Below are positions 1 through 64,000 of a stretch of 64,000 bases of DNA, piece by piece. The position numbers and the translations under genes are program-made. A model generated the notes under the pieces. The model saw only the letters and a program-made list of their open reading frames with translations, made no database searches and was not told where the DNA came from. The DNA is taken from NCBI RefSeq assembly GCF_019739195.1, contig NZ_JAHHDS010000003.1, forward strand, positions 930,001 through 994,000, written 5' to 3'. The DNA comes from Microcella sp. Its GTDB lineage: Bacteria; Actinomycetota; Actinomycetes; Actinomycetales; Microbacteriaceae. The number at the start of each line of letters is the position of its first letter. Position 1 is the first letter of the stretch.

Positions 1-994
1 GCACGGCATCCGCGGCGTCGGGAATCTCTGAGGTCAGCGAGGCGGAGGTCGTCTGCGTCGCGCCCTCGAAGGCGAGCGGAATCTCAAGACCGGTCGAGAG
101 GAAGGAGCGCAACTGAGGCAGAAAACGGTCGATCGTGGTGGCGTCGAGCTGCGTGACATCGAGCGGGTACCACACTGAGATCGGCCCGAACGCCGTCGGC
201 GCACCCACGCTCAGGGGATTCACGAAGGCTGCGGCGGTTTCGCGCGGCTGCTGGTTGCCGTCGTCGAAGCGTTCCGCCTGAGGGGCTCCAGGAATACCGC
301 GCCAGTACGCCGCGTCGGCGTCGATGGGGTCGACGATTCCGACGAGCACGAGATCGATCTCTGAAACAGGGTCGATGCGGCGTTCCCCAATCGACCAGCG
401 CAGCGCCTCCGCGCCATCGATCGTGAGCACCAATTCGACGGGAGTCGGAGGCTCAGGGTTCGGTGCGGGCGCGAACAACGACCCCGACGGCAGCGGAACA
501 GCGCTCGGCACCCATGGCTCGGCGAGTCGCCCCTCGACCACGCGGACGCGCTCGTCAAGCAGAGGATCGACGATCGAGCGGATGACGAAGATCGGAGCAT
601 CGGCGTCGGCGCTCTCGGCGCGAACCGGCACGGCGTCGCCGATGATGACAACCTCTGCGTCGCCGAGCGCGGAGCGCAACGGCTCAGGCTGAGACTCGCG
701 AACGTCACTGAGCGCATCGAAGAGGCTGCCGTATGCCGACTCTTTCGTCGCCGGCGCGGTGCTGAAGATCGGCAGGTCGACGACGGTGAGATCGTTGATC
801 AGACCGCTCGGGTCGCGTCGTTCCTCGCTCAGTTCGGAGATGGCGGAACGCAGCTCGTGCGAGGTTGCGTCGGCGAGCGCGAGCGGCACCGCAACCGCAA
901 GCGATGCAGCAAGGCCGACGAGCGCCGCGAGCAGCACGAGCGTTGTGCCGGCGGAACGCACCTGGCCGACGAGGATGCGACGAGTTGCGCTCAT
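1..994 (-). CDS. FtsX-type ABC transporter permease (3' end outside window)
   Basis: About 331 residues are visible; the gene continues past the left edge. It opens with a short basic segment and a membrane helix (residues about 16-42, Leu/Ala/Val rich), then a long polar extracytoplasmic region, as in MacB/LolC-type permeases. The visible part does not reach the conserved FtsX domain, so the family call also rests on its resemblance to the neighbouring permease. The ATG at 994 overlaps the TGA of the upstream gene (ATGA) and has a strong ribosome site (GGGAGGTGA) inside that gene, so the two are translationally coupled. They probably form one exporter whose ATPase gene is not visible. Substrate unknown. 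Confidence 0.75.
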   Translation of the reverse strand, partial: MSATRRILVGQVRSAGTTLVLLAALVGLAASLAVAVPLALADATSHELRSAISELSEERRDPSGLINDLTVVDLPIFSTAPATKESAYGSLFDALSDVRESQPEPLRSALGDAEVVIIGDAVPVRAESADADAPIFVIRSIVDPLLDERVRVVEGRLAEPWVPSAVPLPSGSLFAPAPNPEPPTPVELVLTIDGAEALRWSIGERRIDPVSEIDLVLVGIVDPIDADAAYWRGIPGAPQAERFDDGNQQPRETAAAFVNPLSVGAPTAFGPISVWYPLDVTQLDATTIDRFLPQLRSFLSTGLEIPLAFEGATQTTSASLTSEIPDAADAV

Positions 995-3900
995 CGCATC
1001 ACCTCCCGCGCCGAGAGCGCGCGAGCCTGATGCTCCGCATGGCTCGAGGCGCCTGATCCGAGGGCGACGATCACGAGCAGCAGCAGCAGGCCACCCGCAG
1101 CAGCGAGCGCCGGCGCGACGGTTGCGGTCAGCACGAGAGCGGCAGGCGCATCGACGAGCAGTGCGCGAGCGAGGTCGCCAACGAGCAGCGCCGACGTCGC
1201 GGATCCGATGATGAGCCCGGCGATCGTCGCTGCGACGAGCACCCCGACGAACTCCGCGCCTCGCGCACGGGCCTGAACCTGCGAGCCCACTCCGATCGCT
1301 CGCAAGACGACGACGTCGACCTCGCGCACCCCGCCAATGGCGCGGGAGACGATCGCAGCAGCGACGACAGCCAGCAGCAGCGCGCCGAACGCCGCAGTCC
1401 AGAGTGCGACGCGCGCGCCCTCTGCGAGGGCACCGGCGGCAGCATCCGACGTCGCATCGACCGACGACCCGCTCGGCGCACGCCTGCGCAGCTCAGCCGC
1501 CGATGCCAGTTGCGATGCTTGGTCGAGCACCGCACCATCGGCGGGCGTCAACCACACCTCAGTGATGCTCAGGGGGCTTGCCGATTCGGCGAGCTGCGAC
1601 TGGGCGGCGGCGGCCAGGTCGACCGCGACGGCGGCGGTCGTCTCGGCGCCGGGCACAGCGCGAACGATGTCGGCGATGGCTCCCTCGATCTCGCGCCCAG
1701 ATCCGGCCACGCCCACCGTGATGCTGTCGCCGACGACAGCGCCGAAACGATCGGCGGCGGCCGCGGTCACGCCCAGCTGCAACTCGGCAGGGTCGGGGGT
1801 CACACGCACGGCGCCCGGGTCGACCCGGTCGACGCTCGCGATGAAGCCGCTACGGCCGTCGTCGCGGACGAGCACCTCGCCCGAGAAACCGGGGAGCACA
1901 CCGGGCCGTGCGTTCCATGGCTCCGAAAAGTCGATGATGCGTTCAGCATCGCCCTCCGCGACGACGATGCCGTTGAGCACGACATCGAGTTGGCGTGCGC
2001 TCGCATTCGGGATGACATCGAGTGCGAGCACCCGCCAGGGCCCACCGAGCTCGGGCAGCTCGGCGACGCCCTGATCGTCGGAGGCGACGCGGAGCACGCC
2101 GCCCCGCACGTCTGCGACCCAGAAGGATACCCGCGCACTGACGTCGCCATCGAGGCGAAGGCTCGTCGCTGTGGCCGGCACATCAACGCTCGGGAGCGGT
2201 GGGCTCTCGATCGCGGCGGCGAGGCGGTCACGCTCGACGGCTCCGCCGGCGGTCGCGACGATCTGCGGAAGCGCGCGCGCGTCGATCGCGACGAGAGTGC
2301 CCGGCGCATCGGCGAGCAAGAGCTCAGCGATCGCGACGGGGGCACCCGTCCAGGAGACCCCGGCAAAGTCGGCCACTCCCCCCGCGGCACCGAGGTCGGC
2401 CCTCACCGGGGCATCGAGCACGCCGCCGCTCACAACGAGCGGCGCACCGAGTGCGAGCTCGCGAGCGGAGAGCTCGGATGATCTCGTGGTCGTGTCGACA
2501 GCTGCGGCGACGACGAGGCCGCCGACAGCGAGCCCGATGAGCAGCACGGGTGTTGTGACGATCGCCGTCGACCGGGCAACCGATCGAGCAATGAGCACGG
2601 GCACCAGGCGATCGCTGCGGGCGGCCACGCGTGAGACGAGTCGTGCGAGCGGTTCGACGAGCACGACCGCGAGCAGCGCCCCGGCGACGAGCACGAGCAC
2701 AGGAGCAAGCGCGGCGACGGGATCCACTGCTGCTCCCCCGTCTGCCGTGGGCACCACTGGCCCGCGATAGAGCACGAACTGGCTCACCGCTACACCGGCG
2801 GCGATCAGGCTGAGCAGCAGTGCTGCGGCGCTCACGACCCGAGTCTGCCGACCTGAATCGGCGAGCGTGTCACGGCGCAAGGCGAGGCGAGATCGACGGG
2901 ACGCCACGCCCGCGCCGAGCAGCACGGTCGCGATCGTGATGATGACCGCGCAGCCGATCGTCGACACAACGAGGGGCCCAGGCGCACTGGCGACCAGCTC
3001 GAGCGAGCCTAACTGTGCGCCGAGCGCGAGCGCCGCGCCCACGAGCGCACCGACTATCGCGGAGGGCAGCGCAATGATGAGAGCCTCGACGGCTGCGTTG
3101 GCCGTCAGGCGCCGCGCCGACGCACCGCGCGACCGCATCAGTGTCGTCTCGTCGCTTCGCACGGCGCTGAGCAGCCTCTGTAGCTCCAGCAGTGTCGTGA
3201 GGGCAGCGAGCACGACGAGCGCGAGCGCGACAGGGAGAATCGCCGCGACCCCGGCTGCGGCGCGCTGCAGCTCGGCAACGGTGGAGGCGAGCCCACCGTC
3301 GACGACGACGCCTGAGCCCCGACTGCGGGGGTCGTCGTCGATCGTTCGACCCAGTGCCGGCAGACCGGTCGCGAGCTCGTCGAGCACGGCTGGGGTCGCA
3401 GCGGCGGGGTCGAGCACCGAGATCCATTGCGCAATCGGCCGTGTCGAGAGGGTGCGCCACAATTGCTCATCGACCACGAGCGGGCCGGCCGCAAGACCAT
3501 CGACCCCGCGCTCGGCGAGCGGTTCTCCGGCCCATGCCGGGTCGCCACCGTCGAGCGGCAGCCACAACGCCGTCACGGTGACGTTGACCGATAGATCGTC
3601 CGCCCCCGGTAGCGGCAGGTCATCACCAATTCCGATGCCGAGCGCATCAGCGGCCGCGCTGTGCACGGCGGCCTCGTCGATGCCCGAAGGCCACACGCCC
3701 TCGACGATCTCGACCCGGTCGAGAAGGCGCTCATCGCTCACGAGCACGAGTGAGGCGTCACGACCCTCGACTGCGAGGGGTTCGCTCCGGATGCTCGGCT
3801 GCGCCTCGAGGGCCGCTTCGGGCATCACGCTCGCAAGCGCCTCCCGCACTGCCGCATCTTGCTCGTCGGCGGCGCGCTCCGCATCCGCAACGCTTCCACC

Positions 3901-4113
3901 GCTCTGCCCCGCCCAGCGGATCGACACTCGCACGACAGCGTCGCCACCGCGCGCCTCGGTGACGGCGGCCGCTACGCCGTCGATGACCGTGCTCTGCGCC
4001 AGCGCAGTCAGGCCCGCTGTCAATGCCGCCGCGAGGGCGACGACGAGCGCGACAGCCGCGAGGAGCCGCACACGACTGCGCACGCGCTTGACGAGCATCA
4101 TGCGCGCCCGCAC
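991..4113 (-). CDS. Large FtsX-type ABC transporter permease
   Basis: A 1040-residue membrane protein. Residues about 12-40 form an N-terminal helix, followed by a large extracytoplasmic domain. An FtsX-like block of helices lies around residues 285-420, more helices follow, a second extracytoplasmic region spans about 560-880, and a C-terminal FtsX-like helix bundle ends the protein. This duplicated layout is that of predicted efflux permeases of the MacB/FtsX superfamily, which move hydrophobic compounds or lipoproteins with a separate ATPase. The start is uncertain: GTG at 4113 or one of two ATG codons at 4101 and 4098, none with a good ribosome site. It is coupled to the next permease by a 4-base overlap. 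Confidence 0.8.
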   Translation of the reverse strand: MRARMMLVKRVRSRVRLLAAVALVVALAAALTAGLTALAQSTVIDGVAAAVTEARGGDAVVRVSIRWAGQSGGSVADAERAADEQDAAVREALASVMPEAALEAQPSIRSEPLAVEGRDASLVLVSDERLLDRVEIVEGVWPSGIDEAAVHSAAADALGIGIGDDLPLPGADDLSVNVTVTALWLPLDGGDPAWAGEPLAERGVDGLAAGPLVVDEQLWRTLSTRPIAQWISVLDPAAATPAVLDELATGLPALGRTIDDDPRSRGSGVVVDGGLASTVAELQRAAAGVAAILPVALALVVLAALTTLLELQRLLSAVRSDETTLMRSRGASARRLTANAAVEALIIALPSAIVGALVGAALALGAQLGSLELVASAPGPLVVSTIGCAVIITIATVLLGAGVASRRSRLALRRDTLADSGRQTRVVSAAALLLSLIAAGVAVSQFVLYRGPVVPTADGGAAVDPVAALAPVLVLVAGALLAVVLVEPLARLVSRVAARSDRLVPVLIARSVARSTAIVTTPVLLIGLAVGGLVVAAAVDTTTRSSELSARELALGAPLVVSGGVLDAPVRADLGAAGGVADFAGVSWTGAPVAIAELLLADAPGTLVAIDARALPQIVATAGGAVERDRLAAAIESPPLPSVDVPATATSLRLDGDVSARVSFWVADVRGGVLRVASDDQGVAELPELGGPWRVLALDVIPNASARQLDVVLNGIVVAEGDAERIIDFSEPWNARPGVLPGFSGEVLVRDDGRSGFIASVDRVDPGAVRVTPDPAELQLGVTAAAADRFGAVVGDSITVGVAGSGREIEGAIADIVRAVPGAETTAAVAVDLAAAAQSQLAESASPLSITEVWLTPADGAVLDQASQLASAAELRRRAPSGSSVDATSDAAAGALAEGARVALWTAAFGALLLAVVAAAIVSRAIGGVREVDVVVLRAIGVGSQVQARARGAEFVGVLVAATIAGLIIGSATSALLVGDLARALLVDAPAALVLTATVAPALAAAGGLLLLLVIVALGSGASSHAEHQARALSAREVMR

Positions 4114-4213
4114 CGGGTTCTCGGTCTGGGGCGCGGGCTCACCCGTCGACGCTACCAGCGGCGAGAATCTCTCGATCGTCGCTCACCCCGTGTGCGTGAC
4201 CGGGGCCCATGTT

Positions 4214-6574
<2,361 letters not shown>

Positions 6575-6673
6575 GCGCTCATTCTGGTGTGCATCACCGA
6601 CTCGCGACGACCTGGGTGATCATCTCGCCGCGAGGCTTGACCCCGACGCAACGTCATAGTTTTGGATGAGGTC

Positions 6674-7918
6674 ATGCGCCTCACTCCGATCGCCTACCTC
6701 TCGTCGTATTTTCTCTCGTTGCTCGGCAACTCGATCGCCGCGGTCGCGTTGCCGCTGATCGTGTTGCTGACCACCGGCAGCGCGCTCGGCGCCGGAGTGG
6801 TGGCCGCAGCGACAGCTCTTCCCGCCGTCATGACCGGCCTCGTCATGGGTGTCGTCATCGACCGCATCAACCGCCGCACGTCGTCCGTCGTCACCGACCT
6901 GATCTCTGCGGGGGCGATCGCCGCACTGCCGATCGTCGACATAGTCAGTGGGCTCAGCATCGGCTGGTTCGTGCTCTTCGGCATCATCGGCTCTCTCGGT
7001 GATGTACCCGGCATGACCGCCCGAGAGACGCTGTTGCCCGCGGTGGTTCGGCACAGCGGCGTCTCGGCAGAGCGCCTCATCGGGCTGCGCGAGGCGCTCG
7101 GCGCCGTGGCCATGCTCATCGGGCCCGCGCTCGCTGGCGTGCTCATCACCGCGCTCGACGGGTCGGCAGTGCTCTGGATCACCGCGGGCACGTCGTTCGC
7201 GGCCGCCCTCATCACACTGCTCATCCCCCACCGCGTCGGTCGCATCGGCGACAACGAGCCTGTTACGCCCGCCGGGTCGAGCTGGCAGCAGTTGCGCACC
7301 GGCTGGCACGCGCTCGCGAGCAGCCGATTTCTCGTCGCTGTCACGATCATCACCCTCCTCGCCATCACTGTTCTCGCGGCGCTGCAGGCCCTCGTGCTTC
7401 CGGTCTATTTCACCGTCATCGAGCAGCCCGGGTTGCTCGGCTTCGTGCTCACCGCGTTGGCGGCCGGCATGCTCGTCGGCGCTGGCGTCTTTGCGGCCCT
7501 CGGCGCTCGAGTCTCGCGGCGTCTCTGGTTCGCGACAGGACTCGTCGGCACGACGGTGGGCTTCGCCCTCATCGCCTGGCTGCCATCGCCCGCCGTCGTC
7601 TTCAGCGGGGCGGTGGTGGTCGGTGCTGCGAGCGGTGTTCTGAACAGTGTGCTGGGCGTGCTGCTGATCGAGCGCATTCCCGAACTGGTGCGCGGGCGAG
7701 TTCTGAGCTCGCAAAACGCCATCATGACTCTCTCGGCGCCCGCGGGCATCATGGCTGCCGCTCTGCTCGTCGAGTACGCATCGCTCGAACTCGCGGCCGC
7801 CGCCATCGCGTCACTGTGGATCGTCGCTCTGATCGTGGGGCTGGCCTCACGATCGCTCCGTACGCTGGATGCGGAACCGAGCAACCCCGGAGAGGTCGAC
7901 CCCGATGCGCAGCAGTGA
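6674..7918 (+). CDS. MFS transporter (putative drug exporter)
   Basis: 414 residues with about 12 hydrophobic segments and an MFS-like loop (VIDRINRR) after helix 2. The N-terminal pattern and length resemble DHA3-type exporters. I chose the ATG at 6674 over a TTG at 6662 because GGATGAGG at 6664-6671 is correctly placed as its ribosome site. It is divergent from the UvrA-like gene, and its end overlaps the MerR-type gene by 14 bases, so exporter and regulator are one unit. Efflux of a toxic compound is the likely role; the substrate cannot be read from sequence. Confidence 0.85.
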   Translation: MRLTPIAYLSSYFLSLLGNSIAAVALPLIVLLTTGSALGAGVVAAATALPAVMTGLVMGVVIDRINRRTSSVVTDLISAGAIAALPIVDIVSGLSIGWFVLFGIIGSLGDVPGMTARETLLPAVVRHSGVSAERLIGLREALGAVAMLIGPALAGVLITALDGSAVLWITAGTSFAAALITLLIPHRVGRIGDNEPVTPAGSSWQQLRTGWHALASSRFLVAVTIITLLAITVLAALQALVLPVYFTVIEQPGLLGFVLTALAAGMLVGAGVFAALGARVSRRLWFATGLVGTTVGFALIAWLPSPAVVFSGAVVVGAASGVLNSVLGVLLIERIPELVRGRVLSSQNAIMTLSAPAGIMAAALLVEYASLELAAAAIASLWIVALIVGLASRSLRTLDAEPSNPGEVDPDAQQ

Positions 7919-8669
7919 ACTCGCAACGCTGGCGGGAGTCACCGTGCGCGCACTGCGGCACTACCACCAGCTCGGCATCCTCGACGAACCACCTCGCTCG
8001 GTCAACGGCTACCGCGAGTACGACGTTCACCACCTCGTGCGCATCCTGCGCATCTCCCGACTCGCGAGCCTCGGCCTGCCGCTGCAGGGTCTCGCCGAGA
8101 TTCTCGACGCCCCCGGCGACGACGCGAGCGCCATGCTCGACGAACTCGACCGCGAGGTCGCCGCGCAGATTGAGCGGCTCGAAGCGCGGCGCGCGACGAT
8201 CGCCGAGCTTCGACGGTGGAACGCCGCCCCCGATCTGCCGAGTGAACTCGCCCCGTACGCGGCGCTTCTGGCGGCCAGCGCGTCGACGAGCGAGATCGCC
8301 CGATTCGATCGCGAACAGACCATCCTGCTGAGCCACTTGGCGGGTCCCGGCGGTGCCAAGGCGATCACAGCCCTCTACGCGCGGTTCACTGACCCCTCGA
8401 TCGCCGACGCCTCGAAGGCGTTCACCGAGCGGTTCGCCGCGCTGCAGCCCGACGCGTCAGACGACGAGATCGCTGCGTTAGTCGAAGAGCTGGTGACCTC
8501 GTTCGGACCACTCGTGCGTGACCTGCGACTCGAGATCGCCGACCTCGACCTGACCAAGGCGACAGCGCTACTCACCGACCACGCCGACGACATGCTCAAC
8601 GCCGCGCAGCAGCAAGCCCTCATCCTCATCGAGCAGGGCCTGACCGCCTACGGCCACGACGAGGGCTGA
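7905..8669 (+). CDS. MerR-family transcriptional regulator
   Basis: 254 residues. The N-terminal winged helix (residues 1-70, with VRALRHYHQLGIL and NGYREY) is the MerR DNA-binding fold; a helical linker (about 75-115) follows, then an alpha-helical C-terminal region with no Cys or His cluster, so it probably senses an organic ligand, not a metal. The ATG at 7905 is chosen over one at 7869 because GGAGAGG lies ten bases upstream. It overlaps the MFS gene, which it probably controls (inference). It ends at TGA 8667-8669, directly against the stop of the opposing gene, giving the palindrome TGATCA. Confidence 0.88.
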   Translation: MRSSELATLAGVTVRALRHYHQLGILDEPPRSVNGYREYDVHHLVRILRISRLASLGLPLQGLAEILDAPGDDASAMLDELDREVAAQIERLEARRATIAELRRWNAAPDLPSELAPYAALLAASASTSEIARFDREQTILLSHLAGPGGAKAITALYARFTDPSIADASKAFTERFAALQPDASDDEIAALVEELVTSFGPLVRDLRLEIADLDLTKATALLTDHADDMLNAAQQQALILIEQGLTAYGHDEG

Positions 8670-9653
8670 TCAGAACGACGCTTCATCCCACCAGCGCAGC
8701 ACGCGTAACGCGAAAAACGTTAGCCACGGGGAGGGCTCGCCGACGGGCACGTCGAGGGGAAACCACTCGCGGCCCTCGTAGTGCCGCTGCTGCATCCACG
8801 TTCCTGGAAAAGGCTGCCCGTCGGGCTGCTGGGCGTCGCGAATGATCCCGATGGCGTCGGATGCTCGCTCGTCGGGCGGCGTGCCCTCGAGCAGTGACGC
8901 TCGTCTCAGGTAGTCGAGCGCGTTGAGTGCCGTGTAGACGTGGCGGAACGGGTAGCCGAACGACTCGACCCACGGGCCGACGTGCTCGCCGGTCGAGGCT
9001 CGGTAGAGCATCCGTCGACTGAGCAGGTACTCCTCGGCCGCGTGACGCACTTCACGAAGGCGGGTGTCGCCCGTGCGTTCTTCCCAGTCGAGGATGCCCT
9101 TGAGCGAGTTGAGCGTCGAGTGGAAGCTCGAGCGCGTCGAGCCCTCGACCCACTCGCAGTTCCAGCCGCCGTCGGGCATTGTGTGCTCGGCGAACCACGT
9201 CGCGATGCCCTCGACATCGGCGCCGAGCCACGCGCCGTTGGCGAGGGTGAAGCCGTTGATGCAGGCGTCGACCTCACCGCCCCAGTAGGGCAGGTCGTCG
9301 TACTCCCAGCGTGAGTTCGCGGCGAGCTTGTCGGCAGTGCCGGCGAGCGCCGCGGCATCGAGGCCCCACTCGCGCAGGGTGTTGAGGCTCCACGTCGTGG
9401 CCGTCCACGGCTGGCCGTGCTTCGCTTCCTCGCCGTTCCAGTCGAAGTCAGCCGGAAAGTAAGCGCCGCCCGCCCACTGGCCGTCGGGGTCTTGGTGCGA
9501 GAGCAGCTCGGCGCCCATGCCCTCGGTCTCCACCCGGGCGCGAGTCGCCTGCCACACGGCCTCGGGCTCATCGAGCAGGTCGCGCTCGACCTGCCAGCGC
9601 AAGGCCGGGTCGGTGTCGAGCATCCACTGCAGCACGCGCGGTTCGATCGTCAT
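8670..9653 (-). CDS. Terpenoid-cyclase-fold (squalene-cyclase-like) protein
   Basis: 327 residues with repeated QxDGxW/F-like motifs (HQDPDGQWAGG, TMPDGGWNCEW, QPDGQPFPGTW) that mark the alpha/alpha-toroid fold of squalene cyclases and prenyltransferase beta subunits. It lacks the DxDD protonation motif and is half the length of squalene-hopene cyclase, so it is probably not a cyclase. Such actinobacterial proteins are annotated squalene-cyclase-like with unknown function. I chose the ATG at 9653 because the domain begins there; an in-frame ATG at 9695 is possible. No ribosome site is clear. It is convergent with the MerR gene and divergent from the ArsR operon. Confidence 0.7.
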   Translation of the reverse strand: MTIEPRVLQWMLDTDPALRWQVERDLLDEPEAVWQATRARVETEGMGAELLSHQDPDGQWAGGAYFPADFDWNGEEAKHGQPWTATTWSLNTLREWGLDAAALAGTADKLAANSRWEYDDLPYWGGEVDACINGFTLANGAWLGADVEGIATWFAEHTMPDGGWNCEWVEGSTRSSFHSTLNSLKGILDWEERTGDTRLREVRHAAEEYLLSRRMLYRASTGEHVGPWVESFGYPFRHVYTALNALDYLRRASLLEGTPPDERASDAIGIIRDAQQPDGQPFPGTWMQQRHYEGREWFPLDVPVGEPSPWLTFFALRVLRWWDEASF

Positions 9654-9701
9654 GCGGCGAGCGTAGACCTGTGCTCCGTCGTGAGCGATGGCCATACGCC
9701 C

Positions 9702-9730
9702 TTGACAGGTGAGTGGCTCGCGATAATACT
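9702..9730 (+). promoter_or_regulatory. Sigma-70-type promoter of the ArsR operon
   Basis: A perfect -35 TTGACA (9702-9707) is followed after 17 bases by AATACT (9725-9730). Transcription would then begin at about 9737-9738, on or next to the GTG start, giving a leaderless message. This is the best -35 box I found in the window. Confidence 0.65.
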
Positions 9731-9737
9731 AAGGTCT

Positions 9738-10082
9738 GTGCCTAACTATTCGGACGATGTCGCGTCGGTGCTCCGCGCCCTCGCCGACCCGACGCGTCGG
9801 GCACTGGTCGAGCGGCTCGCGAGGGCTCCGGGCACCGTCACCGAACTGGCCGAACCTTTCGACATGGCACTGCCCTCGTTTCTGCAGCACCTCGGCGTAC
9901 TCGAGGCCGCCGGCATCATCACCACACAGAAGGTCGGCCGCGTGCGCACAGCGAGCTTGCGCCCCGGCGCTTTCGACGCTCTGCACCTCTGGCTCGGCGA
10001 GCAACGCACCCCCGCCGAACGCCAGGCCGACCGGCTCGGCGTGCACCTCGCCCGATCTGCCCTCACGAAGGAGGCACCATGA
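9738..10082 (+). CDS. ArsR-family winged-helix regulator
   Basis: 114 residues. The opening ADPTRRALVERLA and the recognition region (ELAEPFDMALPSFLQHLGVL) are typical of ArsR/SmtB-type helix-turn-helix proteins. There is no metal-binding Cys pair, which fits the subgroup that controls SRPBCC or DHFR-like genes, not arsenic genes. The GTG start is inferred from the family N-terminus and from a promoter that places it at the transcript end; AAGG lies three bases upstream. It overlaps the next gene by ATGA, is first in a four-gene operon, and probably represses its own operon (inference). Confidence 0.88.
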   Translation: MPNYSDDVASVLRALADPTRRALVERLARAPGTVTELAEPFDMALPSFLQHLGVLEAAGIITTQKVGRVRTASLRPGAFDALHLWLGEQRTPAERQADRLGVHLARSALTKEAP

Positions 10083-10726
10083 CCCGCGTTCGCGCCGATC
10101 TCATGATCTCGCTCGATGGCTTCGCCACGACGACCGATCAGACCCCCGAGAACCCATTCGGCGATGACTGGGGTCGACTCACCGAGCACTATGCCGCCAC
10201 GAAGACCTTTCGCGAACGGGTGTTCGGCGACACGACCGGTGCGGGCACCACGGGCGTCGACGACGACTTCGCGCAGCAGTACTTCGAGGGCATCGGTGCC
10301 GAGATCATGGGGGCGGGCAAGTTCGGACTTCACGCCCACCCCGACGACTCCGACTGGCACGGCTGGTGGGGCGACACCCCGCCGTTCGGCTACCCCGTCT
10401 TCGTGCTCACGCATCGCGAACAGCCGCCGCTCGAGATGCGGGGCGGCACAACGTTCCACTTCATCAGCGCCTCGCCGACAGAGGCCCTCGCGATGGCCAC
10501 CGAGGCCGCTGCCGGCGCCGATGTGCGCATCGGAGGCGGACCGACGAGCCTGATCCCGTTTCTCACGGCGGGCCTGGTCGACGAACTGCATGTCGCGATC
10601 ACGCCGATTCTGCTCGGACGTGGCATTCGATTGTGGGATGACCTCCGCGCGTTCGAGCGCGGCTACCACGTGAGCTCTGTCGCAGCACCGAGCGGCGTCA
10701 CTCACGTCACCTTCACGAGAGAGTGA
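10079..10726 (+). CDS. Dihydrofolate-reductase-like (RibD C-terminal domain) protein
   Basis: 215 residues with the RibD-C/DHFR-like fold: an N-terminal LMISLDGFA strand, a central VLTHREQPP strand, and the NADPH-binding tail (GGGPTSLIPFL, PILLGRGIRLW). Members of this YyaP/YwjB-like family are putative NADPH reductases of mostly unknown substrate. A perfect ribosome site, GAAGGAGG, precedes the ATG, which overlaps the ArsR stop. A second DHFR-like gene sits two genes downstream but is only distantly similar. Confidence 0.85.
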   Translation: MTRVRADLMISLDGFATTTDQTPENPFGDDWGRLTEHYAATKTFRERVFGDTTGAGTTGVDDDFAQQYFEGIGAEIMGAGKFGLHAHPDDSDWHGWWGDTPPFGYPVFVLTHREQPPLEMRGGTTFHFISASPTEALAMATEAAAGADVRIGGGPTSLIPFLTAGLVDELHVAITPILLGRGIRLWDDLRAFERGYHVSSVAAPSGVTHVTFTRE

Positions 10727-11226
10727 GCACACCCATGACCGATGCACCTCTGACGGCAGTACCCCGCGAGCGCAGCCTCGCCCACGCCGGGTTCACCCTG
10801 ACGCGCGAGTACCCCTCCCCCATCGCCGACGTCTGGAATGCCTTCGCCATCGAGTCGCTCAAGAAACGGTGGTTCGGCGAAGACGACTCGTGGGCGATCG
10901 GCGAGTGGCGCTTCGACTTTCGAATCGGCGGGTGCGACGTCGCCGAAGGCACCTTTCACGACGGCCCGCACTCGCGCTACGAAGCCGTGTACACGAGCAT
11001 TGTTGAGCACGAGCGCATCGTCACGACCTACAACATGTGGATCGACGGCACGCACATCTCGACCTCGGTGGCGAGCTACGAGTTCGAGGTTGTGCCGGGC
11101 GGCACGCGCCTCACTCATGCTGAGCACGGCATCCACCTCGATGGTTTCGACACCGGAGAGCAGCGCGAAGCCGGCACGATCGAGCTGCTGGAGTCGCTGC
11201 GGTCCTTCCTCGCGAGTGAGCACTGA
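10723..11226 (+). CDS. SRPBCC (AHSA1-like) ligand-binding protein
   Basis: About 167 residues with the START/AHSA1 pattern: a strand TREYPSPIADVWNAF followed by KRWFGED and a C-terminal helix. The family binds hydrophobic ligands in a helix-grip pocket. The GTG at 10723 overlaps the previous stop (GTGA), like other overlaps in the window; an ATG at 10735 is an equal alternative, and neither has a strong ribosome site. ArsR plus SRPBCC is a recurrent actinobacterial pair. It lies between the two DHFR-like genes. Confidence 0.82.
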   Translation: MSTPMTDAPLTAVPRERSLAHAGFTLTREYPSPIADVWNAFAIESLKKRWFGEDDSWAIGEWRFDFRIGGCDVAEGTFHDGPHSRYEAVYTSIVEHERIVTTYNMWIDGTHISTSVASYEFEVVPGGTRLTHAEHGIHLDGFDTGEQREAGTIELLESLRSFLASEH

Positions 11227-11227
11227 G

Positions 11228-11815
11228 ATGTCGCGCCTGATCTACTCGGTCGCCTCCTCGCTCGACGGCTACAACACCGATGCCGGTGGCGGCTTCGACT
11301 GGGCGTTCCCCGACGAGCCTGTCGTCGCCTCGCTCATTGACGACGCCGAGTCGGTCAGCACCTTCCTCTACGGGCGCCGCATGTACGAGACGATGGCGGG
11401 CTGGGAGACCGACCCGAGCTGGGCCGAGGGTTCGCCAGAGTCGGCGAACTTCGCCGAACTGTGGAAGCGAGCCGACAAAGTCGTGTTCTCGCGCACGCTG
11501 ACGGCGGTGACGACGACTCGCACGCGCCTCGAGCCTGAGCTCACTCGTGAGGCGATCGCACGCGCACTCGACGAGGCAGAGGGCGACGTGACGATCGAGG
11601 GGCCCACTCTGGCGGCCGAGGCGTTTCGTCTCAGGCTCATCGACGTCGTCGAGTTGCTCATCTGCCCCGTCATCGTGGGGGGCGGCATGCGAGCGCTGCC
11701 CGACGGTGTGCACGTCGACCTGACCCTCACGCGCGAGAAGCGCTTCGACAACGGCATGGTGCAGCTCAGCTACAAGACGACTCCAGGTCGGTCAGCAGGT
11801 ACTGCTCGAGCTTGA
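11228..11815 (+). CDS. Second dihydrofolate-reductase-like protein
   Basis: 195 residues, RibD-C/DHFR-like: N-terminal IYSVASSLDGYNTD, GRRMYETM, KVVFSRTL, and the cofactor segment VTIEGPTLAAEAFR, ending near the conserved CPVIVGGG turn. The ATG follows the SRPBCC stop by one base, so it is the last gene of the operon. Its 3' end overlaps the opposing deazaflavin-oxidoreductase gene by 50 bases; the last 15 residues after the family end (about TTPG) look like read-on into that overlap. Confidence 0.85.
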   Translation: MSRLIYSVASSLDGYNTDAGGGFDWAFPDEPVVASLIDDAESVSTFLYGRRMYETMAGWETDPSWAEGSPESANFAELWKRADKVVFSRTLTAVTTTRTRLEPELTREAIARALDEAEGDVTIEGPTLAAEAFRLRLIDVVELLICPVIVGGGMRALPDGVHVDLTLTREKRFDNGMVQLSYKTTPGRSAGTARA

Positions 11816-12146
11816 GCCACTTCGGCGGTCGCTCGGTGCCCTCCGGCAGCAACGCGAAGGCCGCGGCTGAGTCGATGAGGCGCGGCTTCGTGAGCGTCAC
11901 CTCGCCGCCATCGACCCGCAGCCGGGCTGAACCGGCCGCCAGCACGTTGCGCACCCAGTCCGACTGCACGCCGTAGACGGGCACGAAGAGGTACCCGCCG
12001 TCGACCCGGAACGCGTCGAGCGGCGTCTGATACTCGCGACCCGAGACGCGCCCGAGGTGAATGATCGCGGGCCTCACGCCTTTCTTCAGCTCGCGCGGGT
12101 TGAACGTGTACTTGTTCATGCGCGCCCACCATCGCGGCATCGGCAT
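11766..12146 (-). CDS. Nitroreductase-family deazaflavin (F420)-dependent oxidoreductase
   Basis: 126 residues of the Ddn/Rv3547-like split-barrel family. GRVSGREYQTPLDAF and FVPVYGVQSDWVRNVLAAG are the conserved F420-contact strands. Such enzymes use reduced F420 to reduce quinones or nitroaromatics, or act on lipophilic substrates. An AGGAGAG ribosome site seven bases before the ATG supports the start. It begins three bases after the TetR stop and is probably under its control. No F420 biosynthesis gene is visible in the window. Confidence 0.85.
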   Translation of the reverse strand: MPMPRWWARMNKYTFNPRELKKGVRPAIIHLGRVSGREYQTPLDAFRVDGGYLFVPVYGVQSDWVRNVLAAGSARLRVDGGEVTLTKPRLIDSAAAFALLPEGTERPPKWLKLEQYLLTDLESSCS

Positions 12147-12149
12147 CGG

Positions 12150-12854
12150 TCACTCTCCTGTCTTCGCGGCCCGATCCAGGCCGTCGAGCAGCAGGCCGAG
12201 CGTGAACTCGAACTCTGTCTGCGAGTCGCACCATCCCAGCGTCGGGTCGCTGTCGGCATGCAGTTCGGCGGCGACCATGGCCGAGGTGTACGGAAACTGC
12301 TCGGCAAATTGCGCTACGAGATCATCGGTCATCTCGACGCCCTCCATGCTCGGGTCGCCCTCCGATGAGCTGAAGGGCTCTTGCGCGAAGCCGAGCACCA
12401 TGCTGCTGAGCGCGTGCAACCCGCGGTGCGCCGTGCGATAGGAGACTCCACCGCGGATCATCGCGGCGAGCACCGCCTCGAACATCGACTGCACCGCCAA
12501 CGGAATCGTGCTGCGCGACGTGATGAGAGCGGGCGCCCAGGGGTGTCGCAGCATCACGCGACGGGCGGCGAGGCTGCGGGTACGAACATCCGCTCGCCAA
12601 TCGTCTTGCGCCGAGTTCGCGCGTTCGGCGGCCGCCGACGACTCCTCGAGTGCCTCGGTCACGACGCGCTCGACTAGTCCGTCGAGCAGGGCGTCTTTGT
12701 TCGCGACGTGGTGGTACAGCGACATCGCCTCCACCTGCAGCTCTGTCGCCACGCGGCGCATGCTCACGGCCGGCAGCCCTTCAGCGTCAGCGATCGACAT
12801 CGCTGCTTCGAGCACCCGATCGCGCGTGACCGGCTTCCGTTCTGCAGTCGCCAC
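12150..12854 (-). CDS. TetR-family regulator (TetR C-terminal type)
   Basis: 234 residues. The N-terminal HTH (residues about 5-55: TRDRVLEAAMSIADAEG, then MRRVATELQVEAMSLYHHV) is TetR-like, and the longer C-terminal ligand domain resembles TetR_C. The GTG at 12854 is chosen because AGAGG lies just upstream and the HTH starts within ten residues; the reading frame stays open further upstream without a domain. It is divergent from the DUF4386 gene across a 104-base spacer with an ACCTTA/TAAGGT inverted repeat, its likely operator. Confidence 0.87.
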   Translation of the reverse strand: MATAERKPVTRDRVLEAAMSIADAEGLPAVSMRRVATELQVEAMSLYHHVANKDALLDGLVERVVTEALEESSAAAERANSAQDDWRADVRTRSLAARRVMLRHPWAPALITSRSTIPLAVQSMFEAVLAAMIRGGVSYRTAHRGLHALSSMVLGFAQEPFSSSEGDPSMEGVEMTDDLVAQFAEQFPYTSAMVAAELHADSDPTLGWCDSQTEFEFTLGLLLDGLDRAAKTGE

Positions 12855-12903
12855 GGCATCCTCTCGACCCCCTCCATCTTGCGCCACCTTACGATGTATG
12901 GCT

Positions 12904-12920
12904 ACCTTACACCATAAGGT
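12904..12920. promoter_or_regulatory. Putative TetR operator
   Basis: A 6-5-6 inverted repeat, ACCTTA-CACCA-TAAGGT, lies between the divergent TetR and DUF4386 genes. An extra half-site ACCTTA is at 12886-12891. Size and position suit a TetR dimer; binding is inferred. Confidence 0.5.
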
Positions 12921-12958
12921 GCGCGAGTCACGGGCACCCCTCACCGATCGGAGCACTC

Positions 12959-13648
12959 ATGCACCCCCTCTCCCGCACCGCCCGCCTCACCGGCGCGTTC
13001 TATCTCGGCTTGGCCCTCACCGGGATGCTCGGCTTTCTGCTCATCCGGCCGCAGGTCTTCGTCACTGGCGACAGCGCCGCCGTGCTCGAGGCACTTGCCG
13101 GCAATCTGCCCCTTGCGCGCGTCGGCCTGCTGCTCGAACTCGGCATCGTCGTGACGCAGGTGCTGACCGCCCTGTGGTTCTTCAAGCTCTTCCGCGGGGT
13201 GAACGCCTTCGCCGCCGGTGCGCTCGCGACCCTGGGTCTCATGAACGCGGTCGCGATTCTGGGCAGCGCCGCCTCGCTCAGCACCGCCATCCAGCTCGCC
13301 GAGAGCGGCACGGGCGACGCGGCAGTGCAGGTCAGCCTGCTCATCGTTCTCTCTGAGGGCTTCTGGGCCGCGGGCGTCGTCTTCTTCGGAGCCTGGCTGA
13401 TCCCGATGGGACTGCTTGTACTCCAGTCGGGCTTCGCCTGGCGCTGGATCGGCTGGGTGCTCATCGTCGGCGGCATCGGCTACATCGCGAGCATCGTGCT
13501 CGTGACGCTGGCTCCCGAGTCGACCACCGTCGCCGACCTGCTCGTGATTCCTGCCACCGTCGGCGAGTTCTCGATCATGCTCTCGCTACTGATCCGCGGA
13601 GTGCCCGCGCTTGCGGCGGCTCGCCCTCGAGAAACGGTGTCTGCCTGA
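12959..13648 (+). CDS. DUF4386 membrane protein
   Basis: 229 residues with about six hydrophobic helices. The opening RTARLTGAFYLGLALTGMLG and the central LTALWFFKLFRGVN are typical of DUF4386, an integral membrane family of unknown function often next to TetR regulators. GGAG five bases before the ATG supports the start. Divergence from TetR with a shared operator suggests that it is the regulated target. Confidence 0.85.
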   Translation: MHPLSRTARLTGAFYLGLALTGMLGFLLIRPQVFVTGDSAAVLEALAGNLPLARVGLLLELGIVVTQVLTALWFFKLFRGVNAFAAGALATLGLMNAVAILGSAASLSTAIQLAESGTGDAAVQVSLLIVLSEGFWAAGVVFFGAWLIPMGLLVLQSGFAWRWIGWVLIVGGIGYIASIVLVTLAPESTTVADLLVIPATVGEFSIMLSLLIRGVPALAAARPRETVSA

Positions 13649-13662
13649 GGGCCATCACACAG

Positions 13663-13700
13663 AAACGGGCCGCCCGACACACGCGCCGGACGGCCCGTTT
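13663..13700. terminator. Bidirectional hairpin between DUF4386 gene and tRNA-Ala
   Basis: Perfect 10-bp arms, AAACGGGCCG (13663-13672) and CGGCCCGTTT (13691-13700), with an 18-base loop. Each strand ends its hairpin in TTT. It lies between two convergent units and could end both. Confidence 0.75.
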
Positions 13701-13713
13701 CGTGACGGTGGAA

Positions 13714-13789
13714 TGGTGGACCTGAGGGGATTCGAACCCCTGACCTCCTCGATGCGAACGAGGCGCGCTACCAACTGCGCCACAGGCCC
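13714..13789 (-). tRNA. tRNA-Ala (anticodon CGC)
   Basis: A 76-base cloverleaf including an encoded CCA. The acceptor stem GGGCCTG pairs with CAGGTCC and keeps the G3:U70 pair that identifies alanine tRNA. The anticodon stem CCTCG/CGAGG encloses loop TTCGCAT with anticodon CGC, reading GCG. The T arm is AGGGG-TTCGAAT-CCCCT. The 5' end is at 13789 on the minus strand. GCG is a heavily used alanine codon in these genes. Confidence 0.97.
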
Positions 13790-13808
13790 GTAGAGCGTCA
13801 CCACCATA

Positions 13809-14474
13809 TCACCGCGGGTGGGGCGCCTTGAACGCGTCGAGCAGCCACGGCGGAGCATCCCCCGTCACGATCACCTCACGCACGCGTTGCTCGTCACCCG
13901 AGCCCTGCGTGTGCGCCGACAGCGAGAATGCGCCTGCTGGTGCCCGCAGACTCAGGGTCGCCGAGGCCCGCGCGAGCTCGTCGTCGTTCCAGTGCGCATA
14001 CTCTTCGGCCAGCTCGAGTTCGACGCCGTCGCGCGCGACGCGTAACCGCCGTCGGTCGATGTAGGGGCACCAGGGCGGCTCGACGTGATCCATCGGAGTC
14101 CACTCGCGCGCCTCCGAGCGCTCGCGCTCGACGTCGGCGACACCGTGCTCGCCGGCCAACCGGTCGAGCGAACGGCGAAGCACTGCGACGGCATCGTGCA
14201 GAGACAGCGCCGGTTCGTCTCTACCGCCAGATTCCGGTTCGGGATGCTCGCGCAGCGCCGCGACCACCTGAGCGGCCGTGCGGCTCAAGCCGAGCGCCGC
14301 ACCCTCGTCGCGGTGCGCCTCGCACAGCCACAGCTGGTGAGCGGGATGCCCTGGCAGGTCGCCCGACTCACGCGCGTCGGCCGCGCGCACGCACGACACG
14401 AGCGACGCCGAGTCGGCGGGGTCGACGTCAGCACCGCAGACGTCGCACAGAGGCGGTCGCACGCCGACCAGCAT
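13809..14474 (-). CDS. Hypothetical protein with N-terminal zinc knuckle
   Basis: 221 residues, no family recognised. CDVCG near residue 10 and a later LWLCEAHR could form a Cys/His zinc site; the middle is helical and charged, and the C-terminal half (YIDRRRLRVARDGVELELAEEY) looks like a beta-rich domain. The ATG at 14474 lacks a clear ribosome site, and a GTG at 14462 is possible. It lies just upstream of the tRNA on the same strand. Confidence 0.65.
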   Translation of the reverse strand: MLVGVRPPLCDVCGADVDPADSASLVSCVRAADARESGDLPGHPAHQLWLCEAHRDEGAALGLSRTAAQVVAALREHPEPESGGRDEPALSLHDAVAVLRRSLDRLAGEHGVADVERERSEAREWTPMDHVEPPWCPYIDRRRLRVARDGVELELAEEYAHWNDDELARASATLSLRAPAGAFSLSAHTQGSGDEQRVREVIVTGDAPPWLLDAFKAPHPR

Positions 14475-14496
14475 GGCAGACCGGCGACCCGCAGTC

Positions 14497-14664
14497 TCAG
14501 TCGTGTTGCCGCCGGGCGAGCATGAACATCGACACGTTGAGCCGCAAGAACGGCCACAACTGCAGAAACGGGTTGCGTCGTCGGCGCAGTTCGCGCTCGG
14601 ACGGTAGCGGTGCCGCGTCGATGCGCTGCTGCGTCGTGAGCGGAGTGCTCAGTGGTGTGGCCAT
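14497..14664 (-). CDS. Small basic protein downstream of the SQR-like gene
   Basis: 55 residues with a good AGGAG ribosome site seven bases before the ATG. The second half has a run of four arginines (ELRRRRNPF) and then a hydrophobic, aromatic stretch (LQLWPFLRLNVSMFM), which suggests a membrane-surface anchor. It begins 35 bases after the SQR-like stop on the same strand and is probably co-transcribed. No family recognised; it may be an accessory peptide of the oxidoreductase. Confidence 0.6.
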   Translation of the reverse strand: MATPLSTPLTTQQRIDAAPLPSERELRRRRNPFLQLWPFLRLNVSMFMLARRQHD

Positions 14665-14699
14665 GATGGGCTCCTGTCGAGCGGTCGTCGGCGACGTCG

Positions 14700-16163
14700 T
14701 CATTCCGGAATGAGGTACCAGAACGGGTACGCCTTGGCCTTGTAGAGGAAGGCGCTGTGCAGCAGCCGCTTGACCCAGTGCGCCGCGAGCCCGACTTCGC
14801 CCGTGGTGGCGCCTAGCTCGCGCCCGGCCCCCTCGGGGTGTCGCTTCACATCGGGCACGATCGGTGTCATCGTCATCGCCGCGGCGGATCCGTTCGTGTA
14901 GCTGACGCCCATCGATGCGATGCACGCCGCGGGCAGATCGGCCATCGAGGCCGTGTGCGTCGCGACGGTGTCGCCTGCCGTGATCATGTCGACGATGCTC
15001 AGCGCGACCGCTTTACCCATGGCTCCCGAGGGCATGCCCGTGCGGGGCGGGGCCGGCGCGATCGCGATGCCCTGCGGCGTGTAGCGCGGCTCAGTGATCT
15101 GGTGCGGCGGAGCGAAAGCTATGCCGATGGCGAAGACGTTCGGGTGGCCCGGCACCTGATACGTGCGCGGCCAGTCATCGCCGCTCCACTCGGCGAAGGG
15201 CTTCTGCGAGTAGTCGGCGTCGACTTTCATGAAACCGCTCGGTGCGAACAGGGCTTCGCGGATGCTCTCTCCGCGCCGATCGTACGCTTCAAGGTGCACG
15301 CCCTTGAACGGCGGCAGCAGCATCGCGAAGTCGTAGGGCAGCTCGGCCATCTCGCCGTCGAGCTGGCGGTACCGGATGAATCCCGGTTCGATCGAGTCGA
15401 CGGCCGCCTCGGTGATGGCCTTGACGCCGCGCTCGCGGAAGAGCGAGAGCATCCACTCTTCGCTCGTCATTCGCTGACCTTTCTTGTCGAAGACCATGCC
15501 TCCGACTCCGAAGTCGCCCAACTCGACCTCGTTGGTGAGGTAGACGACATCGGCGAGGTCGCGCACTCCGGCGCGACGCAGCTCGTGCTCGACATTGAAG
15601 GCGTACTCGAACGCCGCGCCCTCGCAGGTGCACGTGCCATGACCGACACCGATGACGAGAGTCTGGCGCTCGCCGGCCTTGAGCTTCGCGATCACGGCGG
15701 CCAGTTCGTGCGCAGCGTGCTCGGCGTGAGCGGGAGTGCAGACCGAGACCGTGTGACCCATGTCGGGGCCGAGCCCGGGGGTGGCTTCGAAGTTCAACTG
15801 CGGGCCGGTGGCGTTGATGAGGTAGTCGTAGCGCACGCGCTCGGTCTGGCCTTCACGGCCCTCCTGGGTGTAGACGATGTCGACCGCGCCCTGGGCGCTG
15901 ACGTCGTCTCCCTCCGGGCGGATCGCGACGGCCTTCGCCTGCCTAAAGTCGACGCCCTTGCGCTTGTAGACGGGAGCGAGCGGAAAGACGACGCGCTTGC
16001 TCGGCATACGGTCGACCCCGACCCAGATGTTCGAGGGAATCCAGTTCCACTTCGAGTTGGGCGAGACTACGACGACGCGGTGGTCGCGGCCGAGCTTGCG
16101 GCGCAGAGTGAGAGCGGCGGTGTGGCCGGAGACTCCGGCTCCGAGAACGACGACGGTGGCCAT
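14700..16163 (-). CDS. Sulfide:quinone oxidoreductase-like FAD/NAD-binding protein
   Basis: 487 residues. The N-terminal Rossmann motif VVVLGAGVSGHTAA (residues 4-17) binds FAD; KWNWIPSNIWVGVDRM and INATGPQLNFEATPGLG follow the SQR/DsrE-associated pattern. Cysteines at 142, 178/180 (GHGTCTCEGAAFEY) and 414 (PAACIAS) are candidates for the redox-active cysteines of SQR enzymes, which oxidise sulfide to polysulfide and pass electrons to quinone at the membrane. A hydrophobic C-terminus (AFLYKAKAYPFWYLI) could touch the membrane. A long palindrome of the CsoR/CstR operator type lies 50 bases upstream and supports a sulfur role. NDH-2-like alternatives are less likely given the cysteines. Confidence 0.82.
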   Translation of the reverse strand: MATVVVLGAGVSGHTAALTLRRKLGRDHRVVVVSPNSKWNWIPSNIWVGVDRMPSKRVVFPLAPVYKRKGVDFRQAKAVAIRPEGDDVSAQGAVDIVYTQEGREGQTERVRYDYLINATGPQLNFEATPGLGPDMGHTVSVCTPAHAEHAAHELAAVIAKLKAGERQTLVIGVGHGTCTCEGAAFEYAFNVEHELRRAGVRDLADVVYLTNEVELGDFGVGGMVFDKKGQRMTSEEWMLSLFRERGVKAITEAAVDSIEPGFIRYRQLDGEMAELPYDFAMLLPPFKGVHLEAYDRRGESIREALFAPSGFMKVDADYSQKPFAEWSGDDWPRTYQVPGHPNVFAIGIAFAPPHQITEPRYTPQGIAIAPAPPRTGMPSGAMGKAVALSIVDMITAGDTVATHTASMADLPAACIASMGVSYTNGSAAAMTMTPIVPDVKRHPEGAGRELGATTGEVGLAAHWVKRLLHSAFLYKAKAYPFWYLIPE

Positions 16164-16212
16164 GAGAAGTGCCTCGATTCCCCGGCGGCTTCGCCGGCGA
16201 GGCCACGCTATT

Positions 16213-16236
16213 CCTGATACCCCGAGGGGTATCAGG
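16213..16236. promoter_or_regulatory. 24-bp palindromic operator upstream of the SQR-like gene
   Basis: Two perfect 11-base arms, CCTGATACCCC and its reverse complement, surround a GA centre. The ATACCCC-GGGGTAT core is the form recognised by CsoR/CstR-family repressors that sense copper or persulfide. It is 50 bases upstream of the ATG at 16163, where a repressor could block transcription. No CsoR-like gene is in the window. Confidence 0.7.
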
Positions 16237-16259
16237 GGCTTAGGTCCTGACTTGCCCGA

Positions 16260-17225
16260 TCAGCTGGCCGCGCGCCGGCGGCGCAGCACCTCATCGAGGT
16301 CGGGCGGGCGGGTCGGCAACTGGTCGACGAGGCCCATGCGGTCGAAGCGGCTCGCGGCAGGGCGCTCGACCTCGCGCGACTCCCCCTCCGAAGTTGTGGA
16401 AGCCCACTCCGAAGTTGTGGAAGTCGCGCGGGCAGCAATCGTGGCTGCGGCGGCGTCGGATGCTGCGGCCGCAACGCGCTGCGCCCGCTCGGCTTCGGCG
16501 GCAGCCGCAGCGAGCGCCGCCGCGTGGTCGAGCGCAGGAGCGGCAGCCCCGGCCGGCACGACCGGCGCACTGAGGTAGCTCGGCTTCGGCAGAGGCACAG
16601 GTGTCCACTCGCGACGCACGGCCGGAGGCGCACGGCGCACGGGCGGCGCGAGGTCGACGAACTGCGAGGCGGCGACGCCAGCGACGGGGGCGGTGCGACG
16701 ACGCTGTGCGCGAGCGAGTCCGCTGAGCAGCGTCACGCCGCTGATGGCGACGAACGCAGCGAAGCCCGCCCAGGCCCACGCGCCCGAGACGAGCGCCACG
16801 ACGATGCCGACGATCGAGAGCAGGGTCAGCAACGAGGTGACGGCACGCGAGCGTCGCAAACGACGCTGACCGAGACGTGCAGCATCCACTTCGGCCATGA
16901 GGCCGGGCGCCGACTCAGAGAGCCGCGCCCGCAACGCCCGCTGCGCCGCAGCCTCGCGGGCACGCGCGATCGCCAGTTCTTCACGCTGTCGCGCGGCCAG
17001 AGTGCGCTGTTGCGCCGCGACATCGCGGGCCGTCAGCTCGGCGCGCACTTCGGCGGGAACCTCGGCGGTCTGCGCCATGATGCGCAGGGTCTGCTGCAGT
17101 CGCACGGCGTTGCGCTCGGTCGCGAGGTACTCTGCGCGACGGCGCCACATGGGCACGAGATAGAGCAGCCAGAGCGCGGCCGCGAGAGCGATGAGGATCG
17201 CTGTGCCACCGCCGGTCTCGAGCAT
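16260..17225 (-). CDS. Hypothetical membrane protein with coiled-coil and Ala-rich tail
   Basis: 321 residues. One membrane helix at residues 8-25 is followed by a helical, Arg/Glu/Ala-rich region (about 30-120), two more helices (about 128-170), a Pro-rich linker, and an Ala-rich tail with the repeat STTSEWASTTSEGE. That tail is encoded by two direct copies of a 17-base element that also occurs near 36.45 kb. The ATG has no ribosome site but TACCGT exactly six bases upstream, so it looks leaderless. Function unknown. Confidence 0.75.
   Translation of the reverse strand: MLETGGGTAILIALAAALWLLYLVPMWRRRAEYLATERNAVRLQQTLRIMAQTAEVPAEVRAELTARDVAAQQRTLAARQREELAIARAREAAAQRALRARLSESAPGLMAEVDAARLGQRRLRRSRAVTSLLTLLSIVGIVVALVSGAWAWAGFAAFVAISGVTLLSGLARAQRRRTAPVAGVAASQFVDLAPPVRRAPPAVRREWTPVPLPKPSYLSAPVVPAGAAAPALDHAAALAAAAAEAERAQRVAAAASDAAAATIAARATSTTSEWASTTSEGESREVERPAASRFDRMGLVDQLPTRPPDLDEVLRRRRAAS
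16386..16423. repeat. Two direct copies of CTCCGAAGTTGTGGAAG inside a gene
   Basis: Copies lie at 16386-16402 and 16407-16423, 21 bases apart, within the 3' part of the membrane-protein gene. The same 17-mer and its near-perfect complement occur at 36450-36492. A 17-mer recurring by chance in 64 kb is very unlikely. Confidence 0.85.
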
Positions 17226-17231
17226 GTCGTA

Positions 17232-17237
17232 ACGGTA
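17232..17237 (-). promoter_or_regulatory. -10 box of leaderless gene (start 17225)
   Basis: TACCGT, six bases before the ATG at 17225; no Shine-Dalgarno sequence is present. Confidence 0.5.
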
Positions 17238-17327
17238 CGATTCGAGAGCCGGTCGTCACCGGAGGCCAGCGGAGTGTCTGCAGACCCGCGGCGTGTTCGC
17301 CCCCCTATCGCCATGCCGAGGAGACCC

Positions 17328-18029
17328 GTGTCGTCGAGCCCCGCCCCCGAGACCGTCACCACCGAACCGCGCCGTATCTCGAGCCTGTTCGGCAACGTCG
17401 AGCTCATGATCGTCATCATGCTCGGCATCGTGTCGGTCGTGACGGCCTACGCTTCGTTCCAAGCCGCGCTCTACGGCTCGAAGATGGACTCGTTCTACGC
17501 GCAGTCGACTCGCCTCACCGCCGAAGCCGAGTCGGCTTACCTCGAAGGCAACCAGCAGTACGTGCAAGACTCCGCGACGCTCGCCCGCCTTCTCGAGCTC
17601 GAGGTTGAGATATCGGCGACTGACCCCGTCATCGCGCAGCTCGCCAGCGAGAAGCACGAGCTGCTGAGCTTCGTCTCTGTGTCAGACGAGCTCGCTGCGG
17701 CCATCGCGTGGGCCGACGCCGAGAACGAGGCCGACCCCGACTTCTACACTCCCCCGCAGAACGACGACGCCTACCTCGAGAGCCTGTTCGGCACCTGGAA
17801 CGTGCTCAACGACGAAGCCGCCGAGGCCACGCTGAACGGTGACGAGGCGAACACCTACGGCGACCGGCTCACGCTCAACACCGTGCTCTTCGCCGTGTCG
17901 CTGTTCTTGCTCGGTGTCGCGGCCGTGCTCAAGAGCCGTCGTGCGCAGTACGCGCTCATCGGCGTGAGCACCGCCATCTTTGCTGGCGGTCTCGCACTGA
18001 CGGTGTCGATTCCGTTCGTCTCGCTCTAG
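17328..18029 (+). CDS. Hypothetical membrane protein (coiled-coil between membrane helices)
   Basis: 233 residues from the GTG at 17328, which has GAGGAG four bases upstream; an ATG at 17313 is in frame but lacks a ribosome site. One membrane helix (about 25-45) precedes a long acidic helical region (to about 175), then two helices at the C-terminus. This layout resembles uncharacterised actinobacterial membrane proteins similar to DUF4337; I am not sure of the family. Its stop TAG overlaps the opposing gene's TAG in the palindrome CTAG. Confidence 0.7.
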   Translation: MSSSPAPETVTTEPRRISSLFGNVELMIVIMLGIVSVVTAYASFQAALYGSKMDSFYAQSTRLTAEAESAYLEGNQQYVQDSATLARLLELEVEISATDPVIAQLASEKHELLSFVSVSDELAAAIAWADAENEADPDFYTPPQNDDAYLESLFGTWNVLNDEAAEATLNGDEANTYGDRLTLNTVLFAVSLFLLGVAAVLKSRRAQYALIGVSTAIFAGGLALTVSIPFVSL

Positions 18030-18565
18030 CCGAGCTCGTAGGCGCCCCGCAGCCAGTTGACGAGCTCATCGTCGATGTCGTCGAGCGTGCGCACATCGAC
18101 CCGGTGCGTACACATGCCCTTCACGGCAAGGAGGCGCTCGCTCGCCGGAGCGTCTCCGAGATTGAGGCCCAGGGCGATGCGCTGAGCGCTCGCTGGTTCG
18201 ATGAGAGCAAACTGCTTGCGGCGGCGCAACGAGACCGAGGTGCGCTTGGGGGCGATCTCGACATCGCCGCCGAGCGACAGTGCGATCTCGACGAGCCGAT
18301 CGTGCAGCGGCCGTAGCCCCGCCTTTGCGCCCGCGTACTGCCCATCGACCAGGTCGTCGTCGGTGCGCTCGATTCCACGCTCCCGATGCAGCAAGGCGAT
18401 CGAGTTGGCGAAGCCATGTGTCACGCCGTGCGCTGACTTGAGGTGGGCGAGCAACTGCCCGTGCTTCTCGAGCCCCGTCCGGTCGAGGATGCTTGACCAC
18501 TGCTCAAGCGACCTGCCGGTCTTCTCTGGCAGCGACTCAATGAGCTTTTTCGTTGCGTCGTCCAT
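18026..18565 (-). CDS. DUF4287/DUF5655-type protein
   Basis: 179 residues. The N-terminal KTGRSLEQWSSILDRTG with AHGVTHGFAN is the DUF4287 pattern, and the C-terminal half (PLHDRLVEIALSLG, SLRRRKQFALIEPAS) matches the DUF5655-like domain. Function unknown; members are small cytoplasmic proteins found near DUF1801-like genes. GGAGG five bases before the ATG sets the start. A second protein of the same layout is at 62525-63064. Confidence 0.78.
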   Translation of the reverse strand: MDDATKKLIESLPEKTGRSLEQWSSILDRTGLEKHGQLLAHLKSAHGVTHGFANSIALLHRERGIERTDDDLVDGQYAGAKAGLRPLHDRLVEIALSLGGDVEIAPKRTSVSLRRRKQFALIEPASAQRIALGLNLGDAPASERLLAVKGMCTHRVDVRTLDDIDDELVNWLRGAYELG

Positions 18566-18593
18566 ATCAGCCTCCACGTCTCCGATCGCTCGA

Positions 18594-18995
18594 TCACGCG
18601 GCCTGCACTGCGCCGATGATAAGTCCCATGATGGCGAAGACGAAGACGAGGTAGACGGCATCGATCACAAGTAGCATGCCGCGTCGCCGCTCGAAGAGCC
18701 CGACCACAACGAGGGGTGCGGCGGCGAAGGTCAGCCCTGCCACGAAGCCGGCGAGCAGTCCGCCGATGGCGCCCAAGGTGCCGATGAAGGCTGAGAGGCT
18801 GAGCGCGATCACGACGGAGAGGATGGCCGACCCGCCGAACACACGCAATGATCCCGACTTCAGCTGCTCGTCGCTCAGTTCAGTGAGTCTCTGCCACGGC
18901 TTGGCCACCAGCAGTCCGAACCACAGGCCGCCGAGCACGAACATCGCGAGCGCTGCGAGGCCGACCGCAATGGGGTTGATAGCGATGTCCGTCAT
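18594..18995 (-). CDS. DUF1761 membrane protein
   Basis: 133 residues with four hydrophobic helices; the opening INPIAVGLAALAMFVLGGLW and LVAKPW follow the DUF1761 pattern. Function unknown. An AAAGGAG ribosome site supports the ATG. It is 28 bases upstream of the DUF4287-type gene on the same strand, so the two probably share a transcript. Confidence 0.82.
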   Translation of the reverse strand: MTDIAINPIAVGLAALAMFVLGGLWFGLLVAKPWQRLTELSDEQLKSGSLRVFGGSAILSVVIALSLSAFIGTLGAIGGLLAGFVAGLTFAAAPLVVVGLFERRRGMLLVIDAVYLVFVFAIMGLIIGAVQAA

Positions 18996-19080
18996 GCGTA
19001 GCTCCTTTCGCTGGAGCCGCGCCCTGCGGCTTCCGCGAGAAGACTGTAGGTGCCGGCCAGATGTCCCGAATTGGAGAAAG

Positions 19081-19929
19081 TTACCGCTCTCGCGCTACCG
19101 GCACATCGTCGAGGGGGACGAAGCTGGCGAACTCGAGGCCGTGCTCGCGCAGGCCTTCAACGAAGCGCTGAGGGCTCGTACCTGCGAAGCGCGTGAAGGC
19201 GTGGATGCCGTGCGACTGGTCGTAGTATCCGTGCTCCGCGACGAGCTCCGACCAGGGCGGCAGCGGATCGCGGACACTCAGGCTCGCCAGTAGCGCCGAG
19301 AACCGTGCGACGTCGGCGAATCGCTTGGGTCCGAGTCCGCACCGACGGGTGAACCGCCCCGAGAGCGCACGGCTGGTCAGACCAAGCTCGTGCGCTACGT
19401 GTGCCACTTCGCGTGCCGGATCTGCCTCGAATGCAGTTCGCGCGGCCCTCACGAGCGGGTCGATCGCCTTCGGGCGGAAGCGTCGCTCGAGCAGCTCGGC
19501 GAGAGCGCCTAGCAGTGCTTCCGCGTCGGCGCCGTCATGGGCCAGCTCGACCACGCTGGTCACGCCCGGCAGGACGATCTCGCCAGGTACGACGGCGTCG
19601 ACGAGCGAGCCGACAGGGAGTTCAGCGAGTGCGCCGATGCCGTCTGCCGAGAATTCTGCGACGAGCATCCGCAACCGCTCCGGATTCTCATTGATCAGGT
19701 ACTCGGTCTGCACTCCCGCAAGAAAAGGCCCCGTGAGTTCGATCCCCGTCTCTCGTCCGCCGCGCTGCAGCTGTCGATACGGACCAGACAGATTGACGAT
19801 CAGGTGCGGGCGAGGGTTCGGCAAAACTTTCTCGAAGCGCCGCAGCCCCGCGCCCTCGAGAAACCAGAGCGCCGTCACGACGTCTTCGAGCACCGTGGGC
19901 ACAGGATGCCCGACCATCGTCGGTTGCAT
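19081..19929 (-). CDS. AraC-family transcriptional regulator
   Basis: 282 residues. The C-terminal part has paired helix-turn-helix motifs: VAHVAHELGLTSRALSGRF and the AraC signature-like YYDQSHGIHAFTRFAG with SPQRF. The N-terminal half (LPNPRPHLIVNLSG, GPFLAGVQTEY) resembles the DUF6597-type sensor of this subfamily. The ATG overlaps the last base of the GNAT stop codon, so it belongs to the galU-rimJ unit by position, though its job is probably separate. Confidence 0.85.
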   Translation of the reverse strand: MQPTMVGHPVPTVLEDVVTALWFLEGAGLRRFEKVLPNPRPHLIVNLSGPYRQLQRGGRETGIELTGPFLAGVQTEYLINENPERLRMLVAEFSADGIGALAELPVGSLVDAVVPGEIVLPGVTSVVELAHDGADAEALLGALAELLERRFRPKAIDPLVRAARTAFEADPAREVAHVAHELGLTSRALSGRFTRRCGLGPKRFADVARFSALLASLSVRDPLPPWSELVAEHGYYDQSHGIHAFTRFAGTSPQRFVEGLREHGLEFASFVPLDDVPVARER

Positions 19930-20591
19930 CAGCGGGGAGGCGGCAATGGGATGCTGTGCCGGGCGGCGATGCGGTCGACCTCGGGCACCTCGGCTGCGGT
20001 CGGGTCGACTCGGCCCGACTTCCAGCGCTGCAGCACGCCCTGGGGCACCTCTTCGACGGTGAGGCCGAAGCAGAAGTGGTCGCGCCAGTCGCCGTTGATG
20101 TGGATGTAGCGGCGGCGCAACCCCTCGTAGCGAAAGCCCAGCTTTTCAACGACGCGCAGCGAGGGGGTGTTCTCGGGCCGGATGCAGATCTCCATGCGGT
20201 GCAGACCGGTCGTGAAGAACACGTGGTCGGTCGCGAGCGCGACCGCGGCGGGCGTGAGCCCACGGCCCGCGAAGCCTGCCCCGACCCAGTAACCGATCGT
20301 CGCCGAGGCGAGCGAGCCATACGTCATGCCGCTCACGTTGAGCTGACCGGCCAGTCGGCCGTCGGTCTCGATGACGAAGGGCAGACCGGTGCCGGCGCGT
20401 GCCCCGGCGAGCAGCGAGCGGATGCTGCCCTTCGTGTCCCAGTTCATCGGGGCCGACGGGCTGGTGGCCTCCCACGGCCGCAACCAGGCGCGGCTCGCGA
20501 GCAGTTCACGCTCAAGCTCGCGAGCATCGCGAACTCGAATCGGACGCAGCACCGTCGCGCCATCGCGCAGCGTGGGGATGATCGATGCCAC
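19929..20591 (-). CDS. RimJ/RimL-type GNAT N-acetyltransferase
   Basis: 220 residues. GNAT signs are a VGAGFAGRGLTPAAV acetyl-CoA loop, HRMEICIRPENTPS, and RVVEKLGFRYEG, as in RimJ-like enzymes that acetylate protein N-termini. GalU is directly upstream, with three bases between; galU next to rimJ is a conserved actinobacterial order (as in the Mycobacterium tuberculosis Rv0992c-Rv0995 region), and this supports the RimJ-like call. GTG start at 20591; a TAGACT box lies five bases upstream inside galU. Confidence 0.85.
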   Translation of the reverse strand: MASIIPTLRDGATVLRPIRVRDARELERELLASRAWLRPWEATSPSAPMNWDTKGSIRSLLAGARAGTGLPFVIETDGRLAGQLNVSGMTYGSLASATIGYWVGAGFAGRGLTPAAVALATDHVFFTTGLHRMEICIRPENTPSLRVVEKLGFRYEGLRRRYIHINGDWRDHFCFGLTVEEVPQGVLQRWKSGRVDPTAAEVPEVDRIAARHSIPLPPPR

Positions 20592-20594
20592 GCC

Positions 20595-21485
20595 TCAGTC
20601 TAAGCGGGCGCTGAATTCTCTCAGCCACGGGCGCAATTCGGGCCCGAGGTCGTCGCGCTCGACGGCGAGCTGCACGATCGCCTTGATGTAGTCGAGACGG
20701 TCGCCCGTGTCATACCGGCGGCCGCGGAACACCACACCGTAGACGCCACCGGCTTCAGCGTTTCCGGCGAGCTCGAGAAGAGCATCCGTCAATTGAATCT
20801 CGCCGCCCTTGCCGGGAGAGGTGCGCTCGAGAACGTCGAAGATCTCGGGCTTAAGCACATAGCGGCCGATGATCGCCAGGTTCGACGGCGCCGTGCCCGG
20901 CTCGGGCTTCTCGACGAGGTCGAGCACGCGCACCACGTCGGGGTCGTCAGTCTCTTCGATCGTGGCGATGCCGTACAGGTGCGCCTGTGCAGGGTCGACC
21001 TCGAGCAGGGCGATGACGCTCGTGTTCTTCTGCTCGTGCACGTCGATCATGCGATCGAGCAGCGGGTCGCGCGGGTCGATGATGTCGTCACCGAGCAGCA
21101 CGGCGAACGGCTGACGGCCAACGTGCATATGGGCACGCAGCACCGCGTGGCCGAGACCGAGGGGGTCGCCCTGGCGCACGTAGTGCATGTCGGCGAGGTC
21201 GGTCGAGTACTCGACCTTGGCGAGCTTCGCAGTGTCGCCCTTGCGCTCAAGCGTGGCCTCGAGCTCACCGACGCGGTCGAAGTGATTCTCGAGCGCGGTC
21301 TTATTGCGACCGGTGATCATGAGCACGTCGGTGAGGCCCGACGCGACCGCCTCTTCGACGACGTACTGGATGGCGGGCTTGTCAACCACGGGCAACATCT
21401 CTTTGGGCATGGCTTTGGTGGCGGGCAGGAAGCGCGTTCCGAGTCCCGCAGCAGGGATCACGGCCTTGGTGATTCTCGCAGTCAT
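20595..21485 (-). CDS. galU: UTP--glucose-1-phosphate uridylyltransferase
   Basis: 296 residues. The N-terminal nucleotide loop PAAGLGTRFLPATKAMPKEM (about 10-29), the DKPAIQYVVEEA strand and FRGRRYDTGDRLDYI near the end are diagnostic for GalU. It makes UDP-glucose from glucose-1-phosphate and UTP for cell-envelope glycans and trehalose. The ATG at 21485 is chosen because GalU proteins start here and TACGCT lies six bases upstream with no Shine-Dalgarno sequence, giving a leaderless start. It is divergent from the 5-FCL gene, a conserved actinobacterial order. Confidence 0.95.
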   Translation of the reverse strand: MTARITKAVIPAAGLGTRFLPATKAMPKEMLPVVDKPAIQYVVEEAVASGLTDVLMITGRNKTALENHFDRVGELEATLERKGDTAKLAKVEYSTDLADMHYVRQGDPLGLGHAVLRAHMHVGRQPFAVLLGDDIIDPRDPLLDRMIDVHEQKNTSVIALLEVDPAQAHLYGIATIEETDDPDVVRVLDLVEKPEPGTAPSNLAIIGRYVLKPEIFDVLERTSPGKGGEIQLTDALLELAGNAEAGGVYGVVFRGRRYDTGDRLDYIKAIVQLAVERDDLGPELRPWLREFSARLD

Positions 21486-21491
21486 GGTGTC

Positions 21492-21497
21492 AGCGTA
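21492..21497 (-). promoter_or_regulatory. -10 box of leaderless galU
   Basis: TACGCT, six bases before the ATG at 21485. Confidence 0.5.
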
Positions 21498-21539
21498 ACG
21501 AAGCACCGAAACCACGGCGCGGCCTTGACAGCGCGCCTC

Positions 21540-21545
21540 TAGCAT
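21540..21545 (+). promoter_or_regulatory. -10 box of leaderless 5-FCL gene
   Basis: TAGCAT, seven bases before the ATG at 21553. A TTGACA at 21525-21530 is too close to pair with it. Confidence 0.5.
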
Positions 21546-21552
21546 GGGCGGT

Positions 21553-22152
21553 ATGCCTTCCGAGCCCGACGGACACGCCATCGCCGCTAAGCGCGCGCTG
21601 CGGGCCGAACTGCGCGAGCGACGACGCATCCGCTCGCAGCACGAGCGCGATGCGGCCACCGAATCGCTCACCACACAGCTCATTGCGCTGACCTCGACGC
21701 TCGGGCCGCGCTCGCTGTCGTGCTACCTCGCGACGCCCGACGAACCGCAGACGCGCCCGTTCTTGCACTGGGCCGCCGACCATGGAATCCGCGTGCTGCT
21801 GCCGATCTCGCGCGACGACGGGCTGCTCGAGTGGGCGACCTACGATCGCGAGCTCGACGAGTCGCTCGACGCGCTCGGCATGCCCGTGCCGACGACCGAC
21901 GTGCTCGGCCCGATCGCGATCAATGATGTCGGGTTGATTCTCGTGCCAGCCGCGGCGGTCGATCGCGGGGGCATGCGCATGGGCTGGGGGCGCGGCTACT
22001 TCGACAAGACACTCGGCTCGATGGATCGCCGCCCGCCTGTCTTCGCCGTCGTCTTCGACAACGAGGTGGTTGACGAGCTGCCGCGCGAGCCGCACGACCA
22101 GTCGGTCGACGGCGTGGTCACCCCCAGCGCGATCACCCGCTTCGCTGACTAG
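21553..22152 (+). CDS. 5-formyltetrahydrofolate cyclo-ligase
   Basis: 199 residues. The C-terminal GGMRMGWGRGYFDKTL motif is the ATP/folate-binding signature of 5-FCL, and the N-terminal KRALRAELRERRR is also typical. The enzyme converts 5-formyl-THF to methenyl-THF with ATP and clears a folate inhibitor in the cytoplasm. I chose the ATG at 21553 over one at 21544 because TAGCAT is seven bases upstream. Divergent from galU. Confidence 0.93.
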   Translation: MPSEPDGHAIAAKRALRAELRERRRIRSQHERDAATESLTTQLIALTSTLGPRSLSCYLATPDEPQTRPFLHWAADHGIRVLLPISRDDGLLEWATYDRELDESLDALGMPVPTTDVLGPIAINDVGLILVPAAAVDRGGMRMGWGRGYFDKTLGSMDRRPPVFAVVFDNEVVDELPREPHDQSVDGVVTPSAITRFAD

Positions 22153-22219
22153 CGGGGGTCCGTAGGCGCGGTCAGTGGATGCTCCTCCGCGCCGTATTCT
22201 GGAGGGTGGAGGTTCTTCC

Positions 22220-22540
22220 ATGCCCACGTACTCGTACCGCTGCACCGACTGCTCGACTGCGTTCGACATCTCGCAAGCTTTCACCGACGACTCGCTCACG
22301 GTGTGCCCGAGCTGCGATGGCCGGCTGCGCAAGGTGTTCTCGGCGGTCGGCGTGACCTTCAACGGCTCGGGTTTCTACCGCACCGACAGCCGCGCGGGTG
22401 CGGGCGGGTCGAAGAAGAGCGAGGGCGGTACGGGCTCGTCTGAGTCGAAGGGCTCCGACTCCAGCAGCGCTCCGGCCACCAAAAAGGCTGAAACCTCGTC
22501 GAGCACGAGCACCCCTGCGAAGGCCACCGCCGCCAGCTAG
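22220..22540 (+). CDS. FmdB-family zinc-ribbon protein
   Basis: 106 residues. The N-terminal MPTYSYRCTDCSTAFD and VCPSCDG form the CxxC...CxxC zinc ribbon of the FmdB/regulatory family; the second half is a Gly/Ser/Lys-rich disordered tail. Function is poorly defined. GGAGG seven bases before the ATG at 22220 sets the start. Lying between 5-FCL and mscL is its usual actinobacterial position. Confidence 0.9.
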   Translation: MPTYSYRCTDCSTAFDISQAFTDDSLTVCPSCDGRLRKVFSAVGVTFNGSGFYRTDSRAGAGGSKKSEGGTGSSESKGSDSSSAPATKKAETSSSTSTPAKATAAS

Positions 22541-22552
22541 CAACAGGCCCGT

Positions 22553-22558
22553 TAGCAT
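22553..22558 (+). promoter_or_regulatory. -10 box of leaderless mscL
   Basis: TAGCAT, six bases before the ATG at 22565. Confidence 0.5.
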
Positions 22559-22564
22559 CGGTGC

Positions 22565-22999
22565 ATGCTCAAGGGTTTCAGAGAGTTCATTCTTCGCGGC
22601 AACGTCATCGACCTCGCGGTCGCGGTCGTCATCGGTGCGGCGTTCACCGCGGTCGTCACCGCCATCGTGACGGCCGTCATCAACCCGCTCATCGGGGCGC
22701 TGTTCAATGCGGAGTCGCTCGCTCAGGCGCTCCCCGTCGCGATTCCGACCGTCTCAGGCGGCGAGTCGATCCTGTACTTCGGTGCAGTCATCGGCGCGCT
22801 ACTCAACTTCATCATCGTGGCCGCGGTCGTCTACTTTGCGCTCGTCATGCCCATCAACCACCTCAAGCGACAGGCCGAAGAGCGCCGCAAGGCCGGTGAG
22901 CCCGCGGTCGACGACGCTGTTCCGCCGACTGAGCTCGAGCTGCTCGCCGAGATTCGCGACCTGCTCGCGAAGCGCGACGCGGCACCGCCCGCGCAGTAA
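22565..22999 (+). CDS. mscL: Large-conductance mechanosensitive channel MscL
   Basis: 144 residues. LKGFREFILRGNVIDLAVAV (2-21) is the N-terminal helix and start of TM1 of MscL; a short periplasmic loop (to about 75), TM2 (about 76-98) and the charged C-terminal helix bundle (LLAEIRDLLAKRDA) complete the family layout. It forms a pentameric pore that vents solutes under hypo-osmotic shock. No ribosome site; TAGCAT is six bases upstream of the ATG, so it is probably leaderless. Confidence 0.95.
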   Translation: MLKGFREFILRGNVIDLAVAVVIGAAFTAVVTAIVTAVINPLIGALFNAESLAQALPVAIPTVSGGESILYFGAVIGALLNFIIVAAVVYFALVMPINHLKRQAEERRKAGEPAVDDAVPPTELELLAEIRDLLAKRDAAPPAQ

Positions 23000-23014
23000 C
23001 CCCACAGCTCTCGC

Positions 23015-23185
23015 TCAGTAGTGCGGCGGCTTCTCAGCGCGGAGGCGGTCGTCGTTCTCGTCGAAGCCGTGCCGCTCGGGCTCGGGGCTCGGGGCGGGAT
23101 CCGATCCGGCGGGCGGGGCCGTCGTCACTCGACGGGCACCGCGGCGCTTGCCGCCCGGGGCGCGCCCCGCATCCGTCTCTGTCAT
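23015..23185 (-). CDS. Small hydrophilic hypothetical protein
   Basis: 56 residues, rich in Arg, Pro, Gly and acidic residues, probably disordered (KRRGARRV early, EKPPHY end). The ATG at 23185 has TACTCT seven bases upstream and GGAGG directly against it, so a leaderless start is likely. No function recognised; convergent with mscL. Confidence 0.55.
   Translation of the reverse strand: MTETDAGRAPGGKRRGARRVTTAPPAGSDPAPSPEPERHGFDENDDRLRAEKPPHY
23093..23098 (-). other. No feature assigned; part of the small-protein coding region
   Basis: I looked for a second internal start here and found none; the entry only records that the gene at 23015-23185 has no alternative start with a ribosome site. 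Confidence 0.1.
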
Positions 23186-23192
23186 GCCTCCA

Positions 23193-23198
23193 AGAGTA
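23193..23198 (-). promoter_or_regulatory. -10 box of leaderless small gene
   Basis: TACTCT, seven bases before the ATG at 23185. Confidence 0.45.
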
Positions 23199-23249
23199 GG
23201 CGTAGGTGGCACCATTCGAGCTAGCCGGTTCCTACTGTCGCTCCAGCCC

Positions 23250-23278
23250 GGGAAACGCCGCCGAGCGCGGCGTTTCCC
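23250..23278. terminator. Hairpin downstream of the helicase gene
   Basis: Perfect 11-bp arms, GGGAAACGCCG and CGGCGTTTCCC, with a 7-base loop, in the 174-base gap (23186-23359) after the helicase stop. There is no long U-run. Otherwise this gap shows nothing. Confidence 0.65.
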
Positions 23279-23359
23279 CCGTGAGATGAGCGTGTCGCCA
23301 CCATCCACCGGGGCGATACGACACGAACGACCACGCGAAACCCGTACCCTCGCGCCCGG

Positions 23360-26300
23360 TCAGCGAACGATGGCGAGCTCTTCGGTCGGGGTTCCCGACG
23401 ACACTGCGCCCGAAGGCACGCCACCCGCGAGTGCGTAGACGCGGTCGGCCACGGCCTCGGGGTCACTGAAGAGCTCGAACACGTGCACGCGTGCGTAGTG
23501 CCAACCGAGGCGCCGCATGAGGTCGGGGCGCAGGCGCAGCGACTCTCGCAGTGAGAGCGGGCTGAGCGCAGCATCCGTCTCCACCGCGACGCAATAGCCG
23601 CCGCGACTCGCAACGAGCGGCAGCTTGCCGCGGTGCCCGAGAGCAACGGTCATGCCGCGCGCCTCGAGGCGATGGGCGAGGTCGATAAGCATCGGGTCGC
23701 TGTCGTCGGGCAGTTCGTCGGCCGTGCGGCGCGCCTCGATATCGGTGAGCAGGTCGGCGAGTGCACGGGCGCCGTGCGAGAGCCGGTCGTCGTCGAGGTC
23801 GCCGGGGCGGATGCAGCTGACGATGCGCACGAACCGCCGTGCGCGCGTCATGGCGACGGCGAGCAAGCGGTCGCCGCCGGGTCGGCCGAGCGAGCCGAAC
23901 TCGCTCAGCACGCGGCCGTGCGGCGTACGGCCGAAGCCGATCGAGAAGATTACGCGGTCGCGAGCCTGCGCCACCGACTGCTCGATCGTCAGCACCGCGA
24001 AGGGCTCGGTGCGGTCACCGAGCAGTACATCGTGCAAGTCAGGGCGGTGCGTGACGGCCTCGAGCACAGCGGTGTGCACGCGCGAGGCATGCTTCGCGCT
24101 CGCGGTGACGACCATGAGCGACTCGTGCGGCCGCGCCGTGGCGTGCTCGATGACGAGGTCGACCGTGCGGCGCACCTCGACGTCGACGCTCTCGATCGCT
24201 CCCGTGTCGTCATCGGGCATGCCGTGGCCGCCATCGAGGTAGTCGACCGCGATCGACGGATGCCCGAGAAAGGATCCGGCCCAGGGCAGCGACTCGATGC
24301 GGCCCGCGTAGAACCTCCGGTTCACGAGCTCGGCGAGGTCTTCGCCCCCGGCGCGGTACGAGCGCGTGAGGGATACCGCGGGCAGCAGCTCGCTCAGCTG
24401 GAAGAGGGCAGAGCCAGCGTGCCGGGCATCCACGTCGCCGTCGTCGATCGCGTCGCCGACCGCGATGCGGAAGGGCGCAGGAGCCTGCGTGACCGGGTCA
24501 CCGATCGCGACGACCTGACGGCCGCGGCGCACCGAGTTCGCGACCTCGGCCACCGTGACGGCGCCCGCGTCGAGCAGCAGCACGGTGTCGAAAGCGATGT
24601 CGTCGCTGATGAGGTGCACGTCGTAGGGCGAGGCGAGCCACACCGGCGCGATCGGTCGGCTGAGGTGCGGCGCGTCGCGCTGAAGGGTCGCCGAGCTGAG
24701 GTGCCCCGACTTGAGCGCGGAGCGAAGCGCTTCGGCCTCGTCGGGCCAGTCGGTGATGCCGATCGACCAGTTCTCGGCGAGCTGCCACGCGAGCAGTTGC
24801 GCCGCACCGGCGGCGTGCGCCTCGTCGACGAGCCTGAAGTCGGCCTCGAGCCGCTCGAGCACGTCGGGCTCGGCGCCGAGCAGGGCGCGATCGTGCTGCA
24901 GCAGACTGTCGAGCGCTGAGCGCCACCAGGCGAGCTCGAGCTCGGCGGCAACCTGCTCGCGTGCGACGTGCCGTGCAGCGAGGTCGCCCAGCAGCGGGCC
25001 GACGTCGAACTGCTCGAGCCGATTCAGCAGCGTCGTGCGCTCCTGCAGGTTGGCGAGCACATCGCTCTCGGCCGCGAGACCCTCGAGCAACGCGTGCAGC
25101 TCGGCGAGAGGCCGGTGCGCGAGCTGCTGGTCACGGCTGTGGTGCCCGAGCGGAGCATCCAGAGCCGCGAGATCGAGCTCGACCTGCTGGAAGGCGACGG
25201 CGACATCGGCGATGCCGACGGGCACGGTCGGCGTGATGCCGCTCGGCACGAAGCGCTGCCAGAGCACGCGCTGCTGCTGAATGCGAGTGAGGGCCTCGTG
25301 CAGGTCGCTCACGCTGACGCCCGGCCGCAAGTACTCCTTGGCGAGCCCCTTGAGGCGACGGCGCGTGGCGGCGGGCATGCTCGACGACTCGCGGCGCGGA
25401 GCCGTGGCCGCGATGAGCTCGCTCAGCGAGCGGTCGAAGACGGCGGGCTGGAAGCGGTCGAGCGTGTCGCGCAGGTCGGCGAGCAGCCGCAGGTAGACAC
25501 CGAGCTCGGCGAGCGTCTCGAACGGTCGCATCGGAGTCGCGCCGATGAGCGCACGGCCGCGCTCGACGAGGCGCGGCACACTCTCGTGATGCAGGCGGCG
25601 CGCGAGTTGCTGCGCCGCAATGGCTTCATCGCCGGTGCGGAACGAGGCGCCGTACCAGGGCGAATCGCCCGGGCCGTAGCTGAACTGCCCGAGCTCGGCG
25701 GCCTGCACCATGGTCTCGGCGGCCTGCCGACGGTCGGCGGCGAGCAGCTCGACCGCGGCACGGCTCAGGCGAGCGCGCGTCGTCGGCGGGGTGGGCAGCA
25801 GGGCCAGTCGGCTGAGCTCGGTGACGCAGTCGATGACGCTGATGCCCAGCTCGTCGTCGGGGCGCGAGAGCGCTTCGCGGTAATCGATGAGCACCGAGCG
25901 CAAGCGAGTGAGCGCCTCGTTGACGTCGGCGACGCGCGGCCGCTGCGCCTTCTCGTTGCGGCTGATCGCGCGAATCACGTCGCGGCGCAGACTGCGGGCC
26001 GTCACCGCGATGCCGGGCAGCCCGATGTCGCCGAAGCGCTGCGCGATCGTGCGCAGGCTCGCGCGGCGCGGGCTCACGACGAGCACGCGCTTGTTCTGGG
26101 CCACGAGGGCGCCGAGCGCATTAACCACGGTCTGGGTCGCGCCCGTGCCGGGCAGCGTCTTGACGACGAGCGAGTTGCCGGCCGCGATGGACGCGATGAC
26201 GTGCTCTTGCTCGGCATCGGCGTCGAGCAGCAGCAGGTCGGTCTCGGGCGGGCGCTCGTCGGCGGGCACGGCCTCGACTGGCGACTGACTCTCGCTGACA

Positions 26301-27094
26301 GCCCAGCGCGCGCTCGTGTTGCCCGCGAGGGCATCGAGCACCGGATGAGCGAGGTCGTGCGCATCCGCCACCAGCTGCGGGCCGACTTCGGCGAAGGTGC
26401 TGACGACGAGCCGCGGGCTGATCGTGATGCCCTGCAGGTGCGCGGTCAGGCCCCGCAGGCGGTCAAGCGGCGGGTTCGGCTTGAAGGCGTCGCCGTCGTG
26501 GGCGAGGGCGACGAAGGCAGCCTCATCGAGGTGCACCGAGAACTGCTCGGCGAGCGCGCGGGCCAGCGCCGGATTGACGGCGACGGTTCCGGTGAGCGTG
26601 AGCTCGACATCCCGACCCCGACGGCGCAGGCGCAGGGGGCGCAGCAGCAGCGGGGCGCAGTGATCGACACCGTCGACGCGCCATGAGACGAGGCCAATGC
26701 CGAGTTGCACGGCGTCGATGCCGCGCGCGCTCGCGAGTTCGACCCCGGCGTCGGCGATGCGCTCGGCCGCGACGCGCGCCTGCTTGAGGGCGACATCGTC
26801 GCGCACCAGATTGCTGAGCAGGGTAGGACTGCCGGCGATGAAGCGCGCGAGACCGCCGGGGTGGCTCGTGCCGAGCTCGATGCGGCCGCGTGGGTCGTCC
26901 GTGAAGTGCAGCAGGGTGCTCGAGCCGCCGACCGTGGCGAGCTCGGTGCGCCAGCGATCCCAGATGGGAGAGGCGACGTTCATGGGCACGACCCGAGGGT
27001 CGTCGAACCGCACCGACGAGGGCTGCAGGGGGTTCGCCCCGCTGACGTCGTCGGCGTCGATCTCATGATCGTCGTATCGGTCGGCACGCCACAC
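23360..27094 (-). CDS. Large SF1 helicase/nuclease-like protein with substituted ATPase motifs (MTES_1575 type)
   Basis: 1244 residues. A divergent N-terminal region (1-290) precedes a UvrD/Upf1-like helicase core split by a long helical insertion (about 370-790), and the C-terminus (about 1150-1225: KLPLVASRGGYCVAVETDA, RLGWHYARVHVFELF) matches the REase_MTES_1575 domain that ends many DUF4011-type helicases. The Walker A loop reads GTGATQT with Ala at 319 where Lys is required, and Walker B reads LLLDAGA with Ala at 843 in place of Glu. Later motifs persist in weak form (GDPVTQ, SLTRSYR, AMTRARR). ATP hydrolysis is therefore doubtful. GTG start with TAGGGT six bases upstream: leaderless. 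Role unknown; the related group is tied to DNA repair or defence. Confidence 0.8.
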   Translation of the reverse strand: MWRADRYDDHEIDADDVSGANPLQPSSVRFDDPRVVPMNVASPIWDRWRTELATVGGSSTLLHFTDDPRGRIELGTSHPGGLARFIAGSPTLLSNLVRDDVALKQARVAAERIADAGVELASARGIDAVQLGIGLVSWRVDGVDHCAPLLLRPLRLRRRGRDVELTLTGTVAVNPALARALAEQFSVHLDEAAFVALAHDGDAFKPNPPLDRLRGLTAHLQGITISPRLVVSTFAEVGPQLVADAHDLAHPVLDALAGNTSARWAVSESQSPVEAVPADERPPETDLLLLDADAEQEHVIASIAAGNSLVVKTLPGTGATQTVVNALGALVAQNKRVLVVSPRRASLRTIAQRFGDIGLPGIAVTARSLRRDVIRAISRNEKAQRPRVADVNEALTRLRSVLIDYREALSRPDDELGISVIDCVTELSRLALLPTPPTTRARLSRAAVELLAADRRQAAETMVQAAELGQFSYGPGDSPWYGASFRTGDEAIAAQQLARRLHHESVPRLVERGRALIGATPMRPFETLAELGVYLRLLADLRDTLDRFQPAVFDRSLSELIAATAPRRESSSMPAATRRRLKGLAKEYLRPGVSVSDLHEALTRIQQQRVLWQRFVPSGITPTVPVGIADVAVAFQQVELDLAALDAPLGHHSRDQQLAHRPLAELHALLEGLAAESDVLANLQERTTLLNRLEQFDVGPLLGDLAARHVAREQVAAELELAWWRSALDSLLQHDRALLGAEPDVLERLEADFRLVDEAHAAGAAQLLAWQLAENWSIGITDWPDEAEALRSALKSGHLSSATLQRDAPHLSRPIAPVWLASPYDVHLISDDIAFDTVLLLDAGAVTVAEVANSVRRGRQVVAIGDPVTQAPAPFRIAVGDAIDDGDVDARHAGSALFQLSELLPAVSLTRSYRAGGEDLAELVNRRFYAGRIESLPWAGSFLGHPSIAVDYLDGGHGMPDDDTGAIESVDVEVRRTVDLVIEHATARPHESLMVVTASAKHASRVHTAVLEAVTHRPDLHDVLLGDRTEPFAVLTIEQSVAQARDRVIFSIGFGRTPHGRVLSEFGSLGRPGGDRLLAVAMTRARRFVRIVSCIRPGDLDDDRLSHGARALADLLTDIEARRTADELPDDSDPMLIDLAHRLEARGMTVALGHRGKLPLVASRGGYCVAVETDAALSPLSLRESLRLRPDLMRRLGWHYARVHVFELFSDPEAVADRVYALAGGVPSGAVSSGTPTEELAIVR

Positions 27095-27100
27095 GCGGCC

Positions 27101-27106
27101 ACCCTA
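27101..27106 (-). promoter_or_regulatory. -10 box of leaderless helicase gene
   Basis: TAGGGT, six bases before the GTG at 27094. Confidence 0.5.
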
Positions 27107-27165
27107 CGGCTGGTCTGCCGGAATTCCGGGCATTCCGGGCGGTCTGCCGTAGATCTGCCCGCTCC

Positions 27166-27241
27166 GTTCGTAACTCAGGCTGTAGCCACCCGAGTGTCGG
27201 CATAGACCGTCACTTCTGTCGTTACAGCCTGAGTTAGGAAC
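27166..27241. repeat. Long inverted repeat between divergent genes
   Basis: Arms GTTCGTAACTCAGGCTGTA (27166-27184) and the complementary 27223-27241 match at 18 of 19 positions across a 38-base loop. It lies between two divergent leaderless genes, so it is not a terminator for either. A regulator site, RNA hairpin or dispersed repeat unit is possible. Confidence 0.7.
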
Positions 27242-27254
27242 AGGGCGGCGCACC

Positions 27255-27260
27255 TAGAAT
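27255..27260 (+). promoter_or_regulatory. -10 box of leaderless coiled-coil gene
   Basis: TAGAAT, six bases before the GTG at 27267. Confidence 0.5.
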
Positions 27261-27266
27261 CGGGTC

Positions 27267-28511
27267 GTGGAACTCGTGGGCGGGTTGGTCTCGGCTCTGG
27301 TCACCGGCGGGGTCACGCTGCTGGTCGTCGTGGCCGCCGTGCTCGTCGGCGGCATCGTCATCGTCTCGCGCCGCCGCTCGCGGCCCGCGCAGGTTTCGGG
27401 CGACGTGCGGCGCCGCGCGGGCTCAGCGCTTGTGCGCGCTGACGACCGCATCGGCGAGGGCGAGAGCGACGTCGAGTTCGCGATCGCCCAGTTCGGCGAG
27501 AAGGCCGCGGCCGAGTACCGCGACGCCGTGCGGCAGGCGCGCACCGACCGCGACGAGATCTTCCGGCTGCACCGGCTCATCGACGACGAGCCGGGCGCGG
27601 GCCTTGCCAATCGCGAGCGCGCGGCCCGCATCGTGATGCTCGCCGACCGCATCGAGCGCACCCTCGGCGAGCAGGCCGCGAGCTTCCGCGAGCGCCGCTC
27701 GCTCGAATCAACGGCGCCCGACCGACTCGAGCGGGTGCGCACTCGCGTCGCCGACGCCCGTGCCCGCCTCACCGTGACGACCCGGCAGCGGGATGCCCTG
27801 CTCGAGCAGCACTCCCGCAGCGCTCTCGGCCCCGCCGTCGACGCCCCCGAGCGCGCCATGCGATCACTCGACCGTGCCGAGAGCTTGGCAGCGGAGGCGG
27901 CACCGGGCAGCACGGCTCTTGCGAGCAGCGTCATGCAGACGATCGCCGAAGCCGAGCGCATGCTGTTCGCGGCCGACGAGGCGCTCGACGCCGTCGACGC
28001 CGTGGCCGAACGACTCGACGACGCGGCCGATGCTCTGCAGCAGCTGCGCGACGACGCCCGCGTCGTTCGCACCGAAGCTCTCGAAGCCGCAGCTACTGCG
28101 CCCGACGGCGACTCGGGTGCGGCGATCACCGAGGCCGTGGCAGAGCTCGATCGAGCCGTCGAGGCGGCGAAAGCCGCGGCGGCCGACCCGCTCGAGCAGC
28201 TCGACGACCTGCGCACGGCGATGGACGCCGTCGAGGTGGCGCTCGCCTCGTCGCGCACGCAGGCCCAACGACTCGCGCATGCGCGCGAGGCGTACCTCGC
28301 CGCGCGGGTGCAGACCGAGGCGCAGCTGGCTGTGGCCCGCGAGGCGCTCGGCTCGAGCGGCTCTGCCGGTGCGCGCGCGCGGCTGGCGGAGGCAGAAGAC
28401 GAGCTGCGAGCATCCGCCGCCCTCATCGACACCGACCCCGTCGACGCGCTCGATGCCGCACGCCGCGCGCTCACGCACGCGCGCGACGCCGAGGTGCTCG
28501 CCCGCTACTGA
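27267..28511 (+). CDS. Membrane-anchored coiled-coil protein
   Basis: 414 residues. One membrane helix (residues 5-33) ends in a basic RRRSRP stop-transfer; the rest is almost wholly helical and Ala/Glu/Arg/Leu rich, with heptad-like patterns to the end. It resembles the region after the TPM domain in larger actinobacterial TPM_phosphatase proteins, but no TPM domain is present, so I do not assign a family. GTG start with TAGAAT six bases upstream and no ribosome site. The last seven bases overlap the response-regulator gene, which is convergent. Confidence 0.75.
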   Translation: MELVGGLVSALVTGGVTLLVVVAAVLVGGIVIVSRRRSRPAQVSGDVRRRAGSALVRADDRIGEGESDVEFAIAQFGEKAAAEYRDAVRQARTDRDEIFRLHRLIDDEPGAGLANRERAARIVMLADRIERTLGEQAASFRERRSLESTAPDRLERVRTRVADARARLTVTTRQRDALLEQHSRSALGPAVDAPERAMRSLDRAESLAAEAAPGSTALASSVMQTIAEAERMLFAADEALDAVDAVAERLDDAADALQQLRDDARVVRTEALEAAATAPDGDSGAAITEAVAELDRAVEAAKAAAADPLEQLDDLRTAMDAVEVALASSRTQAQRLAHAREAYLAARVQTEAQLAVAREALGSSGSAGARARLAEAEDELRASAALIDTDPVDALDAARRALTHARDAEVLARY

Positions 28512-29155
28512 GCTTGCAGCCAGGCGAGCACCGCGAGCACGCGGCGGTGGTCGCCGTCGGCTGCGTCGAGCCCGAGCTTGGCGAAGATTGCCGAGATGTG
28601 CTTCTCGACGGCGCCGACTCCGATGAAGAGTGCGGCGGCGATGGCCGCATTGGTGCGACCCTGCGCCATGAGTTCGAGCACCTCGCGCTCGCGGGCCGTC
28701 AACGCGGCGAGCGGGTCAACGCGCCGGGCCATGAGCTGCGTGATGACCTCGGGGTCGAGCACGGTGCCGCCGGCGGCGACACGCTCGAGGGCATCCCGCA
28801 CCTCGTCGAGCGAGATGACGCGGTCTTTCAGCAGGTAGCCGATGCCGCCCGTGCCTGCCGCGAGCAGTTCTTGCGCGTACGCCACCTCGACGTACTGCGA
28901 GAGCAGAAGAATGGCGACGTCAGGGTGCCGCCGGCGCAGCTCGATCGCGGCGCGCACACCCTCATCGCGAAAGGTCGGCGGCATGCGCACATCGAGCACG
29001 ACCGCGTCGGGCTCGAGAGCCGGCAGCGCGGCGAGCAGCGACTCGGCGTCGCCGAAGGCTCCGACCACCTCGAGCCCCGCATCGCCGAGCACGCGCACCA
29101 GCCCTTCGCGCAGCAGCACCGAATCATCGGCGACGGCGACGCGAAGGGCTGGCAT
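28505..29155 (-). CDS. NarL/LuxR-type response regulator
   Basis: 216 residues. A receiver domain (1-120) has the acidic pair Asp10-Asp11, phosphoacceptor Asp55 (VVLDVRMPP) and Lys in GYLLKDRV; a LuxR HTH (about 150-205: LTAREREVLELMAQGRTNAA, VEKHISAIFAKLG) follows. It starts ten bases after the sensor kinase stop, so the pair is one unit; a TAGGCT box seven bases before its ATG lies in the kinase 3' end and may give extra leaderless expression. It receives the phosphate from the kinase and controls genes not identifiable here. Confidence 0.93.
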   Translation of the reverse strand: MPALRVAVADDSVLLREGLVRVLGDAGLEVVGAFGDAESLLAALPALEPDAVVLDVRMPPTFRDEGVRAAIELRRRHPDVAILLLSQYVEVAYAQELLAAGTGGIGYLLKDRVISLDEVRDALERVAAGGTVLDPEVITQLMARRVDPLAALTAREREVLELMAQGRTNAAIAAALFIGVGAVEKHISAIFAKLGLDAADGDHRRVLAVLAWLQAQ

Positions 29156-29162
29156 GGCGTTC

Positions 29163-29168
29163 AGCCTA
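29163..29168 (-). promoter_or_regulatory. -10 box of response-regulator gene
   Basis: TAGGCT, seven bases before the ATG at 29155, overlapping the kinase stop codon. Confidence 0.4.
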
Positions 29169-30548
29169 GGCTTCCGGCGCAGTGCCGGCGGTGGTGGATG
29201 CTGCGCCCACGCCCGCGAGCGGCAGCGTCACCGTGACCGAGGTCGGGCCGCCCTCGGGGCTCGAGAGCGTGAAGTCGCCGCCCATGCCGGCCGCACGGTC
29301 GCGCAGCCCGACGAGGCCGTGCCCGGCCTTCTCGACCGCTCCGCCCACGCCGTCGTCTGTCACGGCGACGACGAGCGCGCCGTCGGCGGTCGTGACACTC
29401 AGCGTGATGCCACCGGCTTGCGAGTGCTTCGCCGCGTTGGCGATGAGCTCGCTCGCCACGAAGTAGGCGTTACGCGCCACCTCGTCGGGCAGGTTCGCCG
29501 TCGCGCCGAGCTCGGTCTCGAGCGTCACGGGGATGCTCGAGCGGGTCGCGAGCGACTCGAGGGCCGCGAAGAGTCCGCGGTCGAGCAGCAGCGGCGGCGC
29601 GAAGCCCCGCGACAGGTTGCGCAGCTCGTCGAGTGCGTCTTGCGCCTGACGGCGAGCATCCTGAATCAGCGATGTCGCCTCCGCCGGGTCGGCGGTGCCG
29701 TCGGCGAGGCGGCGCTCGGCCGCGGCGAGGTCCATCTGCAGGCGGATCAGTCGCTGCTGCGGGCCATCGTGAATGTCGCGCTCGATGCGGCTCAGGGCCG
29801 AGCCCTCGGCGGCGACCGCCGCCTGGCGCGAGGTAAACAGGTTCGACACCTGTTGCTCGAGCTGCTCGTTCGTGAAGCGCCCCAGGAACGGGCGGGCGAT
29901 CGCCGCGTGCAGCCAGGTCATGCCGCGCAGCACGTAGGGCAGGGTGACGAGAGCGATGACGCCGAGCACGATCGCGACCACAGCCAGGGTCGGCGCCACG
30001 CGCTCCAGCCAACCGTTCGCGATCACCCAGTCGGGGTCGGTCGAGTCAATGGCCCACAACTCTGGGCCGACGATAGCGAGCCGGATCGGCAGCGCCACGG
30101 CAACCGCGATGAACGAGAACCAGATCGTCAGCACCACAAAGCTCAGCGTCGCGATGATCGGTGCGATGACGGCCCCGTGCAGCAGGCTCAGCCAGTAGCG
30201 GCCGTTGGCGAGCGGGCGCAGCCAGCGCTTCCACCACACCATCGTCGGGTCGCTCGGCCACACCGGCTGTGCAATGGGCGACTCGCCCGAGAGCCGCAGT
30301 CGCACAATCTCGAACTGGCCGGCGTATCGGGCGAGTAGCAGCGTCAGAGCCACGAGGTAGATGCCGACGATGAAGACGAGAAGGCTGACCGCACCCGAGA
30401 GCAGCGACGTGAGCGCCGCGCTCACCGCGATCGCGATGAGGAACGTCGGAATCAGGTAGCCGAGCGCGCGAGGCACTCGGCGCCAGAGGGAGCCGTAGCT
30501 CCAACTGTCGGCGACGGGAGTCGCGGCGGTCGAGGGGGTGGTCGTCAT
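29166..30548 (-). CDS. NarL-partner sensor histidine kinase
   Basis: 460 residues. Four or more membrane helices (about 28-75, 122-160, 185-208) form a 'putative sensor' N-terminal domain; HisKA_3 follows with the phosphorylated His260 (ERDIHDGPQQRL), then HATPase_c with an N box (ELIANAAKHSQAG) and G boxes (DDGVGG, GHGLVGLRDR). This is the DesK/LiaS-like group that senses envelope or membrane stress. AGGAG before the ATG supports the start. Cognate regulator follows directly. Confidence 0.93.
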   Translation of the reverse strand: MTTTPSTAATPVADSWSYGSLWRRVPRALGYLIPTFLIAIAVSAALTSLLSGAVSLLVFIVGIYLVALTLLLARYAGQFEIVRLRLSGESPIAQPVWPSDPTMVWWKRWLRPLANGRYWLSLLHGAVIAPIIATLSFVVLTIWFSFIAVAVALPIRLAIVGPELWAIDSTDPDWVIANGWLERVAPTLAVVAIVLGVIALVTLPYVLRGMTWLHAAIARPFLGRFTNEQLEQQVSNLFTSRQAAVAAEGSALSRIERDIHDGPQQRLIRLQMDLAAAERRLADGTADPAEATSLIQDARRQAQDALDELRNLSRGFAPPLLLDRGLFAALESLATRSSIPVTLETELGATANLPDEVARNAYFVASELIANAAKHSQAGGITLSVTTADGALVVAVTDDGVGGAVEKAGHGLVGLRDRAAGMGGDFTLSSPEGGPTSVTVTLPLAGVGAASTTAGTAPEA

Positions 30549-30668
30549 GGTGTTCTCCTGAGGTCAGACTGCCACGGCGCACGGCGCGCCGGGGTTACTC
30601 CAGCCTCGCCATCGACGGTCGCGCGCGGCATCCGGCCCACCCACGAACCACGGTGGGGCTAACCCCCG

Positions 30669-31511
30669 TTAGTCGACCCGCAGTGCCACCACGGTCACGG
30701 CGAGGGTCACGCTGATCGGGGCCTTCCAGCCCTCGAGCACAGCGGCGACCTTCGCGCGATCCTGGTGGAACGCGTTGGGCCCCATGAACACGGCATCGAG
30801 GGCCTGCTCGACCGTCAGCTGCACGCGCTGTCGCACCTCGACCGAGCTCACGAGCGTTGCGTCTGGGATGCTCGCCGCAACCTCTTCTGCCTTGCCCGCC
30901 GGCACTTTCATGAGTTTCAGGCCGTGCCCGAGCTCGCGCTGGTGGTCGCCGTGCGGCACAACGAAGATCGCGGTGCCGCCGGGCGCGAGGATGCGACGCA
31001 CTTCGTCAGCGCTGCCCGGGGCGAAGATGCGCAGGGCGACATCGACGTGGCCGTCGCGCAGCGGGATGCCGCTCCAGACGTCGGCGCTCACCGCGGCCAG
31101 GCGGTCGTGGGCGCGAGCGGCGATGCGCACGGCCGGCGCCGAGGCGTCGAGCACGATCGCGTGCAGGTCGGGGCGAGCATCCAGAATCTGGGCGGCGTAC
31201 CAGCCGGTGCCGCCACCGAGGTCGGCAAGCCAGCCGCGCGCGTCCGCCGGCACGGCCGCGAGCACTGCTGCCGCGATCTCATCGTGAAAGCCTTCGGCCT
31301 GAAAGCGCTCGCGGGCCTCGAGCATCTCGGGGGTGTCTCCGCTCGCGGGCGCACCCTTGCCCTTGTGCGCGGCACGCAGGCTGAGGTAGCCCTGGCGCGC
31401 GCGATCGAAGTGGTGGCGGTTGGAGCACGTGGCCCCGTCGTCGGCCGGCGACAAGGGCTCGCCGCAGCTCGGGCACTGCAGAATGTCGAAGGTCGCGTCG
31501 AGGGTGCTCAC
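30669..31511 (-). CDS. 23S rRNA (guanine-N1)-methyltransferase-like protein (RlmA family)
   Basis: 280 residues. An N-terminal zinc module (LQCPSCGEPL ... CSNRHHFDRARQGYL) and a Rossmann methyltransferase with SAM loop LADLGGGTGWYAAQ match RlmA(I)/RlmA(II), which methylate G745 or G748 of 23S rRNA. Actinobacterial RlmA(II)/TlrB gives tylosin or mycinamicin resistance; which subtype this is cannot be told. GTG at 31511 has TACGGT seven bases upstream, so it is leaderless. The 120 bases before the kinase gene hold no gene. Confidence 0.85.
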   Translation of the reverse strand: MSTLDATFDILQCPSCGEPLSPADDGATCSNRHHFDRARQGYLSLRAAHKGKGAPASGDTPEMLEARERFQAEGFHDEIAAAVLAAVPADARGWLADLGGGTGWYAAQILDARPDLHAIVLDASAPAVRIAARAHDRLAAVSADVWSGIPLRDGHVDVALRIFAPGSADEVRRILAPGGTAIFVVPHGDHQRELGHGLKLMKVPAGKAEEVAASIPDATLVSSVEVRQRVQLTVEQALDAVFMGPNAFHQDRAKVAAVLEGWKAPISVTLAVTVVALRVD

Positions 31512-31518
31512 TCGCGCA

Positions 31519-31524
31519 ACCGTA
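31519..31524 (-). promoter_or_regulatory. -10 box of leaderless RlmA-like gene
   Basis: TACGGT, seven bases before the GTG at 31511. Confidence 0.5.
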
Positions 31525-31601
31525 CAGGGCGCGCTGACTAGGCTGAGCACGGCGTCTCCCGATCTCGTTCGGCGGCCACCCTTCTCGTCGAAAGTTCGGT
31601 C

Positions 31602-32453
31602 ATGGCTGTCATTCTCGTGCTCATCAATGCGGTGTTCGTTTCGGCGAGCAACGTGCTGGGCGGGGTTGCCGCGCGTCGACTGCCGGTTCCGATCGTCGTG
31701 ACCATCGCGGGCTTCACGACGATCGTCGTCTCGCTCGTGATCGCGGTCGTCATGCCCGGCACCCCGAGCGCGACCGGCATCGGCCTCGGGCTTTTGGCGG
31801 GCGCGTCCGCCGGCGTCGGCCTGCCGCTCGCCTACCGCGCCTACGCGATCGGACCGGTCGGCATCGCGGGCGCGATCATCGCCGTCGTCACCACGGCTGT
31901 GCTCACGATCGTCGGGTTACTCTCGGGCGATGCCATGACCCCGCTGCGCGCGGTCGGCCTCGTTCTCTGTGTGCTCGCGATTCTGCTGGTCACGTATCGT
32001 CCGCCCGTCGATGGCAAGCGCCCGAGCCTGCGCGGCCCGCTGCTCGCGTTCATCGCGGCCCTGCTGTTTTCGGTCTTCGTGGTCTCGATCAACTTCGCGC
32101 CCGAGGCCGACGGCTTCTGGCCCGTGTTCGCCGCCCGCATCAGCATCACGATCGTGGCGATGCTGCTGTTGGCACGGATGCTCTCCCGAGAGGGCGGCCG
32201 CTCTGTCGCCATGCACTTCAGAGGTCGGCACGTGCTCATTCCGGTCGCCGCCGGTGCCGCCGACATTCTCGGCAACCTCTTCCTCGTGCTCGCGCTGCAG
32301 GCGGGCGACCTCGTGCTGCTCGCGATTCTCGCCCCGGCCGCGCCGATCTTCACCGCCATCATCGGTCGCGTCTTCTTGCGCGAACTCATGACGCGCTGGC
32401 AAATCACGGGCCTCATCGTCGCGTCAGGCGCCCTCGTGCTCGCGTCGTTGTAG
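31602..32453 (+). CDS. DMT-superfamily (EamA) transporter
   Basis: 283 residues with ten hydrophobic helices in two EamA halves (about 5-130 and 140-283). YRAYAIGPVGIAGAI and LAILAPAAPIFTAIIGRVFL are the conserved ends of each half. Export of a metabolite or drug is likely; substrate unknown. The ATG at 31602 has only a weak ribosome site (AAAGTT). Confidence 0.85.
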   Translation: MAVILVLINAVFVSASNVLGGVAARRLPVPIVVTIAGFTTIVVSLVIAVVMPGTPSATGIGLGLLAGASAGVGLPLAYRAYAIGPVGIAGAIIAVVTTAVLTIVGLLSGDAMTPLRAVGLVLCVLAILLVTYRPPVDGKRPSLRGPLLAFIAALLFSVFVVSINFAPEADGFWPVFAARISITIVAMLLLARMLSREGGRSVAMHFRGRHVLIPVAAGAADILGNLFLVLALQAGDLVLLAILAPAAPIFTAIIGRVFLRELMTRWQITGLIVASGALVLASL

Positions 32454-32473
32454 GCGGTCTCTAGCTCGCGCGC

Positions 32474-32479
32474 TAGCGT
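32474..32479 (+). promoter_or_regulatory. -10 box of leaderless small membrane-protein gene
   Basis: TAGCGT, six bases before the ATG at 32486. Confidence 0.5.
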
Positions 32480-32485
32480 GGCGCC

Positions 32486-32803
32486 ATGTTTATCGTGACC
32501 GGCATTCTTCTTCTGCTGAATGTGATCGACGTCGTGCTGCACGTGGTCACGGATCAGGTCGAGCCCTTGCGAATTGCAGGCAACATGATCGTGATCGTCA
32601 GCGCGCTCGGCATTCTCGCGATCCCGCGCGTGCGGCGGGCGTGGGTTGCCATCGCGGCAGGACTCTGGAGCCTTGCGTTGAATCTCATCCACATCGCACA
32701 ATCGGGCATCGGTACTGCCGGCATCGTGTTCATCGCCGCGACGACCGTGCTGTGCCTCGTGCTGGCCGTGCAGCTCGCGCGGCGCCCGAAGCCCCTGATC
32801 TAG
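32486..32803 (+). CDS. Small membrane protein
   Basis: 105 residues with four hydrophobic helices (about 2-24, 28-47, 52-70, 75-96) and a basic C-terminus (RRPKP). No family recognised. TAGCGT six bases before the ATG and no ribosome site point to leaderless expression. Its stop TAG abuts the next ATG, so the GNAT gene is probably read by reinitiation. Confidence 0.7.
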   Translation: MFIVTGILLLLNVIDVVLHVVTDQVEPLRIAGNMIVIVSALGILAIPRVRRAWVAIAAGLWSLALNLIHIAQSGIGTAGIVFIAATTVLCLVLAVQLARRPKPLI

Positions 32804-33361
32804 ATGGTGACAATTCGACGCTACGAGGCGTCAGACGAAACCAGTTGGCTTCGATGCCGACTCCTGTCGTTCTTCGAGACGGCCTACTACGACGATGTGA
32901 AGACATCAAAGACGACGTTCGACGGCCTAAGCGTCGAACTCGTCGCGGTCGATCACGGCATCGTCGTCGGGCTCATCGACGTCGAGATCGACGAGTCTTT
33001 GGCCACGATCGACTCGATAGCCGTTCATCCGGACCATTCGCGGCGCGGCATCGCCACGGCACTGGTGCAGAAGGCGATCGCTGAGTTACCGAGCACCGTG
33101 ACGACGCTCGACGCCTGGACCCGCGATGACGAACCTGCCATCCGCTGGTATCAGTCGCAAGGCATGCGGGACGAAGCGCACTATCTGCACGTCTACAAGC
33201 ACTGGAACGAGCCGGACGACGGGTTCACGACTCCCGACGGACTTTCGACGCCGGTCACGGCCTTCATGCACGCACCGCTGGCGAGAGAGGCCGAGCTGCG
33301 CGAGCGATTCAGCCGGGTCGTCGTCTGCCGACGATTCGTGCGAGCACTCGCGCCCCGATGA
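32804..33361 (+). CDS. GNAT-family N-acetyltransferase
   Basis: 185 residues. Motif A (IAVHPDHSRRGIATALVQKA, about residues 67-86) is the acetyl-CoA loop; TRDDEPAIRWYQSQGM is motif B. The acceptor is unknown. The ATG follows the previous stop with no gap. The last 53 bases overlap the opposing CDP-alcohol transferase gene, which suggests that the C-terminal tail is less constrained. Confidence 0.85.
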   Translation: MVTIRRYEASDETSWLRCRLLSFFETAYYDDVKTSKTTFDGLSVELVAVDHGIVVGLIDVEIDESLATIDSIAVHPDHSRRGIATALVQKAIAELPSTVTTLDAWTRDDEPAIRWYQSQGMRDEAHYLHVYKHWNEPDDGFTTPDGLSTPVTAFMHAPLAREAELRERFSRVVVCRRFVRALAPR

Positions 33362-34004
33362 GCACTTCGATCGCGGCGGCCGGGCGCAGCCAGCGTGAGC
33401 GCGGCACGTCGACCATGCCTCCTTTCGCGAAGCTCGCGATGGTCAGCCCAGCGACCGGGATCGCCCACGCGGCGAGGGTCGCGAGTTGCCACCCCCGGCT
33501 GGGCTCGTGCTTCACCGTGAACCAGGTCCAGAGCGCGGCATCCGCGAGGTAGTCGCCCTGGGTACCGAACCGGGTGACCGTGCCCGTGCGACGTGCGAGC
33601 TTGCCGTCGACGAAATCGGTGACAAGGGCCAGCGCCACGATCTGGACCGACCCGAGTCGCGCCTCGGCTGCCGGCAGATTCGCCCGCGCGATCGTGAGCA
33701 GATTGGGCAGGCCCATCGAGGTGCGATGCTCGAGCATCCCAAGATGTGTCACGGTCATGAGCCAGCTCGTGGCGATCCAGACCCGGCCGTGCGGATGCGC
33801 GAGCGCCGCCATGCCGACGTGCACTGCCGTCGCTTCGGCGAGCGCGATAGGCCGCTTGCGGGCCTCGCGGATGCTGCGCAACGTCGCGTCGGCAACGAAC
33901 GCCCCGAGCGCGCGGCCCCCGAAACCGCCTCGCCGCAGACCCCCGAGCAGTTCGTCGGTAGCGGCACGTGAGTCGACGCCGTCGAGCACACCGCGTCGAG
34001 CCAT
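33309..34004 (-). CDS. CDP-alcohol phosphatidyltransferase family protein
   Basis: 231 residues with several membrane helices. The family motif D-G-x2-A-R-x8-G-x3-D-x3-D is complete: Asp133-Gly134, Ala137-Arg138, Gly147, Asp151, Asp155. Such enzymes move a phosphatidyl or phospho-alcohol group from a CDP-linked donor, making membrane phospholipids or polar lipids. The N-terminal 80 residues are unlike PgsA, so the product is uncertain. GAGAGGGG precedes the ATG. Confidence 0.85.
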   Translation of the reverse strand: MARRGVLDGVDSRAATDELLGGLRRGGFGGRALGAFVADATLRSIREARKRPIALAEATAVHVGMAALAHPHGRVWIATSWLMTVTHLGMLEHRTSMGLPNLLTIARANLPAAEARLGSVQIVALALVTDFVDGKLARRTGTVTRFGTQGDYLADAALWTWFTVKHEPSRGWQLATLAAWAIPVAGLTIASFAKGGMVDVPRSRWLRPAAAIEVLIGARVLARIVGRRRPG

Positions 34005-34066
34005 GCCCCACCCCTCTCGTCTGCAACCTTATTCGGGGCAGACGAGGCGATGGTGGGGCAAGACGG

Positions 34067-34540
34067 TCAGCGTCCGGTGGCGTCAGGGGCGCGGTCGACG
34101 TCGCCGCGCCAGGCCCCGGTCTCGAATCCATTCGACTCCACGAGCTCTTTGAACTTCTTGAGGTCGCGATCGATCTGAATGTCGTCGACCTGCAGCAGGG
34201 CGCCAGCTTTCTCGACGAATCCGGTGGGCTCCCAGGTCAACTGCAAGGCGACGCGGGTCAGGTCGTCGCTGAGCCGGTGGAACGTCACGACGCCCGAGTG
34301 CTCCTCACCGACGGTCGACTTCCACGCGATGCGCTCGTCGGGATGCTGCTCGACAATCTCGGCGTCGAACTCTCGCTCGACACCGGCGATCGAGACTTTC
34401 CACGCAGTCTCGGTGTCTGATGTCTGCACGATCGACTCGACCCCCGACATGAACTGCGGGAAGGTCTCGAACTGCGTCCACTGGTTGTAGACCGTGGAAA
34501 TAGGTGCATTGACGTCAATGGTCGAACTGACGGTAGCCAT
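34067..34540 (-). CDS. SRPBCC (polyketide cyclase/coenzyme Q-binding-like) protein
   Basis: 157 residues. STIDVNAPISTVYNQWTQFE and FPQFMSGVESI are the N-terminal signature of the polyketide-cyclase-like SRPBCC group, and HPDERIAWKS with GVVTFHRL marks the barrel. It probably binds a hydrophobic ligand; no enzyme role is shown. A GGGAG ribosome site is before the ATG. It ends 62 bases from the CDP-alcohol transferase start, same strand. Confidence 0.85.
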   Translation of the reverse strand: MATVSSTIDVNAPISTVYNQWTQFETFPQFMSGVESIVQTSDTETAWKVSIAGVEREFDAEIVEQHPDERIAWKSTVGEEHSGVVTFHRLSDDLTRVALQLTWEPTGFVEKAGALLQVDDIQIDRDLKKFKELVESNGFETGAWRGDVDRAPDATGR

Positions 34541-34624
34541 AGTGGTCTCCCTCTCGATCGGTGTGCGGCCACGTTATGGCGAGGCGCGACCGACCGTCAG
34601 GGGGTTGACTTCACAGCCTGGGGA

Positions 34625-34960
34625 TCACCGGCGAGCGTTGAGGACCTCGGCGATGAGCTCGATGACGTCGAGCGGCAGCGGCTTCGCGTGCGGAAAGTGC
34701 ACCGAGTCGGTCTTCGCGCGGAACGGCCCGACGACAGCCTCGAAGGCCTCATCGCCTCGGTAGATCGGGTAGAGCGCGAGGTGCTTCTTCCACGTCGCGT
34801 AGTGCAGGCCATGGCGTGCGTCGATCATTACGGAGGGCATCCCGTACCGGAACGCCTCGGTGCCTCCCTCAACGCACCGCAGCAGAGTCTCCCGCACGGC
34901 TACAAGCCGCTCACGAACAACCTCGGGCGCCGCGGCGATGTAGTCGTCGATCTCGCTCAT
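34625..34960 (-). CDS. DUF1801 protein
   Basis: 111 residues with the DUF1801 pattern: SEIDDYIAAAPEVVRERL, AFRYGMPSV, and KKHLALYPI. It belongs to the YdhG/frataxin-like fold; function is unknown. Its ATG overlaps the dehydrogenase TGA (ATGA), so it is coupled to that gene. Confidence 0.85.
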   Translation of the reverse strand: MSEIDDYIAAAPEVVRERLVAVRETLLRCVEGGTEAFRYGMPSVMIDARHGLHYATWKKHLALYPIYRGDEAFEAVVGPFRAKTDSVHFPHAKPLPLDVIELIAEVLNARR

Positions 34961-36012
34961 GCGCGAGCGGCGGCGACGCGGGCGTGAGCGATGCGGTCGG
35001 CGGCGTCGAGCGGCGTGATGCCTTCGAGAGCGGCGAGGCCGAGCACGTCGCTGAGCGTGCCGCCGATGGCGCGGATGCGCTGCTCGACGTCTGCCGGGCT
35101 GTCGCCGCGGCCCGTCAACGCGAGATGGATGACTCCCCCGGCGTTGACGACGTAGTCGGGGGCGTAGAGGATGCCCCTCGCGGCGAGCGCGTCGGCCCCA
35201 CTGCGCTCGGCAAGCGGGTTGTTGGCCGGCCCGCAGACAGCGCGCACAGGAAGTTGCTCGATGACGGGTGCGGTGAGGATTCCGCCGAGACCCGCCGGCA
35301 CGAACACGTCGGCGGGTGCGGTCACCGCGTCGGCGGCCTCGATCCAGGTCGCGCCGAGCTGATCGGCGATCGCGAGCGCGCTCGGGTTGATGTCAGTCAC
35401 GGTGAGCACCGCGCCCGCGTCGGCAAGTCGGCGCGCGAGCCGCGAGCCCACCTGCCCGAGCCCCGCGATCACGAATGAGCGCCCGGTGATGTCAGCCGAG
35501 CCGAAGAGCGAGAGCAGCACCTGCTCGATCGAGACGAAGACGCCGAGGGCGGTGCCGGCCGCCGGCTCACCGGCGCCGCCATCCGCCGCGGGCAGGCCGA
35601 CGACATGCCGAGTCTGCTCGCGCACGACGGCCATGTCGTGCTCGGTCACGCCCACATCTTCGGTTGTGATGTACGCACCGTCGAACGACTCGACGAGGTC
35701 TCCAAGGTCGAGAAGAGCATCCCGTCGCCGGCCTTCGTCGAGAACGTCGCCCGGGCTCAACGCGATGACCGCCTTGCCGCCGCCCGCGCCGATGTCGGCG
35801 AGCGCGTTCTTCATCGTCATGGCCTGCGCAAGCCGCAGGGCGTCGGCGACGCCGTCGGCCCAGTGGTCGTAGGTCCAGAGCCGGCAGCCGCCGAGGGCTG
35901 GGCCGAGGGCGCTCGAGTGCAGGGCGGCAGTGATGCGCAGACCTGAGCGACCGCCCGTGACGGTCGTGGCGCGCTCGTGCGTGAAGTCGGGCAGCGGGGC
36001 GGGGTTTGACAT
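34957..36012 (-). CDS. Leucine/valine/phenylalanine-type amino acid dehydrogenase
   Basis: 351 residues of the Glu/Leu/Phe/Val dehydrogenase family. Lys68 and Lys80 (MTMKNALADIGAGGGKAVI) match the substrate-binding and catalytic lysines of leucine dehydrogenase, and GLGQVGSRLARRL is the NAD-binding loop. It oxidatively deaminates a branched-chain or aromatic L-amino acid to a 2-oxo acid in the cytoplasm. GGAGG seven bases before the ATG at 36012 sets the start; the frame is open upstream but carries no domain. It is divergent from an RraB-like gene. Confidence 0.9.
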   Translation of the reverse strand: MSNPAPLPDFTHERATTVTGGRSGLRITAALHSSALGPALGGCRLWTYDHWADGVADALRLAQAMTMKNALADIGAGGGKAVIALSPGDVLDEGRRRDALLDLGDLVESFDGAYITTEDVGVTEHDMAVVREQTRHVVGLPAADGGAGEPAAGTALGVFVSIEQVLLSLFGSADITGRSFVIAGLGQVGSRLARRLADAGAVLTVTDINPSALAIADQLGATWIEAADAVTAPADVFVPAGLGGILTAPVIEQLPVRAVCGPANNPLAERSGADALAARGILYAPDYVVNAGGVIHLALTGRGDSPADVEQRIRAIGGTLSDVLGLAALEGITPLDAADRIAHARVAAARA

Positions 36013-36086
36013 GAGGATCCTCCAAGAGGCACTGCTTGTGGCGGTGCATGCGGGCCGCGGGATATGCGGATGGCTCCATACTGGTC

Positions 36087-36092
36087 TACCAT
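36087..36092 (+). promoter_or_regulatory. -10 box of leaderless RraB-like gene
   Basis: TACCAT, seven bases before the GTG at 36100. Confidence 0.45.
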
Positions 36093-36099
36093 CGCGCGA

Positions 36100-36432
36100 G
36101 TGGCTGATATGCAGACGCACCTGACCTGCAACGTCGAGCAGTACTCGCAACGCATCAAGATGCGCGACGACGTCGACGCCCCTCGCGAGGTCGAGCACTT
36201 CGCGAATTTTTCGGCAATTAAGGATGCTCACGCAGCCGGTGCCGCCCTCGAGAAGCTCGGTTACGCGGCGACGGTCACCCGGCGCATGATCTTCCGCGGC
36301 ACGCTGCGTGTGACGAAGATGGCGACGGTCGACGTCGAGACGGCCGACCGCATGGTCGAAGAGGTCTTCGGCGTCGTGACGGCGCACCGCGGCGACTACG
36401 ACGGCTGGGGTGCCCCGGTCGTGCAGAGCTGA
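36100..36432 (+). CDS. RraB-like (RNase E inhibitor domain) protein
   Basis: 110 residues. A mixed alpha/beta layout with DDVDAPREVEHFANF near residue 24 and the ending HRGDYDGWGAPV resembles RraB, where the corresponding end is EYDGWG. RraB binds RNase E in gamma-proteobacteria and lowers its activity. Function in an actinobacterium is unproven; the fold alone is likely. GTG at 36100 is supported by TACCAT seven bases before it; an ATG at 36109 is an alternative. Confidence 0.7.
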   Translation: MADMQTHLTCNVEQYSQRIKMRDDVDAPREVEHFANFSAIKDAHAAGAALEKLGYAATVTRRMIFRGTLRVTKMATVDVETADRMVEEVFGVVTAHRGDYDGWGAPVVQS

Positions 36433-36449
36433 CCTTCAGGCCTCGGCTC

Positions 36450-36492
36450 CTTCCACAACTTCGGAAGGGGAACCACTCCGAAGTTGTGGAAG
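36450..36492. repeat. Inverted pair of the 17-base repeat element
   Basis: CTTCCACAACTTCGG (36450-36464) and CCGAAGTTGTGGAAG (36478-36492) pair perfectly over 15 bases with a 13-base loop, right after the RraB-like gene. They are the same element as the two copies near 16.4 kb. The hairpin could end transcription but lacks a U-run. The gap 36433-36564 holds nothing else. Confidence 0.8.
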
Positions 36493-36564
36493 CCTGTCAG
36501 CGGCTGGATGCTCATGGCGAACACTGAACCGTGTGGCGAGCTTCGCCGAAGGTCTGGAGACTCC

Positions 36565-37029
36565 GTGACTCGACTTCTGCCCCTCCCGATGCTGGGCACG
36601 AGCCTCGTCGCGCTGGCGGGATGCGGGTTCATCGCCCCCGTCGATGAGTCCGCACCTCGCGACGTTGTGCCGACCACCACTACTGCGGTCGAAGGGGCCA
36701 CTGCCCTGTGGGAACTGGCGCCGGGGCAGCGCATCGACGCAGACTCGACCACTGTCACGGCCTTGGTGACCCGACTGGGCTGCAACAGCGGGGTGACCGG
36801 CGACGTCAACACCCTTGGCGTAGCAGTGACAGCGGCTGAGATCGTCATCACCTTCACCGTGAGCCCTGTGCAGACCGGGGTAGCGAACTGCCCTGGCAAT
36901 GATCAGGTCGAACACCTCATCGAGTTGCCGGAACCGCTCGGAGACCGCCAGCTCATCGACGGCGCATGCACCGCGACCGAGGCTGCGGCCACGGTCTTCT
37001 GCGAGAGCGACGTGCGGTTCTTGCCATAG
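36565..37029 (+). CDS. Small secreted lipoprotein
   Basis: 154 residues from the GTG at 36565, which has GGAG five bases upstream. The N-terminus is a lipoprotein signal: basic TR, a hydrophobic core, and lipobox LAGC (Cys at about 20). A Thr-rich linker follows, then a beta-rich domain with four further cysteines that could make two disulfides outside the cell. Family and function unknown. The open frame starts earlier inside the repeat element, but that part has no signal. Confidence 0.75.
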   Translation: MTRLLPLPMLGTSLVALAGCGFIAPVDESAPRDVVPTTTTAVEGATALWELAPGQRIDADSTTVTALVTRLGCNSGVTGDVNTLGVAVTAAEIVITFTVSPVQTGVANCPGNDQVEHLIELPEPLGDRQLIDGACTATEAAATVFCESDVRFLP

Positions 37030-37051
37030 CTACTGAGAGGACGGCGACCGG

Positions 37052-38077
37052 TCAGCCGGCGAGCGACTCAACGTCGCCGACGCTCACCGACACTGCGGCG
37101 GCGAGGTCGAGGATTGAGGTCGGGCGTGCGGGCATCCAGGTCAGGCGCTTCTTCCATCGGCCTCGACCGAACCCGCCGACGAGCGCTCGCAGCACGGCCG
37201 TCTCGTCGAGCCCGGCCTCGGCGAGCGCCTCGAGCTCGGCCGGGTTCAGGCCGAGGGGCTGCTCGCCGTTGCCGAGGTCGCTGCCGTAGAGCAGCTCACC
37301 GCCCGCGCCACGGAAGGCGCGCACGTTGGCGATCGCGATGTCACGCTCGGGCGGCTCGTGAATCGCAAGAGTTGACACCCAACGCTGCCCTTGCCCAACG
37401 GCCTGGGCGATGAGCGACTCAGGCAGCACCTCGCTGAAAGGCGCGTGGGCGAGCAACTCGACTTTCGCCGCGATCGCACGAGCGGCCTGACCTGCGCCCT
37501 CGACGTGGGCGACAACCGGCAGCCCAGCGGCACGCGCCTCGGCGATGACCTCGGCGAGCAGTTCGTCGCTCCAGACCGGGCCCGCGTCAGCATGCAGCGC
37601 GATCTTGATACGGGATGCTCCTGCCGTCAGCTGCTCGGCCACCGCGAGTTCGGCGTCGTCGGCCGAGGCGATCTCGCGCACAGAGCGTGCGGGCGCCCAC
37701 GCCCGATCGCTGGGGTACCCGCCGGGCGCAGTGAGAAAGGCACCCGCGAACTCGAGTGCCGCGGCAAAGGGGTCGGGCTCGGCGAGCACGGCGAGCACGT
37801 CGGGGTCGCCGCCCAGATCGATCACTCGCGAAAGTCCGCCGGTGGCAAGCGGCTCAAGCACATCGGCCGGGTGCAGCTGCAGATGAACGTGGTGGTCGGT
37901 GAAGCCGGGCAGCAGAACGCCCGGCAGGTCGATCGCGCTCGTGTTCGCGTCCGCTGGCCCGACGTAGTGCAGCGTCGACCCGCCACGACGGAACACGCTC
38001 GGGCCCATCCACTCACCGCGCCAGGCGTCGGCGACGCGGAAGACGGCGGGCGGAGCATCCATGGCCTTCGGGGTCAC
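37052..38077 (-). CDS. Amidohydrolase-superfamily protein
   Basis: 341 residues. FTDHHVHLQLHP (about 59-70) carries the HxH metal site; HVEGAGQ and LLAHAPFSE supply further metal ligands, and LYGSDLGNGEQPLG the late Asp. The N-terminal beta segment is like imidazolonepropionase-type enzymes. It overlaps the tryptophan dioxygenase stop (GTGA), so they are co-translated. The substrate is unknown; hydrolysis of N-formylkynurenine would fit the context but is inference. Confidence 0.8.
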   Translation of the reverse strand: MTPKAMDAPPAVFRVADAWRGEWMGPSVFRRGGSTLHYVGPADANTSAIDLPGVLLPGFTDHHVHLQLHPADVLEPLATGGLSRVIDLGGDPDVLAVLAEPDPFAAALEFAGAFLTAPGGYPSDRAWAPARSVREIASADDAELAVAEQLTAGASRIKIALHADAGPVWSDELLAEVIAEARAAGLPVVAHVEGAGQAARAIAAKVELLAHAPFSEVLPESLIAQAVGQGQRWVSTLAIHEPPERDIAIANVRAFRGAGGELLYGSDLGNGEQPLGLNPAELEALAEAGLDETAVLRALVGGFGRGRWKKRLTWMPARPTSILDLAAAVSVSVGDVESLAG

Positions 38078-38955
38078 TGCTGACCAATCTCGGTGCGCAC
38101 CGCGTAGAGCTCGGGAAAGAACGTGAGGTCGAGCGCGCGCTGCAAGAAGTCGACGCCCGCCGAGCCGCCCGTGCCGCGCTTGAAGCCGATCGTGCGGCGC
38201 ACGGTGCGCAAGTGCCGAAACCGCCAGAGCTGAAAATTGTCTTCGAGGTCGACGAGCTCTTCACACGCCTCGTAGACGCGCCAGTTCGACTCGTCGGCGC
38301 CGTGCGCACCCTCGTAGATCTCGACGAAGACCGGAACGAGCTCGGACGTGAAGACGTGCGCCTTGGTCACGTCGCGCTCGAGCACGCTGTCAGGAATCGG
38401 GATGCCCTGCCGCGCCAGGTGCCGCAAGAACTCGTCGTACAGGCTCGGCTCGTGCAGTAGCTCGTCGAGCACGGCGTGCGCGGCAGGGTCGCTCTCGAAG
38501 ACCGCCAGCATGCCCGCGTGCTTGTTGCCGAGGATGAACTCGATCGCGCGGTACTGATGCGACTGGAAGCCCGAAGAGTTGGCGAGAAAGCCGCGGAACT
38601 CGGCGTACTCGGTGGGCGTGAGCGTCGCGAGCACGCTCCACTGCTGGATGAGCGCCTCTTGAATGTGCTTGATGCGCGCAACGCGTTTGAGGGCACCGCC
38701 GAGGTCGTCGTCGATGAGGCACTGCCGGGCGGCACGGGCCTCGTGCAGCAGCAGCTTCATCCAGAGCTCGCTGGTCTGGTGCTGGATGATGAACAGCATC
38801 TCGTCGTGATGCTCGGGCTCGCTGATCGGGCGCTGCAGTTGCAGCAGCTCATCGAGCGCGAGGTACGAGCCGTAGCTCATGCGGGTCGAGAAGTCGGTGA
38901 CGACTCCTTCGTCGATCGCGCGGGTGTTCTCGGGGCTCGACCCCTCGGCAGTCAT
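38074..38955 (-). CDS. kynA: Tryptophan 2,3-dioxygenase
   Basis: 293 residues with family signatures MSYGSYLALDELL, HHDEMLFIIQHQTSELWMKL (about 49-68) and NSSGFQSHQYR. His59 lies in the substrate pocket. The heme enzyme adds O2 to L-tryptophan and makes N-formylkynurenine, the first step of the kynurenine route. No kynureninase or usual formamidase is nearby. ATG with TAGGCT six bases upstream and no ribosome site: leaderless. A TetR gene lies 13 bases upstream on the same strand. Confidence 0.95.
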   Translation of the reverse strand: MTAEGSSPENTRAIDEGVVTDFSTRMSYGSYLALDELLQLQRPISEPEHHDEMLFIIQHQTSELWMKLLLHEARAARQCLIDDDLGGALKRVARIKHIQEALIQQWSVLATLTPTEYAEFRGFLANSSGFQSHQYRAIEFILGNKHAGMLAVFESDPAAHAVLDELLHEPSLYDEFLRHLARQGIPIPDSVLERDVTKAHVFTSELVPVFVEIYEGAHGADESNWRVYEACEELVDLEDNFQLWRFRHLRTVRRTIGFKRGTGGSAGVDFLQRALDLTFFPELYAVRTEIGQQ

Positions 38956-38961
38956 GCCGCG

Positions 38962-38967
38962 AGCCTA
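38962..38967 (-). promoter_or_regulatory. -10 box of leaderless kynA
   Basis: TAGGCT, six bases before the ATG at 38955, in the 13-base gap after the TetR gene. Confidence 0.5.
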
Positions 38968-38968
38968 G

Positions 38969-39550
38969 TCATGCCGGTGCGGTCGTACTCAGTGTGGCGA
39001 GCGCTGGGGTGACGGCCTCGCGAGGCAGGTGACCCGCCGTCACCAGCTGGGCGAGGCCGTGCACCGTCGACCAAAGCGCCGCGGCGTGGGCGGCCTGCCC
39101 CGCTTCGTCAGCCTGAGGCCAGAGCTCGGCGACGAGCTGGGCGAGGAGGGTGTGGTTCGCGTCGATGAGCTCGGCCATCGTCGAGCTAGGGTCACCGGGC
39201 ACACAGACCTCGGGGTCGTAGATGAGCGCGAAGGCGTGCGAGTGCTCGACCGCGTAATCGACGTAGGCGAGACCGACCGCGAGCAGTCGACCCCGGGCAT
39301 CGCCGCCGGCATCGGCGGCCTGCTGCTGCGCCTCGACGAGCTCGGCCATCGCTCGGGCGGCGAGCGACTTCAGCAGACTCGCCCGGTCACCGTAGTGGTG
39401 GTACGGCGCGTTGTGGCTGACACCCGCCTGTCTCGCGACCTCGCGCAGGCTCAGCTCGGCGGCGCTGTGCCTCTCGAGAAGCTCTCGAGCAGCGGTCTCG
39501 AGCGCCTCGGCGAGGTTGCCGTGATGGTACGGCGCCGCTGATCTTGACAT
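38969..39550 (-). CDS. TetR/AcrR-family regulator
   Basis: 193 residues. SLREVARQAGVSHNAPYHHY is the TetR helix-turn-helix, and the C-terminal part is a TetR_C-like helical ligand domain. The ATG at 39550 is chosen over one at 39595 because TACAAT lies seven bases upstream and the family N-terminus fits. It is divergent from the NADPH oxidoreductase gene; a 6-5-6 inverted repeat in the spacer is the likely operator. Confidence 0.88.
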   Translation of the reverse strand: MSRSAAPYHHGNLAEALETAARELLERHSAAELSLREVARQAGVSHNAPYHHYGDRASLLKSLAARAMAELVEAQQQAADAGGDARGRLLAVGLAYVDYAVEHSHAFALIYDPEVCVPGDPSSTMAELIDANHTLLAQLVAELWPQADEAGQAAHAAALWSTVHGLAQLVTAGHLPREAVTPALATLSTTAPA

Positions 39551-39557
39551 GCGCAAG

Positions 39558-39563
39558 ATTGTA
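39558..39563 (-). promoter_or_regulatory. -10 box of leaderless TetR gene
   Basis: TACAAT, seven bases before the ATG at 39550; a near-consensus hexamer. Confidence 0.55.
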
Positions 39564-39572
39564 CGCGATATT

Positions 39573-39599
39573 GACACTGTCCAGAATGTGGACACTGTC
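39573..39599. promoter_or_regulatory. Putative TetR operator with direct repeats
   Basis: TGTCCA-GAATG-TGGACA (39578-39594) is a perfect 6-5-6 palindrome, overlapping two copies of GACACTGTC (39573-39581 and 39591-39599) 18 bases apart. It lies between divergent TetR and oxidoreductase genes. Confidence 0.55.
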
Positions 39600-39629
39600 T
39601 AGATTGTCTCGCCGAAGTGGAGAACTCCC

Positions 39630-40220
39630 ATGACCGCCCTCGTCATCGACGGCCACCCCAACCCCGACTCGCTCACCGCGAGCCTCGCGCGACGCTATGC
39701 CGAAGCGCACGGCGACGCGACGGTGCTCGCCGTGCGCGACCTCGCGTTCGACCCGAACCTGCGCCTCGGCTATCAGGGAGAACAGCAGCCCGAGCCCGAC
39801 ATCGCCCGCGCCCAAGAGCTCATCGCGGCTGCCGACCACGTGGTCATCGCCGCCCCCGTCTGGTGGGGCTCGATTCCGGCGGTGCTCAAGGGATTCATCG
39901 ATCGCACCTTCCTGCCGGGCTGGGCGTTCCGGTATCGCAAGGGCGGCCTCGTGACAGGCCTGCTCGCCGGCCGCTCCGCTCGCGTCATCATCACGACCGA
40001 CTCGCCGATGTGGTACCTGCAACTGGTCGGCGACACGACCGTGCGCCACGTGCGCGGCCGGGTGCTGCGTTTCAGCGGTTTCGCGCGCGTGACGGCAACA
40101 CGCTTCGGGCCCGTGCGCGGCTCGAGCCCCGCTCAGCGCAGCGCGTGGCTCGAGAAGGTGGCGACGATCGCGGCGAGCGACGCCACCGCGGCGCAGAAGA
40201 AGCTAGCCCGACAGCGGTAG
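39630..40220 (+). CDS. NAD(P)H-dependent flavin oxidoreductase (flavodoxin-like fold)
   Basis: 196 residues. ALVIDGHPNPDSLTASLARR at the N-terminus and APVWWGSIPAVLKGFIDR with FLPGWAFRY are the FMN loops of the KefF/MdaB/quinone-reductase group. It probably reduces quinones or related electrophiles with NAD(P)H. GGAG precedes the ATG. Divergent TetR is the likely repressor. Its 3' end overlaps the opposing amidase gene by 18 bases. Confidence 0.87.
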   Translation: MTALVIDGHPNPDSLTASLARRYAEAHGDATVLAVRDLAFDPNLRLGYQGEQQPEPDIARAQELIAAADHVVIAAPVWWGSIPAVLKGFIDRTFLPGWAFRYRKGGLVTGLLAGRSARVIITTDSPMWYLQLVGDTTVRHVRGRVLRFSGFARVTATRFGPVRGSSPAQRSAWLEKVATIAASDATAAQKKLARQR

Positions 40221-41957
40221 CTCGGGCGTGAGCGGCGGCGGCACGCGTGTGCTGCCGAGTGCCGAGCCCGGTCGCTGCGCCGAGGCTTCGAACGCCGCAC
40301 CGAAGGCGAGCAGCCGCGCGTCATCCCAGCCGCGACCCGCGAACGTCAGACCGATGGGCATCGCGATGTCGTCGAGCATGCCCATCGGCACCTGCACGGT
40401 CGGAATACCGAGGTGCCGCCACACGAGGTTGCCGTTCGCAACCCAGGTGCCGTTGCGCCACGCGAGTTCGGCGCTCGCGGGGTTCACGTCAGCGTCGGCC
40501 GGGCCGATGTCGGCGACGGCGGGGAAGACGATCGCGTCGAGTGCCTCAGCCGCGAGCCAGTCATCCCAGTCGAGACGTCGGGTCGCGTCGAGGCCTCGCA
40601 CTCCCTCGGCGAGGTCAGGGATGCTCTCGAGCTCGGGCACGCCGGTCGCCCGCGCCCGATGCACGTAGTCCTCGAGCGGCACATCCTCGGGCGCGAAGCG
40701 GCTGAGGTGGTCGTCGTAGCGCCCGGGCAGCGAGCCGGGCGGGGTCGGAAAGATCAGGTCTGGGTCCACGTCGGCTAGCTCGTGCAGCGCGGGGTCGCCG
40801 TTTGCGCGCAAGAACTCACTCCACCCCCACATGCTCAGCTCGTAGAGCTCGTGGTCGGCGAAGTGAGGCGGAACCAGCCCGCGCGCGACCATCGAGCGAT
40901 CATCCGCCCGCCCCCTGCTCTCGTAGTTCGTCACGACCGGCAGGTCGACCTCAACGACGGTCACCCCGGCGGCTTCGAGATCAGCGCGCGCCTTCAGCCA
41001 CTGGGCGATGACCGAGGGCCGCGTCTCGATCGGGTCGTCGTTCGCGGTGTCGCCGATGTAGAGCTTTGGTACACCCAGGCGCGCACCGCGCAGGGCGGCC
41101 GGGTCGGCGAGGGCGGGGTACGACTCCGGCCGGAGCGCCGATGACGGTGGGATGCGTAGCCACGGCTGAACGCGCCAGAAGTCTCCCCGGGTCTGATGGT
41201 CGTCGGCTACGACCGCATCGAGCACGAGCAGCAGCTCGGCCATCGTGCGCGTGTAGGGCACGACGACGTCCATCGTCGGCACGAGTGACCAATTGCCGCG
41301 CACCGAGATGACGCCCCAGCTCGGCGTGTAGCAGCAGAGGCCGTTGTTGCTCGCTGGCCCGCGGCCGCTCGACCAGGTCTCTTCGGCGAGGGCGAACGCC
41401 GCAAGCGAGGCCGCGAGGCCAGCGCCCGACCCGTTCGACGAGCCCGAGCCGAACGGCGCCGCAAGATACGCAGGGTTGTAGGGGCTCTCGGCCCGGCCGT
41501 AGAGCCCGCGCTGCATGCCGCCGTTGGCCATGGGCGGCATGTTCGTCAGCCCCAGGCAGATCGCACCGGCCGCCCGCAGCCGCTCGACCGTGAAGGCGTC
41601 GTGCTGGGCGACGAGGTCAGCAAAGGCGGGTGAGCCGCTCGCGACCGTCAGCCCGCGCACCATGTAGCTGTCTTTCGCGATGTAGGGAATGCCGTCGAGC
41701 GGGCCGAGCGCGACTCCGGATGCTCGCCGCGCGTCGCTCGCCCGGGCTTCGTCGAGCGCCTCGGGGTTGTCGACAATCACGGCATTGAGGGCAGGCCGCG
41801 TGCCGTCACTCGACGGCTCGCGGTCATAGGCCGCGATGCGCTCGAGGTAGCCCTGCACGAGCTCGACGGCCGTGGTCTCGCCCGCGGCGAGCGCCGCGGC
41901 CAAGGTTGCGATGTCCGTCTCGACGAGAGGGATGTGTCGAGGTGCTCCTCTCGTCAC
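40203..41957 (-). CDS. Amidase (amidase signature family)
   Basis: 584 residues. The signature-family Ser-Ser-Lys triad is visible: Lys in IPYIAKDSY, and the Gly/Ser loop GSGSSNGSGAGLAASLAAFA with the catalytic serines. It hydrolyses an amide, substrate unknown. GTG at 41957 overlaps the agmatine deiminase stop (GTGA), so the two act in one pathway; a carbamoyl-amide product such as N-carbamoylputrescine would be a logical substrate, but that step is usually a nitrilase-family enzyme, so this is inference. Confidence 0.87.
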   Translation of the reverse strand: MTRGAPRHIPLVETDIATLAAALAAGETTAVELVQGYLERIAAYDREPSSDGTRPALNAVIVDNPEALDEARASDARRASGVALGPLDGIPYIAKDSYMVRGLTVASGSPAFADLVAQHDAFTVERLRAAGAICLGLTNMPPMANGGMQRGLYGRAESPYNPAYLAAPFGSGSSNGSGAGLAASLAAFALAEETWSSGRGPASNNGLCCYTPSWGVISVRGNWSLVPTMDVVVPYTRTMAELLLVLDAVVADDHQTRGDFWRVQPWLRIPPSSALRPESYPALADPAALRGARLGVPKLYIGDTANDDPIETRPSVIAQWLKARADLEAAGVTVVEVDLPVVTNYESRGRADDRSMVARGLVPPHFADHELYELSMWGWSEFLRANGDPALHELADVDPDLIFPTPPGSLPGRYDDHLSRFAPEDVPLEDYVHRARATGVPELESIPDLAEGVRGLDATRRLDWDDWLAAEALDAIVFPAVADIGPADADVNPASAELAWRNGTWVANGNLVWRHLGIPTVQVPMGMLDDIAMPIGLTFAGRGWDDARLLAFGAAFEASAQRPGSALGSTRVPPPLTPELPLSG

Positions 41958-43012
41958 GCGGCGCTCCCCGCGCCGCGCGCATCCGCGCCGCGAACTGAAG
42001 GCTGCTGCTGCGTGATGCAGTGGATACCGCCGCCGCGGGCGAGAATCTCGCGGGCGTCGACCGTCACGACCTCGCGGCCGGGGTACGCGGCGCCCAGCAG
42101 CTCGCGTGCGCGAGCATCCGCCACCGGGTCGTCGTAGCCACAGGCGATGACGCCGCCGTTGACGGTCAGGTGGTTGACGTAGTTCCAGTCGACGAAGCCC
42201 TCGTCGTCGGTCAGTTGCGCCGGCGCGGGCAGGTCGATGAGCGTCAGACTGCGGCCCGCCGCATCGGTCGCCTGCTCGAGCACCGCGCGCACCTCGCGCA
42301 TCACTGCGTGGTCGGGGTGCGACTCGGCGGGCTGCTCGTGCACGAGCACGGTGCCGGGCGCGGCAAAGGTCGCGATCATGTCGACGTGCCCGCGCGTGCC
42401 GAGCGGCTCGTAGTCGCGTGTGAGGCCGCGCGGCAGCCAGATCGTGTGCGTCGTGCCCAGAGTGCGAGCGAGCTCGGCCTCGACACGCTCTTTCGTGGCG
42501 TAGCGGTTGCGGCCCGGGTCGAGTTGCACCGTCTCGGTGACCATGACGGTGCCCTCGCCGTCGACGTGAATGGCACCACCCTCGTTCACGAGCAGACTCG
42601 GCACGCGAGTGACCGCCGCCTGCGCGAGAACGAACTCGGCGATGAGCGCGTCCCGCGCGAAGTCGCCGCCCTGGTCGCCCCAGGCGTTGAACACCCAGTC
42701 GATGCCCCCGAGCTCACCGGTCTCGTCGTCGATGACGAAGGTCGGGCCGATGTCGCGCATCCAGAAGTCGTCGAGCGGCGCCTCGACAATGTCGATCTCG
42801 GCGCTCAGCATGCGGCGCGCGCGGTCTCGCTCGCTCGGGTCGACGACCATCGTCACCGGCTCGAAGGGAAGAATGGCGTGGGCGACGGAGACCCAAGCCG
42901 CGTACGTCGCCTCTCGAGCCGCCGAGCTGTCTCCCATGACCTCCCCCTCACGAGGGAAGGCCATCCAGATGCGGTCGTGCGGAGCTGTCTCTGCGGGCAT
43001 GCGCCAAGTCAT
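41954..43012 (-). CDS. Agmatine deiminase-family protein (peptidyl-arginine deiminase-like)
   Basis: 352 residues of the PAD_porph/AguA family. The catalytic Cys332 lies in GGGIHCITQQQP, with WMRDIGP and TRGHVDMIATF supplying the Asp and His of the active site. AguA hydrolyses agmatine to N-carbamoylputrescine and ammonia. ATG with TAGGCT six bases upstream: leaderless. It is coupled to the amidase downstream; a PotABCD-type importer lies about 6 kb away. Confidence 0.88.
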   Translation of the reverse strand: MTWRMPAETAPHDRIWMAFPREGEVMGDSSAAREATYAAWVSVAHAILPFEPVTMVVDPSERDRARRMLSAEIDIVEAPLDDFWMRDIGPTFVIDDETGELGGIDWVFNAWGDQGGDFARDALIAEFVLAQAAVTRVPSLLVNEGGAIHVDGEGTVMVTETVQLDPGRNRYATKERVEAELARTLGTTHTIWLPRGLTRDYEPLGTRGHVDMIATFAAPGTVLVHEQPAESHPDHAVMREVRAVLEQATDAAGRSLTLIDLPAPAQLTDDEGFVDWNYVNHLTVNGGVIACGYDDPVADARARELLGAAYPGREVVTVDAREILARGGGIHCITQQQPSVRGADARGAGSAA

Positions 43013-43018
43013 GGTGGG

Positions 43019-43024
43019 AGCCTA
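43019..43024 (-). promoter_or_regulatory. -10 box of leaderless agmatine deiminase gene
   Basis: TAGGCT, six bases before the ATG at 43012. Confidence 0.5.
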
Positions 43025-43102
43025 GCGAGCGAGGTGGTATCGCGCCCTGGCATAATGACGAACTGCAGCGGCCCTCTTCGGGTCAGATGGCAAGGGGGAT
43101 AC

Positions 43103-43423
43103 ATGGGAACACTGACGTACGACTCGACGCTGTCAGCGGACTTCGACGACCGCACGCTCGCGCACCTGCAGATTGTGATGGGTGCGAAGCTGCGTCGCAA
43201 CGAGGCTTTCTACTTCAGCTGGAAAGATGATGCCTCGATCGGTAACGGTCGCAGTGTGATCTGGATGCACCCGACGATTCCGGTCGCCTTCAAGTTTTTC
43301 GGCAGCCGCCCTCCTGCCATCAACCGCGCATGGATCGACGAGCTCATGCTCTTGGCGAACACGCCCGCTGGTTTGCATTTGATTCCGGAACCCAGCGCTG
43401 ACGCCAACGGAGAGGAGTCATGA
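43103..43423 (+). CDS. DUF7882-family small protein
   Basis: 106 residues with the family pattern MGTLTYDSTLSADFDDRTLA, LRRNEAFYFSWKDD, and INRAWIDELMLLANTP. It is a compact alpha/beta protein abundant in Microbacteriaceae; older annotations call it 'ATP-dependent DNA ligase', without any ligase motif visible here. Function unknown. AAGGGGG ribosome site. It is coupled by ATGA overlap to the next small gene, and a homologous pair lies 1.1 kb downstream. Confidence 0.85.
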   Translation: MGTLTYDSTLSADFDDRTLAHLQIVMGAKLRRNEAFYFSWKDDASIGNGRSVIWMHPTIPVAFKFFGSRPPAINRAWIDELMLLANTPAGLHLIPEPSADANGEES

Positions 43424-43659
43424 TGCGCACGAACATCCACTACGGCGGTCAGGAATACATCGTTCCGAAGCACGCGAGCGACCTCAAGGTCGAGATCGAA
43501 GAGATTCTCGCCACGGGTTCAGCCGGATGGCTGCGGGTGAACCATGGCCGCGGCCAGCTGCAGGTGGCCGATCTGCTGATTCACCCCGGCGTCTCCATCG
43601 GGCTCATCGACACGAGCGACCCCGAGCACAGTGCAGGTCTCGACGACGACGACGACTGA
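43420..43659 (+). CDS. Small partner protein of DUF7882
   Basis: 79 residues. NIHYGGQEYIVPKHASDLKV, then VNHGRGQLQVADLLIHPGVS, and an acidic tail of five Asp. The pattern YxGG, then A-D-L-L-I-x-P, recurs at 44622-44882 and 59952-60293. GAGGAG precedes the ATG at 43420, which overlaps the DUF7882 stop; an ATG at 43423 is an alternative. Likely one two-gene module. Function unknown. Confidence 0.75.
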   Translation: MMRTNIHYGGQEYIVPKHASDLKVEIEEILATGSAGWLRVNHGRGQLQVADLLIHPGVSIGLIDTSDPEHSAGLDDDDD

Positions 43660-43675
43660 CCCGACAGCGCACACG

Positions 43676-43713
43676 ACGAGGGGCCGATGCCATGACTGGC
43701 ATCGGCCCCTCGT
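43676..43713. terminator. Strong bidirectional hairpin
   Basis: Perfect 16-bp arms, ACGAGGGGCCGATGCC and GGCATCGGCCCCTCGT, with a 6-base loop. It lies between the convergent partner gene and the GlsB-like gene and probably ends both. Confidence 0.85.
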
Positions 43714-43726
43714 GTTGCGTGGTGGA

Positions 43727-43996
43727 CTATGCCGCCGAACGCGAGCCCCGCGTGACGAGACCGTAGATCAGCAGCACGAGGATCGAGCCACCGATGGCCA
43801 GCAACCAGGTGCTGAGATCGAAGAAGCCCTCGATGCCGACGCCAAAGATCTGGCTGCCGATAAAGCCGCCGAGCAGTGCGCCGACCACGCCGAGCACGAG
43901 GGTGATGATCCAGCCGCCGCCCTGACGACCCGGCAGAATCGCCTTCGCGATCGCTCCGGCAATCAGTCCGAGAATGATCCATCCAATGATGCCCAT
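43727..43996 (-). CDS. GlsB/YeaQ/YmgE-family stress membrane protein
   Basis: 89 residues with three hydrophobic helices; IGWIILGLIAGAIAKAILPG and GVVGALLGGFIGS are the family repeat. Related to the transglycosylase-associated family of general-stress proteins. A GGGAGG ribosome site is seen. It stands alone, convergent to the DUF7882 module. The spacer 43997-44202 has a CCCCC-GAAT-GGGGG hairpin but no gene. Confidence 0.9.
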   Translation of the reverse strand: MGIIGWIILGLIAGAIAKAILPGRQGGGWIITLVLGVVGALLGGFIGSQIFGVGIEGFFDLSTWLLAIGGSILVLLIYGLVTRGSRSAA

Positions 43997-44202
43997 GTCG
44001 ACCTCCCAGTCGAGTAGATACTGCGGCCCTGCACCTCAAGGCCCGCAACACCTAAGCACAGGCCGAAGATGCGCACCCACCCCTTGTCACGGCACCAGCA
44101 TGCGTGCTATTGCACATGTAGTACCCCCCGAATGGGGGTCAGAATGCGCTACGCTCGCCACTGCCGCTGGGCGGTCACTGAATACGTCGTGAGGGGAACG
44201 GC

Positions 44203-44508
44203 ATGGGGATACTGCGCTACCAAAACGAAGAGTTTTCGTTCGACGACCGGATGCTCGCGCATCTGCAGATCGTCATCAGCACCAAGCTTCGACGCTCTGA
44301 GAACTTCTTTTTGTCGTGGGCGGTGCCCGTCGAGGGCGGTGGCGGGCGCCACGCGCTGTGGATCGACAACGGCGTGCCGGTGCACATCACCTACTCGGGT
44401 TCGCGCGCACCTCAGATCAACCGTGAGTGGATCGAATCGCTCATCCTCTCGTCTGCTACGGGCGGAGTGCACATCACCGACGACCCCCCAGTGGCCTCAG
44501 TGGAGTGA
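44203..44508 (+). CDS. Second DUF7882-family small protein
   Basis: 101 residues, homologous to the protein at 43103: MGILRYQNEEFSFDDRMLAH, LRRSENFFLSW, INREWIESLILSS. Strong GAGGGGA ribosome site. It is followed after 113 bases by a small partner gene, as in the first module, but without overlap. The similarity of both genes to the first pair suggests duplication of a two-gene unit. Confidence 0.82.
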   Translation: MGILRYQNEEFSFDDRMLAHLQIVISTKLRRSENFFLSWAVPVEGGGGRHALWIDNGVPVHITYSGSRAPQINREWIESLILSSATGGVHITDDPPVASVE

Positions 44509-44621
44509 CCCGCGAGCGCCGCAGCTTCGATCGGTGTAGTCGCTGAAGACGGTAAGCGCAAGGCCTGGTTCTGCGCGAGGGTGCGGGCGTAGCGTGAAGG
44601 CCTACCGAGGAGGCCTGCTTG

Positions 44622-44882
44622 ATGACGAGTTCCACGATCCTGACGATCAACCATCAGCACATTCCGCTCGCAGATGATGTTGAGGTAGATGACCTCATCA
44701 AGGCGGTCGTCTCGGCTGTGCACGACGGCGGAGGTTTCGTGCACATCATCGGCCGGCATGGTGACCAGTACGACGTGCTGGTCACGGCCGCGACCCCGGT
44801 CATGGTTCGTCACGGCTCCGCGGCCTTCGAATCGAGTGGCACGGGTGGCCCGTGGATCACGAGCATCGATCTCGATATGTGA
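44622..44882 (+). CDS. Second small partner protein
   Basis: 86 residues from the ATG at 44622, with GAGGAGG eight bases upstream (a TTG at 44619 is also possible). ILTINHQHIPLADDVEVDDL and then GGGFVHIIGRHGDQYDVLVT follow the same two-part layout as the partner at 43420, though similarity is low. Function unknown; probably a diverged copy of the same small family. Confidence 0.7.
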   Translation: MTSSTILTINHQHIPLADDVEVDDLIKAVVSAVHDGGGFVHIIGRHGDQYDVLVTAATPVMVRHGSAAFESSGTGGPWITSIDLDM

Positions 44883-44921
44883 CTCGACATTCGGCGGCCG
44901 ACGGGCCGGGCGCCGAATGCC

Positions 44922-46190
44922 TTACCGCACCGAGCGAATCGGCAGCACAGCGAGAGCGCCCAACACACTCAAGACGATCGCCGCCGGAAACAGCCCCGCA
45001 AATCCGAAGGTCAGCACGACCGCACCCGCGAGCGCGGGCGCGACGGTCTGCGGCAGCGTGGCGGCGATGTTGACGACGCCGAGGTCTTTCGCGTGCGCAT
45101 GCGAGTCGGGCAGCACTTGCGAGACGAGCGCGGTGTCGCCGGCCTGGAACGCACCGAAACCGAAGCCTGAGATGAGCGCGAAGACGATCATGCCCTCGAA
45201 CGTCGGCCAGATCCATGGCACCACCTGCGCCAGGCCGACAATCAGTGCCGAGGCCACGACGAAGGGCTTGCGGCGCCCGACGCGATCGGACCACGGACCA
45301 GAAATGATGATCGCCAGCACGAGCGTCGGCAATGCGGCGGCCGAGACGAGCGGCAGAAGTGCGACCGCTTCGTCGCCGAGCCCGATGTAGTCCTGCAGCA
45401 GATACAACTGATAGGCGACGATCAAGAAGTAGCCCGTGTAGAGCAGCAGTCGACCGGTAAACGCCCAGAAGAAGTCGGGGTGCGCGATCGGGTTGACCCA
45501 GAAGGTCATGGCGAAGTCGCGCAGGCGGAAGGGCGGTCGCGGTTCACCGCGGTTGTCACGCGGACCGGTGAACACGGCGAACAGCGTCAGCAGCACGACC
45601 GAGAGGCCGGCAAGGGTGAGGTAGGCCCCAGGAATGCTGCCCGAGAGCACGGAGGCGAGAATCACGCCGCCGAGCGACCCGACCATCGTCATCGCACCGA
45701 TCATGGCGGCGAAACTGCCGCGCACCGACTCGGGCACGCGATCGGGCAGCATCGCCGAGAAGGGGCCCTGCACGACGTTGAACGAGAGCTGCACGAGGGT
45801 CCAGCACAGGGCGACCATGAGAATGCTGCTCGACAGCCCGAGTGCGACGAGTGCGAGCCCGCCGAACAGGGCGCCGCCCACGATGTAGGGCGCTCGGCTG
45901 CCGAAGCGGCTGCGCGTGCGGTCGCTGATCGTGCCGGCGACGGGCTGCATGATCATCGCGGCGAGTGCGCCGATCGTCGTGACGATCGCCAGGTTGGCAA
46001 CTTTGTTCACAGGGTCGAGCTGCTCGACCTGCAACGGCAGCAGCACGGTCGGAATGGCGCCCCACAAGATGAAGATGCCGAGCGTGCCGGGCATGAACCA
46101 CAGCAGCAGACTGCGCAGCGGCCCCTGGATGCGCACACGCTCGGTCACGATCGACTCAACGACGGCGGGCTCGGGTGACGTCGTCGACAT
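44922..46190 (-). CDS. MFS transporter (sugar/drug type)
   Basis: 422 residues with 12 helices; DRTRSRFGSRAPYIVGG after helix 2 and PWSDRVGRRKPFVVASA in the second half are the paired MFS loops and resemble GPH/SLC45-type sugar transporters. The divergent neighbour is a GH3 beta-glucosidase, which suggests uptake of a beta-glucoside or its products. GAGAGGA precedes the ATG. Confidence 0.85.
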   Translation of the reverse strand: MSTTSPEPAVVESIVTERVRIQGPLRSLLLWFMPGTLGIFILWGAIPTVLLPLQVEQLDPVNKVANLAIVTTIGALAAMIMQPVAGTISDRTRSRFGSRAPYIVGGALFGGLALVALGLSSSILMVALCWTLVQLSFNVVQGPFSAMLPDRVPESVRGSFAAMIGAMTMVGSLGGVILASVLSGSIPGAYLTLAGLSVVLLTLFAVFTGPRDNRGEPRPPFRLRDFAMTFWVNPIAHPDFFWAFTGRLLLYTGYFLIVAYQLYLLQDYIGLGDEAVALLPLVSAAALPTLVLAIIISGPWSDRVGRRKPFVVASALIVGLAQVVPWIWPTFEGMIVFALISGFGFGAFQAGDTALVSQVLPDSHAHAKDLGVVNIAATLPQTVAPALAGAVVLTFGFAGLFPAAIVLSVLGALAVLPIRSVR

Positions 46191-46288
46191 CGCGGGTTCC
46201 TCTCACGGCACCCGCGACCCCGGGCCTCGTTGCACCGGCGGCTGGTGTGCCGAGCACAGCGTACGACGAGTCGGCCCGGGGCATGACA

Positions 46289-46294
46289 TAGCCT
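46289..46294 (+). promoter_or_regulatory. -10 box of leaderless GH3 gene
   Basis: TAGCCT, seven bases before the GTG at 46302. Confidence 0.5.
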
Positions 46295-46301
46295 CGACCT
46301 C

Positions 46302-48689
46302 GTGAACGAACGCCGTGCTGCTGACGCCTCTGATCTCACCGTCGACGAGCAACTCTCGCTGCTCTCAGGTGCCGATTTCTGGCGCACGCGCGCACTGCCT
46401 GAGCACAGCATCCCGAGCGCGATGCTCGCTGACGGGCCACACGGGCTGCGCGCTCAGCTCGAGGCGACCGACCACTTGGGTCTCGCGAGCAGTGTGGCTT
46501 CGACGTGCTTTCCACCGGCGGCGACGCTCGCGAGCAGCTGGAACGAGCAGCTCGTGCACGAGGTCGGCGAGGCGGTCGGCCGTGAGGCACGCGCCCTCGG
46601 TGTCGGCGTCGTGCTCGGCCCTGGCATCAACATCAAGCGGCACCCCCTGTGCGGCCGCAACTTCGAGTACTACAGCGAAGACCCGCTGCTGAGCGGGCGC
46701 TTGGCGGCGAGTGCGGTGGCGGGCATCCAGAGCACGGGCGTCGGGGCGTGCCTCAAGCACTTCGCCGTCAACAATCAAGAGCACCGGCGCTTCGTGATCG
46801 ACGCGATCGTCGACGAGCGCACACTGCGCGAGCTCTACCTGCGGGGCTTCGAGCACGCGGTGCGGCACAGCGCGCCGCGCATGGTCATGGCCGCCTACAA
46901 CCGCATCAACGGCGACCACGCGACCGAAGCTCGCTGGCTGCTGAGCGACATTCTGCGCGAGCAGTGGGGCTTCGACGGGGTCGTCGTGAGCGACTGGGGT
47001 GCCACGGCGAACCGACCTGCGGCCGTCACTGCGGGCATGGATCTCGAGATGCCCGGCGGCGCCGGTACCGAACCCGCGCTGCGCGCCGCGCTCGCCGACG
47101 GCACGCTCGACCCCGCGCACGTCGCGCTCTCGGCGCAGCGGGTGATCGACCTCGCGGTGCAGGCTCAGGATGCTGCTGCCGAGCCCGCGCCGACGATGGC
47201 CGAGCTGCTCGAGTCGCATGACGCGCTCGCGCGCCGCGCGGCGGCGTCGAGCTCGGTCGTGCTCACGAACGACGGGATTCTGCCTCTCACGCCCGGCACC
47301 CGCGTCGCGCTCATCGGCGCGTTCGCCGAGGCGCCGCGCTACCAGGGCAGCGGCAGCTCGCTCGTGACGCCGACGCGATTGACGACCGCGCGCGAGGCGC
47401 TCGAGGCCGCGGGGTTCGAGGTGACCTACTCTCCCGGCTACGAGCCCGTGCGCTCAGCCCTGACTCCGATGCTCGCAGCCGAGGCGGTTGAGATCGCGCG
47501 CGACGCCGACGTTGCCATCGTCATGGTCGGGCTGCCCGGCATTGCCGAGAGCGAGGGCTTCGACCGCGAGACGCTGGCACTTCCGGCGCAGCACGACGCC
47601 CTCGTCGAGGCGGTCGCCGCGGTGAATCCGCGCACAGTCGTCGCGCTGAGCGTCGGCGCCCCCGTGCTGCTGCCGTGGCGCGACGGCGTCGCCGCCATCG
47701 TGCTGAGCTACCTAGGGGGCCAGGCGAGCGGCGGAGCCCTCGCCGACGCGCTCCTCGGGGTCGTCGAGCCGGCCGGGCGCCTCGCCGAGACGTGGCCCGC
47801 GGCCCAGAGCGACGTCGCGGCAGACCCCTACTTTCCGGGCGGCCTCGCGCAGGTGCACTATCGCGAGGGGCTTTTCGTCGGGTACCGGCATGCGACCACC
47901 GTCGGGGTCGCCCCGGCGTTCGCGTTCGGGCACGGCCTCGGCTACGGCTCGAGCGAGTGGGGGGCGGCGAGCGCGAGCTCAGCATCCGTCGCCGCGGGCG
48001 GCAGCGTGACCATCTCGGTCGCCGTGACCAACACGGGCGACCGCACCCGCCATGAGCTCGTGCAGGTCTACGCACACGACCGCTCGGGCGTCGTACTGCG
48101 GCCCCGTCGTGAGCTCGTCGGCTTCGCACGCAGCTCACTCGAGCCCGGCGAGACCCGCGCCGTCGCGATCGAGGTCGCCGCTGACGCTCTGCGCTTCTGG
48201 GATGCGCGGGCGCGCGACTGGGCGCTGCCGCGCGGCAGCGTCACCTTCGAGGTCGCGCGGTCGAGCGAGCAGATCGAGTCGGTGGTCGAGGTGCGGGTCG
48301 ATGGCGACGCCCTCGACTCTGTCGAGCCGCCGCACACTGCCGCGATCGCCGCAACCGACGAGCAGTGGGCGCATCGGCTCGGCCGAACGATTCCCGCACC
48401 CCGACCCGCGAAGCCCTTCACACGAGAGTCGACGGTCGGTGACATCGCTCACACGCTCACCGGTCGTGCGCTCGCGGCCGCCATCGCGCGCATGATGCCC
48501 GTGAGCGACGACGACAAGGACGACCCCGCGTCACGAGAGCTCATCGAGCGCACCGTCGCCGAGCTGCCCCTGCGCGGGCTCGCCCAGATGTCGCAGGGTC
48601 GCGTCTCGTGGAAGACGGTGGATGCTGTGGTCGCGTTCGCGAACGGACACCCCGTCGCGGGCCTCCGTGCCCTGCTGCGCCGCGGCTAG
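46302..48689 (+). CDS. Glycoside hydrolase family 3 beta-glucosidase
   Basis: 795 residues. GH3 N-domain (1-300) with the nucleophile Asp231 in VVVSDWGA and KHFAVNNQEHRR; GH3 C-domain (about 330-530); Fn3-like domain (about 560-650: TRHELVQVYAHD). It has no signal peptide, so it works in the cytoplasm on an imported glucoside. The last 130 residues are unlike typical GH3 enzymes and may be an extra helical tail. Leaderless GTG start. The stop TAG overlaps the opposing PotC stop in CTAG. Confidence 0.92.
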   Translation: MNERRAADASDLTVDEQLSLLSGADFWRTRALPEHSIPSAMLADGPHGLRAQLEATDHLGLASSVASTCFPPAATLASSWNEQLVHEVGEAVGREARALGVGVVLGPGINIKRHPLCGRNFEYYSEDPLLSGRLAASAVAGIQSTGVGACLKHFAVNNQEHRRFVIDAIVDERTLRELYLRGFEHAVRHSAPRMVMAAYNRINGDHATEARWLLSDILREQWGFDGVVVSDWGATANRPAAVTAGMDLEMPGGAGTEPALRAALADGTLDPAHVALSAQRVIDLAVQAQDAAAEPAPTMAELLESHDALARRAAASSSVVLTNDGILPLTPGTRVALIGAFAEAPRYQGSGSSLVTPTRLTTAREALEAAGFEVTYSPGYEPVRSALTPMLAAEAVEIARDADVAIVMVGLPGIAESEGFDRETLALPAQHDALVEAVAAVNPRTVVALSVGAPVLLPWRDGVAAIVLSYLGGQASGGALADALLGVVEPAGRLAETWPAAQSDVAADPYFPGGLAQVHYREGLFVGYRHATTVGVAPAFAFGHGLGYGSSEWGAASASSASVAAGGSVTISVAVTNTGDRTRHELVQVYAHDRSGVVLRPRRELVGFARSSLEPGETRAVAIEVAADALRFWDARARDWALPRGSVTFEVARSSEQIESVVEVRVDGDALDSVEPPHTAAIAATDEQWAHRLGRTIPAPRPAKPFTRESTVGDIAHTLTGRALAAAIARMMPVSDDDKDDPASRELIERTVAELPLRGLAQMSQGRVSWKTVDAVVAFANGHPVAGLRALLRRG

Positions 48690-49498
48690 CGCTCGTCTTC
48701 TTCGGCCCGTGAGAGGCGCTGCGAGACGTAGACCGGAATGAACGACAGCAGAATGAGCACGGTCGCGATCACGTTGACCTGCGTCGCCTCATTGGGGCGC
48801 GCCATCTGGTTGAACATCCAGAGTGGCAGCGTGTCGACACCAGCGGGGGCCGTGAAGATCGTCACGACAATCTCGTCGAAGCTCAGCGCGAAGGCGAGCA
48901 GGCCGCCGGCTACAAACGCGGTACGAAACTGCGGAAACGTGACGAGCCGAAAGGTCTGCCACAGGCTCGCTCCGAGGTCCATCGAGGCCTCTTGCATGCT
49001 CGGGTTCATGCGCCGCAACCGCGCGAACACGTTGTTGAAGACCATGACGATGCAGAACGTGGCGTGCGCGATGATCATGCCGAAATAGCCCACCTGAATA
49101 CCGATGGGCTCAAGCACGTTGTTGAACGAGTTGCTGAAGGCCACGCCGGTGACCACGCCCGGCAGGGCGATCGGCAGCACGATGAGCAGGTTCACCGTGC
49201 TCTTGCCGAAGAAGTCGTAGCGCTGCAGAGCGAAGGCCGCCAGGGTGCCGAGCACGAGGGCGATCACCATGGCGCCCGTCGCGACGATCACCGAGTTGCG
49301 CACCGCCGCCCAGAGCGCCTCGTTCTGAAAGGCGCGCACCCACCAGTCGAACGTGAAACCGCTGATCGGCCAGTTGGCGATCGGCGCCACGTTGAACGAG
49401 TTGATGATGACGAGGAAGAGCGGCGTGTACATAAAGACGAGCACGATCGCGACGATTGCGCCGAAGGCGACTTTCGCGGGCCGGGTGAGTCTCAGCAT
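48686..49498 (-). CDS. potC: ABC transporter permease, PotC type
   Basis: 270 residues with six helices. The EAA-like loop (NPSMQEASMDLGASLWQTFR) binds the ATPase, and RLVTFPQFRTAFVAGGLLAF follows as in PotC. It is the second permease of a spermidine/putrescine-type importer with PotB, PotD and PotA upstream. The specificity could be another cation or opine. The ATG is seven bases after the PotB stop. Confidence 0.88.
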   Translation of the reverse strand: MLRLTRPAKVAFGAIVAIVLVFMYTPLFLVIINSFNVAPIANWPISGFTFDWWVRAFQNEALWAAVRNSVIVATGAMVIALVLGTLAAFALQRYDFFGKSTVNLLIVLPIALPGVVTGVAFSNSFNNVLEPIGIQVGYFGMIIAHATFCIVMVFNNVFARLRRMNPSMQEASMDLGASLWQTFRLVTFPQFRTAFVAGGLLAFALSFDEIVVTIFTAPAGVDTLPLWMFNQMARPNEATQVNVIATVLILLSFIPVYVSQRLSRAEEDER

Positions 49499-49505
49499 GA
49501 GCGCG

Positions 49506-50420
49506 TCACATTCTCTCGAGGGCGCCGGTGCGCCGCGTGACCAGCAGGTAGATGACGACGAAGGCGATCGGGATGACCGAGAACGCTGCCGCGACGGGTG
49601 GGTTCAAGTTGATGTTCGAGGCGATGATGCTGCCGATCATCTGCGCGTTTGCGCCGCCCACGAAGCGAGCGACGATGTAGTCGCCGAGGCTGAGCGAAAA
49701 GGTGAAGACGCTGCCGGCGATGAGGGCGGGCCAGAGCAGGGGCAGCACGACGGTGCGGATCGTCGTGAACCCTCGAGCGCCGAGGTCTGCAGAGGCGTCG
49801 AAGAGGTTTACCGGTATCTGACGAATGGCCGTGTAGACCGGCAGCGCCATGTACGGGAACCAGAGATAGGTCAGGGTGAGAATCACAGTCGGGATGCTGA
49901 AGCCGGGCCCGCTGATGCCGAACGGCGCCATCAGCCAATTGAAGAGACCCTCTTCGGTGAAAGTGATGCGCATCGCGAGAATCTTGACGAGATAGCCCGC
50001 CCAGAGCGGCAGCGTGATGGCCACGGCGAGCACGGCCCGCACCCACGGCGAGGCGAGCTTAGCCATGAAGATGCCGAGCGGAATCGCGAAGAGCGCGCTC
50101 AGCAGAGTGACCGACAGGGCGATGCCGAGCGTGCGCAGGGAGGTGTTGATGTAGGCAGGTTCGCTGAACACGAGAATGAAGTTGTCAAGAGTGAAGCCCG
50201 GAATCACCTTTGAGGTGAACGAGTCGATGTACCAGAAGGCCGTGACGAGCAGCAGTGCGAGCGACACAATGTAGAGGCCGACGAGCCAGGTCAGCGGGAG
50301 GCTCAGCAGACCGACGAGTCGCATCCAGCGGTGCCGGTAGAGCAGCGTCGAGACGGGCTTGCTCGTCGGCACCGGTCGCGGTGCCGGTGACGTCGTCGCC
50401 GAGGTCGAGATCGCGGTCAC
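49506..50420 (-). CDS. potB: ABC transporter permease, PotB type
   Basis: 304 residues. Six helices and the EAA loop INLFDASADLGARGF-like segment (PVNLFDASADLGARGFTTI) place it with PotB/PotH. I chose the GTG at 50420 over the ATG at 50426 because GAAGGA is five bases before the GTG but adjacent to the ATG. It forms the membrane channel with PotC; PotD is 81 bases upstream. Confidence 0.87.
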   Translation of the reverse strand: MTAISTSATTSPAPRPVPTSKPVSTLLYRHRWMRLVGLLSLPLTWLVGLYIVSLALLLVTAFWYIDSFTSKVIPGFTLDNFILVFSEPAYINTSLRTLGIALSVTLLSALFAIPLGIFMAKLASPWVRAVLAVAITLPLWAGYLVKILAMRITFTEEGLFNWLMAPFGISGPGFSIPTVILTLTYLWFPYMALPVYTAIRQIPVNLFDASADLGARGFTTIRTVVLPLLWPALIAGSVFTFSLSLGDYIVARFVGGANAQMIGSIIASNINLNPPVAAAFSVIPIAFVVIYLLVTRRTGALERM

Positions 50421-50501
50421 GGTCATCCTTCGTGGCAGAGATTCAGATCGAGGTGGTGCGGTGGGGCGAGACGGTCAGCCTCGCCCCACCGCGGTCAAGA
50501 G

Positions 50502-51680
50502 CTAGCCCTTGACGGTTGCCCAGGCGTTGGTCCAGTCCTGGAACGAGGTGCACTGCACCTCGGTGCGGCCGTCGATGCACTGCTCGATCGGGGTGGTCCA
50601 GTACCAGACGTTCTCGAAGTACTCCTCGTTGAGAGCGTTGAACTCTTCACAGTGAGCAGCAGCTTCGTCGCTCGTCTCGCAAAACGCGCCGTTGGCGGGA
50701 GCCATGCCGAAGTTCATGGCGATGGCACCGTTGACGTCGGCCTGGCTGGTGTAATCCATCCAGAGGTACGCGCAGTTCGGCGAGTCAGACTCGCTCGAGA
50801 TCATCCACGCGTCAGACCAGCCGGTCGAGCCCTCCTGCGGCAGCGTGCCCTGCATGCGGTCGTCGGCCGTCAGCTTGCGCAGAATCTCCCACGAGGTGCC
50901 CGCGACGGTCGTGCCGCCGAGGAACGAGGTGATCTGTGCGACGGGGTCGGCCCAGTACTCGGCCACGATCTCGTTCTGCTGCTTCAGCAGGTCGACAGCC
51001 GCAGCGAGCTGGGTCTCGTCGAGCGCATAGGGGTTGGTGATGCCGAGCTCGGGCTGGTGGTACATGAGGTACACCGCGGCGTCGGCGATGTAGATCGGAG
51101 CGTCGTACGCTGTGATCTGGCCGGCGTAGGGGCTGTCGGCCTCCCACACGATGTCCCAGCTGGTCGGCGTCTCGGTGACGACGTCGGCGTTGTACTGCAG
51201 GATGTTCGCGCCGCGGCCGATCGGAACGCCGTAAACCTTGCCGTTGATCGTGTCGTACAGCTGACCCTGCATGCCTGGAACGATCTCGTCGCCGAAGTTC
51301 GGGAGGAGTTCGCGGTTGATCGGGGCGACATCGCCGCCAACGATGAGGCGCAGGCTCGCGTCACCCGAGGCCGACACGAGGTCGTAGTCGCCGGTGCGCA
51401 TGAGTTGAACCATCTCGTCGCTGGTGCCCGCCACGCGACGGTTGACGACGCATCCGGTCTCTTCGGTGAAGGTGTCGGCCCAGGCCGGCTCGACGAAGCC
51501 CGACCAGGCGACGATGTCGACCGAGCCCTCGGCGTCGCCGAGCGCCTCGAGCATGGGCACATCAGGAACATCAAAGACGAGCTCGCCCGAACCGTCTGTG
51601 CCGGTCGGGGTGGCGCACCCGGCCAGCAGCAGGGCTGCGGCCGCGGTCATGGCCGAGAGGGCCATCAACTGCTTTCTCAT
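50502..51680 (-). CDS. potD: Extracellular substrate-binding lipoprotein, PotD type
   Basis: 392 residues. A lipoprotein signal (MRKQLMALSAMTAAAALLLA, Cys22 after AG) anchors it outside the membrane. The periplasmic-binding fold has spermidine-binding-like segments (VNRRVAGTSDEMVQLM, YDLVSASGDASLRLI, IGRGANILQYN, YAGQITAYDAP). It captures a polyamine or similar ligand for PotABC. AAGGAG ribosome site. Six cysteines lie in the C-terminal half, unusual for PotD, and could form disulfides. Confidence 0.88.
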   Translation of the reverse strand: MRKQLMALSAMTAAAALLLAGCATPTGTDGSGELVFDVPDVPMLEALGDAEGSVDIVAWSGFVEPAWADTFTEETGCVVNRRVAGTSDEMVQLMRTGDYDLVSASGDASLRLIVGGDVAPINRELLPNFGDEIVPGMQGQLYDTINGKVYGVPIGRGANILQYNADVVTETPTSWDIVWEADSPYAGQITAYDAPIYIADAAVYLMYHQPELGITNPYALDETQLAAAVDLLKQQNEIVAEYWADPVAQITSFLGGTTVAGTSWEILRKLTADDRMQGTLPQEGSTGWSDAWMISSESDSPNCAYLWMDYTSQADVNGAIAMNFGMAPANGAFCETSDEAAAHCEEFNALNEEYFENVWYWTTPIEQCIDGRTEVQCTSFQDWTNAWATVKG

Positions 51681-51725
51681 GGTTTCTCCTTGGGATAGGG
51701 GTGTTGCGGGGTGTTGGTGCGTGGG

Positions 51726-52799
51726 TCAGGGCACGACGGCGGCGTGCTCGGTCACCCAGACCGCCCGCACGATGTCGCCGCGGTGGTAGGGCGCCGTGTC
51801 GTCGGGCGCGTGATCGTTGTGCCGCTCGGCGACGACGCGCAGCCCGTCGACGGTGTCGACGATGTACCGCGTGGTTGGGCCGGTGTAGACGGTCTCGACG
51901 ATCGTGCCGTCGACGCAGGTCTCGTGGGCGGCGGGCTCGGTGCGAGCATCCACCAGTCGAACACGTTCGGGGCGCACGCTCATCGCCTTCGGCACGCCCG
52001 TCAGTCGTTCGGCGTGGGCAGCGTCGATGAGGTTCGAGAGGCCCAAGAAGCCGGCCACGAAGGCCGTCTGCGGGTACTCGTAGACCTCGCGCGGCGTGCC
52101 GACCTGCTCGACGCGACCGTTGTTGAAGACCGCGATGCGGTCGCTGAGCGTCAGCGCCTCTTCTTGGTCGTGGGTCACGAAGATGAAGGTGATGCCGACC
52201 TCGCGCTGAATCTGCTTGAGCTCGATCTGCATCTGCTCGCGCAGTTGCTTGTCGAGCGCACCGAGCGGCTCGTCGAGCAGCAGCACGCGCGGCTGCAGAA
52301 TCAGGGCGCGCGCCAGGGCGATGCGCTGCCGCTGGCCGCCCGAGAGCTGGTGCGGCAAGCGGTCGGCGTGCTCGCTCAGCCGCACCTGGGCGAGGGCTTC
52401 GCTGACACGCTGACGCTGCTCAGCCTTGTCGACCTTGCGCACGCGCAGGCCGTAGCCCACGTTGTCGGCGATGGTCATGTGCGGGAAGAGCGCGTAGTCC
52501 TGGAAGACGGTGTTGACCGTGCGATCGAAGGGGGCCGCGTGAGTGACGTCGGCGCCGGCGATCGTGATCGATCCGCCGCTGGTCTCTTCGAAGCCGGCGA
52601 TGAGGCGCAGCACCGTTGTCTTGCCCGAGCCCGAGGGGCCGAGCATCGAGAAGAACTCGCCCGACTCGACGGTCAGGTTGAGGCTGTCGACCGCGACAGT
52701 GTCGCCGAAGCGCTTGGTGACGTCGGTCAGGTGCACGGCTCCCTGACCCTCATCGGGTGTGACGGCGCCGTACGTGGTCGACGCGGAAAGGTCTGACAT
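51726..52799 (-). CDS. potA: ABC transporter ATPase, PotA type
   Basis: 357 residues. Walker A LGPSGSGKTTVLRL, Q loop VFQDYALFPHMTI, signature LSGGQRQRIALARAL, Walker B LLLDEPLGALD, and a C-terminal TOBE domain. It powers import of the polyamine-type ligand. I chose the ATG at 52799 because GGAGGAG lies ten bases upstream; the ATG at 52823 has none. It is divergent from a GntR-type gene across an AT-rich spacer. Confidence 0.88.
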   Translation of the reverse strand: MSDLSASTTYGAVTPDEGQGAVHLTDVTKRFGDTVAVDSLNLTVESGEFFSMLGPSGSGKTTVLRLIAGFEETSGGSITIAGADVTHAAPFDRTVNTVFQDYALFPHMTIADNVGYGLRVRKVDKAEQRQRVSEALAQVRLSEHADRLPHQLSGGQRQRIALARALILQPRVLLLDEPLGALDKQLREQMQIELKQIQREVGITFIFVTHDQEEALTLSDRIAVFNNGRVEQVGTPREVYEYPQTAFVAGFLGLSNLIDAAHAERLTGVPKAMSVRPERVRLVDARTEPAAHETCVDGTIVETVYTGPTTRYIVDTVDGLRVVAERHNDHAPDDTAPYHRGDIVRAVWVTEHAAVVP

Positions 52800-52847
52800 T
52801 GCGGCGGCACTCCTCCGAGACATCGTTGTGGTCGGTGCGATAACTGT

Positions 52848-52860
52848 AAACGTATAGTTT
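52848..52860. promoter_or_regulatory. Putative GntR operator in potA/GntR spacer
   Basis: AAAC-GTATA-GTTT inverted repeat in the AT-rich part of the 128-base spacer; TATCGAT at 52894-52900 may be the -10 region for the GntR gene. Weak, but placed where a repressor of the importer would act. Confidence 0.35.
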
Positions 52861-52927
52861 CATATCTTTTGTTTCGATCGCGTAACGGCCGAGTATCGAT
52901 CACAGGTCGGTGCCCCAGAATGAGCCC

Positions 52928-53758
52928 ATGAGCCTCCGCAGTGCGCCGCCCCGATCGGGTCGCCCGACGCGGCTGCACAGCGCCGTCTTCCAGCCGATTG
53001 GCGACGAGGGCCGTGCCGCCCTGGTCGAGCGCCGCATCGCCGAGGCGATCATGGGTGGGGTGCTCTCGGCCGGCGAGCGACTGCCGGCCGAGCCCGAGCT
53101 CGCCGCGGCCATGGGCGTGGCGCCCGCCACGGCGCGCGAGGCGCTGCTCGTGCTGCGCGAGCGCGGCCTGATCGTCACGCGCCGCGGGCGCAATGGCGGC
53201 AGCTTCGTCGCCGACAGCGCCGACCCGGTGCAGTTCGCGACCCGTGCACTGCTCGACAGCTCTCGCGTCAGCCTGCGCGACGCCGGCCAGCACTACCTCG
53301 CGATCACCTCGGCCTGCGTCGACCTTGCCGCTCGCCGAGCCGACCCCAGTGAGATCGCCAGCATCCGCGCACGGCTAGAGCGCGTCGACGACCACGACCT
53401 CGCAGCGTGGCGGCGCGCTTCAGACGATGCCGTCATCGAGCTTGCAGCCCTCAGCCAGTCGGCGCGCCTCACGCGCGAGCAGATGAAGCTGCAGGGCGAG
53501 TTCTCCCCGCTGCTCGCCCTCATCGATACCGATGCCTCCAGCCGCAGCACGAACCGCGACCACTTGCTCGAGGTGCTGGGCGCCGTCGGCGCAGGAGACG
53601 CGGGGGCCGCGACCTCTGCTCTGCGCGACGGCACTCGCTTCATGATCGACTGGCTCATCGCCTACCGTGAACGACACGGAGCCACCATGACCGCCCCCGT
53701 CGCGACCGTGCCGGCTCCGCCGGCGCCGGCCACACCGACCCGCCCCGAAAGGAGCTGA
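52928..53758 (+). CDS. GntR/FadR-type transcriptional regulator
   Basis: 276 residues. ERRIAEAIMGGVLSAGERLP with ELAAAMGVAPATAREALLVL is the FadR-like winged helix; the FCD-like helical domain follows to about 245, and the last 25 residues are a Pro/Ala/Thr-rich tail. It probably represses or activates the divergent potA operon in response to a small ligand. The next gene, a Cache-domain protein, starts two bases after its stop. The start is uncertain: ATG at 52928 or GTG at 52910. Confidence 0.85.
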   Translation: MSLRSAPPRSGRPTRLHSAVFQPIGDEGRAALVERRIAEAIMGGVLSAGERLPAEPELAAAMGVAPATAREALLVLRERGLIVTRRGRNGGSFVADSADPVQFATRALLDSSRVSLRDAGQHYLAITSACVDLAARRADPSEIASIRARLERVDDHDLAAWRRASDDAVIELAALSQSARLTREQMKLQGEFSPLLALIDTDASSRSTNRDHLLEVLGAVGAGDAGAATSALRDGTRFMIDWLIAYRERHGATMTAPVATVPAPPAPATPTRPERS

Positions 53759-53760
53759 CC

Positions 53761-54480
53761 GTGAGTATCCACCCCATGACGCCCGCGTCGAGCACCGCCG
53801 CCGAGCATCCGGTCGAGCTCGTGACCGAGTACTTCGCCCGCGCCATCGATGCGCTGGCTGACTGGCGCGAGAAGCTGGCCGCCGAAATCAATGCGGCTCG
53901 AGCGGATGCTCCGCTCACGACCGACCGCCTCGACGAGCTCGTCGAGCCCTCGGCCCTGCGGCTCTTCGACACCGTCGACCTGCCCGTCTACGGATCGGGC
54001 TTCATCGCGGCGCTCGACTGGCTGGCCGACGCGAACAGCCACCTCGCCTGGTGGCAGGGGCCCGAGCGGGCACAGCTCGTGCTGGCCGCGCAGTCGGTCA
54101 ACAAAGAGCACATCGACTACAGCGAGCTTGAGTGGTACCGCGTACCGCACGAAACCGGTGAGCCGCACGTCGCCGGTCCGTATGTCGACTACCTCTGCAG
54201 CGACGAATACACGATCACCGTGGCCGCGCCCGTGCACATCAACGAGGTGTTCGTCGGCGCCGTCGCTCTCGACCTGCTCATCGATCGGGTCGAACGCGAT
54301 CTCACGCCACGCCTCGCAGCGTTCGGCGGCGACATCTCGATCGTCAACGGCGTGGGGCGGGTGCTGCTCTCGACGAGCCCCGCGCGCGCGACCGGTGACA
54401 CGATTCGCGGCGACGATCTCGATGCCTTCGAGCGGTTCGCGTGCCCGGGCATGGCGCTCGACGTTCTCATCGCTCGCTGA
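53761..54480 (+). CDS. Stand-alone Cache/PDC-like sensor protein
   Basis: 239 residues from GTG with an AAAGGAG site. YVDYLCSDEYTITVAAPVHI and VGAVALDLLIDRVERDL are typical of the ligand pocket and last strand of Cache (PDC) domains. There is no signal peptide or membrane helix, so it is cytoplasmic, unlike most Cache proteins. Co-transcribed with GntR and opposite the importer, it may sense the imported compound for the regulator (inference). Confidence 0.75.
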   Translation: MSIHPMTPASSTAAEHPVELVTEYFARAIDALADWREKLAAEINAARADAPLTTDRLDELVEPSALRLFDTVDLPVYGSGFIAALDWLADANSHLAWWQGPERAQLVLAAQSVNKEHIDYSELEWYRVPHETGEPHVAGPYVDYLCSDEYTITVAAPVHINEVFVGAVALDLLIDRVERDLTPRLAAFGGDISIVNGVGRVLLSTSPARATGDTIRGDDLDAFERFACPGMALDVLIAR

Positions 54481-54522
54481 GAACTGTTCCGTCTCTTCCG
54501 CGGCGCCTGGCACACTGAGTGC

Positions 54523-54801
54523 ATGTCGTCGTGGACCTTCCTGACCCACCATGCGCACGTGTTGCTCGAGGTTGCGAAGAATCCCGATGCCACGGTGCAG
54601 CAGCTCGCCGACGAGATCGGCATCTCGACGCGGTCGACCGTCACGATCCTCGGCGATCTCGCGGCCACCGGCTACCTCGAGCGCGAACGCCGGGGCCGGC
54701 GCAACCACTACTCGGTGGTTCCGACGGCGCCGCTCCGGCATCCGTCGAATGCGGGGCACACGGTCGGCGAACTGATCTCGGCGCTGGCTGAGCTGCGCTG
54801 A
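54523..54801 (+). CDS. Small winged-helix DNA-binding protein
   Basis: 92 residues. ATVQQLADEIGISTRSTVTI and LAATGYLERERRGRRNHYSV are a helix-turn-helix and wing of the MarR/ArsR type. No extra sensor domain. The ATG lacks a ribosome site; CACACT is six bases before it. A regulator with no obvious target. Confidence 0.8.
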   Translation: MSSWTFLTHHAHVLLEVAKNPDATVQQLADEIGISTRSTVTILGDLAATGYLERERRGRRNHYSVVPTAPLRHPSNAGHTVGELISALAELR

Positions 54802-54827
54802 GCACCTGAAACGGTCTCGCCCGGCAG

Positions 54828-54833
54828 TAGGCT
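54828..54833 (+). promoter_or_regulatory. -10 box of leaderless 46-residue gene
   Basis: TAGGCT, six bases before the ATG at 54840. Confidence 0.45.
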
Positions 54834-54839
54834 CGCACC

Positions 54840-54980
54840 ATGTCAGATCACGATGAGCGCCCCGTCGGCTTCATGGGCCGCGTGCGCAACATGAAGGTTC
54901 TCACCTGGGTGCTCATCCTCGGCCTCGTCGGGCTCACGGTGAGCGGCACGACCCTGCTGTTCGTACTACTCAACACCTAG
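54840..54980 (+). CDS. 46-residue single-pass membrane protein
   Basis: A short charged N-terminus (MSDHDERPVGFMGRVRNMK) precedes one hydrophobic helix (residues about 20-44) and the end LLNT. It has the TAGGCT-N6-ATG leaderless layout seen across the window, and codon bias fits neighbouring genes. Function unknown. It is too short for most gene finders. Confidence 0.6.
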   Translation: MSDHDERPVGFMGRVRNMKVLTWVLILGLVGLTVSGTTLLFVLLNT

Positions 54981-55019
54981 GCCGCACGTACGGGTGCGGT
55001 TCAAGCACCGCACGACCGC

Positions 55020-55292
55020 TCAGCCGAGTATGACGGCCTTCTTTGCCTCGAACTCTTCAGGGGTGAGGATGCCCGCATCGCGCAGCTCGCCCAACTGCTT
55101 GAGCTGCTCGAGAGTTGCGCTCATGTCGTTCGCTGGCCCAGCAGGCGCGGCCGCGGGCGCGGGGGCCGGAGCTGCGGCGGCCGCCGGAGCTGCAGCCGTG
55201 GCCTGCGCCCACTTCGCGTGCTGGCGACGCTGAACCTTGCCGTGCACCGAACTGGCGACGGCGGCGTGGGTGGCAGTGCGAAGCAGTCTCAT
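55020..55292 (-). CDS. SHOCT-domain protein
   Basis: 90 residues. A basic N-terminus, an Ala/Pro linker (about 35-54), and the SHOCT helix pair LEQLKQLGELRDAGILTPEE (61-80) at the C-terminus. SHOCT domains mediate oligomer or membrane-associated assembly. AAGGAC-type ribosome site. It starts two bases after the DUF6325 gene stop; these two families are commonly paired. Confidence 0.85.
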   Translation of the reverse strand: MRLLRTATHAAVASSVHGKVQRRQHAKWAQATAAAPAAAAAPAPAPAAAPAGPANDMSATLEQLKQLGELRDAGILTPEEFEAKKAVILG

Positions 55293-55294
55293 GG

Positions 55295-55741
55295 TCAGTC
55301 CTTCTCAGTCTCATCGATCGCGGCGACCAGCGCCTCGACCTCGATCGGTCCTTCGGCGAGCAAGACGGCGCCCTCGTTCTGCCAGGCGGCGAGCGCCGAG
55401 ATCATCGACAACTCTTCGTAGATGACGACGACGGCGACCGCGCCCGGCGACATCGCCTCGCCGATCTCGTGAATGTCGTCGTCGTCGAGCAGGTACGAGG
55501 CGGCACCGTCGAAGAACGCCATGTCAACGCCGTCGATCTCGCCGAGGTCGTGGGCGGGAGTCGTCACGACCTCACCATCGCTGCCCTTGGTGAGGAACTC
55601 GATGTCGAGCACGAGGATGCGCGCAGCATCCGACAGTTCGACAATGCGGCGGAAGCCCGCCCCCGTGACCTTTCCGTCAGGGAACTCGATGACGACGTAG
55701 TCGATCGGTCCGAGGCGCTCGTACTCGTCTGCAGTGGCCAT
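55295..55741 (-). CDS. DUF6325 family protein
   Basis: 148 residues. GPIDYVVIEFPDGKVTGAGF opens the domain; LVLDIEFLTKGSDGEV and SPGAVAVVVIYEELSM match DUF1269/DUF6325-type membrane-potential or stress proteins. An AAGGAG ribosome site sets the ATG at 55741. It is divergent from a sigma-factor gene, so both may be in one stress circuit (inference). Confidence 0.82.
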   Translation of the reverse strand: MATADEYERLGPIDYVVIEFPDGKVTGAGFRRIVELSDAARILVLDIEFLTKGSDGEVVTTPAHDLGEIDGVDMAFFDGAASYLLDDDDIHEIGEAMSPGAVAVVVIYEELSMISALAAWQNEGAVLLAEGPIEVEALVAAIDETEKD

Positions 55742-55867
55742 GGCGGCTCCTTCGCTCGCGCTCAGCGTAGCCATGCTCAGCACTGCGATACCAGGCTTCG
55801 AGGCTGTGAACTGAGCACGGGTTTCTGCCGGCTGACATCTCGACGACGCTGCCGGACATGGTGCAGT

Positions 55868-56431
55868 GTGAGCACCGTGACCGACGCCGAGCGCGAGCAG
55901 CGCTTCCGCACGCTCGCCGAGCAGATTCTCGAGCCCGTGCGGCGTTATCTGGCACGTCGCACCGACGCCGCGACCGCCGACGATGTGCTCAGCGAGACGA
56001 TGCTCGTCTGCTGGCGGCGCCTCGATGACGTGCCGGCTGGTGACGAGGCCGTGCCGTGGGCCTTCGTCGTCGCGCGCAACCTGCTCGCCAACGCGCAGCG
56101 CGCCGAGCGACGCCGCGGCCGGTTGACCGCCAAGATCATCGCGCTCGACCCGCCTGCAGCCGTCGTCGAGTTCTCGGCCGACGAGAGCGGCTCTGACGCG
56201 GTGCGGGATGCCCTCGCGCAGCTGCGCCGCGACGATGCCGAGCTGCTGCGCCTCTGGGCGTGGGAAGGCCTCGAGACTCCGCAGCTGGCGACCGTGCTCG
56301 GCATCAGTGCGAACGCCGCCGCCCTCAGGTTGAGCCGGGCAAAGGCGAGACTGAAGACCGAACTGCTGACATCGGCGCCGCCTGCCGGACATGTCGAGAC
56401 AGAGGAAGGGAGCACCGATGCGCGACGATGA
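55868..56431 (+). CDS. ECF-type RNA polymerase sigma factor
   Basis: 187 residues. Region 2 (about 20-85, ARRTDAATADDVLSETMLVC, then AVPWAFVVARNLLAN) and region 4 (about 130-180, GLETPQLATVLGISANAAAL RLSRAK-like) make an ECF sigma-70 protein. It recruits RNA polymerase to its own promoter set, perhaps including itself. GTG at 55868 or 55877. The last 14 bases overlap the following membrane-protein gene. Confidence 0.88.
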   Translation: MSTVTDAEREQRFRTLAEQILEPVRRYLARRTDAATADDVLSETMLVCWRRLDDVPAGDEAVPWAFVVARNLLANAQRAERRRGRLTAKIIALDPPAAVVEFSADESGSDAVRDALAQLRRDDAELLRLWAWEGLETPQLATVLGISANAAALRLSRAKARLKTELLTSAPPAGHVETEEGSTDARR

Positions 56432-57020
56432 CCGCCTGCTGCGCGAGCAGCTGGCCAACGCCGACCCCGCACGCGACCTCGCTCCCCTCCCGCCGACGTG
56501 GCTCGACCACAGGATGGAGCAGCTCATGACCGACCAGACCCCCCTCGCACCGACCGCCGACGTTCGCCGCAGCCCCGCGATGCGCATCTGGGTGCCGATC
56601 GCGATCGCCGGCACCGCGGCCGCTGCGGCGGTGGCGATCGCCGTGCCGCTCATGCTGGGCGGCACCCCCAGCGTCGAACAGCTCGCGCTGCCCGAGGGTG
56701 GCGGACTCGCAAGCGGCAGCTGCCTGGCAGTGACCCCGGAGGGGCTGCTCGACCAGGAACAAGCCTTCGCCGCACGCGTGCTGACTGTCGAGGGCGATGT
56801 CGTGACGTTCGAGGTGACCGAGCGCTTCGCAGGCGAGGTCGCCGACCGAGTGACCGTGCCGCAGGTCGATGAACTGACGAGTGACTTCTCGCTCGTGCCG
56901 TTCGCGGCGGGCGACACCGTGCTCGTGGTCGCCACCGACGGCACCGTCACCGGATGCGGGCTCAGCGGTGCCGATACCGCCGAGTTGCGCGCTGTCTACG
57001 ACGCGGCGTTCGGCAGCTGA
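56418..57020 (+). CDS. Putative anti-sigma-like membrane protein
   Basis: 200 residues. A cytoplasmic N-terminal part (1-50), one membrane helix (about 55-80: VPIAIAGTAAAAAVAIAVPL), then an extracytoplasmic beta-rich domain with two cysteines. This layout and overlap with the sigma gene suggest an anti-sigma factor that holds the sigma until a signal appears; no zinc motif (HxxxCxxC) is seen, so the call is by context. GGGAG ribosome site. Confidence 0.7.
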   Translation: MRDDDRLLREQLANADPARDLAPLPPTWLDHRMEQLMTDQTPLAPTADVRRSPAMRIWVPIAIAGTAAAAAVAIAVPLMLGGTPSVEQLALPEGGGLASGSCLAVTPEGLLDQEQAFAARVLTVEGDVVTFEVTERFAGEVADRVTVPQVDELTSDFSLVPFAAGDTVLVVATDGTVTGCGLSGADTAELRAVYDAAFGS

Positions 57021-57116
57021 GCGCATCTGCCGGCGGTGGGCCGTTCGCCTCTATGTGGCGACGGCCCGCCGGGTATACGGTGAGCCCAATTCGCTCCGCA
57101 ACGAAAGGCGCAGCCC

Positions 57117-57515
57117 GTGATCCGCTTCCTCATCCGCCTGGCCATCTACGTCGGCACGGCCGCCCTCGCGCTGTTCGTCGCCTCGTTGCTGCTGCCCGGG
57201 TTCGGGCTCTCGGCCTCGGGGTTCATCATCGCTGTAGCGGTGTTCGCGATCGCGCAGAGTATCTTGACCCCCTTCATCGTGAACATGGCGCGCAAGTACG
57301 CACCCGCCGTGCTCGGCGGCATCGGGCTGGTCTCGACGTTCGTGGCGCTACTGCTCGCGAGCCTCTTTCCGGGCGGCATCACGCTGAGCGGCATCGACAC
57401 GTGGGTGCTCGCGAGCCTCATCGTCTGGCTCATCACGGCGCTCGGCGGCTGGCTGCTGCCGCTGCTCTTCTTGCGCGGCAAACTCGCCGACTCGAGCGCC
57501 GCCGCGAAGCCCTGA
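57117..57515 (+). CDS. Phage-holin-family (PF04020-type) membrane protein
   Basis: 132 residues with four hydrophobic helices; IRFLIRLAIYVGTAALALFV and GFIIAVAVFAIAQSILTPFI follow the four-helix holin-family pattern. Such chromosomal proteins are not phage-derived. Function unknown. GTG start with AAAGG upstream; TATACG at 57074-57079 may be its -10. Confidence 0.82.
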   Translation: MIRFLIRLAIYVGTAALALFVASLLLPGFGLSASGFIIAVAVFAIAQSILTPFIVNMARKYAPAVLGGIGLVSTFVALLLASLFPGGITLSGIDTWVLASLIVWLITALGGWLLPLLFLRGKLADSSAAAKP

Positions 57516-57651
57516 CCTGCGCCGTCGGCCCAGAAAACGATCAGCCTGCGCCGAGTGCAGGGTCGGCGTGCATCCAGGTGACCGTTCTACGCTGAGTCTG
57601 CGGAGAGGACGCCGTTCGACGCTCCCCCGCCATCGCGTGAAGGGAACCGCT

Positions 57652-58242
57652 ATGCGCAGCTCGTCCTCCTCCAACGGCTTCGACCTTCGAGAGGCCGTCG
57701 AGAACCTCCGCGACGCGTTCACGCCTCGCAACGGGTCGCGGGGCGCTACCGCCCACGGCGATCTGCGCACCGCGATTCTCGCCGCGCTCGCCCACGACGC
57801 GAAGAATGGCCACCAGGTCATGCAGGCGATCACCGCCGCCAGTGGCGGTTCGTGGATGCCCGCCGCGAGCGAGGTCTACCCGATGCTGCAGCTGCTCACT
57901 GATGAGGGTCTCGTCAGCACGCGGCACGACGGCGAGCGCACGGTCTACACGCTCACCGACGCGGGCCGCGAGGCCGCCGCTGCTGCCGCCGAAGCGCACG
58001 ACAGCGAGCACGAGGCTTGGAGCCGCCCCGACTGGAGCATGAGCGACTTCACCGACCGCATGAGCGGACGCTGGAACGACCACTGGAACGAGCGCACCTC
58101 GGCCGTGCCGCGCGCCGGAGCCAAGCTCGCGCAGGCCGCCGCGCAGGTCACCCAGAGCGGCACGCGCGAGCAGCAAGAGCGCGCCGCGGCGCTGCTCGAC
58201 CAGACGCGCAAGGCGCTCTACGCCATCCTCGCTGAAGACTGA
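57652..58242 (+). CDS. PadR-family transcriptional regulator
   Basis: 196 residues. LRTAILAALAHDAKNGHQVM and SEVYPMLQLLTDEGLVST with VYTLTDAGRE are the PadR winged helix (about 38-115); the acidic, Trp-rich C-terminus is the dimer region. AAGGGA ribosome site. TACGCT at about 57589 may be the -10 box. It is three bases before the AarF-type kinase gene and may control it. Confidence 0.87.
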   Translation: MRSSSSSNGFDLREAVENLRDAFTPRNGSRGATAHGDLRTAILAALAHDAKNGHQVMQAITAASGGSWMPAASEVYPMLQLLTDEGLVSTRHDGERTVYTLTDAGREAAAAAAEAHDSEHEAWSRPDWSMSDFTDRMSGRWNDHWNERTSAVPRAGAKLAQAAAQVTQSGTREQQERAAALLDQTRKALYAILAED

Positions 58243-58245
58243 GTC

Positions 58246-59937
58246 GTGCCGAATGAGGGCGTGAACCGCGCTCCGACGAACGACCCGGCGCTGAAGGCGC
58301 GCTACCGCCGCATCATGCGCTTCGCCGCGCGCGCCTTTGCGCAGGCCTGGTGGTTCGAGCTCGTGCTGCCGCGGTTCGGCTTGGCGCGATTCGCGGCGAA
58401 GGGGCGCATCCGTCGCCTGCAGAAGCTCGCCCGGCGGTTTCACGACCTCGCCGTCGATCTCGGCGGGCTCATGATCAAGGTCGGGCAGTTCATGTCGTCG
58501 CGCCTCGACATCTTGCCTCCTGAGATCACCCGCGAGCTCGAGGGGCTGCAAGACGAGGTCGCGCCCGAAAACTTCGCGCGCATCGTCGAGCAGCTCGAGC
58601 GCGAACTCGGCATGCCGCTTGAGCGGGCCTTCGCGCACATCGAGCCCGTGCCGATCGCCGCAGCCTCGCTCGGCCAGGCGCACCGCGCTCGGCTCTCACC
58701 CGGCCTTGCGGCCGACGAGGGCTTCGAGAGTGTCGTCATCAAGGTGCTGCGCCCCGGCATCGAGCCCGTCGTCGAGGTCGACCTCGCGGCACTGCGCCGT
58801 GTCGGCCGCTGGGCGTCACGCGTGAAACTCATCAACCGCCGTGCCGACGCCCCCGCGCTCGTCGAAGAGTTCGCGACGACGAGCCTCGAAGAGATCGACT
58901 ATGTGCACGAGGCGATCAACGTCGAGCGGTTCGCGCGCGACTTCGCCGACGACCCGCGCGTCGGCACCCCGGTCGTCGTCTGGGAGCGCAGCGCGCGCCG
59001 CGTGCTGACGCTGAGCGATGTCACCGCGATCAAGATCACCGATGTTGCGGGCCTGCAGGCGGCGGGCATCGATCCCAACGCCGTCGCTGCAGAGCTGGCG
59101 CGCGCGACCTTCGAGCAGATCTTCGTCGCCGGCTTCTTCCACGCCGACCCGCACCCCGGCAACATTTTCGTCACGCCCGATGCCGAGCACGGCTTCGCCC
59201 TCACGTACATCGACTTCGGCATGATGGGCGAGATCACCGACGAGCTCAAGGCCGGCCTGCAGCAGTTCATCTTCGCCGTGGCCTCGCGCGATGCGCGCGG
59301 CTGGGTCGTGGCGACGCAGCGCCTCGGCGTGCTACTGCCCTCGGCCGACACGGTCGAGCTCGAGCGCGCCATCACTGCCCTCTTCGACCGCTTCGGCGGA
59401 ATGGGCGTCGCCGAGCTCACCCGCATCGATCCGCGGGAACTCGAGCAGTTCGCCCTACAGTTCAGTGAGTTGCTGCGCGCCCTGCCGTTCCAGCTGCCCG
59501 AGAGCTTCTTGCTGCTCGTGCGCACCATCTCGCTCATCTCGGGCGTGACGAGCGCCCTCAACCGCGACTTCAACATGTGGGACGCCGTCGACCCCTTCGC
59601 CCGCACTCTGCTCAACGGCGGCGGAGCATCCACGGTGCGCTCGGTCGGTCGCGAGGCGCTCGCGATCGTCTCAGCTCTCGCCCGATTGCCCCAGCGGGTG
59701 GATGCTCTCGCCACGCGCATCGACCGCGGCGAGCTCGCCGTGCGCAGCCCCGAAGTCGAGCAGCGACTGCGCGTACTCGACGCGAGTCAACGCCGCACCA
59801 CCTCGGCGATCCTCTTCGCGGCGCTGCTCATCGGCGGCGTGCTGCTGCGCGAGTCGGATGAGGTGCTCAGCTGGGTGCTGCTCGGTGCGTCAGCCTTCCC
59901 GCTCCTCCACGTGATCGCGCCCTGGCGGCTGCGGTAG
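58246..59937 (+). CDS. ABC1/AarF (UbiB-like) atypical kinase
   Basis: 563 residues. The KxGQ-like motif in the N-terminal extension (GGLMIKVGQFMSSRLDIL), PIAAASLGQAHRARL, VVIKVLRPGIEP, and FHADPHPGNIF plus YIDFGMMG are the atypical-kinase loop and Mg site of the UbiB/ADCK family. Two helices near the C-terminus (about 515-560) anchor it in the membrane. It supports quinone or lipid metabolism as an ATPase. GTG at 58246 or 58261. Confidence 0.9.
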   Translation: MPNEGVNRAPTNDPALKARYRRIMRFAARAFAQAWWFELVLPRFGLARFAAKGRIRRLQKLARRFHDLAVDLGGLMIKVGQFMSSRLDILPPEITRELEGLQDEVAPENFARIVEQLERELGMPLERAFAHIEPVPIAAASLGQAHRARLSPGLAADEGFESVVIKVLRPGIEPVVEVDLAALRRVGRWASRVKLINRRADAPALVEEFATTSLEEIDYVHEAINVERFARDFADDPRVGTPVVVWERSARRVLTLSDVTAIKITDVAGLQAAGIDPNAVAAELARATFEQIFVAGFFHADPHPGNIFVTPDAEHGFALTYIDFGMMGEITDELKAGLQQFIFAVASRDARGWVVATQRLGVLLPSADTVELERAITALFDRFGGMGVAELTRIDPRELEQFALQFSELLRALPFQLPESFLLLVRTISLISGVTSALNRDFNMWDAVDPFARTLLNGGGASTVRSVGREALAIVSALARLPQRVDALATRIDRGELAVRSPEVEQRLRVLDASQRRTTSAILFAALLIGGVLLRESDEVLSWVLLGASAFPLLHVIAPWRLR

Positions 59938-59951
59938 CCCGCGGCCAGCGG

Positions 59952-60293
59952 TCACATTCCCCAGTCGTACTGGTCGAGGTCCATGACGTCGGCGACGTCT
60001 TCGCTCCACTCCGGGCGATCGGGATCGAGCTCTTTCGTGCGCGACTCGAGAATCTCGACCATGCGCGAGTCGGCCAGATCGATGTCGAGGTCGGCGGTCG
60101 GCACCGAAAGAATCTGGCTTGCTGGTCCGATCAGAATGTGTGCGACACCCTTGCCGAACTCTTCGGTGAACGCCGGCAGAATGATCAGGTCAGAAGTATT
60201 GTGGTGCGACAACGCACGGGCGTAACGCAGCACCGCCTTGCACACCTGGTCGCTGATGATGATGGATCCGCCAGAGTAGTAGAGCTTTCTCAT
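59952..60293 (-). CDS. Small hypothetical protein (YSGG family)
   Basis: 113 residues. MRKLYYSGGSIIISDQVCKA and VAHILIGPASQILSV resemble, in order and spacing, the partner proteins at 43420 (YGGQEYIVP, ADLLIHPGVSIGLI). The C-terminus is acidic and ends LDQYDWGM. It is a conserved Microbacteriaceae type without function. The ATG at 60293 has AAGGG directly against it, so the start is not certain. Confidence 0.65.
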   Translation of the reverse strand: MRKLYYSGGSIIISDQVCKAVLRYARALSHHNTSDLIILPAFTEEFGKGVAHILIGPASQILSVPTADLDIDLADSRMVEILESRTKELDPDRPEWSEDVADVMDLDQYDWGM

Positions 60294-60375
60294 CCCTTCA
60301 CCGTGGCCCAAACCTCGGTCTTCCGTCAGCCCCTTGCATGACGCATCTGAGCGGGGCATAATCCCGCGGTCACCC

Positions 60376-60975
60376 TCACTCCGCTTCACTGCCGCAGTCG
60401 CGCAACGCCGGTCGATCGAAGGGCGGCACGGGGCGAGCATCCGCGTCATCGATTGTCGTCGCTTCCCCATTGCGGGCGATGTCGTCGATGAGCCACTCCA
60501 TCTCGAGAATCTCGCGCCGTTGCGCCTCGCTGATCTCGACCGCGAGTTCGCACACGCGAACGTCGGTGAGGCCAGCGCGTTCCGAGCGCGTGATCGCAAG
60601 CGAGTGGTGCGGAATCATGGCACTCAGATAGTCAGAGTCGTCGACCGAAACCTGACTACGGTCGAGTGCGATGCCCCCGCCGAGCGCGAGCACGCTCACG
60701 AGCACGACCACGATGTTGGCGCGCGTACTGCGATACATGTGTAGCATCCACGCGAGCATGACGAGGCCCATCGTGCCGCCCATCGTCAAGGCCATGAAGA
60801 CACGGCTCTCACTGAAGCGCACGTGACTCCACTCCCAGGTGCCGGCATACATCGTCGCGTACATCACGACCGTGCCCGACAGCACCATCGCGGCGAATCG
60901 CCAGTAGTGCTTGACCGGCGCTTTCTCGTCGGTGCTCTCGTCGTCGTGGTGACGGTCGTCGTTCTCCGTCGGCAT
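60376..60975 (-). CDS. DUF305 membrane protein
   Basis: 199 residues. Three helices (about 26-45, 60-80, 87-103) lead to a C-terminal DUF305 domain with DSDYLSAMIPHHSLAITRSE, whose two His are a likely metal site (copper-type). Members are found near copper or stress genes. GGGGAG ribosome site. Confidence 0.85.
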   Translation of the reverse strand: MPTENDDRHHDDESTDEKAPVKHYWRFAAMVLSGTVVMYATMYAGTWEWSHVRFSESRVFMALTMGGTMGLVMLAWMLHMYRSTRANIVVVLVSVLALGGGIALDRSQVSVDDSDYLSAMIPHHSLAITRSERAGLTDVRVCELAVEISEAQRREILEMEWLIDDIARNGEATTIDDADARPVPPFDRPALRDCGSEAE

Positions 60976-61011
60976 GACCTGCTCCCCTCAATCGGTGCGC
61001 ACAGTGGCGCG

Positions 61012-61110
61012 ATGCCGCACTACGGTAAGAGCTTCTCGAGAGTCGAGGAAGACCTCGACAACGATCCACTGGGCTGGTATCGACGAAGGCGAGGTCACTC
61101 CTGTGACTGA
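61012..61110 (+). CDS. Possible 32-residue small ORF
   Basis: ATG at 61012 in the 119-base gap between two minus-strand genes, ending with TGA at 61110 inside the PAP2 3' end. It is rich in charged residues (VEEDLDNDPLGWYRRRRG). No ribosome site or -10 box at the right distance; it may be spurious. Confidence 0.25.
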   Translation: MPHYGKSFSRVEEDLDNDPLGWYRRRRGHSCD

Positions 61111-61913
61111 GTCGCTCGTCGGCCACGCACCCTCTCTCCTCTCGCACCGGGGCGGAAGGCCCACCAGCACGCGGCGAGCCACAGCGACGCGAAGACGAAG
61201 CTTGCGAGCACGTCGCTCGGAAAGTGCATCCCCTGGTACAAGCGCACCCAGGCCATCGCCAGCCCGAGCGTGATTGCGATGACAACGGCGACGACGCGCA
61301 GCGGATGCAGAGTCCACGACATCGCCAGCAGGGCGATGCAGCCGTAGGTGACGATGGTCGCCGCGACATGTCCAGACGGAAACGACGACGTCGCGGGCTC
61401 ACCCGCCAATCGCTCGATGTCGGGCCGCGCTCGGCTGATCGCCAGTTGGGCAAGCAGAAAAATCGACGTCTCCCCCGCAGCCGCGACGACGATGACGAGC
61501 GCTGGCGCCCACCGCCGCGACATCGCATGAGCCACCGCGGCGGCGATGATCACCATGGCGATGATGCCGGGCGTATTGCCGATCTGGTCGACGGCGAACG
61601 CGACGACCGTCGCAGCCTCAGTTCGATGCGCCCCGAACCACGCCATGATCGCGATGTCGAGTTCGCGAACGGGGGCCAGCACTCGTGTGATGAGCCACCC
61701 GAGAGCGATCGTGAACGCTAGAACGAGTGCGGCTGCCGCGACAAGGCCGAGCGCCCGTTGCCATGCTGGTCGCTCGACCCTCTCGACAGACGCGGCTGCC
61801 GACTCAGTCGAACACTCGACGGTGGTCAGTCGGCGGGTGATGAACCAGAGCACAGCCGCGACGGGTATCGCCCATCCGGCCTGTGCTGCCACCTCGGCGA
61901 GAAACGCCGCCAT
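61095..61913 (-). CDS. PAP2-family membrane phosphatase
   Basis: 272 residues with seven hydrophobic segments. The three PAP2 motifs are present: AISRARP, SFPSGHVA, and VRLYQGMHFPSDV. It removes phosphate from a lipid or isoprenyl phosphate at the membrane; the substrate is open (undecaprenyl pyrophosphate or phosphatidate). AAGGGG lies three bases before the ATG. Confidence 0.88.
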   Translation of the reverse strand: MAAFLAEVAAQAGWAIPVAAVLWFITRRLTTVECSTESAAASVERVERPAWQRALGLVAAAALVLAFTIALGWLITRVLAPVRELDIAIMAWFGAHRTEAATVVAFAVDQIGNTPGIIAMVIIAAAVAHAMSRRWAPALVIVVAAAGETSIFLLAQLAISRARPDIERLAGEPATSSFPSGHVAATIVTYGCIALLAMSWTLHPLRVVAVVIAITLGLAMAWVRLYQGMHFPSDVLASFVFASLWLAACWWAFRPGARGERVRGRRATQSQE

Positions 61914-61997
61914 ACACCCCTTGCCTCACTTGTCTCGCTCGCGGAGACTCCCTTGACGGTCGCAAGGTTCCCCACGCGACGCAAGGCCTTGCGGCCG

Positions 61998-62528
61998 TCA
62001 CCAGATCAGTGAGATCAATGCCGCCGCGGCAACCCACGAGACGATGAGCGTGACACTGACCCCGACCGCGTACCGCAGGGTGAGCCCCCACCAGTTCGTG
62101 AGTTGCCCGTACACCGCGACGGTAGTGGCGAGGGCCGCGACGGCGATGACGATGAGAGCAATGGCGTCGTCGACCATGGCTACGAGGCCGACGATCGCGG
62201 CAGCGACAAGTGCCTGGGTGAACACCTCGATCGCGAGATAGCGGCCCGGTCGGTAGTAGCTGAGGGGCTTGCTGATAATCCACGAGAAGGTGCGATCGGT
62301 CGTGAGGGTGCTCACCTGAGCGGCCATACGCTCATCAAACTCGGCGGTGACGACCGGGGTGCTGCTGACGTCGACCACCTTCGGCTCGTCGGCCCGAGCC
62401 GATTCCCCTGACGCCGACTGCCGATACTGGCGAGCCGAACCGATGCCCCACGGCACTTGCTGCGAAACACCGTTGAGCAGCACCAACACGACCGTGACCA
62501 GCAGCCACTGCAGCACGTGGTCGATCAC
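61998..62528 (-). CDS. Hypothetical membrane protein
   Basis: 176 residues. An N-terminal helix (about 3-20), a polar region to about 95, then two long hydrophobic segments (about 100-140 and 145-175). No family recognised. GTG at 62528 has a GAAGGAGG ribosome site inside the upstream gene and overlaps its stop (GTGA), so they are coupled. Confidence 0.65.
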   Translation of the reverse strand: MIDHVLQWLLVTVVLVLLNGVSQQVPWGIGSARQYRQSASGESARADEPKVVDVSSTPVVTAEFDERMAAQVSTLTTDRTFSWIISKPLSYYRPGRYLAIEVFTQALVAAAIVGLVAMVDDAIALIVIAVAALATTVAVYGQLTNWWGLTLRYAVGVSVTLIVSWVAAAALISLIW

Positions 62529-63064
62529 GGCGCAACCTCCTTCATCAGTCGATCGATGTGAGACGACGACGAGAGGTACACGCCGTCGGTGAGGCGCGTG
62601 CTGCCGCCGAGCGAAGCTTTGTGCGGCTGGCGCTCGGGCCAGTCGGCGGCGTCGCGCAGAATGAGTGCCGCGTAGAGACCGCGAGCAGTGGGCTTGAACG
62701 AGATCGCGATGCGGCCATCCCGATACAGCGGCGCGTAGCCGCGACAGGGCTGCAGGCGCAGCCCGCTCGCATCGCCCAGCTCGACGGCGCGGTCGAACAA
62801 CGGCCGCTGGTCGGGAAAGCGGCGAAAGAGGTCGTCGACGAGTGCATCGGTCGACCGGTACCGGTCTTGCGCGAACGTCACCTCGGCCACCGTCATCGCC
62901 TGGAACTTTCCGAGGCCGTGCTCGATGAGTCGCGCCTCGGCGGCGGTACGGTCGTCGATGCCCTCATCCGCCAACACGGCCTGCCACTCGGCGAGGTCTT
63001 GCCCTGACTTGCGCTTGAGGTTCGCGATGATCGCCTCGCCCATCGCCTTGGGTCCCAATGCCAC
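62525..63064 (-). CDS. DUF4287/DUF5655-type protein, second copy
   Basis: 179 residues. KRKSGQDLAEWQAVLADEG and IEHGLGKFQAMTV give the N-terminal DUF4287 pattern, and PLFDRAVELGDASGLRLQPC with GRIAISFKPTARGLYAAL the DUF5655-like domain. The layout matches the protein at 18026-18565. GTG at 63064 has AAGGAG upstream. Function unknown. Confidence 0.75.
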   Translation of the reverse strand: MALGPKAMGEAIIANLKRKSGQDLAEWQAVLADEGIDDRTAAEARLIEHGLGKFQAMTVAEVTFAQDRYRSTDALVDDLFRRFPDQRPLFDRAVELGDASGLRLQPCRGYAPLYRDGRIAISFKPTARGLYAALILRDAADWPERQPHKASLGGSTRLTDGVYLSSSSHIDRLMKEVAP

Positions 63065-63189
63065 GATCGCTCCTTCGGTGTTGTCAGCGCTCGCTGTGCG
63101 CGTCCCCTCCACCGTAGGTGTGCGCCGTGGTGCCGCCATAGAACGGAAGCGACACGTTTCGCCAATGAGTGGGCGGGTAGCCGGTGAGC

Positions 63190-63642
63190 TCACGACTCGC
63201 CCGCGCATAGTGCGACCCGTCGGCGTAGAGCCCGAGCGAGTTGTGCCCGCCAGATGCGCTCGAACTCGGCCTCGTCGGGCGTCACCGTCAGTGCCGAGCG
63301 GAGGTCGTGCAGCAGCGCGATCGCGGCGCGAGCATCCGTCGCCTGGGCGAACAGACGCAGGGCGGGGTGATCGGATGCGCGCAGCACTGCGCCGCGCAAC
63401 GCCGCCGGCGGGCCGAGCATCGCCTTCACGACCGTCGGCGCAAGCGACCAGACGTCGACCACGTCATCCAGCGTCACGACCGATGCGCCGGGCAGGATCG
63501 CCACGGCATCTGTGCCCGCATCGCCGCGGCGGAAGACGAAGACCGCATCAGCGCTGGGCAAGAACTCGACGCGCTCGCGATCGAACGACTGCACCCGCAA
63601 CAGATAGGGAACGGGTTGCGCTGCAGCGCGGGCGGTCGTCAC
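63190..63642 (-). CDS. Hypothetical protein, possibly real
   Basis: 150 residues from GTG at 63642. The segment RVQSFDRERVEFLPSADAVF and DARAAIALLHDLRSALTVTP reads like a small alpha/beta protein, but no family is recognised and no strong ribosome site exists. The frame stays open to 63825 without codon support. Confidence 0.45.
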   Translation of the reverse strand: MTTARAAAQPVPYLLRVQSFDRERVEFLPSADAVFVFRRGDAGTDAVAILPGASVVTLDDVVDVWSLAPTVVKAMLGPPAALRGAVLRASDHPALRLFAQATDARAAIALLHDLRSALTVTPDEAEFERIWRAQLARALRRRVALCAGES

Positions 63643-63783
63643 CCGCCCATCTTCCGGGTCGGGCAGGGCTCGCGCCACTGTCTGGTGTGGCGTGCCGCCG
63701 GTGCCGAGTCGTCCCCAGTTGCACCGCGGTGCCGGAACTCCACGGCACTGAAGCCACCGGCGAGGAGCGCACTGGCACACCCC

Positions 63784-63789
63784 TAGGTT
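63784..63789 (+). promoter_or_regulatory. -10 box of leaderless gene at right edge
   Basis: TAGGTT, six bases before the ATG at 63796. Confidence 0.4.
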
Positions 63790-63795
63790 CGGCGC

Positions 63796-64000
63796 ATGAT
63801 CATCGAAGCCGGCTACGACCTGCACGTTCTCTTGTTCGCCGAGCGACGTGAACCGGGCGCGCTCCGCATGGTCTGCCTCGACGCCGACTTGCGCGTCACA
63901 GACATTTGCACTGTGATTCCCTCGTTCTCGGGAGGCTTCGACGCCGCCGCGCTCGACTTGATCGACCGCGCAATACCCGACAACAACGAAGATTTGCCGA
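63796..64000 (+). CDS. Hypothetical protein (cut by right edge)
   Basis: About 68 residues are visible: an N-terminal strand (MIIEAGYDLHVLLFAE), then LRMVCLDADLRVTDICTVIP, which loosely resembles the start of a JAB/RadC-like fold, but the remainder is missing. TAGGTT-N6-ATG gives a leaderless start. Confidence 0.5.
   Translation, partial: MIIEAGYDLHVLLFAERREPGALRMVCLDADLRVTDICTVIPSFSGGFDAAALDLIDRAIPDNNEDLP

Follow-up and report, generated by a model that had tools for sequence, protein, structure and literature searches.

The closest described relatives of the genes studied here belong to DUF7882, a family that the authors of the work on CryoRhodopsins deposited and that was described in 2025 as a putative transducer of these photoreceptors (PMC12227055). 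According to section 13 of that study, a co-transcribed CDS adjoins the rhodopsin in all its genomes, and the protein was predicted to be pentameric and placed at the C terminus of the rhodopsin, an arrangement likened to the pentameric bacterial PH domains (PMC12227055). Other described systems concern genes or folds that we met around this family. The PadCs of Agromyces and Microbacterium have been studied, as has the red-light regulation of such cyclases, and the actinobacterial PadCs were inferred to have lost a fused EAL domain (PMC9587094). A bipartite RsbQ-PAS sensing module with a diguanylate cyclase output is known (PMC3183031). Finally, structures are available for DUF3107/Rv3208A (PDB 7rus, 7rur), and Rv3208A is a protein of unknown function (PMC5108770).

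We analyzed a stretch of 64,000 nucleotides (G000:C3:930001-994000, hereafter the window) which contains two DUF7882 genes (A1 and A2), each followed by a small partner gene (B1 and B2), and a gene of a third family (C) further away (Table 1). A1 and A2 resemble the CryoRhodopsin transducers in that they fall in the same family by profile and are small and predicted to be soluble. They differ in their setting, since the CryoRhodopsin paper has one co-transcribed CDS, and the part of it considered here includes neither a B or C partner nor a cassette with phytochrome and c-di-GMP genes (PMC12227055). A falls in a family already described, whereas B and C are families unnamed in the copies of Pfam and NCBIfam that we used. 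In the open-access literature searched, we found no description of the coupled A-B module or of a phytochrome/EAL cassette with DUF7882. What is apparently new is that most DUF7882 copies have no adjoining rhodopsin and that a cassette containing phytochrome-GGDEF and EAL genes also includes DUF7882 and B. Published work asks how CryoRhodopsins signal; the transducer family is far wider than the rhodopsins, has two unnamed gene-linked sister families, and is kept next to a second, unrelated type of photoreceptor.

Table 1. Genes of the window discussed in the text (positions are those of the window)
Gene	Position	Strand	Length (aa)	Characteristics
A1	43103..43423	+	106	Coupled A-B type; Pfam PF25355, 129 bits; in the tree with the coupled A-B rows
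B1	43420..43659	+	79	Start within the A1 stop (ATGA); no Pfam or NCBIfam match
Transgly_assoc small membrane protein	43727..43996	-		Between both pairs, outside the module; PF04226, 36.5 bits
A2	44203..44508	+	101	DUF7882; PF25355, 109 bits; in the tree with EAL-linked copies
B2	44622..44882	+	86	Partner of A2; phmmer relatives of its own; separate B clade
C	59952..60293	-	113	Member of a third family, at 15 kb from A2; its phmmer relatives occur close to DUF7882 genes

Two gene pairs of different kinds

The first-pass annotation of the window, made from the sequence alone, had proposed the five open reading frames and the assignment of A1 and A2 to DUF7882. These are real, both A proteins scoring far above the Pfam cut-off of the family (27 bits), and the ATGA overlap reported for the first pair is there as well. 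The closest named relatives of A1 are from Microcella and related metagenome bins. Searches of B1, B2, and C against Pfam at E 1 matched no family, and among the three only B2 gave matches in NCBIfam, two in number and far under the cut-off. The start of B2 was set at the ATG at 44622, a TTG at 44619 being likewise open, and its match to the B profile (E 2e-14) is that of a protein which is itself one of the 64 rows of the profile. The partner motif that had been noticed (YxGG, then P..I) is found in B1 and in C and is absent from B2. The partner-like character noted for C was borne out by profile comparison, in which C is distantly related to B (E 1e-6, better than all 60 column shuffles), and the homologues of C in other genomes often adjoin A-B pairs.

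The two pairs had also been taken for copies of one duplicated two-gene module, a view that we had to abandon. A1 and A2 share 43-45% identity and belong to different clades, while B1 and B2 share 14%. A tree built from 169 A proteins places A1 among eight coupled rows (SH-aLRT 98) and A2 with three EAL-near rows and a protein of locus L276, which has EAL-type B genes as its neighbours (SH-aLRT 91, branch not starred). The corresponding tree for B, with 83 proteins, separates B1 from B2 by a 100/100 branch; both trees are based on few columns and come with long-branch warnings and many weakly supported forks. Judged by sequence, the pairs of the window are not a local duplication, and because the A and B trees set both pairs apart, the locus seems to harbor two module types side by side. 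A1-B1 is most likely the common type of coupled module, from which C is displaced by 15 kb, and A2-B2 most likely a different module, whose relatives adjoin c-di-GMP enzymes. The order A-B, Transgly_assoc, A-B recurs in two other loci (L033 and L035). Separately, the gene next to C (window:58246-59937(+)) encodes an RYRRI.RFA stretch in common with the product of L276:2310-4079(+), a gene that is also close to A and C in G055.

Distribution and relationships of the three families

Microbacteriaceae are bacteria of soil and water. DUF7882 was found in 97 of 150 genomes of this family, with up to 17 copies per genome; the 14 control genomes lacked it. At the level of the order, 16 of 198 genomes were positive, 13 from the same family and three from other families. 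We picked 40 of the 150 genomes, 30 with DUF7882 and 10 without, and found B in 19 and C in 23 of the positive genomes and neither in the negative ones. Across the 30 positive genomes, a DUF7882 gene is found no more than 1 kb away from 23 of 34 B genes (0.15 expected) and 23 of 60 C genes (0.26 expected), and 28 of 136 A genes are within 1 kb of another A (0.48 expected), where the expected counts, here and below, are Poisson values for uniform gene placement and rounded genome sizes and the observed ones are not independent events, as many linked loci are inherited synteny. These counts use 136 of 138 A rows, the second fragments of two broken genes being dropped, and 60 of 61 C rows, without a 25-residue fragment (G016:C2:951525) at 36 bases from an A. 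Broken DUF7882 copies, seen as overlapping fragments in different frames, are found at G106:C1:606898-607184 and G008:C3:463725-464001.

Gene overlap was studied in 42 distinct same-strand pairs in which B follows A. The genes overlap in 30 of them, by exactly four bases in 21, and a C gene lies inside 1.5 kb in 13. The pairs come from both locus sets with starts chosen by script, and they are biased in favor of sequences like A1, which served as the query for the 59 named loci; when only the 30 genomes are counted, 11 of 15 pairs overlap. Before removal of duplicates there were 44 pairs, 29 of them from named loci (L192/L041 and L259/L056, with contigs of equal length, are probably duplicate records, and identical pairs were taken out). 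Another 33 B genes adjoin an A on the opposite strand. A lack of conserved pairing had been named as a result that would speak against the set; such pairing of A and B is seen in co-occurrence, in clustering far over chance, and in gene overlap across genera. Against a tight pairing counts that 94 of the 136 A genes have no B or C inside 1 kb.

Small overlapping genes, many copies, and patchy occurrence are also what one might expect of toxin-antitoxin pairs. We regard this explanation as highly improbable, given the many A genes without a close partner, a gene order that is alike over several genera, the apparent relatedness of A and B, and the lack of any match of the five window proteins at E 0.1 to the known defence systems of PADLOC, a resource for defence that does not cover all toxin-antitoxin types.

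Profile comparison ties A to B, B to C, and B to DUF3107. The single-chain models of A and B have a common bb-a-bbb core, which is the topology of the AF2 model of B1 (pLDDT 87). A, B, and C most likely represent a single superfamily with three branches, made up of tiny cytoplasmic proteins that share this core, C having been compared by profile. Unrelated folds had been named as a result that would speak against the set; for A and B the predicted cores agree, and C is joined by its profile. In searches with single family models, DUF7882 matched one of 64 B members (E 0.0025) and none of 48 C members, and the Pfam model of DUF3107 (PF11305) matched none of the same 64 and 48 proteins at E 0.1. 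DUF3107 differs further in that each of the 30 genomes has a single copy of it as a separate gene. The earlier suggestion of an undescribed small-protein set in Microbacteriaceae, whose paired members may bind each other, has gene-level support in the co-occurrence, clustering, overlap, and matching predicted cores, while "undescribed" does not apply to DUF7882 (PMC12227055).

In a 90-row alignment of A, the polar residues D16, R17, H21, K29, R31, R32, E34, R50, W54, N74, and W77 are kept, and K29 L30 R31 R32, G49 R50, and N74 are near-invariant. The 30 genomes encode 133 A proteins with 95 or more residues, of which 109 have KLRR and 119 a DDR-type start. B has neither the A signature (DDR, KLRR.E, GR, N..W) nor the C-terminal helix that goes with it. 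Since the kept polar positions of A are absent among the conserved columns of B and of C, a docking or ligand site is probably located on A.

Two further tiny families, D and E, with 16 and 32 proteins in the loci collected, adjoin A genes, for example at L066:4544-4873(-) and L202:2490-2741(-), and have no Pfam match. By profile, D and E are related (hhalign E 3.7e-9) and show no relation to A, B, or C; the window holds no member of either.

Sensor genes beside DUF7882 copies and a possible role

Only three of the 136 A copies adjoin a rhodopsin, leaving 133 with none beside them. The three occupy two places in the A tree, and a single origin is possible. No rhodopsin is near the pairs of the window, the sole rhodopsin match of this genome being at C2:99737 and the pairs on C3, and none of the sensor genes that we tracked lies beside them.

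A second type of photoreceptor also occurs near A. In 27 of the 59 named loci, with labels given by phmmer, an EAL-type B gene, an adjoining convergent EAL gene, and one or more A genes occur together; a BphP-GGDEF gene is present in 22 of them, and an RsbQ-like hydrolase with a PAS-GGDEF gene in four. A Pfam check of the L066 copies gave PAS_2-GAF-PHY-GGDEF for the phytochrome gene near A. The likeness to PadC is one of this neighbour, not of A itself, and the arrangement differs in that a separate EAL gene and A and B genes accompany it. In L066, L090, and L091, the genes directly upstream of A encode an RsbQ-like hydrolase and a PAS-GAF-GGDEF protein; Pfam identifies the hydrolase as an alpha/beta hydrolase, and the RsbQ label is our own reading. 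Here too the described RsbQ-PAS module corresponds to a neighbour of A and not to a homologue, and the portion of the report on it considered here does not mention a DUF7882-like gene (PMC3183031). As a separate observation, L060-L086 (Microbacterium, Agromyces) have a stand-alone EAL gene close to a phytochrome-GGDEF gene without EAL.

As some copies adjoin light sensors and second-messenger enzymes, these tiny proteins probably serve as shared connectors in environmental sensing. We give about an even chance to the reading in which A proteins are ring-forming cytoplasmic adaptors of environmental sensors, with B co-assembling and C as an optional subunit. A, B, and C would assemble as small rings or sheets, an idea that draws on the published pentamer prediction for A and on the oligomers seen in solved structures of a protein that may share the fold of B, and the assemblies would dock onto sensor proteins and relay their signals as adaptors or transducers. 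B would be a probable second subunit, tuning or capping the A assembly, because it is devoid of the A signature and C-terminal helix and is co-made with A via overlapping genes. C would be a further optional subunit. A broader version, which we find doubtful, is that of a combinatorial kit peculiar to Microbacteriaceae, where A, B, and C ring subunits would be interchangeable transducers linking varied sensors (CryoRhodopsin, phytochrome-cyclase, RsbQ-like/PAS-cyclase) to common outputs, the A-B overlap would set the ratios of mixed rings, and the "rhodopsin transducer" would be a special case.

The same neighbourhoods could be explained if A and/or B were effectors of a second messenger, c-di-GMP or another nucleotide, with the Lys and Arg residues of A binding the ligand and B modulating. 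Besides the 22 phytochrome-GGDEF loci and the near-invariant basic positions of A, this is favored by the GGDEF or EAL genes found no more than 5 kb from 15 of 136 A genes (1.34 expected), counts that are not independent because the 15 copies come from nine genomes and many are one inherited cluster, and by the six of 30 EAL genes within 1 kb of a B in the 30 genomes (0.03 expected). We used 53 GGDEF and 30 EAL rows for these counts, after dropping 12 GGDEF and five EAL from A-negative genomes and merging two G014 fragments. On the other hand, eight of the 30 A-positive genomes have no GGDEF match, G047 has GGDEF and no A, C shows no link in proximity to GGDEF or EAL, and the Pfam matches of the window proteins and of the 64 B members include no c-di-GMP domain. 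This makes the effector reading decidedly unlikely in our view, and the adaptor reading is the one that we keep.

Stress genes and upstream elements

Other neighbours of A raise the question of whether these proteins are products of a general-stress regulon with a structural or protective role, rather than signal adaptors. In the 30 A-positive genomes, nine of 35 CsbD genes are within 20 kb of an A (1.99 expected), when a control with tRNA synthetases remained near expectation (six of 129; 6.78 expected). The excess of CsbD is modest within 5 kb (three, 0.53 expected). Genes for DUF7218, SDR, Transgly_assoc, Dps, and Ku recur beside A, those for Dps and Ku being recognized by reading the sequences alone, and 25 of the 136 A genes have such a gene within 2.5 kb, a count without control. 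The regions upstream of A showed no prominent promoter-like dyad, and a stress role would leave the conserved pairing with photoreceptors unexplained, so that we consider this explanation unlikely.

Two observations on these regions may be added. The element CCCAGACCC occurs 29-95 bases 5' of the A start in L202, L204, L207, L246, L249, L250, and L293, six of these seven loci being from two genomes. Small DUF7218/Rho_N proteins are encoded within 2 kb of A in six of the 30 genomes (L184, L230, L238, L280, L281, and L291; Pfam assignment from the L230 copy).
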